A stretch of 39,091 nucleotides of DNA from Verrucomicrobiota bacterium. GTDB lineage: Bacteria; Verrucomicrobiota; Verrucomicrobiia; Verrucomicrobiales; DEV007. The stretch's first letter is position 1, and every line of letters starts with the position of its first letter. The translations under genes and the position numbers were made by a program. Location: assembly GCA_024277195.1 (NCBI GenBank), contig JAJRVS010000123.1, positions 1 to 39,091 on the forward strand, read 5' to 3'. Shown one piece after another: positions 1-39,091 of the stretch. The notes under the pieces were generated by a model. The model did no database searches. It was not told the DNA's origin and saw nothing but the letters and a program-made list of their open reading frames with translations.

Positions 1-2
1 CA

Positions 3-62
3 CAGCACATTCCAGCTCTCAAGCTGAAGCTACTCCTTCTGGAGCTAGGCCTAGTTGCCTAG
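3..62 (+). CDS. Leucine-rich leader peptide of leuA (partial, 5' end outside window)
   Basis: An open frame enters from the left edge and ends at a TAG at 60-62. Its last 14 codons (18-59) read L K L K L L L L E L G L V A, so 8 of 14 are leucine, and three of the eight are CTA. No ATG is visible in the window; ATT at 9-11 is an unlikely start, so the true start is probably just upstream. A run of leucine codons ending about 30 nt before an intrinsic terminator and 125 nt before leuA is the classic arrangement of a leu operon attenuator, where ribosome stalling for lack of charged tRNA-Leu prevents terminator formation. The peptide itself would have no other role. Attenuation here is inferred from sequence layout only. 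Confidence 0.7.
   Translation, partial: QHIPALKLKLLLLELGLVA
45..62 (+). promoter_or_regulatory. Possible pause hairpin in leuA leader
   Basis: CTAGGC (45-50) can pair with GCCTAG (57-62) over the loop CTAGTT. The stem covers the last leucine codons and the stop codon of the leader peptide, the place where a pause hairpin lies in amino-acid attenuators. A weak alternative pairing that could act as antiterminator is GCAG (80-83) with CTGC (105-108), extended by GTT (71-73) with AAC (109-111) across a bulge. Both pairings were found by eye and not folded computationally. Confidence 0.4.
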
Positions 63-94
63 TATCTTTTGTTGTCCTCGCAGTTTGTTCGCTT

Positions 95-138
95 ATTCGA
101 TTCCCTGCAACGGACGCAGAGAATCGAATTTTTATTTT
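95..138 (+). terminator. Intrinsic terminator / attenuator before leuA
   Basis: ATTCGATTC (95-103) pairs with GAATCGAAT (121-129), and inside it CTGC (105-108) pairs with GCAG (116-119), leaving one C/A mismatch (104/120) and a 7-nt loop. The stem is followed at once by TTTTTATTTT (129-138). This is a strong rho-independent terminator shape placed 48 nt before the leuA start. It could in principle end an upstream gene, but the leucine-codon run just before it makes an attenuator of leuA the better reading. Confidence 0.8.
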
Positions 139-186
139 ACAGCGAATACATTTACCCGAATCCTTTAATATCAACACCACACTACT

Positions 187-1755
187 ATGTCAGACCGATT
201 GACCATATTTGATACCACCTTGCGCGACGGCGAACAATGTCCGGGCGCATCCATGGATCCACGCGAAAAAATGGAGGTCGCTCGTCAGCTCGCCTGTCTG
301 AACGTAGACGTGATCGAAGCCGGATTCCCAGTGATCAGTGACGGTGATTTTGCCTCTGTCGAACAAATCGCCACGGAAGTTAAAGGCCCAATCATCGCTG
401 GCCTGGCTCGTTGTATCAAAAAGGATATCGAAGCGGCCGGCGCAGCGGTCAAACCTGCGGCCGAGAGAGGACGTATCCACGTATTTTTGGCTACTTCAAA
501 AATTCATCGTGAGCATAAGTTGAAAAAAGCCCATGACGAAATTGTGCGTTTGGCGGTGGAAAGCGTGACTTATGCCAAGAGTTTTGTGCAGGACGTGGAG
601 TTTTCTCCCGAGGATGCTTCGCGCACCGAACCTGAGTTCCTCGCCGAAGTGACTCAGGCAGTGATCGCTGCCGGAGCCACCACGGTCAATATCCCGGATA
701 CGGTTGGATTTGCCGTGCCACAGACATACGCAGACATGATCCGTTACCTTTTTGACAACGTCAATAATATCGACGACGCGGTTATTTCTGTGCACTGCCA
801 CAACGACCTGGGTTTGGCGGTGGCCAACTCCCTGGCCGCGGTGCAGGCAGGTGCGCGTCAGATCGAAGGCACCATTAATGGCATCGGCGAACGTGCCGGC
901 AACGCGGCTTTGGAAGAAGTGATCATGGCGATCAAAACTCGTTCTGATATTTTCGTCGATGTGCATACTGACATCGACGTTTCGGAAATTGTTAAAACTT
1001 CGCGTTTGGTCAGTCGCATGTGCAGTTTGCAGGTGCAGCGCAACAAAGCCATCGTCGGTGAGAATGCTTTTGCCCATGGAGCTGGCATTCATCAGGATGG
1101 CATTATCAAAAAACGAGAGACCTACGAGATCATGGATCCCAAGGAAATCGGCTGGGGTGAAACCGAGTTGCCATTGACCAAACACAGCGGACGCCACGCA
1201 GTGGCTTTGCGTTTGCAGGCTTTGAGCTACACCCTCACCGATGCCGAGATTGATGATATTTTCAGCCGTTTCAAAGACATCGGTGATCGCAAAAAATTCG
1301 TTTATGACGATGATTTGGCTGCTTTGGTGGATGACTCCCTGACCACGGTCAAGGAATCCTATTCACTTGAATATTTGCATGTCAGCTCCGGTACCACCGC
1401 GATACCGACTGCCACGGTGCAGTTGAAACGCGGCGAAGAGACGCTTGAGGACTCCAGTCCTGGCAACGGTGCGGTGGATGCTTCGATGAAGGCCATCGAC
1501 CGTATTTTGAAAAAACGCGGCCACTTGGTCGAATACAATGTCAGTGCCACTTCCGGAGGCAAGGACGCTTTGGGAGAAGTCAGCCTGAAAGTCGATTTTG
1601 GCGATGGCAACCTTATCTCAGGAAAAGGTGCCAGCACCGATGTCATCGAAGCCAGCGCGCGTGCTTACCTCAATGCCGTCAATCGGGTCTCAGCTCTTGA
1701 AGAACAAAGTGGCGGTATAGACAAATCCGCAGCGGCCGCCGAGGGGACTATTTAG
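187..1755 (+). CDS. leuA: 2-isopropylmalate synthase
   Basis: Cytosolic enzyme condensing acetyl-CoA with 2-oxoisovalerate, the first committed step of leucine biosynthesis. The 522-residue protein opens with FDTTLRDGEQCPG, the start of the HMGL-like TIM barrel with the catalytic Arg-Asp pair, and carries the metal-binding HCHNDLG and the GIGERAGNAALEE motif. After about residue 400 comes the LeuA allosteric regulatory domain (around residues 400-500), which normally senses leucine. The length fits the usual 510-520 residues of bacterial LeuA. The ATG at 187 has no Shine-Dalgarno; it is preceded by CACACTACT. Regulation is probably double: feedback by leucine through the C-terminal domain, and transcription attenuation through the leader and hairpin at 1-138. 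No other leu gene follows; recJ comes next after 152 nt. Confidence 0.96.
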   Translation: MSDRLTIFDTTLRDGEQCPGASMDPREKMEVARQLACLNVDVIEAGFPVISDGDFASVEQIATEVKGPIIAGLARCIKKDIEAAGAAVKPAAERGRIHVFLATSKIHREHKLKKAHDEIVRLAVESVTYAKSFVQDVEFSPEDASRTEPEFLAEVTQAVIAAGATTVNIPDTVGFAVPQTYADMIRYLFDNVNNIDDAVISVHCHNDLGLAVANSLAAVQAGARQIEGTINGIGERAGNAALEEVIMAIKTRSDIFVDVHTDIDVSEIVKTSRLVSRMCSLQVQRNKAIVGENAFAHGAGIHQDGIIKKRETYEIMDPKEIGWGETELPLTKHSGRHAVALRLQALSYTLTDAEIDDIFSRFKDIGDRKKFVYDDDLAALVDDSLTTVKESYSLEYLHVSSGTTAIPTATVQLKRGEETLEDSSPGNGAVDASMKAIDRILKKRGHLVEYNVSATSGGKDALGEVSLKVDFGDGNLISGKGASTDVIEASARAYLNAVNRVSALEEQSGGIDKSAAAAEGTI

Positions 1756-1869
1756 CACGCTAGCGGTCTGCTTTCGATATTACTCAAGTGATATATACTC
1801 GCGATTTGTCAAGAATTGTTGCCTGACCCCATTTTGGGGAGGAAATATTCTTTTTCCGTGGTGCTTATC

Positions 1870-1897
1870 TTTACTTCGTGTCTCAGTCCTCTATGAT
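1870..1897 (+). promoter_or_regulatory. Candidate sigma70 promoter of recJ
   Basis: TTTACT (1870-1875) and TATGAT (1892-1897) are separated by 16 nt. The -10 box lies only 10 nt before the recJ ATG at 1908, so the transcript would start within a few bases of the start codon and be leaderless or nearly so. Matches to consensus are 4/6 and 5/6. Found by eye; transcription start mapping would decide. Confidence 0.35.
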
Positions 1898-1907
1898 AGG
1901 CTCATAA

Positions 1908-3614
1908 ATGACAAGCGAGTCCAAATGGCTGTTAGCCGAAGTGCCTGACGCTGACCGTGTGCAGGCTTTGGCAACAGAGTTTGAACTCAGTCCGCTGGCT
2001 ATTCAGTTGGCGATGCAGCGGGGTTTTGATCAAACGGATGAGCTGGCAAGATTCCTTCATCCTCGTTTGCAGGATCTAGGTGACCCTTTTGATATGCCTG
2101 GCATGCAGGCCACTATCGATCGGTTGTTGCAAGCCGTCGATGCGGATGAAGAGGTGGTGCTCTATGGCGATTATGACGTGGATGGTGTCAGCTCCACCGC
2201 TTTACTGACGCTGGTTCTGTCAGCTTATGGTCTTAAAACCAAGACTTTTCTTCCACAACGGCTTTCAGAGGGTTATGGCCTGTCGATCGGGGGCATACAA
2301 AAAGCCATCGACGGCACCCAAGCCGCGCTGCTGATCGCGGCCGACTGCGGCACCAATTCCCGTGACGAAGCCGACTGGCTGCGGGAGCACAACATCGACC
2401 TGTTGGTGCTCGACCATCACGAACCGTCACGTGAAGGTGTTGCGGACTGTGTTTCTATCGTTAATCCTAAGCTAGGAGAAGACTATCACTACCTCTGCAC
2501 CGCCGGAGTGGTGTTCAAAGTCGCCCACGCCTTGCTCAAGGCACGTCCGGTGGAAGGGGGGTTTGATTTGCGCCAGCACCTTGATCTGGTTGCGCTCGGT
2601 ACTGTGGCCGACATTGTGCCACTGGTGGATGAAAATAGAATTCTGGTGAGACGCGGTTTGCAACAACTGGATCGCACTGAGAATCAAGGGCTGAAGGCTT
2701 TGAAAACGGTGTCGGGTCTGCGTCCGCCCTGTGATGCGGTCGATGTAGGATTTAAAATCGGCCCGCGTCTCAATGCGGCCGGGCGAGTTAATACAGCTCA
2801 CGATGCGCTCGATTTGCTGTTATCCTCTGATGCGGAGGAATGTATGAATCTGGCCAGGCATCTGGACAGTCTCAACCGCGAGCGCCAGACTTTGGAACAG
2901 AAAGCACGGGACCAGGCTGAAGCTCAGATTGAAAGCCTGTCGGCAGAAGAAAAAGAATTTGCCTTGGTGGTCGCAGGCGATGATTGGCACCCGGGCGTGG
3001 TTGGCATCGTCGCCAGCCGGTTGATGAGAAAATATCACTTACCGACTTTTGTCATTGCCTGTGATGCGCAGGGTATCGGTAAAGGCAGCGGACGTAGTGT
3101 AGAAGGCATCTCCCTGGTGAAGGCTCTTGATCACTGTAGGGATCTGCTGGAAGCCGGCGGCGGCCATGATCAGGCGGCGGGGCTCAGCGTGCGCAAAGAA
3201 AACCTAGATGCTTTCAGGAAAAAATTCAATGCCTACGTAGGGGAACAGGGAAAGGGTGACCAGGAATTTCTCACCCACAAAATCCGCCTTGATGTTGAAG
3301 CACGATTGGAAAACATAGATTTGTCGTTGCTCGACAGTTATGAGTTGTTACGACCTTTTGGAAAAAGCAATCCGCAACCTGTTCTTTTCACCCGTGGAGT
3401 ACAACTCAAAAACGAACCGCAGATTCTTAAGGATAAACACCTCAAATTTCTTTTTATCCAGGATGGCTGTAGCCGTGACGCCATCTACTTCAACGCCGCC
3501 GATCTGGATCTACCACCCACCCCGTGGGACATCGCTTATACCATCGACCGCAACGAATACCGGGGCCGGGTCAGTGTCAGCATCATGATCCAGGCGATTC
3601 GCGCAGCGCAGTGA
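1908..3614 (+). CDS. recJ: Single-stranded-DNA-specific exonuclease RecJ
   Basis: RecJ is a 5'-3' exonuclease on single-stranded DNA that acts in RecF-pathway recombination, mismatch repair and base-excision repair. The 568-residue product has the DHH phosphoesterase motifs in order: YGDYDVDGVSSTALL (about residues 85-100), DCGTNSRDEA, LDHHE, GPRLNAAGR, and the DHHA1 motif GGGHDQAAGL near residue 420. A C-terminal OB-like part follows (about 440-568). Length is normal for bacterial RecJ (550-580). The ATG at 1908 sits just after a candidate -10 box. The gene converges with the pseudouridine synthase gene downstream (33 nt between the stop codons), with no convincing terminator between them. 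Function is well supported by motifs. Confidence 0.95.
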   Translation: MTSESKWLLAEVPDADRVQALATEFELSPLAIQLAMQRGFDQTDELARFLHPRLQDLGDPFDMPGMQATIDRLLQAVDADEEVVLYGDYDVDGVSSTALLTLVLSAYGLKTKTFLPQRLSEGYGLSIGGIQKAIDGTQAALLIAADCGTNSRDEADWLREHNIDLLVLDHHEPSREGVADCVSIVNPKLGEDYHYLCTAGVVFKVAHALLKARPVEGGFDLRQHLDLVALGTVADIVPLVDENRILVRRGLQQLDRTENQGLKALKTVSGLRPPCDAVDVGFKIGPRLNAAGRVNTAHDALDLLLSSDAEECMNLARHLDSLNRERQTLEQKARDQAEAQIESLSAEEKEFALVVAGDDWHPGVVGIVASRLMRKYHLPTFVIACDAQGIGKGSGRSVEGISLVKALDHCRDLLEAGGGHDQAAGLSVRKENLDAFRKKFNAYVGEQGKGDQEFLTHKIRLDVEARLENIDLSLLDSYELLRPFGKSNPQPVLFTRGVQLKNEPQILKDKHLKFLFIQDGCSRDAIYFNAADLDLPPTPWDIAYTIDRNEYRGRVSVSIMIQAIRAAQ

Positions 3615-3647
3615 AAACGGCACACTGAAAAGTCTGTGTTCCTTTGG

Positions 3648-4382
3648 CTAACTGCTTGTTTCTCTCTCCTCTTTCTGGCTAACCAATGATTTGAAATAAC
3701 CAGGGATTTTGGTTTCAAAGCTCATCGGTTCTTTAGAAAAAGGGTGTTTGATGCTCAGCGACGACGCATGCAAGGCAAGTCGCTTGATGCCTTTTTCTTT
3801 TTCGCCATACTTTTTGTCTCCCACCACCGGGCAACCTAAATCGGCGAGATGCACTCTGATTTGGTTTTTTCTGCCGGTATAGAGATCCACTTCAAGCAAA
3901 CTGTATTTATTTGCCTCTCTCAGAACCTTGTAACCCGTTTTGGCAAATTTGCCTTTTGCGGGGTCCTTCACCGAGTACATACGGAATACCGAATTTTCTG
4001 CAAGATAGGATGAAATTTCACCCTGCGGTTCTGGAGGAAGCCCATGCACCACGGCGTAGTATTTCTTTTTGAAGTTCTGCCATTCCTCCTGAAGATAGAT
4101 TTTGGCCTCTTCGTTTTTAGCAAAAACCAGTAAGCCTGAAGTATCACGATCCAAACGATGCACGATGAATATGCGCCTGTTTGATTTTGAGTTTCCCTTA
4201 CGCACATAGTCATTGAGCATAAAATAAGCCGTCTGTTCCCGCACTTTATCATTGCTCACTGTCAATAGGCCGCTGATTTTATCCACCACGAGGATGTCAT
4301 GATCCTCATAAATGATGTTCAGTCCCTTGGGGTGAAACCTCTTGGGCGGCGCTTTGAATTTTTTTCGACTAGCAGACATCAT
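3648..4382 (-). CDS. RluA-family pseudouridine synthase
   Basis: Probable RNA pseudouridine synthase, converting specific uridines of rRNA or tRNA. The signature VHRLDRDTSGLLVFAKNEEAK with the catalytic Asp of HRLD is present, followed by the GRKNQIRVHLADLGCPVVGDKKYG motif typical of RluA/RluC/RluD proteins. The 244-residue form counted from the ATG at 4382 (MMSASRKK) is chosen because the longer reading starts at TTG inside the preceding gene. There is no S4 domain in front, so this is a short RluA-like member. The start lies 4 nt after the stop of the VF530-type gene, which suggests co-transcription. Target uridine cannot be told from sequence. Confidence 0.9.
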   Translation of the reverse strand: MMSASRKKFKAPPKRFHPKGLNIIYEDHDILVVDKISGLLTVSNDKVREQTAYFMLNDYVRKGNSKSNRRIFIVHRLDRDTSGLLVFAKNEEAKIYLQEEWQNFKKKYYAVVHGLPPEPQGEISSYLAENSVFRMYSVKDPAKGKFAKTGYKVLREANKYSLLEVDLYTGRKNQIRVHLADLGCPVVGDKKYGEKEKGIKRLALHASSLSIKHPFSKEPMSFETKIPGYFKSLVSQKEERETSS

Positions 4383-4386
4383 TCGA

Positions 4387-4620
4387 TTATTTCTTGCTCT
4401 CAATTTCCTGCATATGCAGATACAAAGCTTCGACTTTTTTTCTTGCCCAGGGTGTCTTGCGCAAAAATTTAAGACTCGACTTCACCGAAGGGTCGCTGTT
4501 GAAACAACGAATATCAATGCGTAAACCCAAATCCTCCCAGCCATAATACTCGACCAGACTCTTGACGATCTGCTCAAGCGTGATGCCATGAAGGGGATCT
4601 TTATTGCTCTCTGTCGTCAT
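4387..4620 (-). CDS. VF530 family (DUF2132) small DNA-binding-like protein
   Basis: A 77-residue protein with [54 protein letters not shown], which is the compact VF530/DUF2132 fold named after a Vibrio fischeri structure. Members are widespread single-domain proteins of unknown role; a double-stranded DNA-binding activity has been proposed for the family. It is basic toward the C-terminus and has no signal peptide or membrane segment. The gene sits between tyrS and the pseudouridine synthase gene on the same strand, 49 nt after tyrS and 4 nt before the next ATG, so it is likely in the same transcript. Identity is clear from the motif order; function remains unknown. Confidence 0.85.
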
Positions 4621-4669
4621 TTTTAAACTGAGCAGTAGCTCTGGCTAGTTTGCGGGTTGATTCACGCCG

Positions 4670-5842
4670 CTATTTTAACCTCACAAACCTTTTTTTGTCC
4701 AGTTTGAGCACATCGCCTGTTTTCCAATCAGGTTCGCTTTTGAGGTCGGTGACCTTTTCACCATTCAACTGCACGCTACCCTGCTGGATCAATCTACGCA
4801 AATCGGATCCGGAGCGTTTGCTATCAAAAGCCGTCTGGTAGGCATGTCCGACCACTCCCAGCAAATCACGGCGCTCTCCCAGGGAAAACTCTGGCAAATC
4901 AGCCGCCTCGTGATCACGTTTACTGAACTTGACTTCCCAGTTTTTCAGGGCATCAGCGGCTTCCCCTGTGGTGTGAAAACGGGTGACAACTTTCTCAGCC
5001 AGTTTTTTCTTGGCATCCATCGGATGGGCCGAAGCATCAAGATCTTCTCCTAGCAGCAAGGTGTAATAGCGTCCCATTAGATCATCAGAAATACTCATTA
5101 ACTTGCCGAACATTTCATCCGGGGCTTCGCTCACGCCGATATAGTTGCCCAGACTTTTGCTCATCTTTTGCACCCCATCCAGGCCTTCGAGAATAGGCAT
5201 CAACATGACAACCTGCTGCTCCATGCCTTCGCTCTTCTGCATGTCCCGTCCGACTAGTATATTAAATAACTGGTCTGTCGCGCCCAACTCAACGTCAGCT
5301 TTTACCATCACCGAATCCCAACCTTGCACGATGGGGTATTGGATTTCATGCAGACGCACTTCCTGATCCGCCGCAATACGCGCTTTGAAATCTTCTCGCT
5401 GCAGCATCTGCTGCATTGTCACCCGCGCATTGAGTCGGATCACATCTTCAAATGTCATCTGCTTGAACCACTCACCGTTAAAACGCAGCTCTGTTTTGTC
5501 TTTATCCAAAATCTTAAAGGCCTGATCGGTAAAAGTGCGCGCATTATCCAGCACTTCTTCGCTGGTCAACTGGGGGCGGGTTTTTGAGCGACCGCTGGGA
5601 TCACCGATCAAGGCGGTGAAATCACCGATGATCAGTACGGCCGTGTGGCCGAACTCCTGAAACTGTCGCAGTTTTTCCAAAGGCACCCCATGGCCTAAAT
5701 GCAGATCCGGTGCGGTGGGATCCACGCCAAGCTTAGCGCGTAGGGGTTTGCCTCGCTGCAGTTTTTTGAGCAGTTCTTTTTCGCTCAACACCTGGGCAGT
5801 GCCCCGCATTAAAGTCTCTAGCTGGTCGGATATGGAACTCAT
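4670..5842 (-). CDS. tyrS: Tyrosyl-tRNA synthetase
   Basis: Class I aminoacyl-tRNA synthetase charging tRNA-Tyr. The 390-residue protein has the HIGH-type HLGH within GVDPTAPDLHLGHGVPL, GDFTALIGDPSGRS, and the KMSKS signature in QKMSKSLGNYIG. The C-terminal part (about 325-390) is an S4 RNA-binding domain (LRRLIQQGSVQLNGEKVTD). The start at 5842 (MSSISDQLETLM) is preferred; the frame is open 19 codons further upstream but that extension is not part of the family. This is the shorter TyrRS type in which the loop before the catalytic core starts GVDPTAPDLH. It lies 93 nt after the PBP gene on the same strand. Confidence 0.95.
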   Translation of the reverse strand: MSSISDQLETLMRGTAQVLSEKELLKKLQRGKPLRAKLGVDPTAPDLHLGHGVPLEKLRQFQEFGHTAVLIIGDFTALIGDPSGRSKTRPQLTSEEVLDNARTFTDQAFKILDKDKTELRFNGEWFKQMTFEDVIRLNARVTMQQMLQREDFKARIAADQEVRLHEIQYPIVQGWDSVMVKADVELGATDQLFNILVGRDMQKSEGMEQQVVMLMPILEGLDGVQKMSKSLGNYIGVSEAPDEMFGKLMSISDDLMGRYYTLLLGEDLDASAHPMDAKKKLAEKVVTRFHTTGEAADALKNWEVKFSKRDHEAADLPEFSLGERRDLLGVVGHAYQTAFDSKRSGSDLRRLIQQGSVQLNGEKVTDLKSEPDWKTGDVLKLDKKRFVRLK

Positions 5843-5935
5843 GAATAAATAGGTGGTGGTGTTGCGCACGAAGAAAGCCGCTGACAGAGTGAAATTCAAG
5901 CGCTTTAGCTCGCTGCCTGATTTCTGAAATCAGGA

Positions 5936-8605
5936 TCAATCTTGAAATCTGATCGGTGCCGGACGGTTGATTTTCACCCGGCTTTCATTTCTAGGTGGCG
6001 GAAAAATACCCGATGGCCTTGCCCTCGCTTTTTTGACCGGCTGGGCTTTTTGCACGGGTTTCGCGACAAGCCCTCCTGCTTCTGCTCCCTCCTGCATGAC
6101 CACCGGTTGCACCACGGGAACCGCTTTTAATCCTCCGGAAGGCACCGCTACGGGAACCGCGATCGGCACCGCTTTGAGCGGGGTCTTGGTCTCCTTTTTA
6201 GGAACCGCAATCGCACGGGCTTTCAAACTAGGGATCACTGAATTATAGGGGTCATGCCCTAATAAAATCGGGCTCAAGGGGTGAATAGGCTCGGCATGAG
6301 CTACCTGGGCACGCAAGGCAGCAGACGAACTGAAGGGGAAAGACGGATCAAAGGGGCGGGGGCCATGAGTCATATTGGGCGAAACACTGCCGCCATGAAC
6401 TGAGCAGGAAGTGTGAACCACGGTGCCGGGTCGCAGATACTCGATGTAAGTGGTACGCACATTTTTGGGTGGTTTGCCAGGCGCGCCGGGCACCATGTCC
6501 GAGCATTGGTCGGTAGCGCGTTCTCCCGAGATCCGGCACAGCTCCACTTGAGTCGATCCTTTCGGTGGTAAAAAAGTTTTTGGTGGAAAATACTCGGCAG
6601 CGTCATTCATAATCTGTGACCATATCGGCAACACCGTGTCACTACTGAATGCATTTGGATAAATCGTTTTAGGCGTATCAAAACCTGCCCACACCGCGCA
6701 GGTGATTTCACTGGTATATCCGACGAACCAGTTGTCGGTATAAGCATACTCAGTGCCGGTTTTTCCAGCGATAGACATTTTTTTATTCAAGCCATACTTC
6801 TCGTAAGCCTTACGTCCCGTGCCGTCTTTTAACGCATCAGTCAGACAACTGGTAACCTGCCAAGCGGTGTATTGATCGATCAAAGGTTGTTTAAGTTTAC
6901 GAATTTGTGTTGAATAAATGATTTTGTCCTTGGCGTCCTTGATGCTGGAGAGAATATGCGTGCGTTCCGCCCTAACCCCTTGATTGGGAAAAATCGAATA
7001 AGCCAGGCACATCTCCGGCATCGAAGCTGGTGAGCGGCCCAGCATAGCTGCGTTGAAGTTTTTGATCTCTCCATCAAAACGGATGCCAGAGTCTTCGGCT
7101 AGGCCGACTACTTTTGACAATCCCGTTAAAATTCCCAATCGCACAGTCGCAGCAACTTTAGAAAGCGCCAAAGCTTGCCGTGCCGGCAATTGTCCCACAT
7201 GAACGTTAGTCAAGCTTTCGGTACCCCATTCCCCGAGAATGCCGCTCATGCCACCGATCATCACCCGGCGGTTGTCAATCGGGATATCTTCCACTGGAGT
7301 TCCGGGGAAACGGCCGCTTTGAAAAGCAGCAGCATACACAAATGGAATAAATGCGGTGCCAGGTGGACGACGGCTCAATACCGCGCGATCGAACATACTG
7401 TCATTAAAATCACGCCCGCCCACCAAGGTTAGAATACCCCCGGTTTCATTGTCTATGGCGAGTACCGCTCCCTGTAAATAAGTTGGTTTGGGCAACTTGC
7501 TTTTGATGTGTAACAAAGATTCGCTTTTTTCCTCCCCTTCGCTCACCACTTTGATTTCGGTGCCTTTTTGGCGGGCATGAAACTCCTTTTTCAAGGTTTT
7601 ATAATCTACCAGCGTCTGGTGTTCGTAGGATTTATGTTTTTCAATTTCATCCAGTTGTTTCGCCAAACTGGCTTCGGCCTTCAACTGAAGCCGGTTATCA
7701 ATAGTGGTATAAATATGAAAACCTCCCTGGGAAGCCAGTTCGTATCCAACCACTTCAATCACCCGTTGGCGGACTTGTTCGTAAACGTACTTTGATTTGG
7801 CAAATGCCGAGCCTTTGACAATTGTACCTAAGGGCGTTTTTTGCAGTTCCAGCATTTTCTTTTTGCTGATCATGCCTTCTGCGCGCATCCGCTGAAAAAC
7901 ATAGTTGCGGGTATTACGCGACTTTTCAGGATTATTAAAGGGAGACAAGCGGTTGGGACTTTTGATCAGCCCCACTAAGGTGGCGGCTTCAGGGATGGTG
8001 AGGTCAATGGGTTCTTTGCCAAAATAACCATTGGAAGCCGCTGCGATGCCATAATAACCGCTGCCAAAATAGATGCGATTCAAGTACAATTCGAGAATCT
8101 CGCGTTTGGTGAATTTTTCCTCGATTCTCTGGGCTAGGAAAATTTCAGCTACTTTACGGCTGATACTACGCTCCCTCATTTCAAAAGCGTTGCGCCCCAA
8201 CTGCTGGGTCACGGTGCTAGCACCTTGAGTCACTCCCCCAGCTTTAAAGTTACTGATCGCTGCGCGAAAAATACCAAAATAATCAACTCCATTGTGACTG
8301 AAGAACCGTGCGTCCTCGGTGGCCACCAGGGCATTAACCACGTTTTCTGATACTTCATCTATTGAGACTGGGCGACGGTTTTGAACAAAGATGCGCCCCA
8401 GTTCCTCGCCATTACGGTCAAAAATAATGCTGGCCACCTCCAAATCGTGGATTTTCTCCAAATCAAAAGTCTGCGCCAAGTCAAAACGTGGTTTGGCGTA
8501 AAGGTAAGCGATACCCGCACCAATAAGTCCCGCCATTATCCCCATGAATAGGAGGACAATGAACAGCTTGAGAAAAAATCTGGAGAATCTCCGACGACGA
8601 CGCAT
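5936..8605 (-). CDS. Class A penicillin-binding protein with degenerate transpeptidase site
   Basis: Inner-membrane peptidoglycan synthase of the PBP1A type, 889 residues from the ATG at 8605 (MRRRRRFSRFF), a basic N-tail followed by one membrane segment (about 13-35). The glycosyltransferase 51 domain looks intact: ATEDARFFSHNGVD, GASTVTQQLGRNAF, RKVAE, EILELYLN and GYYGIAAASNGYFGKE. The transpeptidase part keeps GKTGTE (Lys about 615) but the usual GSxxKPF reads GTAFIPF (Thr 417, Ile 420), and the SxN box reads SKV (482-484). Catalytic Ser, Lys and Asn are therefore all replaced, so cross-linking activity is probably lost and the protein may act as a glycosyltransferase with a scaffold domain. 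The C-terminal 100 residues are rich in Ala-Val-Pro-Lys. The frame continues 24 codons upstream, judged not to be used. Confidence 0.88.
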   Translation of the reverse strand: MRRRRRFSRFFLKLFIVLLFMGIMAGLIGAGIAYLYAKPRFDLAQTFDLEKIHDLEVASIIFDRNGEELGRIFVQNRRPVSIDEVSENVVNALVATEDARFFSHNGVDYFGIFRAAISNFKAGGVTQGASTVTQQLGRNAFEMRERSISRKVAEIFLAQRIEEKFTKREILELYLNRIYFGSGYYGIAAASNGYFGKEPIDLTIPEAATLVGLIKSPNRLSPFNNPEKSRNTRNYVFQRMRAEGMISKKKMLELQKTPLGTIVKGSAFAKSKYVYEQVRQRVIEVVGYELASQGGFHIYTTIDNRLQLKAEASLAKQLDEIEKHKSYEHQTLVDYKTLKKEFHARQKGTEIKVVSEGEEKSESLLHIKSKLPKPTYLQGAVLAIDNETGGILTLVGGRDFNDSMFDRAVLSRRPPGTAFIPFVYAAAFQSGRFPGTPVEDIPIDNRRVMIGGMSGILGEWGTESLTNVHVGQLPARQALALSKVAATVRLGILTGLSKVVGLAEDSGIRFDGEIKNFNAAMLGRSPASMPEMCLAYSIFPNQGVRAERTHILSSIKDAKDKIIYSTQIRKLKQPLIDQYTAWQVTSCLTDALKDGTGRKAYEKYGLNKKMSIAGKTGTEYAYTDNWFVGYTSEITCAVWAGFDTPKTIYPNAFSSDTVLPIWSQIMNDAAEYFPPKTFLPPKGSTQVELCRISGERATDQCSDMVPGAPGKPPKNVRTTYIEYLRPGTVVHTSCSVHGGSVSPNMTHGPRPFDPSFPFSSSAALRAQVAHAEPIHPLSPILLGHDPYNSVIPSLKARAIAVPKKETKTPLKAVPIAVPVAVPSGGLKAVPVVQPVVMQEGAEAGGLVAKPVQKAQPVKKARARPSGIFPPPRNESRVKINRPAPIRFQD

Positions 8606-8749
8606 ATATGTATTGGCTGTATAATCAGGGAATGATAGCAGAAACAGTGCCGATGCAAGATTAAGCTGGATACCCAACAGGGAATATGGACTGAATCAGG
8701 CAAGGGGGCAAGGGTGAGAAAAACACTTTTTTACGGTAATTTTATTTAA

Positions 8750-9913
8750 ATGCGACATAAGAACACAGGAGATACGGGCCTGAAAGAGCAAATCTTTCAA
8801 AAAATAGATAAAACTCCAACAAAAGCGATCTCTTTTGCTGATTTTATGGAACTGGCTCTCTATGAACCGGATTTAGGCTATTACAGCCAGCCAGGTCGTG
8901 TCATTGGTAGGCAGAGTGGCGATTTTTATACCAGCGTCAGCGTTGGCAAGTGTTTTGGTTTGTTGCTGGGCTACGCGATCGAAGCTGAATGGGAAAAAAA
9001 TGGTTCACCGGGCACCTGGTTGATAGTAGAACAAGGCGCTCACGATGGTCAACTCGCATTCGACATCCTCGATGGTCTCAAGAATCGCGGCAGCTCCTTG
9101 TTAGATCATTTGTCTTATCATGTGATCGAAGCCCACCAAGCGCGGCGTGATTTTCTGATCGCACGTATCGAAGACAGTGATCATTCGGAACGGGTGAAAG
9201 TTGCTAATACCGCCGGTGAAGTTCAGAATCCGCAGCAAAAAAGCACCGCGGGGATATTTCTTTGCAATGAGCTGGTCGATGCCTTTCCCGTGCACCGGAT
9301 CACTTTGAAAAATAGCCAGTGGCAGGAAATTTGGGTCAAACAGGGAGGTACGCCGAGTGGTTTTGAAATTTCCTACCAAGAAATCACGAATCCTGATCTA
9401 TTGGCCGAAGCCTCACGCCTGAACAAGGAAGAATTTCCAGAGAATTACACTACGGAGATCAATCTTGCCATGCACCCCTGGTTGGATTCCATCCGCAACC
9501 TGTTCGCAGATCAAGGGGGTCATTTTTGGATCATCGATTACGGCCATCTGGAAGAGCAGTATTACTCTCCCGAACGCCGTGAAGGCACCTTGCGCTGTTA
9601 TCACCAACACCGTGCCTCGGACGACCCCTTCGTGATGCCCGGCGAATGTGATATCACCGCGCATGTCAATTTCACCCGCTTGGCAGACTACGCCCAACAA
9701 GCTGGGCTGCAGTGCCAAACGCTGCAAGACCAGCACGATTTCCTCACCCATGCCGCCAAGTCCTGGCTGCTGGGAATGGAAGCCGAACAAAAAACTCAAG
9801 AACAAGACAATAAAAAATTGCTGCGACAGTTTCAAACCCTTACCCATCCAGGTATGATGGGAAGAGCTTTTAAAGTGCTCAAGTTACAAAGCTCGGGAGC
9901 GGATCGGATATAA
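8750..9913 (+). CDS. SAM-dependent methyltransferase, MidA/NDUFAF7 family
   Basis: A 387-residue cytosolic protein of the DUF185 class, whose mitochondrial members (MidA, NDUFAF7) methylate an arginine of complex I subunit NDUFS2. Visible landmarks are FADFMELALYEPDLGYYSQPG at the N-terminus, GDFYTSVSVGKCFG, the SAM-binding strand IVEQGAHDGQLAFDIL, FLCNELVDAFPVHR, IIDYGHLEEQYYSPERREGTLRCY and the terminal MGRAFKVLKL. The order matches the family throughout. The bacterial substrate is not established. It is divergent from the PBP gene, with 144 nt between, which holds a direct repeat CAGGGAAT (8626-8633 and 8678-8685). No respiratory complex I gene is nearby, so context gives no help on the target. 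Confidence 0.85.
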   Translation: MRHKNTGDTGLKEQIFQKIDKTPTKAISFADFMELALYEPDLGYYSQPGRVIGRQSGDFYTSVSVGKCFGLLLGYAIEAEWEKNGSPGTWLIVEQGAHDGQLAFDILDGLKNRGSSLLDHLSYHVIEAHQARRDFLIARIEDSDHSERVKVANTAGEVQNPQQKSTAGIFLCNELVDAFPVHRITLKNSQWQEIWVKQGGTPSGFEISYQEITNPDLLAEASRLNKEEFPENYTTEINLAMHPWLDSIRNLFADQGGHFWIIDYGHLEEQYYSPERREGTLRCYHQHRASDDPFVMPGECDITAHVNFTRLADYAQQAGLQCQTLQDQHDFLTHAAKSWLLGMEAEQKTQEQDNKKLLRQFQTLTHPGMMGRAFKVLKLQSSGADRI

Positions 9914-10051
9914 GGCAAAATTCCCGAGTCTGCACATCAACCGTAAACATTTATTGAACTTTTTTCTAGCCAGCGATCAAAATCAACTTTTCCTCTATAT
10001 TTTGTCATTGAGAATGCGGATTCTGTCAAAATGTAAGCTGCGCAGTATTTA

Positions 10052-10094
10052 TTGGCATTTACATTTATCGCAACTATGTATCTAGACGTATAAT
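10052..10094 (+). promoter_or_regulatory. Candidate promoter region of pgaABCD
   Basis: The 259-nt gap before pgaA is AT-rich. TTGGCA (10052-10057) stands 17 nt before TATGTA (10075-10080), and a perfect TATAAT lies at 10089-10094 but with only a poor -35 (TTTATC at 10064-10069, 19 nt spacing). One of these two pairs is the likely promoter. The transcript would have an untranslated leader of 70-90 nt. No clear operator or riboswitch was recognised in the gap. Confidence 0.3.
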
Positions 10095-10172
10095 ATAACA
10101 AGATTAGAATATAGTTTTAAAGTGGGCTAAATCTTTTCAAGCAAGATTCGCTCACAGTAGAATGCCCAACTG

Positions 10173-13100
10173 ATGCCGACCATTATTACAGTTAAACGAT
10201 TACTACTGATCGTTTTGTTAGGTTATTTAGTCCCGATTAGGGCTGAATTGCCTGAAAAGGTTATGCAGCGCAAAGAAGCTGCTGTACAAAAAGCACGGGA
10301 TGGCCAAAGCGCCGAAGCTCTTAAAATTCTTGCAGCAATAAGTCTGCGACACCCGCAAGATGAGGGCGTCATTCACGACCAAATCATTATTCTCTCGGAG
10401 TCGGGGAAAAACAGAGAAGCTCTGGAGTTATTTGAAAAGCTCAAACCCTCCAAAATACCCGCACATTTGGCCCGGGCAGTGGTGAATGCCTGCCGTGAGC
10501 TTAAGCGAACCGAATTGGCGTTAAAACTGGTAGCAGCACAATTAGAACAACATCCCGAAGAAATAGAATGGCAAATACGCCGCGCCCAACTTTTGCTGGA
10601 TAAAGCAGACTACAAAATTGCCAGCCAGTTATTGCAGGATTTTAATCAGAAAGACCGTCAACATCCTGACTGGCTGAATCTGCGTATCCTTGCCGCACTT
10701 GGCGAAGAAGACTGGTCTGCTGTGGTTGATTACAATCAACAACGCATCGAAGCGCAGCAGCAACCAGATCTGGAACTTATAAAGATCCAGATTGATGCGC
10801 TGCTACATTTAAAGGATCATGAAAAAGCGCTGCCTTTGCTCACTGCTGCCAGGCAACGTTTTCCTTCTGATACCGGCTTGATGCAGGATAGGTTGGTGCT
10901 GTTGTCTTTGCAGGGAGAAAATGCAGAGGCTCTTGCTCTGATCAATAAAATTAATCCGCAAACAGCTCCCGATTGGGTGATTCAAGCTGCCGTGGAAGTT
11001 GCCCGTCAACAGCAAAAACCCGATCTGGCCTTACAACTGATAGATACTCGATTGACGAATAAACCGAAGAGTGCCGAATGGCAAATACGCCGGGTTCAAT
11101 TGTTACTGGACAAAGGCGAGGGTCAACAAGCCGCCAAGGAACTCGACCAGCTAGATAAAACGGCCCAACAGCACCCCGATTGGCTTAACTTACGCATCCA
11201 GGCGGCTCGTGACTCTCAAGACTGGACTGGCGTCGTTCGCTACAATCAACAGAACATAGACCGTCAACCCGAAGCCAGTTTGCAAACCCTTAAATTGCAG
11301 GCGGATGCTTGGTTGCATCTGGAAAACTATCCCAAGGCGCTGGCTATTATCGAATCACTCGGCAAACAATTCCCTCAAGACGTGGGATTGACCCAGGATC
11401 GTGCCGTATTACTGGCCAGAACAGGTAGAAATCGTGAAGCGTTGCTTATTATAAAAACCATCGATGCGAAAGAAGCACCGGACTACGTCATTCGAACAGC
11501 GATAACAACCTGTCGCGAGTTAAAAGAAACTGAACTTGCACTGAAGCTGGTCGCCGCAAAAATAAGCCAACAACCTCGAAATGCTGAATGGAAAATTCGC
11601 CGCGCCCAATTATTGGTCGATCTAGGCAAAGCAGGTCAGGCCGCTAAGGAATTGGAAAAAATCAGGGAAACCCGACACCAGTATCCTGACTGGTATGACG
11701 TGCGCATCTATGCGGCTCAGGTCACTGAAGATTGGATGTCGGTTTTACGCTACAGCCAGGAGAAATTGGAAAAACTCAATCAACCGGATCTTTCTGTATT
11801 GGGATTAAAAGTGGATGCATTGATTCATCTTGGCGCCGCCCATGCGGCCGAGCACATCTTGGATAAATACCCTGAATTGCGTAACAATAAAAGAAAACTG
11901 GACGTCACAGACCGGCTTACAGCAGTTGATCTGCATTGGAGCGGTTATGCTGCATTGACGATGGAAGAGCGTATCCAGCGTGCCGAAGCGGTGATTGATC
12001 GTTTGGCTAAATACAGCGCACCAACCACCCTGCCACGCAAGCTGGCCTCTTTAAAAGTGATTGCTTTACATAATGCCAATCGCTGGCAGGAGGCTACCGA
12101 GCTGTATGAGGATCTTGAAGAGCACGATAAACTTCCCTCTTATGTGACGATCGCGATTGCAGGTTCTTATCTGGCTTTAAAACAGCCCGATCTTGCCCAT
12201 GAACTGTATCAGCAAATGTGGGAAGCCGGATTTAAGGATGAAGAGGTGAGCAGTGGACTTTTTTACTCACTGGTCGAAGAAGAAAATTTTACGGACGCCT
12301 ATGAACTCATCGACGGCCTTGCCCGTGAAGAACCTGTATGGAGGTCTTATGTAGGCACTCCAAGCCCGGTAGAAAACGGGCGTGAATTGGATTTAGTCAT
12401 GATGGGAATCAATGCTCGGTATTTTGCTGACCAGTTGAGCAAATCCTGGAATTGGATCGACCAATTGGAACAGGCCGCTCCTAGCAACAATTGGATTCGA
12501 GAAATGCACGCTAACATTGCGCTTGCTAGAAACTGGAGGCACCAGGCGCTGGCAGAGTTCAAGACCGCCGCGGCCATCAATCCCGAATCCACCGCAGCTT
12601 TGACTGGCATCGCCAGTAGTCAATTGCAAATGGGAGCCTTCAAAGAAGCTGAAGCCAATTTGTTGGATTTAGAGACCAAGTATCCACAAACTCCGACAGT
12701 CAAACAGTTGCGTAAAGATTGGGACGTTTACCAGATGGCTGAATTATGGAGCGATTTTCAATACAATCACAGCAATGGCCCCGAACTGAATGGTGCCGGA
12801 ATTCTCGCCACAAGCGAACTATACGGTTCCCCTTTTGCCTACAATTGGAGACCGGTGTTACAAGGGCGTTATGCTTGGGGTGAGATTCTGGAAGGCGAAA
12901 CCTATCTTGCTTATATCGGAGTGGGTGCGGAGTACCGTTCTCCAAACTGGGAACTATTGGCGAGCGGGGGTTATGTGCAATCCCTCTTGAAAGACACTGC
13001 CTCTGGTAATCTTCGCGCTACTTGGTTTCCGCAAGACCAGTGGACACTCAGCGGGGAGTATTCGACCTTTGATCTCGACATGCCTCTGCGAGCTCTTTGG

Positions 13101-13607
13101 TATGGGATCACCGCTGACCGTATCGGGGCATCACTGAGTTACCGCTGGCATGAAAGCCGGTTATTCCGCGTCAGCCTCGCGCGATCCAATTTCACTGACG
13201 ATAATGAACGCTGGATGGCAGATGCTAGTCTTCGTCAGCGCTTGATCGACATCCCTCATCTGGATGTGGATGCTATATTGAGTGTTTATGGTTCACAAAA
13301 TTCTTCGCGCAATGCCCCTTATTTTAATCCTGAACAAGATTTAGCAAGCGCGCTCGGCCTTGACACCGAACATATATTATGGCGCAGCTATGACCGGACA
13401 TGGGTTCAACATATAACGTGTCAATTAGGATGGTACGATCAAAAAAACTATGCCAGCGACTGGACCGGCAGGATCGGATACGAACAACGCCTGACCCTTT
13501 ACCCTGATTGGGAACTGGTCGCCGGGATCAATGCTGGTCGTCGGGTATATGATGGACACCCCGAGCCTTTTTTCGGATTTAATTTTTTGATTCATGCACG
13601 GTTCTAA
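10173..13607 (+). CDS. pgaA: PgaA-type TPR outer-membrane porin for poly-beta-1,6-GlcNAc export
   Basis: PgaA spans the periplasm and outer membrane and exports partly deacetylated poly-N-acetylglucosamine (PNAG). The 1144-residue product begins with a signal peptide (about 1-24, ending IRA-ELPE). Residues about 30-800 are TPR-like helical repeats, and from about 830 the sequence turns to beta-strands rich in Trp/Tyr alternation, ending in HARF, as for an outer-membrane barrel. E. coli PgaA is about 807 residues; the surplus comes largely from three consecutive 170-residue repeats beginning at residues 61, 231 and 401, each with the landmarks QDR/HDQ, ALxLV, EWxIRRxQLL and HPDWLNLRI. The gene overlaps the next one by 14 nt. 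The assignment leans strongly on the pgaBCD genes that follow. Confidence 0.88.
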   Translation: MPTIITVKRLLLIVLLGYLVPIRAELPEKVMQRKEAAVQKARDGQSAEALKILAAISLRHPQDEGVIHDQIIILSESGKNREALELFEKLKPSKIPAHLARAVVNACRELKRTELALKLVAAQLEQHPEEIEWQIRRAQLLLDKADYKIASQLLQDFNQKDRQHPDWLNLRILAALGEEDWSAVVDYNQQRIEAQQQPDLELIKIQIDALLHLKDHEKALPLLTAARQRFPSDTGLMQDRLVLLSLQGENAEALALINKINPQTAPDWVIQAAVEVARQQQKPDLALQLIDTRLTNKPKSAEWQIRRVQLLLDKGEGQQAAKELDQLDKTAQQHPDWLNLRIQAARDSQDWTGVVRYNQQNIDRQPEASLQTLKLQADAWLHLENYPKALAIIESLGKQFPQDVGLTQDRAVLLARTGRNREALLIIKTIDAKEAPDYVIRTAITTCRELKETELALKLVAAKISQQPRNAEWKIRRAQLLVDLGKAGQAAKELEKIRETRHQYPDWYDVRIYAAQVTEDWMSVLRYSQEKLEKLNQPDLSVLGLKVDALIHLGAAHAAEHILDKYPELRNNKRKLDVTDRLTAVDLHWSGYAALTMEERIQRAEAVIDRLAKYSAPTTLPRKLASLKVIALHNANRWQEATELYEDLEEHDKLPSYVTIAIAGSYLALKQPDLAHELYQQMWEAGFKDEEVSSGLFYSLVEEENFTDAYELIDGLAREEPVWRSYVGTPSPVENGRELDLVMMGINARYFADQLSKSWNWIDQLEQAAPSNNWIREMHANIALARNWRHQALAEFKTAAAINPESTAALTGIASSQLQMGAFKEAEANLLDLETKYPQTPTVKQLRKDWDVYQMAELWSDFQYNHSNGPELNGAGILATSELYGSPFAYNWRPVLQGRYAWGEILEGETYLAYIGVGAEYRSPNWELLASGGYVQSLLKDTASGNLRATWFPQDQWTLSGEYSTFDLDMPLRALWYGITADRIGASLSYRWHESRLFRVSLARSNFTDDNERWMADASLRQRLIDIPHLDVDAILSVYGSQNSSRNAPYFNPEQDLASALGLDTEHILWRSYDRTWVQHITCQLGWYDQKNYASDWTGRIGYEQRLTLYPDWELVAGINAGRRVYDGHPEPFFGFNFLIHARF

Positions 13608-15501
13608 TCATATCCCCCCGGTTACAGAACACGGAAGCAAACGTTTAGGTTCGCGGCCTCGTTGCTGGATGCGCCTGCTCACTTTCTGCGCTCTCTTTTC
13701 CTGGATAATAGAATCGGCCATAGCCTCCGAACAGAATTTCAGCGTTCTCTCTTATCATGACGTGGTTCTAACTCGCAGTGAATTAAGCGAAGACTCGGTT
13801 ACCCTTGATCATTTGGTTAACCAGTTTGAATGGTTGCTTGCCCACCACTATCATCCTGTCAGCGTAACAGATATTTTGAAAGCCCGTGCCGGCGAAAAAC
13901 CCTTGCCCTCCAAATCCGTCCTGCTTACTTTTGATGATGGGTATCAGTCTTTTTACAGCCTGGTTTTCCCCTTGTTAAAAGCTTATCAATACCCGGCGGT
14001 ATTAGCTTTGGTAGGATCCTGGATGGAAGTCGGCGAAGATGGAACGGTGAACTACGGCAAAGGTCAAGTGCCTCGAAATACTCTGATCTCCTGGGATCAA
14101 GCACGCGAGTTGGATCAATCCGGCTTGGTCGAAATCGCATCGCACAGCTACCAGCTGCATGGAGAAGTGAACGCCACGGCTCAAGGTAATGGACTGGCTG
14201 CTGGAGCCACGCTTACTTACAATCGCCAAAACCAGAATTACGAATCCCAGGCAAACTATCGGGCACGTGTGCAAAGTGATCTCAAACAAGCCCAAGCCAA
14301 TCTGAATGAGCGCATTGGCCATTCAGTCCGCGTGCTCGTTTGGCCTTATGGTCGCTACACTGACATTGCGGTTGCTGCTGCTGAAAAAGAGGGGTTTTCA
14401 ATGGCGCTGACCCTCAATCGCGAACAAGGACGGCTCGACGACCTCATGCACACGGGACGAAATTACGTGTGGAGAAACCCTACCACACTGGAATACAGAA
14501 ATTTCCTCGATCAACCTTTGGAAAAAATCGTTGGACGTTTCCCTTTGCTCGAAATGCAATCACTGATTGAAAAAGACCCACACAGTGAAGAACGCTTGGC
14601 AAAGTGGCTGGAAAGGTGTTCCCAGATGAAACCCGATGGTGTTTGCATCCGCCCCTATGAACTTCGGGATGGGGTGGTAAAAGCTTTTTTTCCAAGCCAA
14701 CAGCTGGAAGTATCACAAGACCGTTTGCTCAGAACCATTTGGCAAACACGGACACGTGGGCAAACCCGCTCTCTTTTGTGGTTATGTAATGACCGCCCTT
14801 CATGGAAATGGGATGACAGAAAAATGATCAAAACCTGGCCTGAAATAGGTCCTATGTCTCCCGTGTTTGCCGTCGTGATCGGTGGGCCTGAGCTGTCACC
14901 AGCGCTGCTCGCTTTACCATGGAACCAATACAGCGCCCTCCATCAAAAAATATCCGGTGAGTCTCCAACTATGAGGCGTCACCGACGCCAAGTATGTTTA
15001 AACAAAAATCAACGTTCACCATCTCTCGCTCAACAGACTTTAAAAAATCTCGAAGCTTTTCAACAATGGCAACCCTACAGCCAAGTCTATCTACAAATAT
15101 CCTGGCAGCAGGCACGCGCTATGAGCGAAGATGAACTTCACCATCTATTGATGGTATTTGACCGCTTGGTTTTGGACGCGCGCGGACTTTCCCAGCGGGA
15201 CTTGAAAAAGGATATTCGCCAAAAACCTTTGCAAAACAATCTTGCCAAATATGGGCAGGTACTGGTGGATTTTAAATACAATGATCGGGGCTTCGCCAAA
15301 CTCGGCTCGCACCGCCTGACAGATAAACTCAAACTCATTGAAGGTCTGGGCATGGTCAGCTGGATTTATGATCACGATTGGCCGCTATCAGGGCAGCCTG
15401 CTCTCAAACAGGTCCGGCCTATGATAAGCGCCGAGGGTTTTCCCTGGAATGATCCGGAATTTAGAATTTGGTCTGAAGTTGAGAAAAAGGAGGGCCCTTG
15501 A
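13594..15501 (+). CDS. pgaB: Poly-beta-1,6-N-acetyl-D-glucosamine N-deacetylase PgaB
   Basis: Periplasmic enzyme that removes some acetyl groups from PNAG, which is needed for export through PgaA. The polysaccharide-deacetylase (NodB) domain is clear: LSYHDVV, LLTFDDGYQSFYSLVFPLLK with the metal-binding Asp pair, IASHSYQLHGE with the two histidines, and VWPYGRYTD. The C-terminal half (about 330-635) sits where E. coli PgaB has its GH153 hydrolase domain but resembles it poorly. The overlapping ATG at 13594 gives 635 residues; the ATG at 13669 (MRLLTFCALFSWII) gives a cleaner signal peptide and 610 residues and may be the true start. E. coli PgaB has 672 residues. The next gene starts 1 nt after the stop. 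Confidence 0.88.
   Translation: MHGSNHIPPVTEHGSKRLGSRPRCWMRLLTFCALFSWIIESAIASEQNFSVLSYHDVVLTRSELSEDSVTLDHLVNQFEWLLAHHYHPVSVTDILKARAGEKPLPSKSVLLTFDDGYQSFYSLVFPLLKAYQYPAVLALVGSWMEVGEDGTVNYGKGQVPRNTLISWDQARELDQSGLVEIASHSYQLHGEVNATAQGNGLAAGATLTYNRQNQNYESQANYRARVQSDLKQAQANLNERIGHSVRVLVWPYGRYTDIAVAAAEKEGFSMALTLNREQGRLDDLMHTGRNYVWRNPTTLEYRNFLDQPLEKIVGRFPLLEMQSLIEKDPHSEERLAKWLERCSQMKPDGVCIRPYELRDGVVKAFFPSQQLEVSQDRLLRTIWQTRTRGQTRSLLWLCNDRPSWKWDDRKMIKTWPEIGPMSPVFAVVIGGPELSPALLALPWNQYSALHQKISGESPTMRRHRRQVCLNKNQRSPSLAQQTLKNLEAFQQWQPYSQVYLQISWQQARAMSEDELHHLLMVFDRLVLDARGLSQRDLKKDIRQKPLQNNLAKYGQVLVDFKYNDRGFAKLGSHRLTDKLKLIEGLGMVSWIYDHDWPLSGQPALKQVRPMISAEGFPWNDPEFRIWSEVEKKEGP
15485..15493 (+). promoter_or_regulatory. 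Strong ribosome binding site of pgaC
   Basis: AAAAGGAGG lies 9 nt before the ATG at 15503, inside the last codons of pgaB. It is one of very few clear Shine-Dalgarno sites in this window, and it decides the pgaC start over the upstream in-frame codon at 15449. Confidence 0.8.
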
Positions 15502-15502
15502 T

Positions 15503-16759
15503 ATGACTTTGGATTTACAACAAATTGTAACCGAGCTGCAACGTTTCATCTGGTTATACCCTTTTGTGATGGGTTGGTTCTGGATCACAGGAGGGATTTT
15601 GTATTGGCTGTTACGTGAAAGATCAGCGGGTCGGCCATCAGAGGTTCCCGAAATGAAAGAGTGGCCCAGAGCCGCGGTCATTGTTCCTTGTTTTAATGAA
15701 GAGGAAACCATCGCCGATACCATCGGTGCGCTTTCCCAACTGGATTACCCCGATTTTGAAGTCATCGCAGTCAACGATGGTTCGAGTGACAAAACCGCTT
15801 ACCTTCTGGAACTACTCCAGCAACAATACGAATTCCTTCGAGTAGTTAATCTAGTCCACAACCGGGGCAAAGCATTAGCGATGAGGGCCGGAGTAGCCGC
15901 AACGGATGCAGAATATGTCATCTGCATTGATGGTGACGCTTTGCTGGAGCACAACGCCCTGAGCTGGTTGGTTTACAGCCTGACTCTGAGACCAAATATC
16001 GGAGGAGTGACGGGCAATCCGCGTATTCGCAACCGCCGAACGCTGTTAGGGCGATTACAAGTTGGTGAATTCTCCTCCATTATCGGACTGATCAAAAGAA
16101 CCCAATCTGTTTATGGTCGTGTATTTACCGTATCGGGAGTGGTTTGCGGTTTCCGCAAAAGAGCTCTACACGAAGTGGGATACTGGGGGATGGACATGCT
16201 AACCGATGATATTGATATCACCTGGCGCTTACAAGAAGGTGGCTGGCGAATTCGCTATGAACCTAATGCGATATGCTGGATCCTGATGCCGGAAACCTTA
16301 CGTGGTTTATGGAGTCAACGCTTGCGCTGGGCACAGGGTGGAGCAGAAGTCATTCTCAAACGATTGGCCGAAGGAACTAAAGGTCGTTCTTGGAGAATGC
16401 TGCCCATCGTAGCCGATTATTTTATCAGTATCATCTGGGCACATATCACCATAGCGATTTTCGCGCTTTGGTTGATTTCCCTATTACCTTTTGTATCTCT
16501 CCCTTTCCAATTACATGGCCCGATCCCTTCACATTGGGGGCTCATTCTGGCCGCCACCTTTTTTATCCAATCATTTGTCAGTATGACTCTTGAACACCGT
16601 TATGAACGGCGCTTATTCCGGTTTTTGGGATGGTTGATCTGGTACCCCACCGCCCACTGGATGCTTTCGATGCTTACTTCCATTGTAGGTTTATACCGAG
16701 CTCTCATTTTTGGCAGAAAAAAACATGCGACCTGGGTCAGCCCTGATCGTGGAGTTTAA
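15503..16759 (+). CDS. pgaC: Poly-beta-1,6-N-acetyl-D-glucosamine synthase (glycosyltransferase 2)
   Basis: Inner-membrane processive glycosyltransferase that polymerises UDP-GlcNAc into PNAG. The 418-residue protein has an N-terminal membrane segment (about 15-35, PFVMGWFWITGGILYWL), then the GT2 core with VIVPCFNEEETI, VNDGSSDKT, ICIDGDALLE (DxD), TDDIDITWRLQ and the QRLRWAQGG motif typical of cellulose/hyaluronan-synthase-like enzymes, then further membrane helices (about 310-405). E. coli PgaC has 441 residues. The start at 15503 is supported by the strong AAAAGGAGG and by lack of homologous sequence in the 18-codon upstream extension. The gene is followed after 14 nt by pgaD, with which it forms the synthase complex that in other species responds to cyclic di-GMP. 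Confidence 0.95.
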   Translation: MTLDLQQIVTELQRFIWLYPFVMGWFWITGGILYWLLRERSAGRPSEVPEMKEWPRAAVIVPCFNEEETIADTIGALSQLDYPDFEVIAVNDGSSDKTAYLLELLQQQYEFLRVVNLVHNRGKALAMRAGVAATDAEYVICIDGDALLEHNALSWLVYSLTLRPNIGGVTGNPRIRNRRTLLGRLQVGEFSSIIGLIKRTQSVYGRVFTVSGVVCGFRKRALHEVGYWGMDMLTDDIDITWRLQEGGWRIRYEPNAICWILMPETLRGLWSQRLRWAQGGAEVILKRLAEGTKGRSWRMLPIVADYFISIIWAHITIAIFALWLISLLPFVSLPFQLHGPIPSHWGLILAATFFIQSFVSMTLEHRYERRLFRFLGWLIWYPTAHWMLSMLTSIVGLYRALIFGRKKHATWVSPDRGV

Positions 16760-16773
16760 ACAGCTATAATATC

Positions 16774-17370
16774 ATGAGCACCAGCCAATCTGACACTTCC
16801 AAAATGAAGCCTATCCTTCCAAAAAAACCCTTGTTGCCTAGATCAAACGGCGGGCAGGATCGTTTGGCTTGGGCATTAAAACGAGGCTGGTTGAAACCTA
16901 GCAACCGCCACTTAACCATTTTTGTGATTGAGACCCGCAAGGGTTTGCCAATGAAAATTCGAATCAGGGATTGGATTCTTATGACCTTAGCCTGGGGAGC
17001 TTGGATATTGTTAATACTGGATGCTGCCATTAATAATCCTGAAGAAGCTGGGCAGCTTATCGGCCCGGGATACTGGTCTCCTGATTTGGTTCAAGAGCTT
17101 CTTTTCAGCTTGATTGTGGTGACTTCACTGGTTTTGCTACTTACCTTATTCGGTGTTCACAGTCTTTATCGTTTTCGGAACCCTAGAAAGATCATTCAAG
17201 AACCCTTGTCTTTGAATACGGAAGAACAAGCCAAATGCTGTGGGCTTAGTGTGAGCACAATGAAGGATTGGCGCATGGCCAGGGAAATTAAAGTCGAAAT
17301 CAACGATGAGGGGCTAATGAAAAGTTATGAAATTTTTCCTCAAGGCCCTCCTGAGGGTTTGATTATATAA
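16774..17370 (+). CDS. pgaD: PgaD-like accessory protein of PNAG synthase
   Basis: A 198-residue inner-membrane protein with two transmembrane helices (about residues 67-88, DWILMTLAWGAWILLILDAA, and 108-128, LLFSLIVVTSLVLLLTLF), then a cytoplasmic C-tail with RFRNPRKI and a helix AKCCGLSVSTMKDWRMAREI. PgaD partners PgaC and shares cyclic di-GMP binding in E. coli; it is about 137 residues there, so this one carries an extra 60-residue basic N-terminal tail. Assignment rests on position directly after pgaC, the two-helix layout and the W/R pattern. It converges with czcA with only 20 nt between stops. A weak hairpin CCTCA/TGAGG (17338-17356) at the 3' end is followed by GTTTGATT and might serve as terminator. 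Confidence 0.8.
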   Translation: MSTSQSDTSKMKPILPKKPLLPRSNGGQDRLAWALKRGWLKPSNRHLTIFVIETRKGLPMKIRIRDWILMTLAWGAWILLILDAAINNPEEAGQLIGPGYWSPDLVQELLFSLIVVTSLVLLLTLFGVHSLYRFRNPRKIIQEPLSLNTEEQAKCCGLSVSTMKDWRMAREIKVEINDEGLMKSYEIFPQGPPEGLII

Positions 17371-17390
17371 CTTTCCATTAGTGACCCCAT

Positions 17391-20300
17391 TTAAACCTTG
17401 CGTCGGTTAGCAACAATAGCTTCTACTCCGCTATACAGAGCTGGAAGTAACAACAGCGTCAGCAGGGTCGAGGACACCGTGCCGCCGATCACCACCACAG
17501 CAAGCGGCTTCTGAATCTCCGAACCCGGGCCTGTAGCAATAAGCAAAGGCACCAGACCCAGTACCGTCAAAATGGCAGTCATCAATACAGGTCTCAGGCG
17601 GTTGCCGGCTCCCCGCTGCGTGGCCGTATCAATATCCAGGCCGTCTATTTCACGCAACTGATTGAAATGGTTGACCATCACCACGCCATTCATAATGGCG
17701 AGACCAATCAGGGCAACAAAACCAATCGAAGCTGGAACCGACAAATAGAAGCCTGAGAAATACAGGGTCAAAATTCCTCCCACCAAGGCAAAGGGGATGT
17801 TGAGCAGAATCAGGAGCGCTTGTCTTATCGTTCCGAACGTTAAAAACAGAATGATGAAAATGACAAATAACGATACCGGCACCACCACTTGCAGGCGAGC
17901 CGAGGCTCTGGCCTGATTTTCAAACTGACCGCCGTACTCAATAAAATAACCGGCAGGCAGATCGACTTTTTCCTCTATCAGCTCACGCAACTCAGTGACA
18001 AATCCCACCACATCGCGGTTCTGGACGTTGGCCTGCAGAACGACCACCCGATTGCCATCCTCTCGATCAATCTGATTGGGCCCATCCACTTCCGTGATTT
18101 GGGTCACATCACTGAGATAAACCGGATGCCCATCGGCGGCAGCCAAACGAAGGTTGCCAATTGCTTTGGCTGAACTGCGTTGCAGAGAAGGGTAACGCAC
18201 CAATACAGGGATGCGTTTATTACCCTCGATCACCTCGGTGACTACTCGTCCGCCGACCGCTTGACTGACCAGATTATTTACCTGCTGAACCGTGATTCCC
18301 AATCGAGCCGCTTCGGCGTGGCGCATGCCAATGCTTAAATAAAGCTGGCCTTCCAGCGGGGTTCGCTGTACATCGATCGCGCCAGTAACCGCATTGACCA
18401 AAACCTCGATTTCCTTCGCTTTTTGATCAAGGGTTCCCAAATCGTCACCCGATAATTTGATCGCCACCGCCGAGGTGACTCCCGATATCATTTCCGAGAC
18501 CCGCATATCAATCGGTTGAGTGAAGCCGTAAAGAATACCTGGGAAAGTATCGAGTACCTTGCGGATTTTATTTTGCAAACCTTCAACGCTGCCACTCTCC
18601 CATTCATGTCGCGGTTTGGTCACCAAAAACACATCGCTTTCATTCAGGCCCATAGGATCAAGCCGCAGTTCATCGGATCCGAGCCGGGATACGATGCCGG
18701 TGATCTCAGGCAATTCGAGTAACTTTTGTTCTATTTGGTTATCAATTTCAATCGAACGCTGCAATGAAATGGTTGGCAGTTTTTCAAATTGAACCAACAT
18801 GGTTCCTTCATCGAGAAAAGGGAGGAACTCGCTGCCGATCCGGGTGCCCAGCAGAAGGCTCAACAAAACGATCACCGTTCCACTGATAATTGCGGTTTTT
18901 CTTTTACGCATCACCAGTTTCAACAAAGGAGTGTAAGTGGCTTGCAAAAGGCGTACCACGATGTTGTCTTTGGCATTGGACGGCTTCATTAACAACGAAG
19001 CAAATACTGGAATGACCGTTAAGCTTAATAACAGGGAGACCAGTAAGGAAATACCAATCGTTTGCGCTAAGGGGCGGAATAGTTTCCCTTCGATACCGGT
19101 CAAAGCCAGGATAGGAAACAAAGACACGGCGATAATCAATACGCCGGCAAAAATTGGCGGTGCTACTTCTTTAGCTGCGTGCAGCACAATTTTTGCTTTG
19201 CCATGTTTATGATCGTGATGAAGCTGACTATGAATATTTTCGATCATGACCACTGCAGAGTCGACCAGGATACCTACCGCGATTGCGATGCCTCCGAGAG
19301 ACATCAAATTTGCAGTTAATCCGGAAAAAAGCATCACCACAAAAGTGCCAAGCACAGTGAGCGGTAGAATAATGCCGACACAAATCGCCGAGCGTAGATT
19401 TCCTAAAAACAATATCAGAACGATCAATACCAGGACCACTGCCTGGATTAAAGCATTGCGCACCGTTGCCACGGAAGCGGTGATGAGCTCGGAACGATCA
19501 TAAAAAGGCACAATACGAACCCCCTCCGGCAAAGCCGTTTTGATATCCTCCAAGGCGGCTTTGACCGCTTCGACTGTTTTGCGCCCGTTGGCTCCGCGAC
19601 GATTGAGCACCAATCCTTCGACGGCTTCGCCTTTACCATGCGCAGTGACCGCTCCATAACGGGTGAGCGCACCGAGTTTCACATCTGCCACATCAGAAAT
19701 GCGGATGGGACGCTGATCGCGAACCGTGACCGATGTCGCTGCGATATCCTCGATAGTGCGCAGTTGGCCAATCGTTGTCACCAGCAACACTTCATCATTG
19801 CGCACAAAACGATCTCCTCCTGCATTAGCATTGTTATTCTTTAATGCCGAACTCAGATCATCAATATCCAGACCGTAGGCTTGCAGAGCTTCTGGCCTGG
19901 GAATCACGTGGAAACTGCGGACTTCCCCGCCCAGCGCATTGACATCGGCCACTCCGTTGACAGATAACAAGCGCGGCCGAATGATCCAATCGAGAACAGA
20001 TCTCAATTCCATATTGCTGTAGTCGTCACCTTCGACCAGAAACATGTAGATGTCGGACAAGGGCATCGTGATCGGCGCCAATCCTCCCTCTACTCCTTCG
20101 GGCAAACCGGAAAGCACCTGGGTGATACGCTCCGAAACCTGTTGCCGCGCCCAATACATGTCCGTGCCATCGGCAAAATCGATAGTGATCACAGAAAGTG
20201 CGTATTTGGTAATAGAACGTAAAACCGTTTGTTTGGGAATTCCGCGCACCTCTATTTCCAAAGGGCGCGTGATACGCTGCTCCACTTCAGTCGGGGTCAT

Positions 20301-20465
20301 GCCCGATGCCTTTACGATGACTTGTACCTGGGTATTGGAAATATCCGGGAACGCATCGATCGGTAGTTCCTTCCATGCGTAAACCCCGCCACCAATTAAA
20401 ACGGCGGCAAATACCACAAACAAAAAACGTTGTGCCAATGCAAATTGAATTAGACTTGATAACAT
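17391..20465 (-). CDS. czcA: Heavy-metal efflux RND permease, CzcA/CusA family
   Basis: Inner-membrane proton-driven pump that exports metal cations through a tripartite complex spanning both membranes. The 1024-residue protein has twelve-helix RND architecture: LPIDAFPDISNTQVQV near the N-terminus, the two large periplasmic porter regions, AVGILVDSAVVMIENIHSQL in helix 4 with the proton-relay aspartate, and IGLAIMNGVVMVNHFNQL in the second half. Right after helix 4 lies a histidine-rich loop, HSQLHHDHKHGK (about residues 410-421). Length is standard (1020-1060). Whether it moves Cu/Ag or Co/Zn/Cd cannot be settled from the motifs seen. It is third in the czcCBA operon, 43 nt after czcB, with no Shine-Dalgarno (AACTACT before ATG). 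Confidence 0.93.
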   Translation of the reverse strand: MLSSLIQFALAQRFLFVVFAAVLIGGGVYAWKELPIDAFPDISNTQVQVIVKASGMTPTEVEQRITRPLEIEVRGIPKQTVLRSITKYALSVITIDFADGTDMYWARQQVSERITQVLSGLPEGVEGGLAPITMPLSDIYMFLVEGDDYSNMELRSVLDWIIRPRLLSVNGVADVNALGGEVRSFHVIPRPEALQAYGLDIDDLSSALKNNNANAGGDRFVRNDEVLLVTTIGQLRTIEDIAATSVTVRDQRPIRISDVADVKLGALTRYGAVTAHGKGEAVEGLVLNRRGANGRKTVEAVKAALEDIKTALPEGVRIVPFYDRSELITASVATVRNALIQAVVLVLIVLILFLGNLRSAICVGIILPLTVLGTFVVMLFSGLTANLMSLGGIAIAVGILVDSAVVMIENIHSQLHHDHKHGKAKIVLHAAKEVAPPIFAGVLIIAVSLFPILALTGIEGKLFRPLAQTIGISLLVSLLLSLTVIPVFASLLMKPSNAKDNIVVRLLQATYTPLLKLVMRKRKTAIISGTVIVLLSLLLGTRIGSEFLPFLDEGTMLVQFEKLPTISLQRSIEIDNQIEQKLLELPEITGIVSRLGSDELRLDPMGLNESDVFLVTKPRHEWESGSVEGLQNKIRKVLDTFPGILYGFTQPIDMRVSEMISGVTSAVAIKLSGDDLGTLDQKAKEIEVLVNAVTGAIDVQRTPLEGQLYLSIGMRHAEAARLGITVQQVNNLVSQAVGGRVVTEVIEGNKRIPVLVRYPSLQRSSAKAIGNLRLAAADGHPVYLSDVTQITEVDGPNQIDREDGNRVVVLQANVQNRDVVGFVTELRELIEEKVDLPAGYFIEYGGQFENQARASARLQVVVPVSLFVIFIILFLTFGTIRQALLILLNIPFALVGGILTLYFSGFYLSVPASIGFVALIGLAIMNGVVMVNHFNQLREIDGLDIDTATQRGAGNRLRPVLMTAILTVLGLVPLLIATGPGSEIQKPLAVVVIGGTVSSTLLTLLLLPALYSGVEAIVANRRKV

Positions 20466-20508
20466 AGTAGTTAAATTTTTAAATTAAATGAGTGTTTGGA
20501 CATGCTGC

Positions 20509-21672
20509 TTATTCATCACCTTGCATCATGAACTGGGCTTTCAGTTGCACCACATTTCGGCTAACCACGGTATCGTCCTTTTTGAGTCCAGAAAGAATGC
20601 GAACAAATTCTCCGTCACTGGCACCAGTTTTCACCGTTACCAATTGAAATTTGTCCTTAGCTTTTTGCACAAAAACAGCCTTGGCACCTTCGATATCAAA
20701 TACCGCGTTGAGGGGCACCGCTAGAGCAGACGAGTTATCTGATGAGGAGTCACGCAATTGTACTGATACGGCGGTTCCAGGGCGCCATGTCCCTTTTATA
20801 TTATCTAGCTCCGCGCGAACAAGAATCGTCCTTGTCACATCGTCAGCTATGGGTGCCACGTAAATTACCTTCGCGGTCGCAGAGCGTTGATCAATGGCAG
20901 TGGATAAATCCACGTTGGATCCAACTTTTACCGATCCGGCTTCTCTGATGGGAACTTTGATATCCACCCAAAGGTGGGAAAGATCAGCAATGGTAAAGAG
21001 CATTTGATCCGGCTTCACATCCGAGCCCAGGCGCACTTCTTTTTTAATAATAACACCGTCAGCGGGCGAACTGATTTCGTACTTGGTTAAATCCGCATGG
21101 TCGACCTGGTTAAGCAAACGATGTAATTCCGATTCGGGCAAATGCAGCAATTTTAATATTTGCAAAGAAGCCGTATGATTGATTTGCGCTATCCGGTAAT
21201 CATGCTCCGCTTTCAGCAACAATTCTGACGAGCTGACTTTTTTCTCTACCAGTGATTGCTCTCGGGAATATGATTTTGTCGCATGTTCCATTTCGTGTTC
21301 CGCTTCAAAGTACTTGATCAGAGCCAGGGCATACTCCTGGCTTTCTATCTGTAACAATGAGTCGCCTGCTTTGATCACATCGCCCAAAGCCTGGTAGTCT
21401 TTGGAAACGATACCTGAGATACGTGGCACCACATCGTAAACACGGGTGGCATCCAGTTGGATAGCTCCGCTTACTGGTGTCGCTGCCGAAACCGGACGGT
21501 TGATCACTTTTCCAAACTCAAGATTTAGATTAACCAGGGATTCCCCGTTGATTTGAATGATAGATTCTTTTTTCTCCTTCACTTCTTCTGCGGCTTGAAC
21601 CCTTGCAGTGAATGCAGGTGAAAATATCAATATGTAAATTAGAAAGGAAAATGCTTTGTTTAGATGTTTCAT
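20509..21672 (-). CDS. czcB: RND efflux periplasmic adaptor (membrane fusion protein), CzcB type
   Basis: Periplasmic adaptor that links the CzcA pump to the CzcC outer-membrane channel. The 387-residue form from the ATG at 21672 (MKHLNKAFSFLIYILIFSPAF) gives a proper signal peptide ending near VQA-AEE. Landmarks are RVYDVVPRISGIVSKDYQALGDVIKAGDSLLQI (lipoyl half), a helical hairpin with SREQSLVEKKVSSSELLLKAEHDYRIA, DGVIIKKEVRLGSDVKPDQMLF (second lipoyl half), and beta-barrel/MPD sequence DIKVPIREAGSVKVG. An ATG at 21720 overlapping the czcC stop (TGATG) would add 16 residues with no typical signal. No His-rich metal-binding tail is present. Function is inferred from family and operon. Confidence 0.9.
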   Translation of the reverse strand: MKHLNKAFSFLIYILIFSPAFTARVQAAEEVKEKKESIIQINGESLVNLNLEFGKVINRPVSAATPVSGAIQLDATRVYDVVPRISGIVSKDYQALGDVIKAGDSLLQIESQEYALALIKYFEAEHEMEHATKSYSREQSLVEKKVSSSELLLKAEHDYRIAQINHTASLQILKLLHLPESELHRLLNQVDHADLTKYEISSPADGVIIKKEVRLGSDVKPDQMLFTIADLSHLWVDIKVPIREAGSVKVGSNVDLSTAIDQRSATAKVIYVAPIADDVTRTILVRAELDNIKGTWRPGTAVSVQLRDSSSDNSSALAVPLNAVFDIEGAKAVFVQKAKDKFQLVTVKTGASDGEFVRILSGLKKDDTVVSRNVVQLKAQFMMQGDE

Positions 21673-21719
21673 AATATAAAAGTAAAAGTTTGTGTTTTTG
21701 TTGTTCGAAGGTTGCGTCA

Positions 21720-22997
21720 TCACAGAGCCTTTCCAGTGAGCGCTTCAATAGTGATGCGCGCTTGATGAAATTGTGCAAAGGCCTCGGTTTGCCGTTCGAT
21801 GATGGCGGTGAGATTGCGTTGCGCCACCAGCAATTGAAGATAGGTGGTGCGACCTAAACGGTGGGATTCTTCGGTAGCCTTAAAACTATCCCGTGCTTTG
21901 GGCATCAACTCGGTCACAATCAAGCGACTTGCCATGTGGGAAACTGCGAGCTCGGAATAAGCCTGGGATAACCGCACCTGCAAACCTGCGAAGGCATTGG
22001 CGCGCTGTTGAGTGCCTCGATCGATCGACGCTTTCGCTTCAGCAATGCCTCCTTGATTGCGATTAAATAGTGGCAAGGGCAAGGACGCGCCCAGCACCAG
22101 TGCGCTTTCGTCTATCGAAGAATCCCGGCGGTAACCCAGTCCCAGACGTAAATTGGGAATTCTTTGTGATTTCTGGAATCCCAGACTTTTATGCGCAAGC
22201 TGCAAAGACGCTTCTGCCAACTCAAGGTCAGGATGATTTTGCAAACTGTCTTGGTACTTCACCAGCGATCGTAATTGAGCTGGTGGCGCGCTCAAAAACC
22301 CCACCGCCTTATTGAAATCCACTTCACTTTTGTTCCACAGTGCTGCCAATTGAATTCGTGCGATATTGGTTCTCTGAGCCGCAGTTTGATAAGACAGTCG
22401 GGCGTTCATCACGCTAAGCTCGGCCTGATTCAAATTGATGGAAGAACCCCGACCGCCCTCTACTTTTGCTTTAACCGCCTTGGCACTCTCTTCGGAAATA
22501 CTAAGAATGTTCTTCCGATTCTGTTCCATTTGTTGGGCTTTCAACACCCCCACGAAGCGGCGGCCGACCTCTTCTAAAACCAATCTTTTACGTACTTCAT
22601 AGGTCAGCGCCAGAGCTTTTCTCTCAGCTGTTTTTTCCGCCATGCCTGCACGCCTCTTTCCCCCTAAACGAAACAACTGACTGAGTCCGACGTTATAAGT
22701 CGCGCTATCAGTTCCACTATAGGCACCGCTGCCACCAAAATCCTCCAACTCGGTTTCCAATTGCGGATTCAGTAATAGAGATGCGGTTAATACCCGGGCT
22801 TCAGCCATGCGCATTTCCTGATCAAATAAATTGAGTGAAGGGTTACTGACCAAGGCACGAGCGAGAGCCTGATTGATGTTTAGGTTTTGATTAATATTAT
22901 CTGCTGCCTGTAGCGGAAGCATGGTGAGCAAATATAAAGCCAGCCATGTTAGCCAAGGCTTGCATTTACTGCGAAAATTTAAGTTTTGAGTTTTCAT
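21720..22997 (-). CDS. czcC: TolC-family outer-membrane channel, CzcC type
   Basis: Outer-membrane efflux channel of the metal-export complex. The 425-residue protein has a signal peptide (about 1-32, LALYLLTMLPLQAADN), then two OEP repeats: LNINQALARALVSNPSLNLFDQEMRMAEARV with long heptad-like helices in the first half, and a matching half with LPLPLFNRNQGGIAEAKASIDRG, where the PLPLFNRNQG strand motif is characteristic of CzcC proteins. Length fits the family (400-450). It is first of the three efflux genes, and its stop overlaps a possible czcB ATG by one base. The 179-nt region upstream contains a palindrome CAGGAAGATTTCCTG and other dyads that probably control the operon. Confidence 0.92.
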   Translation of the reverse strand: MKTQNLNFRSKCKPWLTWLALYLLTMLPLQAADNINQNLNINQALARALVSNPSLNLFDQEMRMAEARVLTASLLLNPQLETELEDFGGSGAYSGTDSATYNVGLSQLFRLGGKRRAGMAEKTAERKALALTYEVRKRLVLEEVGRRFVGVLKAQQMEQNRKNILSISEESAKAVKAKVEGGRGSSINLNQAELSVMNARLSYQTAAQRTNIARIQLAALWNKSEVDFNKAVGFLSAPPAQLRSLVKYQDSLQNHPDLELAEASLQLAHKSLGFQKSQRIPNLRLGLGYRRDSSIDESALVLGASLPLPLFNRNQGGIAEAKASIDRGTQQRANAFAGLQVRLSQAYSELAVSHMASRLIVTELMPKARDSFKATEESHRLGRTTYLQLLVAQRNLTAIIERQTEAFAQFHQARITIEALTGKAL

Positions 22998-23091
22998 GTT
23001 TATTTGTGTAAATTTTTGAAAAATTGTTTGGATGCTTCCTATGTCGAATTTTGACTGACAGGAAATGGACGCATGATACGCCTAGAAAGTA

Positions 23092-23106
23092 CAGGAAGAT
23101 TTCCTG
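23092..23106. promoter_or_regulatory. Candidate operator palindrome upstream of czcCBA
   Basis: CAGGAA GAT TTCCTG is a 15-bp palindrome with 6-bp arms, centred about 100 nt before the czcC ATG. The same arrangement, CAGGA-N5-TCCTG, occurs at 23718-23732 before the small gene upstream. A further half-site CAGGAA lies at 23059-23064. Two matching palindromes at two promoters of one locus suggest a shared metal-responsive regulator; no regulator gene is in the window. Confidence 0.5.
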
Positions 23107-23150
23107 CGGGAGGGTTCATCGGATCCGAACGGGATCTACGAATACATACG

Positions 23151-23175
23151 CTGGTCCGATGAAAGATCGGATCAG
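23151..23175. repeat. Imperfect 10-bp inverted repeat after the small secreted-protein gene
   Basis: CTGGTCCGAT (23151-23160) and ATCGGATCAG (23166-23175) form a hairpin with loop GAAAG; nine pairs are Watson-Crick, and the tenth is G-U in plus-strand RNA or A-C in minus-strand RNA. It lies one base past the stop codon of the leftward small gene but has no T-run, so it may be a 3' end structure, a weak terminator or an operator. The core ATCGGATC recurs at 23118-23125. Confidence 0.45.
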
Positions 23176-23176
23176 A

Positions 23177-23605
23177 TCAAACAAGCATGATGCCATACAA
23201 AGTCTGCGAAGGCCGCTTGAGCGAATACGGCCTTTGACAGTCAGGCGGAGCCCGGCTGGAAATTAGACTGGGGGGATTGGAAAATCGAGTAGGCAAAATA
23301 TCCAGCCCAGCCCAAGGGCAGGGAGAAGTTGCCTTAAAAATGTCAATCTGGTAGAGCACATTCGAAACCACACTCTGCTCTGCTGTTTTTAAGCTGGTAT
23401 CATCACAATTGCAATCCACCGGGCTCGGACAGGCAGTCGGTGCGGTTAGAGTCGCCACGGGAACACTGTGATTTGCAGCGGCCGAACCATCCGGCGGAGC
23501 GTGCAATACATTGATGCCAAATGGAGTGAGTATTTGGCACAAACAACCCGGCAATATCAGATATACTCCGATATAAGCGCTGAATATGGATTTTAATATG
23601 GCCAT
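23177..23605 (-). CDS. Small secreted or membrane-anchored Cys-containing protein linked to metal efflux
   Basis: A 142-residue protein that I do not recognise. From the ATG at 23605 (MAILKSIFSAYIGVYLILPGCLCQ) it has a hydrophobic N-terminal segment of about 15 residues that may be a signal peptide; LPGC resembles a lipobox but with Pro at -2. The mature part has a Cys cluster CPSPVDCNCDD (about residues 65-75) and scattered His and Cys, which could bind metal. It precedes czcCBA on the same strand with 179 nt between, and shares the CAGGA-N5-TCCTG palindrome with it. A good promoter (TTGACA, 16 nt, TATTCT) stands just upstream and supports this start. Small secreted proteins of unknown role commonly precede metal-efflux operons, so a metal-related role is a guess. 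Confidence 0.6.
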   Translation of the reverse strand: MAILKSIFSAYIGVYLILPGCLCQILTPFGINVLHAPPDGSAAANHSVPVATLTAPTACPSPVDCNCDDTSLKTAEQSVVSNVLYQIDIFKATSPCPWAGLDILPTRFSNPPSLISSRAPPDCQRPYSLKRPSQTLYGIMLV

Positions 23606-23636
23606 GGGGTAGCCGCATATTCGTATGCGATGATAT

Positions 23637-23664
23637 AGAATAGGCCAATCCATCAGCTTGTCAA
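23637..23664 (-). promoter_or_regulatory. Candidate sigma70 promoter of the small secreted-protein gene
   Basis: On the minus strand TTGACA (complement of 23659-23664) and TATTCT (complement of 23637-23642) are 16 nt apart. The -35 is perfect and the -10 matches 4/6. The start point would be near 23630, leaving about 25 nt of leader before the ATG at 23605. Confidence 0.5.
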
Positions 23665-23717
23665 ATCAGGCTAAGTTCAGGTGCCTATTTCTTGTTATAA
23701 ATGAAACAGGTTTGAGT

Positions 23718-23732
23718 CAGGATTTTATCCTG
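23718..23732. promoter_or_regulatory. Second candidate operator palindrome of the efflux locus
   Basis: CAGGAT TTT ATCCTG matches the layout of the palindrome at 23092-23106 (CAGGA-N5-TCCTG) and lies 53 nt upstream of the -35 box of the small secreted-protein gene. Its distance would suit an activator. On the plus strand it is followed by CTTTTTAT, so it could look like a terminator, but no plus-strand gene precedes it. Confidence 0.45.
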
Positions 23733-23759
23733 CTTTTTATAACTTAAGGCGCGCTCTGC

Positions 23760-26372
23760 TTAATAAACCAATGTGCGGAAATCGTTGACCCGGTGAAAGG
23801 TGATCAAGTTGGAGTTGTGGGCATTGACAGCATCAGCATCAGCAGTGCGCATCAAAATAACGAGATCGTCTCCATCAATGAGCATATTACCGCCGTGATG
23901 GGATTGTCCCAAGTTATCCACCGCAGCCACCAAGCCGGCAAAAACCCAATCCATTGCATTTTTAGAAAAATGCAGGGCCAAGCGATTTCTCTCCTGACTG
24001 GGCATGCCATAGCGCTTTGTCTGCAACTTATCCACCCGCCTCATGGAGTCGGTGGCCTGGGAGGAAATCATCCAATAAAGGCGTGTTTTTTCGTCATAAA
24101 CGATATGAAACGAAACCTGGCCGCCGGGCAAAGGCACAAAAAGCATGGTTTGCCCCGACGGCGCTTTTTGCAAAGACACCGTGATTTTCTTGCTGTCACT
24201 GGCTTCCACGGCTTTGGCCAGACAAGCAATATTGGTGCGCCCTGAAACAGCTCGGGACAGCAGATGAAAGGTGCGCCCCGTCGGATCATACCATTGATGA
24301 TTAGGGTCCTTGATCTGAATCAAATTGGTCTCGCCCCATCCCAATGGGCTCATATGGCGTCCGGGGCCATGTTGGCCTGCTTTATAAAAAGGAATTCCTA
24401 ACAAATTGGGATCACCTTCCTGCTTGATTACTTGTTGGAAACCCAAGGCATTGGAGAAAGTCCACGCCGCGGGTTTTGTCAGATCGTCCTCCAAATTCGC
24501 CGATAATACGACCGGTGCAAACACGTGAGTCGGAAAACCACTGTCAATCGCTTCGGTGATTTGATCCATGACAAAATAAATCCGTCCATGGTTATAAACC
24601 GCGCTGCCCGGATGCGAATACCAAAGTTTGCCCGCGCTCAGCTTTACCGGCTGCGACCAGGTATTACCTTGATCCTCCGATTTTATGATTGTCAAATCAT
24701 GTCGTCCCCCTATCACGTATAACGAAGATCCCGCTACAAAGGGAAAACAATCGATCATCGACACATCCTGGCGATGCTTCCATGTGCTGCCCCCGTCGTC
24801 ACTGGTATGAACTTTCACCGTCCATGGTCGTTTTTTTCCAGACTTCGCCCCTGCTTTGAGCATACAAGCGATCAGCCGCCCTCCAGGCAAGCGTGCCAGC
24901 GCAGGGCAATAGCCGATTTCATTTTTTTGATCCGCGGTTTTCCAAACCACACTGTAATCATTCGCTAGGGCTTTTTGTTCCAAGCGGGTTTTCGCTTGAT
25001 TGTGAATAGCTCCCGCGTTTGATTTAGCTGCTGCAAGTGATTCAAACAGCTCTGGTTGATCAAAATACAAAGCATACAAATGCAAGCCCACCACAGTGAA
25101 CAAATAGTGGGTTTCAGCGGCAGCGATTTTGTCCAAATCCACCGTAGTGAGCATTTTCCAGATCGCTGGCAAATTCTCCCGGATTAATGACTCTTGCTCA
25201 CTCTGCAGCACCATGTGGTAACCACCCAAGGGAAAACGCACATGGGCCAAGGCTCCCATACCGCCGTCTTTGCCTTCGAGCATTTCCGGTTTGAACTTTT
25301 CCCAGGCAGACGCCGCTCCGTGCAATTCTTCATCACCCCAGGCAAAGTTTTTTTTCACTCGTTGCCAGATTTCTGTAGCTTGAAATTTTCTGTACATCGG
25401 CCCGGGAAAATCCCGTGCCAACTGCATCTCGGTGGATTGCTGCAACAATCCGCCGATCACTTTTTTGCGTTGCCCGTCTTTTTCGAAATGATACCAGGCA
25501 TTGACCCGGAATGCATTTTGGTTAGCATAAATCGGATGGCCGTTGATTTTGATATGCGGCCCCGGGTGCACCGCCTGCCAGCGCTTGCCAGCTGCCTCTT
25601 TAAGAAAAAATTCATACTGCTGCAACCAATGCTCGTCACCTGTTCCGTAATACAGTGCTAATACAGCAGGTAATAAAATCGACACATGATTGGAATTGTA
25701 CCCCCGCCAGGAAAAACCCACATGTGATTCCGTCACCCCGTCAGCCCGTTTGATCGACCAGTCATTGCCCTCCAGACGCCGCCCGACTTTACCCAGGGAT
25801 TGTTTGATCCAGGCTTTTTCCTCATTACTTGCCAGTGTAGAATTGGCATAAAGTGCCAGACTGATTATATAGGTGGTGTGCTGATCCATCGAAGAATCAT
25901 CGAACCAGGCCGACATATTATCCGGATGCGGGCCGCGTGGCACCAAACCCTCTTGTGCTGCTTTATCAGGCTTCGGATGGGTTTCCGGCAGTGATCCGAT
26001 CAACTTCAAGGCCGCAAAACACTTGCCGATTTCCTTTTTTAAAAATGGATCCGGACGGGCTTCATAAGCGTCCAACAGCGCGGCTAGAATATGACCCGTG
26101 TGCAAACCGGTATCCGCGATGCGTGACCCATAACCCCAGGGTTTCGGTTTTTCCGCCAATACATCAGCCGGAGAAGTCCATGAGTCCTTACTGCTCAGTC
26201 GCGATCCATAAAGCACCCCTGTTTGTGGATGTTGAAACTCGGCAAAATATTGTTTGGCCTGAGAAAAAACTTGATCGATGACCTCTTTTTCGCTGACTAA
26301 AGAATCAGCGGCAGTGGTACTGGATAGGAAAATAGAAACAAACAAGAGGGAGTAAATTGTTGAGAATTTCAT
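23760..26372 (-). CDS. Secreted two-domain protein: alpha-barrel-like N-terminus and sialidase-type propeller
   Basis: An 870-residue exported protein. The ATG at 26372 is chosen because AGGTGA precedes it and MKFSTIYSLLFVSIFLSSTTAA makes a signal peptide; the frame extends 13 codons further. Residues about 25-450 are rich in helix-forming stretches with Trp, His and Asp (WGYGSRIADTGLHTGHILAALLDAY, FSWRGYNSNHVSILLPAVLALY), as in alpha/alpha-barrel glycan-active proteins. From about 470 the sequence is a sialidase/BNR propeller with two Asp boxes, TSDDGGSTW (about 524) and KSEDQGNTW (about 564), and a later GQSHHGGNMLIDGDDL. It probably acts on extracellular polysaccharide, but neither substrate nor catalysis can be read from the sequence. 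It is divergent from the unknown gene at 26585. Confidence 0.72.
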   Translation of the reverse strand: MKFSTIYSLLFVSIFLSSTTAADSLVSEKEVIDQVFSQAKQYFAEFQHPQTGVLYGSRLSSKDSWTSPADVLAEKPKPWGYGSRIADTGLHTGHILAALLDAYEARPDPFLKKEIGKCFAALKLIGSLPETHPKPDKAAQEGLVPRGPHPDNMSAWFDDSSMDQHTTYIISLALYANSTLASNEEKAWIKQSLGKVGRRLEGNDWSIKRADGVTESHVGFSWRGYNSNHVSILLPAVLALYYGTGDEHWLQQYEFFLKEAAGKRWQAVHPGPHIKINGHPIYANQNAFRVNAWYHFEKDGQRKKVIGGLLQQSTEMQLARDFPGPMYRKFQATEIWQRVKKNFAWGDEELHGAASAWEKFKPEMLEGKDGGMGALAHVRFPLGGYHMVLQSEQESLIRENLPAIWKMLTTVDLDKIAAAETHYLFTVVGLHLYALYFDQPELFESLAAAKSNAGAIHNQAKTRLEQKALANDYSVVWKTADQKNEIGYCPALARLPGGRLIACMLKAGAKSGKKRPWTVKVHTSDDGGSTWKHRQDVSMIDCFPFVAGSSLYVIGGRHDLTIIKSEDQGNTWSQPVKLSAGKLWYSHPGSAVYNHGRIYFVMDQITEAIDSGFPTHVFAPVVLSANLEDDLTKPAAWTFSNALGFQQVIKQEGDPNLLGIPFYKAGQHGPGRHMSPLGWGETNLIQIKDPNHQWYDPTGRTFHLLSRAVSGRTNIACLAKAVEASDSKKITVSLQKAPSGQTMLFVPLPGGQVSFHIVYDEKTRLYWMISSQATDSMRRVDKLQTKRYGMPSQERNRLALHFSKNAMDWVFAGLVAAVDNLGQSHHGGNMLIDGDDLVILMRTADADAVNAHNSNLITFHRVNDFRTLVY

Positions 26373-26500
26373 AATCACCTTAATTTTAGCATTGTTATGG
26401 CAAGTGGTCACTTCCGAATTCTCGCGCTGAACCTAACGCTGTCTTCCATAAGTTCCCTAGTGACAAAACTTGAAAAGAAGCCATCATAGCTTTTCTTTAT

Positions 26501-26530
26501 CTAGGGTTGGCTCTTTACAGCCAACGCTAG
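26501..26530. repeat. 12-bp interrupted inverted repeat between divergent genes
   Basis: CTAG-G-GTTGGCT (26501-26512) pairs with AGCCAAC-G-CTAG (26519-26530) over the loop CTTTAC, with one G/G mismatch. It lies between the divergent starts at 26372 and 26585. No T-run follows on either strand, so an operator or a structured 5' leader is more likely than a terminator. A second weaker dyad, GAAAAG/CTTTTC, lies at 26472-26495. Confidence 0.6.
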
Positions 26531-26584
26531 CTTCGATGTGTTGCACCTTCCTCCTCATCTTAAAACTAATCCCCCCACTTGATA

Positions 26585-27544
26585 ATGACGGACTTCAGCT
26601 ATCTCTACCAAGGGCTTTGCGCTATGTCCAAAGCGCATAAAGCCAATACAATGGCTGGGCACCTCGGCGCGGCAACAGTCGCCGGGTATTTTTTCGGTGA
26701 GGATCAAGGCCATCTCGATGTTAAAGTGAACAAAGCTATAACAGGTGAATTAGATCGCATTATCGATGGCGAAGAAGGATTTTGGTACCAACCAAAAAAG
26801 GCTGGCATCAGTATCAACGAGCTTTTTTCTCCACTAGCAAAGGAGGATAGTCAAAAAGAACAAATTGATGAAATCGCCACCGCGCTTTCCGCTAACATAA
26901 ATAAAACCCGTCAATCCGGGCACAATGTCATTTTTGCTTCCATTGCTCTGCGGGCTTTGCACGATCACCCGGAATTTGCCACACCTGCCATGATAAGTGG
27001 TATCCGCAAGTTGATCGAAGGTTTTAACGGCGCGCATCCTGGACGTGGTTATTATGGAAAGAAGAAAGGCTGGATCAATGGAGATAAAGTAGCCCTGACT
27101 GCCGATAATGATTTCCCACCATATTCATCCGAAGAAACCATGGCAGAAGTCGTGGTGGATCATCTGATCACTTCCGCGGCAAAACATCGGCAAGGTTTTG
27201 GTGGTTTTTTTCATATCATCAACCACGCCAACGCGCTGACCGAACTGTCGGCTCTAGGATACAAACAGCTAGCCAGGCAAGGCTTGGCCGGCCATCACCA
27301 TCACCTGCGGTTGTATCTCTCACTGCCTGATCTCAGCGCTGAGCTAGGAACTTTGGAAAAGGCAAATCACGACCCACGCACACCTGAATACTGGAATCCT
27401 GAGCGTATCAAATCGGATCAATGGTCCGCCTGGTTGACCCACCGGATCAAAACTCTTTACGGATTTTTCAATTTACTCGAACAAATCAACGATCCTTCCA
27501 AGAAGAAAGCCGCAGAACAACAGTTTCTCTATCTGATGGCTTGA
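26585..27544 (+). CDS. Uncharacterised cytosolic protein
   Basis: A 319-residue protein that I do not recognise. It has no signal peptide or membrane helix. The ATG at 26585 is preferred to a TTG two codons earlier. The sequence is mostly helical in character and rich in histidine in patterned places: AGHLGAATVAGYFFGE, HNVIFASIALRALHDHPEF, GFFHIINHANALTEL and AGHHHHLRLYL. Such His placement along helices might bind a metal or sit in an active site, but there is no established motif. It stands divergent from the glycan-active-like protein and 29 nt before the DUF1080 gene, suggesting it belongs to the same metabolic unit. Codon use looks like its neighbours. Confidence 0.75.
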   Translation: MTDFSYLYQGLCAMSKAHKANTMAGHLGAATVAGYFFGEDQGHLDVKVNKAITGELDRIIDGEEGFWYQPKKAGISINELFSPLAKEDSQKEQIDEIATALSANINKTRQSGHNVIFASIALRALHDHPEFATPAMISGIRKLIEGFNGAHPGRGYYGKKKGWINGDKVALTADNDFPPYSSEETMAEVVVDHLITSAAKHRQGFGGFFHIINHANALTELSALGYKQLARQGLAGHHHHLRLYLSLPDLSAELGTLEKANHDPRTPEYWNPERIKSDQWSAWLTHRIKTLYGFFNLLEQINDPSKKKAAEQQFLYLMA

Positions 27545-27573
27545 ACATGTTAATATTCCCCTAATCAAACCTT

Positions 27574-28338
27574 ATGAAACTTCCCCTTATTCTATCAGCC
27601 ATTTTCATCTTTGCCGGCGCTATATTTTTCACTACGGCAAAAGAACCCGAAAAAACGGCTACAGAAAACAAACAAGTCCGTGTCGCGGATCCTGAATTTG
27701 TTGACCTCTTCAACGGCGTTGATCTCAGCGGCTGGGTGGATGTCAATACTTCTCCCGAAACATGGTCGGTTCGGGATGGTATGTTGATCTGCTCCGGACG
27801 TCCCATCGGAGTGATGCGCTCTGAGCGACAATACGAAAATTTCATCCTGATCGTTGAATGGCGACACATGGAGGCCGGCGGCAATTCGGGGGTTTTCCTA
27901 TGGAGTGACGCCATTGCAGACCGGGAGGACACCTTGCCCAATGGCATGGAAGTGCAGATGCTCGAACTCGATTGGCCCAAACTGCATAAAAAGAAGGACG
28001 GCAGTCTGCCTCCGGTGGCCTATGTGCACGGCGAGCTTTTTGGCGCCGGCAGCCTGACCGGAGTTCCCGACAACCCCCGTGGCAAACGCAGTCAATCGAT
28101 CGAAAACCGCTGTAACCCCCGCGGTGAATGGAACCGTTATGTGGTGGTGGCCGTTGATGGAACGGTCAAACTTTCTGTGAACGGAAAATTTGTCAACGGT
28201 TTCCAAAAGGCCTCGGTGCGAAAAGGTTACCTCTGTCTCGAATCCGAAGGCGGACTGATTCACTTCCGAAAAATCCGCCTGATGGAACTGCCCGGTGGCA
28301 TGGCAGATGAAAGCAATACCGCCAAATTGATCGAATGA
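27574..28338 (+). CDS. DUF1080 (3-keto-disaccharide hydrolase-like) secreted protein
   Basis: A 254-residue exported protein with signal peptide (about 1-23, [17 protein letters not shown]). The domain shows the family landmarks [68 protein letters not shown], and [23 protein letters not shown] followed by [22 protein letters not shown]. It is a concanavalin-like beta-sandwich; several members cleave 3-keto-glycosides in sugar catabolism, and the family is greatly expanded in Planctomycetes and Verrucomicrobia. The next gene begins inside its stop codon (ATGA overlap at 28335-28338), so the two are translationally coupled. The substrate is unknown. Confidence 0.92.
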
Positions 28339-31043
28339 AGCTTTGTGTTAAGGCCCAAAGGGTCTTGAAATGGTATAAGCTTTACCTGGAGGGTAATCTC
28401 CGCTTCATTGACAGAGTGTTTACCCCCCATCTGTCACGAGTTTTACATAATCGCTGCTGCCTGCGCTATCTGGTAGTGTTTGGTCTGCTGCTCAGCAGTC
28501 CCTGGGTGTGGGCACAAAACGACTACAAACGCTTCTTTGATGAACAGAATATCCCTGCCGTCCGCGAATTATTGGCCGGCGGCAAATATGATCTGGTCGA
28601 ACGTCTTTGTGAATACGCCCAGTCAAAAGGCCAACCCTCTCCTGACTGGGAAGTGATGCAATGGCAGGCCATCGCAGCCCAGGGGCGGATCGCCGACGCT
28701 TTTGAAAAAGGACAACAAAGACTGGATTCTCCTACCGGACAAAACCTGCCCGCTCTGATCGTGCTCTACCAACTGGCCGGGCAAATCGGCAAACAAGCAG
28801 AAGCCACCGATATCCTACAACGCATCAATCAGGTAGCTTTAGTCAAAAAACGCAAGGATCGCAGCGCTGCCGACTTGGTCGCTCTAGGCAAAGCCGCCTC
28901 AGCCCTCGGGGCCGACCCCGGTAAGGTGATCAGTCAATACTTTGAACCAGCCAAAAAGAAAAAATCTGCGCCGCCGTTTAACAATCTGGTTCCGTACGAC
29001 GTGGTCTCCGCTTACCAGGCCATCGGCAATCTGGCCTTGGAAAAATCCGACTTTAACAAGGCCGCCAAGGAGTTTTCCGCCGGACTCAAACTCGCCCCCA
29101 ACCACCCCGACCTTCGTTTTGGTCTGGCCCAGGCATTTTATCCTGATGACCAAAAAAAATCCCTCAGCCACCTCAACCGCACCTTGCAGCTTAATCCGCT
29201 ACACCAGGGAGCCCTACTCTTGTTCGCCCAACACGCTATTGGCGCGGAAAACTACATCGAGGGCGAGACCTATTTGAACCGTGTTCTGTCGATCAATAAA
29301 AGTTGCCCGGAAGCCTGGGCAATGAAAGCGGCGCTGGCAGAATTAAGCTCGGCGGACTCCAAAACAACGGCTCTTTATCGCAAAAAAGGCTTGGCCTTGT
29401 GGAAAAAAAATCCAGTGGTGGATCACACCATTGGAAAAATCCTCACCCGCGCTTACCGCTTTGAAAAAGGAGCACAACATCAACGTCAGTCTCTCAGACT
29501 AGATACTCACTTTCAGAACGCCACCTTGCAGTTGGCGGATGACCTGTTGCGCCTGGGTGATGAAAAAGAAGCCTGGAAACTCGCTGCTGCTGTCGCTGAA
29601 GCAGATCCCTATAACGTAGCTGCCTACAATTTAGGGCTGTTACAAGCCGAGATGGAAAACTTCACCACCATCGAAACATCGGACTTCACCATGCGCCTGC
29701 CAAAAAACGAAGCCTCAATCTATGGCGACCAGGCTTTGTTCCTGCTCAGTGAGGCCAAACAAGTGCTGTGCCAAAAATATCAACTCGAACTCAAGGATCC
29801 TATTTTGGTCGAATTTTTCCCTAACCAACAGGACTTTGCCATTCGTACTCTGGGTAATCTTGGTGGAGCCGGCATCCTGGGTGCGTGTTTTGGTTCCGTC
29901 ATCACCGTCAACAGTCCGGGTGGGCTCGCTGCCCAATCCAACAACTGGGAAGCCACCCTGTGGCACGAATTCTGTCACGTGATCACCCTGACCCTGACCA
30001 ATAACCGCATGCCGCGCTGGTTGAGCGAAGGCATTTCTGTTTACGAAGAACGACAGCACAACTCCAACTGGGGACAAAAAATGAGCCCTCGATATCGCAA
30101 AATGATACTCGAAGAAGAGGTTCTCACCCCGATCAGCCACTTAAGCGCGGCTTTTCTCACCGCCAAGGACGGAGAACATCTGATGTTTGCCTATTACGAA
30201 TCCTATTTGTTTGTCGACTACCTGATTGAAAATTTCGGCCAGCAATCTTTACTCAAGATTCTCAAGGATTTGGGAGACGGGGTGCTGATCAATGACGCCA
30301 TTGCCAAGCACACTTTACCGATGGAAGACTTGGAATTGGCCTTTGCAAAAAACGTGATAACCCTGGCGCTTAATCTCGGCCCTGGCGTTGACTGGAGTGA
30401 CCCCGATGCCAAAGAAGTCGATCTCAGTTTGCCTGCAGCTGTGGAAGTTTATAGCAAGCTACACCCCGATAATTTTCGCGCTCGCCAAATTCACACTGCT
30501 AACTTATTGTTAGAAGAACGCTGGAAAGAAGCTGCGCAATCCGCCCTGTGGATGATCGAACTTTACCCAGAGTACATTGACGCTGACAACGCTTATGAAA
30601 TGAAAGCCGCTGCCCATCGCGCCCTGGAGCAACCCAAACAGGAAGCCGCCGCCCTGCGGGAACTGGTCTGGCGTTCTGCGGAAGCCTTGCCCGCCAAACT
30701 ACGGCTCATCGACATCGATTTGGAATCACAGCAATGGCAACAAGTGATCGATCATTCCAAACGAGTTCTGGCGATCAACCCTTTTTTAAAACCTGCGCAC
30801 TGGAGTCGCGGACAAGCTTGGGACGGACTTGGAGAAAAAGAAAAAGCCGTTGCTTCATACAAACGGTTACTAAAATTAAAACCCGCCAACCCTGCTGAGG
30901 TCAACTATCAGCTTGCCCGTTCACTGCAACACAGTGACCCCGGGCAAGCCAAATACCGGGTGCTCGATGCCTTGGCCGATGCCCCTAGATACAAGGATGC
31001 CAGGGTGCTGTTGCTCGAACTGGCTGAAAATAATGAAAAATAA
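28335..31043 (+). CDS. TPR protein with peptidase-MA-like (gluzincin) domain
   Basis: A 902-residue protein with a long N-terminal stretch before a hydrophobic segment (about residues 44-60, [17 protein letters not shown]), probably a signal peptide or anchor with an unusually long basic n-region. Residues about 70-440 and 690-900 are TPR repeats (for example [47 protein letters not shown]). Between them is a zinc-protease domain with HEFCH (His544, Glu545, His548) and a third ligand Glu565 in [10 protein letters not shown], typical of the peptidase MA-like family. It is coupled to DUF1080 by an ATGA overlap and overlaps the DUF4159 gene by 11 nt. It probably works in the periplasm or on the outer surface; target unknown. 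Confidence 0.82.
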
Positions 31044-31941
31044 TCCGCCAATATTAGCTTTGCTCTGCTTGTCGTTCATCTTCGGCGCAGGTCTTTGGTT
31101 ATGGGCGCAGGAAGTCTCCATGCCAGGTCTCGCCGCTCGTCCGGCTGGAGCGACCAATTTTGGAACCAAAGACGCTGAAGTGCCCGAAGACCCACGCGAT
31201 GCTTTTGGCGGGCAACTGCAGGATTTTCCTATATGGGAAACCAGTAAAGAGCTGCCCAATGACGTTTTCACCTTCGCCCGTCTGCGTTACAACTCCGGCA
31301 TGTGGCAACAACGGCGCCCCAAGTGGCTGATCGACTACCCCGATGCCGATTTGAATTTTTCCTACCGCTTGCAACAGCTAACTTCTTTAGAGGTCAACCC
31401 CAAAGGTGCCATAGTGGACATCAACGAAGAACAGTTGTCTCACTACCCCTTTGTTTACATGATCGAACCGGGTAATATTTATCTGACCGATGACGAGGCC
31501 CGTATTCTGCGCGAGTATTTACTTAATGGAGGATTCATCATGGTCGATGACTTCTGGGGCGATGATGAATGGGCGGGATTTTATCAGGGGCTCAAGCAAA
31601 TATTTCCAGACCGGGAGCCTGTTGAGTTGGAACTTGACCATCCTATTTTCAACATGGTTTTCAAGATTGATATGAAACCGCAGATCCCTGCAGTCGGAAT
31701 CGCCATGATGGGACGTGAGCGTGGCATCACTTACGAATGGAACAAACCCGGCACCGAAACACCTCATTACCGTGCGGTTTACGATGATGAAGGTCGCATG
31801 TGCATGGTCATTTGTTTTAATACCGACCTCGGTGATGGTTGGGAAGAAGAAGGGACGGACCCCTGGTATTTTAAAACGTTCTCGGAAAAATACGCTTACC
31901 CACTCGGTATCAATATTGTTTTTTATGCGATGACACATTGA
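31033..31941 (+). CDS. DUF4159 domain-containing exported protein
   Basis: A 302-residue protein with an N-terminal signal or anchor ([27 protein letters not shown]). The DUF4159 domain covers about residues 75-300, with FTFARLRYNSGMWQQRRPKWLIDYPDADLNFSYRL, the strand-turn YPFVYMIEPGNIYLTDDEARILREYLLNGGFIMVDDFWG and EPVELELDHPIFNMVF. The domain resembles a class I glutamine-amidotransferase/flavodoxin-like fold. The start at 31033 overlaps the previous stop by 11 nt; the frame is open upstream but that part is out-of-phase sequence of the preceding gene. DUF4159 genes commonly precede MoxR ATPase genes in Verrucomicrobia and Planctomycetes, as here (50 nt gap). Its biochemical role is not known. 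Confidence 0.85.
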   Translation: MKNNPPILALLCLSFIFGAGLWLWAQEVSMPGLAARPAGATNFGTKDAEVPEDPRDAFGGQLQDFPIWETSKELPNDVFTFARLRYNSGMWQQRRPKWLIDYPDADLNFSYRLQQLTSLEVNPKGAIVDINEEQLSHYPFVYMIEPGNIYLTDDEARILREYLLNGGFIMVDDFWGDDEWAGFYQGLKQIFPDREPVELELDHPIFNMVFKIDMKPQIPAVGIAMMGRERGITYEWNKPGTETPHYRAVYDDEGRMCMVICFNTDLGDGWEEEGTDPWYFKTFSEKYAYPLGINIVFYAMTH

Positions 31942-31991
31942 GGGGGAAGAAGTTAGCATTTAGAAATTAGGAGATAGGATTTTTTATTACC

Positions 31992-33005
<1,014 letters not shown>

Positions 33006-33094
33006 TCGGGCTTAATTCGTATAAGTTGACTATTTAACAAACTTAAGACATAATTCCTCTAAGTGAATCTGGGTCGTCGCAGATATTCAGATCT

Positions 33095-33116
33095 AACTAA
33101 AGTTTTGCCTTTAGTT
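33095..33116 (+). other. Perfect 8-bp hairpin before the uncharacterised 275-residue gene
   Basis: AACTAAAG (33095-33102) pairs with CTTTAGTT (33109-33116) over TTTTGC. It lies 90 nt after moxR and 38 nt before the ATG at 33155. There is no T-run behind it, so it could be a weak terminator of the upstream operon or part of the next leader. Confidence 0.45.
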
Positions 33117-33154
33117 GCTCCAACAAAACCTTCCTTGTAGAAAACACAATTAAC

Positions 33155-33982
33155 ATGGGCTTTTCTTTTCGCAGTCTCTACGCTGATGACCAAGACACAC
33201 CAGTCCGTCGTGTTTCGGATTCGATCAGAACCAGTGAACGGCTTTCTCCAACCCTTGCTCGGCGATCACTCGATCCTACAGCTGAAGCTCGCAGCCAATC
33301 CATGCCTACTGGCATTCCCGGACCACTCAAGTCCGGTCCAATAAGCCAAATCCCTGCAAAACCGGCTGATGCCCCAATTGCAGTGCAGGTGAAAACTCCT
33401 GAACACCGCGACGAGGACAGTGTTTTCTATTCTCTGGACAGCTTGCAAGCTGAATCAACTGTAGAACCCCCCCTTCAGAGCTCACAGCAAACGGCCGTAC
33501 TGACACGCGAGCCAGAAACGGTCACTCTAGAGCAACCCCTAACTTATCCAGACAATTCTAGCGTAGTTGCAAATGATCACTGCGACGCTCAAATCCAATT
33601 GCGGGCGATTTTTTCGACCAACGCTGCGTTCACCTTGGATAACATCGCAGCTTTAACCGCCCAACTTCCTGGTGTAAGCAACTGCCTACTAAAGAGTTGT
33701 GATCGTTCGGTCCTAGCTACTACTGAGTCAGAGCGTGTTGAAACCATTGAAGATCATCAAAATCCCCCCCAGCCCGAGGCTTTTGCTGCAGAGCTCGAAC
33801 TGCTTGGCCAGGCCACAGTGGACGGCATTTTATTACGCTCAACAAGCGGTTCAGTCTCTTGTTTTTCAAATGCAGGTTTCTCCCTCATGGCACGTCATGA
33901 TGCAGAAAATCCTCCCGCTGGTTTATGGGAAAAACTATTTCTCATCACCCAGGCAGGCTCGAAATTGACGGCAATCATTTGA
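33155..33982 (+). CDS. Uncharacterised protein with C-terminal roadblock-like domain
   Basis: A 275-residue protein without signal peptide or membrane helix. The first 145 residues are low-complexity and probably disordered, rich in Ser, Pro, Thr and Gln (SIRTSERLSPTLARRSLD and similar). From about residue 146 a compact domain follows: IQLRAIFSTNAAFTLDNIAALTAQLPGVSNCLLKS, then an AELELLGQATVDGILLRSTSGSVSCFSNAGFSLMARHD and a closing helix pair. The pattern of strand, helix, and 'LPGV-nCll' recalls Roadblock/LC7-type domains, which act as regulators of small GTPases or as scaffolds, but this is by eye. Its start follows a hairpin at 33095-33116; it may be transcribed with exbB downstream (90 nt gap). 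No function is claimed. Confidence 0.7.
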   Translation: MGFSFRSLYADDQDTPVRRVSDSIRTSERLSPTLARRSLDPTAEARSQSMPTGIPGPLKSGPISQIPAKPADAPIAVQVKTPEHRDEDSVFYSLDSLQAESTVEPPLQSSQQTAVLTREPETVTLEQPLTYPDNSSVVANDHCDAQIQLRAIFSTNAAFTLDNIAALTAQLPGVSNCLLKSCDRSVLATTESERVETIEDHQNPPQPEAFAAELELLGQATVDGILLRSTSGSVSCFSNAGFSLMARHDAENPPAGLWEKLFLITQAGSKLTAII

Positions 33983-34005
33983 TTCTTTCAATTTGGCCGA
34001 ATTTG

Positions 34006-34014
34006 TGGTAAAAT
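34006..34014 (+). promoter_or_regulatory. Candidate extended -10 promoter of the exbB cluster
   Basis: TGGTAAAAT is an extended -10 element (TG, one base, TAAAAT at 34009-34014) with a weak -35 TTTCAA 17 nt before it. The start site would be near 34021, about 50 nt before the exbB ATG. The leader would include a hairpin at 34024-34045: TTTGCGAG pairs with CTCGCGAA (one G-U) over TAAGTG. Confidence 0.4.
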
Positions 34015-34023
34015 CCTCTCAAA

Positions 34024-34045
34024 TTTGCGAGTAAGTGCTCGCGAA
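34024..34045 (+). other. Hairpin in the exbB leader
   Basis: TTTGCGAG (34024-34031) pairs with CTCGCGAA (34038-34045), with one G-U pair and loop TAAGTG. It lies 28 nt before the ATG and carries no T-run. If transcription starts near 34021 it would be the very 5' end of the mRNA, where it may stabilise the message. Confidence 0.4.
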
Positions 34046-34072
34046 CACGCGTACAGCGTATTTATTTGAATT

Positions 34073-34804
34073 ATGATGGATCTGATTTTCAAAGGCGGAC
34101 CACTGATGTGGTTACTGCTCGGGGGCAGTAGTTTGGCCATCGCCATTGCTCTGGAACGTTATTTTCATTTTCACCGCTCGCGCATCGATGTGGGTGACTT
34201 GCTTTACGGATTGAGGAACCTGATCCGCAAAAAAAACTTCGCCGAAGCCATCCACGAATGTGCAGGCACCCCCGGCCCGGTCGCCCGAGTGATTCACTCC
34301 GCCATCCTTCATCATGGTGCTCCGCGTGCAGAGTTGAAAGAAATCGTGCAGGAAACTGGGCAATTGGAGATGCCCAAATTGGAAAAACATCTCGCCGTGC
34401 TGCTTTCCATCGCCTACGTCGCCCCTCTGATCGGTTTATTGGGAACTATTCTGGGACTGGTCAATACGTTTGTCCAAGTCAACGCCACCGGCGGATATGC
34501 CACCGCTACAGAGATCTCCAAAGGTGTTTACGAAAGCCTGATCAGCTCCGCCGCTGGACTGATGGTGGCCGTGCCTACTTTTGTGATTTATTCTTTTCTC
34601 GTCGCCTACGCCAAAACGCTGATGCATGACATGGAGCGCGGCGGCATCGAGATCGTCAATATCATTGTCGAAAACCGCGATCATCACTCCGAGATCATCA
34701 AATTTGAGCATCAAGAAGAACCCGCTGCAAAAACGGGTGACGATGATAGCCATCACGCCAAGCACGATGATGACAGTGAGCGGCGTGAAAACGAGGGCCA
34801 CTGA
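34073..34804 (+). CDS. exbB: ExbB/TolQ/MotA-family proton channel protein
   Basis: Inner-membrane protein that with ExbD forms a proton-driven motor energising a periplasmic partner. The 243-residue product has three hydrophobic segments: about 9-27 (MWLLLGGSSLAIAIALERY), 100-130 (LLSIAYVAPLIGLLGTILGLVNTF) and 152-178. The core GTPGPVARVI, APLIGLLGTILGLVNTF and SLISSAAGLMVAVPTFVIYSF are typical of the MotA/TolQ/ExbB family. The last 40 residues form an unusual hydrophilic tail rich in His, Asp and Glu (KTGDDDSHHAKHDDDSE). It overlaps exbD by one base (TGATG). Whether it serves TonB-dependent transport or a Tol-like function is open; no TonB receptor is in the window. Confidence 0.92.
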   Translation: MMDLIFKGGPLMWLLLGGSSLAIAIALERYFHFHRSRIDVGDLLYGLRNLIRKKNFAEAIHECAGTPGPVARVIHSAILHHGAPRAELKEIVQETGQLEMPKLEKHLAVLLSIAYVAPLIGLLGTILGLVNTFVQVNATGGYATATEISKGVYESLISSAAGLMVAVPTFVIYSFLVAYAKTLMHDMERGGIEIVNIIVENRDHHSEIIKFEHQEEPAAKTGDDDSHHAKHDDDSERRENEGH

Positions 34805-35217
34805 TGAAACTCGAATCCACTTTACCCACCCGGGCGAACTTTCTCTACTCGGCTCCTGTATTGGACGTGGTATTGCTGCTGCTGATCTTTTTCCTGCTCG
34901 GTTCCAATTTTATTCTTAAGTCAGGCATTTCCGTAGAGATTCCCTTTTCTAATTCCAGCCTGCCCTCCATCGACCGTTCCCACATCATCACTTTGGCACC
35001 TGGTGAAAGTTCGCGCATTTTTTTCAACGAAGACCGCGTTACTCTGGACGAACTGAACGAACGTCTCGAGAAAAACGCCGCCACTGACAAAGTTCACCAA
35101 GTGATTATACGAGCGGATCAATCAGCGACTTTTGGATCCGTCATCGAAATCTCCAACCTTGTCCTGCGTCACGGCTACGACCTGGTTTATGCCACCAGTT
35201 CAGAAAGCGGGGATTAA
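34804..35217 (+). CDS. exbD: ExbD/TolR-family biopolymer transport protein
   Basis: A 137-residue protein with one N-terminal membrane helix (about 19-38) carrying the essential aspartate: APVLDVVLLLLIFFLLGSN, Asp21, which corresponds to the proton-path Asp25 of E. coli ExbD. The periplasmic part (about 40-137) has IILAPGESSRIFFNEDRVTLDELNERLEK-like sequence and VIIRADQSATFGSVIEISNLVLRHG, the conserved ExbD/TolR fold. Length is normal (135-145). The start overlaps the exbB stop, and the next gene begins 5 nt after the stop, so all are translated from one message. Confidence 0.93.
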   Translation: MKLESTLPTRANFLYSAPVLDVVLLLLIFFLLGSNFILKSGISVEIPFSNSSLPSIDRSHIITLAPGESSRIFFNEDRVTLDELNERLEKNAATDKVHQVIIRADQSATFGSVIEISNLVLRHGYDLVYATSSESGD

Positions 35218-35222
35218 AAGCC

Positions 35223-35759
35223 ATGCCAGGCAAAGCTAATAGAAAACTGGCGGCTAGCGCAGAGGACGCCGATGGATTTCTTTTTTCCTGGTCCCGCAAA
35301 CACCCCGGTACTTTTTGGCTTTGGGGATTCTTGATCCTCTCTTTGTTATTGCACGCCACGGGTTTTTATCTTTTCCAAGTGGTTTATCCCTCCTCTGGAC
35401 GGGTCGAACCCTTCCCCTCCCGGGTATTGATCCTCGACGAAAAAAATCCGGCCAATGCCATTTTGCTACAAGAACTGAATGATCGCCTGGCTTTTCTCCA
35501 ACCTGCTTCCAACGGAGCTCCCGGTCGCAAAAAACTGAGTGACTTTTCAGTTTCATTCCGCCCCTCCTTTCTCAACCGGAACCCCCCTTTCAAAAAACCC
35601 ACTACGGAGAAATCTAACAAAATCAAAGCTGCAGCCATGGACTTACCTGCGCAATCAACGATTTTTCCTCCGTTTAATCTGCAACACTCTCTTTTCCCCC
35701 CCGTTAAAAAGACGGCTACGAATGCAACTGGGGCGGCAGCCAAAAAGCCCGCAAAATAG
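35223..35759 (+). CDS. TonB-like single-pass protein without TonB C-terminal domain
   Basis: A 178-residue protein 5 nt after exbD. It has a basic N-terminal cytosolic part (about 1-30), one membrane helix (about 33-55, WLWGFLILSLLLHATGFYLFQVVYP) in which LLHATGFYLF recalls TonB N-termini, and a Pro/Lys/Asn-rich periplasmic tail with no recognisable folded domain. Canonical TonB ends with a roughly 90-residue domain that grips receptors; that domain is absent here. It is probably the anchoring partner of this ExbB/ExbD pair, either a TonB remnant or a partner that transfers force in another way. It is not a broken gene: the frame ends cleanly 15 nt before the next start. Assignment is from position and topology only. 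Confidence 0.7.
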   Translation: MPGKANRKLAASAEDADGFLFSWSRKHPGTFWLWGFLILSLLLHATGFYLFQVVYPSSGRVEPFPSRVLILDEKNPANAILLQELNDRLAFLQPASNGAPGRKKLSDFSVSFRPSFLNRNPPFKKPTTEKSNKIKAAAMDLPAQSTIFPPFNLQHSLFPPVKKTATNATGAAAKKPAK

Positions 35760-35774
35760 CAGCGCCAGATCACT

Positions 35775-36014
35775 ATGTTTCGCGTCACTCTTAGTCACCT
35801 GATCCTCATTTACATGGCAGTGCTGCTGGGCATCCTGTGTTTTGCCTGGTTGGTTGGAGAAGTGATCAGGTTCCGTCAGGATAACCGCAAAAGGCGCTCG
35901 ATGGTGGTATGTGATATATGTGGACACAGTTTTGAAGATCCCTCTGAACGCGAACTTTTGACCTGCCCCAGCTGTGGACGTCTAAATGAACGTGGCAAAG
36001 TGAGGGAAATTTAG
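35775..36014 (+). CDS. Small membrane-anchored zinc-ribbon protein
   Basis: A 79-residue protein with one N-terminal membrane segment (about 6-28, LSHLILIYMAVLLGILCFAWL) and a C-terminal zinc ribbon with two Cys pairs, VCDICGHSF and LTCPSCGRLN, spaced 18 residues apart. The cysteines lie on the side after a basic RFRQDNRKRRS, so the ribbon probably faces the cytosol. Such proteins are found as small partners of membrane machines; its placement 15 nt after the TonB-like gene suggests it belongs to the ExbB/ExbD cluster. The ATG is preceded by GATCACT, without Shine-Dalgarno. The exact role is unknown. Confidence 0.8.
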   Translation: MFRVTLSHLILIYMAVLLGILCFAWLVGEVIRFRQDNRKRRSMVVCDICGHSFEDPSERELLTCPSCGRLNERGKVREI

Positions 36015-36110
36015 CCCAACTGAGCCCAGCAAGCACAAATTGCCCTTGCAATGAGGGTGAAAGCGTGGTGAATATTAGCCACTCCCCCGCCCACAAACGA
36101 TAGGATTACT

Positions 36111-37358
36111 ATGGAACGAAGAGTCGTCATCACAGGTATTGGTGTTTTGTCACCGATAGGAAATCAATTGGATACTTTCTGGGAAAACCTGATCGCCGGA
36201 AAAAGCGGTATTCAACTACTCGACGCGCTCGATACCGAGGCATATAGCTGTAAAATCGGAGGGCAGGTAAAAGATTTTGATCCCGCCCCGTTTTTTGCTT
36301 CGCATAAGGATGCACGTCGAGCTGACCGTTTCACTCAGCTAGGAGTGGCCGGTGCCAAAATGGCTTTGGAAGATTGCGGGGTGGATTTTAATCAAGTCGA
36401 TCGCGACCGTTTTGGAGTCATGGTTGGCAGCGGTATCGGCGGTCTGGGAACTTTGGAAAAACAACACGCATCCCTGCTCAGCCGGGGTGCCTCGAAAGTA
36501 TCTCCCTTCACCATTCCGATGATGATTGCCAATATCGCCAGCGGCATCATTTCCATCGATTTTGATTTGCGCGGACCCAACATGTGCATCGTCACCGCTT
36601 GCGCCACGGCCAACCACAACATCGGCGAAGCTTGGCGCATGATCAAATTTGATGACGCTGACATCTTTGTCGCCGGCGGCTCTGAAGCCTCGATCACTCC
36701 GATGGGTCTGGCGGGTTTTGGCAACATGAAAGCGCTGAGCACCCGCAACGATGAGCCCGAGAGAGCTTCGCGGCCATTTGATACCGACCGTGACGGTTTT
36801 GTCATGGGTGAAGGTGCCGGCACCGTAGTGATCGAAGAACTGGAACACGCCAAAAAACGTGGCGCTCGTATTTATTGTGAACTGACAGGCTACGGCGTAT
36901 CAGCTGACGCTTACCATTTGACCTCTCCACACCCAGAAGGAGACGGTGCCAAACGCTGCATGCAGATGGCCTTGAAACACTCACGCTTGAACCCCGAACA
37001 AGTCGATTATGTCAACGCTCACGGCACCTCCACCAGCATGGGTGATGTGTGTGAGACCAAAGCGATCAAAAAAACTTTTGGAGAGTATGCCAACAATGGT
37101 TTGATGGTGAGCTCGACCAAATCCATGACCGGTCACTTATTGGGTGCCGCAGGTGGAGTGGAACTGGCCGCTTGTATCAAAGCGATCAACGAAGGCATCA
37201 TTCCACCAACGATCAACCTTGAGAACCCCGACCCACAATGTGACCTCGACTACGTGCCGAATGTCGCAAGGGAAGTCAAAATCGATACGGCCTTGAGCAA
37301 TTCGTTTGGTTTCGGAGGGCACAATGCCTCACTTTTGATCAAACGTTACGAGGGCTGA
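36111..37358 (+). CDS. fabF: Beta-ketoacyl-ACP synthase II
   Basis: Condensing enzyme of fatty-acid elongation, joining malonyl-ACP to acyl-ACP. The 415-residue protein opens MERRVVITGIGVLSPIG and carries the catalytic cysteine in VTACATANHNIGEAWRMI, the first histidine in VNAHGTSTSMGD and the second in KSMTGHLLGAAGG, plus the terminal NSFGFGGHNASLLIKRY. Length is standard for FabF (about 412). It stands 96 nt after the zinc-ribbon gene and does not sit with other fatty-acid genes (no acpP or fabG in the window). The ATG follows GGATTACT with no good Shine-Dalgarno. Confidence 0.96.
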   Translation: MERRVVITGIGVLSPIGNQLDTFWENLIAGKSGIQLLDALDTEAYSCKIGGQVKDFDPAPFFASHKDARRADRFTQLGVAGAKMALEDCGVDFNQVDRDRFGVMVGSGIGGLGTLEKQHASLLSRGASKVSPFTIPMMIANIASGIISIDFDLRGPNMCIVTACATANHNIGEAWRMIKFDDADIFVAGGSEASITPMGLAGFGNMKALSTRNDEPERASRPFDTDRDGFVMGEGAGTVVIEELEHAKKRGARIYCELTGYGVSADAYHLTSPHPEGDGAKRCMQMALKHSRLNPEQVDYVNAHGTSTSMGDVCETKAIKKTFGEYANNGLMVSSTKSMTGHLLGAAGGVELAACIKAINEGIIPPTINLENPDPQCDLDYVPNVAREVKIDTALSNSFGFGGHNASLLIKRYEG

Positions 37359-37509
37359 AAGGTTTGTTAGATCTACAAGCCATTAGTTTGAAGCGGAGAT
37401 ATATTGACCATCGCTAGCTTACTCACCTTTGCCAAGGGGGGGGGATGAAAGTGATGAGCAGGTAGCTTTTTTGATTCAAACCTGGTTCTAGTTTTGATTG
37501 GCATCGATT

Positions 37510-37531
37510 AACAAATATGGAAATTTGTTTT
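37510..37531 (+). terminator. Weak AT-rich hairpin between fabF and lnt
   Basis: AACAAAT (37510-37516) pairs with ATTTGTT (37523-37529) over ATGGAA and is followed by TTA. The stem is AT-rich and the T-run short, so termination after fabF is only possible. The rest of this 202-nt gap holds a run of nine G (37436-37444) and no recognised gene. Confidence 0.25.
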
Positions 37532-37560
37532 ACGTCAGTCTATGTTCCGCAGGTGTTGGG

Positions 37561-39091
37561 ATGATGGATATGAATTTGAACAAATTATGGTTTTGGCCTT
37601 GGCTGGCAGCTTTGTCGAGCGGGGTATTGCTTGCTTTGTGTTACCCCACCTGGGATATCAGCGCTTTGATCTGGTTTTGGGCTTTGCCTTTGTTGGCAGC
37701 ATTGTGGTTTTCTGAACCGGGTACGAAAAAAGACGGCCGAGCTCGCAGCCGGGCTTGGCGGGGTTGGTGGCTGGGTTATCTCAGCGGCCTGGCTTTTTTC
37801 CTGTTCAATCTGAGTTGGCTGTTCGAAGTCAGTGGAGTGGGGGCGGTGGCACTTCCGGCTTATTTAGCGGTGTATTTTGGCTTTTGGGGGGCTTTTGCGG
37901 CTACGGTTGGGCGGTGGGATGCATCTCATTCATCTATGGATGGTGAGGGGTTGAGCAAATGGCAGAAGGTTTTTGCGCCTTCGTGGGCGGTTCTGCGGGT
38001 GGCTTTTCTCAATGGGGCGATGTGGTGTGGGATGGAGTGGTTGAGAGGGGTGGCTTTCACGGGTTTGCCTTGGAACGGTCTTGGGGTGGCGCTGCATAAT
38101 AACCTCTACCTGATCCAGATCGCCGATATCATCGGGGCGACGGGTTTGTCCTTTGTGATGATGTTTTGTTCCTGTGTGGCTTTGGCGACCAGTTTTCGTC
38201 TGGTGCAGGAATTTGGCAAACGCGGTTTGCGACCGCATCTGGATTTCACTGTGGCGGTAGCGATGATCATGGGGATTTTTCTTTATGGTCTGAATCGCAT
38301 CAATCAGAAACCCGGTGAGACCAAAGACATACGTGCGTTGTTGGTTCAGCTGAATATACCGATCGACAAAGTGTGGGATGATCAAGCTCTCGCTAAAAAT
38401 TTGGATGAGTATTATAACTTAACCACGGCTTACGTAGAGTCGTCCGATTACGATCTGGTGGTTTGGCCGGAGACTTCTTTGCCCGGACGGTACTTTTATC
38501 CCTGGGTGCAGACCTTTTTGAATCAGGTTTTGGTAACCGGGGATTTTTATCTATTGGCGGGACTCGAAGAGGAGGTTCAACCGGGGGAGTTGTATAATGT
38601 GGCGACGCTGATGAAAGGATCGACCAGGAATTATCAGATGTACCGCAAGTCGCACCTGGTTCCTTTTGGTGAATACCTGCCCTTGCGCGGAGTATTCCCG
38701 CCCTTTGAATGGATTGCCGGGGATTTGATACCGGCGGATTTTCAGGCAGGTAAAAGCTTCGAGCCTTTAAAGCTCGGTGGAGGGGAGGATGGAGAAGAGT
38801 GGCAGATCATTCCTCTGATTTGTTTTGAGGATACCATTGGCAGTTTGGCGCGGAAGTTTGTGCGGCCTAACGTGCCTCAGTTGATTGTTAATGTGACTAA
38901 TGACGGCTGGTTTTGGGAGAGCTCGGAATCTGCCCAACATCTTGCCAATGCCCGCTTCCGCTGCATCGAGTTGCGCCGTCCGATGATCCGTGCGGCGAAC
39001 ACCGGGGTGAGCTGTTTTATTGATGAGGTGGGAAGTTTGTATGATCGTGAGTCCAAGCAGGTATTCGAGCGCAAAATTGTCGATGATGTGA
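37561..39091 (+). CDS. lnt: Apolipoprotein N-acyltransferase (partial, 3' end outside window)
   Basis: Inner-membrane enzyme that adds the third acyl chain to the N-terminal Cys of lipoproteins, needed for their sorting in Gram-negative bacteria. The frame from the ATG at 37561 stays open to the window edge (510 codons). The N-terminal half is membrane-embedded (WFWPWLAALSSGVLLALCYP, WWLGYLSGLAFFLFN), followed by GMEWLRGVAFTGLPWNGLG. The nitrilase-type domain has all three catalytic positions: Glu in VWPETSLPG, Lys in YRKSHLVPFGEYLP, Cys in LICFEDT, then NVTNDGWFWES and RPMIRAANTGVS. Typical Lnt is 500-560 residues, so little is missing. The region is G-rich on this strand compared with most genes upstream. 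Alternative ATGs at 37564 and 37570 are possible. Confidence 0.93.
   Translation, partial: MMDMNLNKLWFWPWLAALSSGVLLALCYPTWDISALIWFWALPLLAALWFSEPGTKKDGRARSRAWRGWWLGYLSGLAFFLFNLSWLFEVSGVGAVALPAYLAVYFGFWGAFAATVGRWDASHSSMDGEGLSKWQKVFAPSWAVLRVAFLNGAMWCGMEWLRGVAFTGLPWNGLGVALHNNLYLIQIADIIGATGLSFVMMFCSCVALATSFRLVQEFGKRGLRPHLDFTVAVAMIMGIFLYGLNRINQKPGETKDIRALLVQLNIPIDKVWDDQALAKNLDEYYNLTTAYVESSDYDLVVWPETSLPGRYFYPWVQTFLNQVLVTGDFYLLAGLEEEVQPGELYNVATLMKGSTRNYQMYRKSHLVPFGEYLPLRGVFPPFEWIAGDLIPADFQAGKSFEPLKLGGGEDGEEWQIIPLICFEDTIGSLARKFVRPNVPQLIVNVTNDGWFWESSESAQHLANARFRCIELRRPMIRAANTGVSCFIDEVGSLYDRESKQVFERKIVDDV

Follow-up and report, generated by a model that had tools for sequence, protein, structure and literature searches.

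Ribosome-mediated attenuation is a textbook subject for enteric bacteria and has been described in few phyla. The window analysed here (39,091 nt of a Verrucomicrobiota genome, the beginning of contig G000:C51) opens with a leucine-rich reading frame and a hairpin in front of leuA, which raises the question of whether leucine biosynthesis in this bacterium is governed by an attenuator. Judging from the sequence, we consider it very probable that the element is a ribosome-mediated transcription attenuator that ties leuA expression to charged leucyl-tRNA. An earlier reading of the window (the original prediction) had proposed a leucine attenuator at this place; the full leader, its conservation and the terminator support that interpretation, with the leucine response as a predicted property.

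The leader frame and the gene behind it

The features of the locus, in window coordinates, are these:

1..62 (+), leuL-type leader ORF, of which the last 62 nt lie inside the window; 23 codons, peptide MRSTQHIPALKLKLLLLELGLVA, then stop
18..53 (+), leucine control codons; 8 Leu, 3 of them the rare CTA; core CTA CTC CTT CTG GAG CTA GGC CTA at 30–53
45..62 (+), pause-type hairpin over the stop codon; CTAGGC/GCCTAG, 45–50/57–62
68..83 (+), proposed antiterminator 5' arm (segment 2), inside a block (65–92) that is nearly invariant in the genus
95..129 (+), intrinsic terminator stem-loop; outer stem 95–103/121–129 (9 bp), inner stem 105–108/116–119 (4 bp)
105..120 (+), proposed antiterminator 3' arm (segment 3), common to the apical part of the terminator
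129..138 (+), terminator T tract, TTTTTATTTT
187..1755 (+), leuA, 2-isopropylmalate synthase of the TIGR00973 / PRK00915 type (type 1), the regulated gene in the proposed switch

Read in frame 3, positions 18–59 run CTC AAG CTG AAG CTA CTC CTT CTG GAG CTA GGC CTA GTT GCC and are followed by TAG at 60–62, exactly the 14 codons with eight leucines and three CTA that had been counted in the original prediction. Such a density is rare: at least eight leucines in 14 codons has P ~4e-5 per 14-codon stretch, given that leucine accounts for 11.1% of the codons in the window's genes. CTA is the rarest leucine codon in those genes (5.8% of Leu codons), and the probability of at least three CTA among eight leucines is ~0.009.

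The window starts within this frame, and its left-hand neighbour was obtained from the end of contig G000:C370 of the same genome, which overlaps the beginning of C51 over 356 nt at 97% identity and puts the leader ATG 10 nt before the first base of the window. Gene order supports joining these contigs, since a hydrolase-like gene, the leader, leuA and recJ follow one another in the same way in two congeners (G001 and G002, each a different species). The remaining ~3% of difference in the overlap resembles strain variation or an assembly bubble. The hydrolase-like gene has the same direction as the leader and stops ~285 nt 5' of the leader ATG; thus the Leu-rich frame is not the 3' end of an ordinary gene, the outcome that the original prediction had named as fatal to it, and the leader is a free-standing ORF of 23 codons. 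No clear Shine–Dalgarno sequence was found before the leader ATG. A candidate promoter, TCGACW-N16-TANNCT, lies ~20 nt 5' of the ATG; it was judged by eye from three aligned sequences, and a consensus scan gave no match.

The leuA gene starts 124 nt 3' of the leader stop codon and is followed by recJ, not by leuBCD. No Shine–Dalgarno sequence was found at its start, hence there is nothing there for a hairpin to mask. Its product is the sole LeuA found in the genome, with 73% and 69% identity to the nearest named LeuA records, which point to the Verrucomicrobiota as the most probable phylum, and no type-2 leuA was found in this genome.

The terminator, its competitor and their conservation

Folding of positions 1–186, which had been suggested as a check, gave –47.8 kcal/mol (z = –4.15, with 0 shuffles equally stable). 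The predicted hairpin, with its two stems and T tract, is present at 95–129, and this terminator alone is more stable than 1000 of 1000 shuffles and lies below all shuffles in all three species. The pause-type stem that had been noticed over the stop codon is likewise present, and it is kept in form, by weaker GGG/CCC-like equivalents, in relatives. The T tract begins with five Ts in the window and with six in contig C370 and both congeners (129–138 compared with the minus strand of L003).

As to the antiterminator, the original prediction had paired GCAG/GTT (71–83) with CTGCAAC (105–111). Pairing between these regions is possible, but the helix is longer than was proposed and joins 68–83 with 105–120 (68–72/116–120, 74–77/112–115 and 80–83/105–108). 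We folded the RNA 3' of the ribosome with the ribosome set at successive codons. With the ribosome on the Leu codons and the polymerase before the terminator 3' arm, the antiterminator fold was obtained in three of three species (–12.9 to –14.9 kcal/mol); when the terminator 3' arm (121–129) was added, the terminator, at about –15 kcal/mol, won narrowly in two of the three, the energies of the two structures being nearly equal. Taken alone, the antiterminator pairing is only weakly better than shuffles in the window clade (p = 0.14, 0.06 and 0.07). Its 5' arm begins 5 nt after the leader stop codon, so that a ribosome at the stop covers the start of the arm while a ribosome stalled at 30–53 leaves it free, a geometry that fits stalling at the Leu codons as originally suggested. 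A further, protector pairing of the leader start with segment 2 looked promising in G001, yet was no better than shuffles in any species, and was rejected.

From these elements we infer a promoter, leader translation, ribosome stalling and a response to leucine, which would be connected as follows. Transcription would start just 5' of the 23-codon leader. When leucine is ample, the ribosome would reach the stop codon (60–62) and cover the start of segment 2 (68–72 and beyond), the terminator at 95–129 would form, and RNA polymerase would halt in the T tract. Under leucine shortage, the ribosome would stall on the CTA CTC CTT CTG ... CTA run (30–53) and leave segment 2 (68–83) free to pair with segment 3 (105–120) before the 3' arm of the terminator is made, allowing read-through into leuA.

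The leaders of the two congeners, MRQQGHIPAQLLNLLLLELGLDA and MRHTRHIPANLLNLLLLGLGLDA, each ending in a stop codon, occur at the same place before the same leuA, and both species retain the hairpin and T tract. The genus retains the start ATG, the Leu run and the stop codon of the leader, while other leader codons vary. Among the three species, the ~84 nt from stop codon to T tract are 95–96% identical, as against 75–85% for the leader ORF, 49–76% between T tract and leuA, and only 39–51% at the fourfold sites of leuA. Conservation of a non-coding block amid near-saturated synonymous change indicates strong purifying selection on that block, which comprises segment 2 (68–83) and the terminator with its T tract and extends slightly further, to 147. 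The arms of the antiterminator are too conserved for compensatory changes to be visible within the genus. Right after the T tract, the genus shows no variation in AGCGAAT (141–147), a potential pairing partner of TTCGCT (88–93).

Leucine-rich leaders across the phylum

Two kinds of leuA occur in the phylum, type 1 (PRK00915/TIGR00973) and type 2 (PRK03739), whose proteins are ~27% identical. We surveyed the regions 5' of 153 leuA genes for Leu-rich ORFs, defined by at least 5 Leu in 8 residues at the position expected of a leader. Such an ORF precedes 63% of the type-2 and 31% of the type-1 genes in the survey; as controls, the reverse strand gave 0% (type 2) and 2% (type 1), and dinucleotide shuffles gave 2% and 0%, respectively. 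The leucine-codon leader before leuA is thus apparently widespread in Verrucomicrobiota, as far as sequence can indicate. In a genus of small genomes of the same order (possibly Akkermansia, by inference; L009–L013, L115–L139), which lay outside the survey sample, a Leu-rich leader is absent before the type-1 leuA. Among named records, Leu-rich leaders were found in, among others, the Verrucomicrobia MAGs L034, L035 and L039 and in the Planctomycetota L060 and L073; an obvious terminator with T tract is present in all of these except L034, and in the two Planctomycetota the leader ORF is followed by a strong terminator.

A segment complementary to the 5' arm of the terminator (p ≤ 0.05) occurs upstream of it in 10 of the 17 type-1 leaders that carry a terminator. 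In six distant loci (L251, L256, L257, L264, L276, L277) the leader ORF itself contains the antiterminator arm, directly after the Leu run, where it encodes AAVG-like residues, and the paired arms covary: GGTGGG/CCCACC in L256, L264 and L277, GATGGG/CCCATC in L257 and GGCGGG/CCCGCC in L276. This covariation of an arm inside the ORF with the terminator arm supports the same logic in a different layout. The comparison of relatives that had been proposed gave conserved Leu-rich frames, in the congeners and in distant members alike, together with compensatory changes in the distant type-1 leaders though not within the genus. The second outcome named as fatal to the original prediction, relatives with neither Leu codons nor hairpin, did not occur, as both congeners keep the two. 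No single consensus structure covers all leaders: RNAalifold by clade returned local hairpins only, because the leaders differ between clades.

The type-2 leaders have a different character. A strict terminator detector found few T-tract terminators among them, and intrinsic termination is therefore not claimed for this group. One type-2 clade (L187–L189, L193, L196, L206–L208, L214, L215, L219, L229, L154, L160, L166, L170) is marked by a peptide ending in LRLT(Q/L/R)G and by strong conservation of the block that follows the stop codon; its hairpin lacks a T tract and covaries, with changes on both sides of the pairs (e.g. GCCGT/ACGGC, GTCGT/ACGAC and GCTGC/GCAGC). Since the T tract is mostly absent, and since the hairpin in one clade has these two-sided changes, the mechanism of type-2 leaders may differ from that proposed for the window, perhaps resembling the actinobacterial LEU element (PMC1262725).

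A nearly identical 21-nt leader end, CTAGGGYTGGCCNCCCRYTRR with the stop codon at its close, stands before both type-1 and type-2 leuA. It precedes the type-1 genes of L007, L114, L173 and, judged by eye, L034, and the type-2 genes of 12 loci, e.g. L190 and L226; between L007 and L226, which both belong to the window's family and have different leuA types, 1 of the 21 bases differs. Either the leader outlived a replacement of the gene, or leaders were exchanged, or the stem and the codons impose the sequence. Tentatively, and with somewhat more doubt than belief, we suggest that the leucine-codon leader may be an old leuA module in Verrucomicrobiota that outlasted replacement of its gene, with a terminator-free and undescribed mechanism in the type-2 lineages.

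Alternative explanations and known attenuators

The window taken by itself could be read more simply, with the Leu-rich frame as a fortuitous ORF or the tail of some ordinary gene and the hairpin as no more than the terminator of the upstream gene; the window does begin inside the frame, and the upstream gene does point the same way. We regard this as very improbable: that gene ends well before the leader ATG and, in G002, has a separate inverted repeat directly after it, conservation of the block far exceeds that of synonymous sites, and highly divergent leuA genes are repeatedly preceded by Leu-rich leaders, which are few in the controls. The conserved and structured non-coding part might also suggest direct sensing of leucine or tRNA, by a riboswitch or a T-box, with the ORF incidental. 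This is the least credible of the readings considered, as no Rfam family, T-box and riboswitch families included, matches at any useful score, the conserved RNA consists of the terminator and its competitor only, so that an aptamer would hardly fit, and it is at the codon level that the Leu run is conserved.

Somewhat less remote, and still unlikely, is a leader that works mainly through translation or Rho, as has been proposed for some actinobacterial leaders without a terminator, the hairpin being secondary. Many type-2 leaders in the same order are conserved Leu-rich peptides without an obvious T tract, and the actinobacterial LEU element before leuA combines a Leu-run leader peptide with a pseudoknot by a mechanism that is unclear (PMC1262725). 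In the window clade, however, all three species have kept a strong hairpin and its T tract unchanged although the synonymous sites of their leuA have diverged, and the leuA start lacks a Shine–Dalgarno sequence that could be masked. Transcription attenuation by a translating ribosome remains the reading that we prefer for the window.

The classical leu, trp and his attenuators have the same geometry of control codons, stop and competing arm as is proposed for the window. A His-codon search in the window's genome returned 27 places, with a single simple repeat predominating; His-codon runs or CAY repeats occur at G000:C190:8967–9023 and ~10 other places. The leuL attenuator of Salmonella and E. 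coli (RF00512) shares with the window a short leader ORF, a Leu run with the rare CUA, a stop codon beside a competing RNA arm (a proposed one in the window) and an intrinsic terminator followed by leuA, and differs in that the window's leader peptide is another one, its host belongs to the Verrucomicrobiota, and its leuA is followed by recJ rather than leuBCD. In Salmonella, CUA is the control codon of the leu attenuator, and changing CUA to CUG lowered its sensitivity (PMC1183508). Rfam 15 gave no match in the window clade or at 18 other loci; RF00512 (Leu_leader) in particular was not found at the gathering threshold in the congeners and the 18 other loci, nor in contig C370 with permissive filters. 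A weak antisense match to BSnc140, at 25.9 bits where the gathering score is 126, was rejected.

Outside the Proteobacteria, the actinobacterial LEU element (PMC1262725) resembles the window in that a putative leader peptide containing a Leu run is encoded directly 5' of leuA; it folds into a pseudoknot whose base stem reaches the leuA Shine–Dalgarno box, and has no terminator, whereas the window has a clear one, and it is the type-2 leaders of the window's order that may be nearer to it. The leader-peptide attenuators of Firmicutes (the leucine-rich ilv leader of S. aureus, PMC5794164; hisS/hisZ, PMC2965389) have their control codons in a leader ORF, as here, with genes and sequences that differ from those of the window. 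A 2010 survey added the Firmicutes to the Proteobacteria and Actinobacteria, in which alone such systems had previously been known (PMC2965389). Full-text searches of open-licence papers turned up no description of leuA attenuation by a leader peptide in Verrucomicrobiota or Planctomycetota, in agreement with the original prediction, which knew of no described case; this is not proof, as an earlier report is possible, e.g. in a subscription journal. As far as searched, a leucine attenuator of leuA is apparently new for the Verrucomicrobiota.

The sequence evidence places leucine attenuation in the Verrucomicrobiota broadly and in some Planctomycetota, in at least two architectures, with the antiterminator arm after the stop codon in the window's genus and inside the leader ORF in more distant classes. 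It can now be tested whether a leader passes down together with its gene, moves between unlike leuA genes or has arisen several times. The leaders also yield annotations of short ORFs and candidate RNA families that Rfam lacks, and their codons would provide a readout of leucine status.
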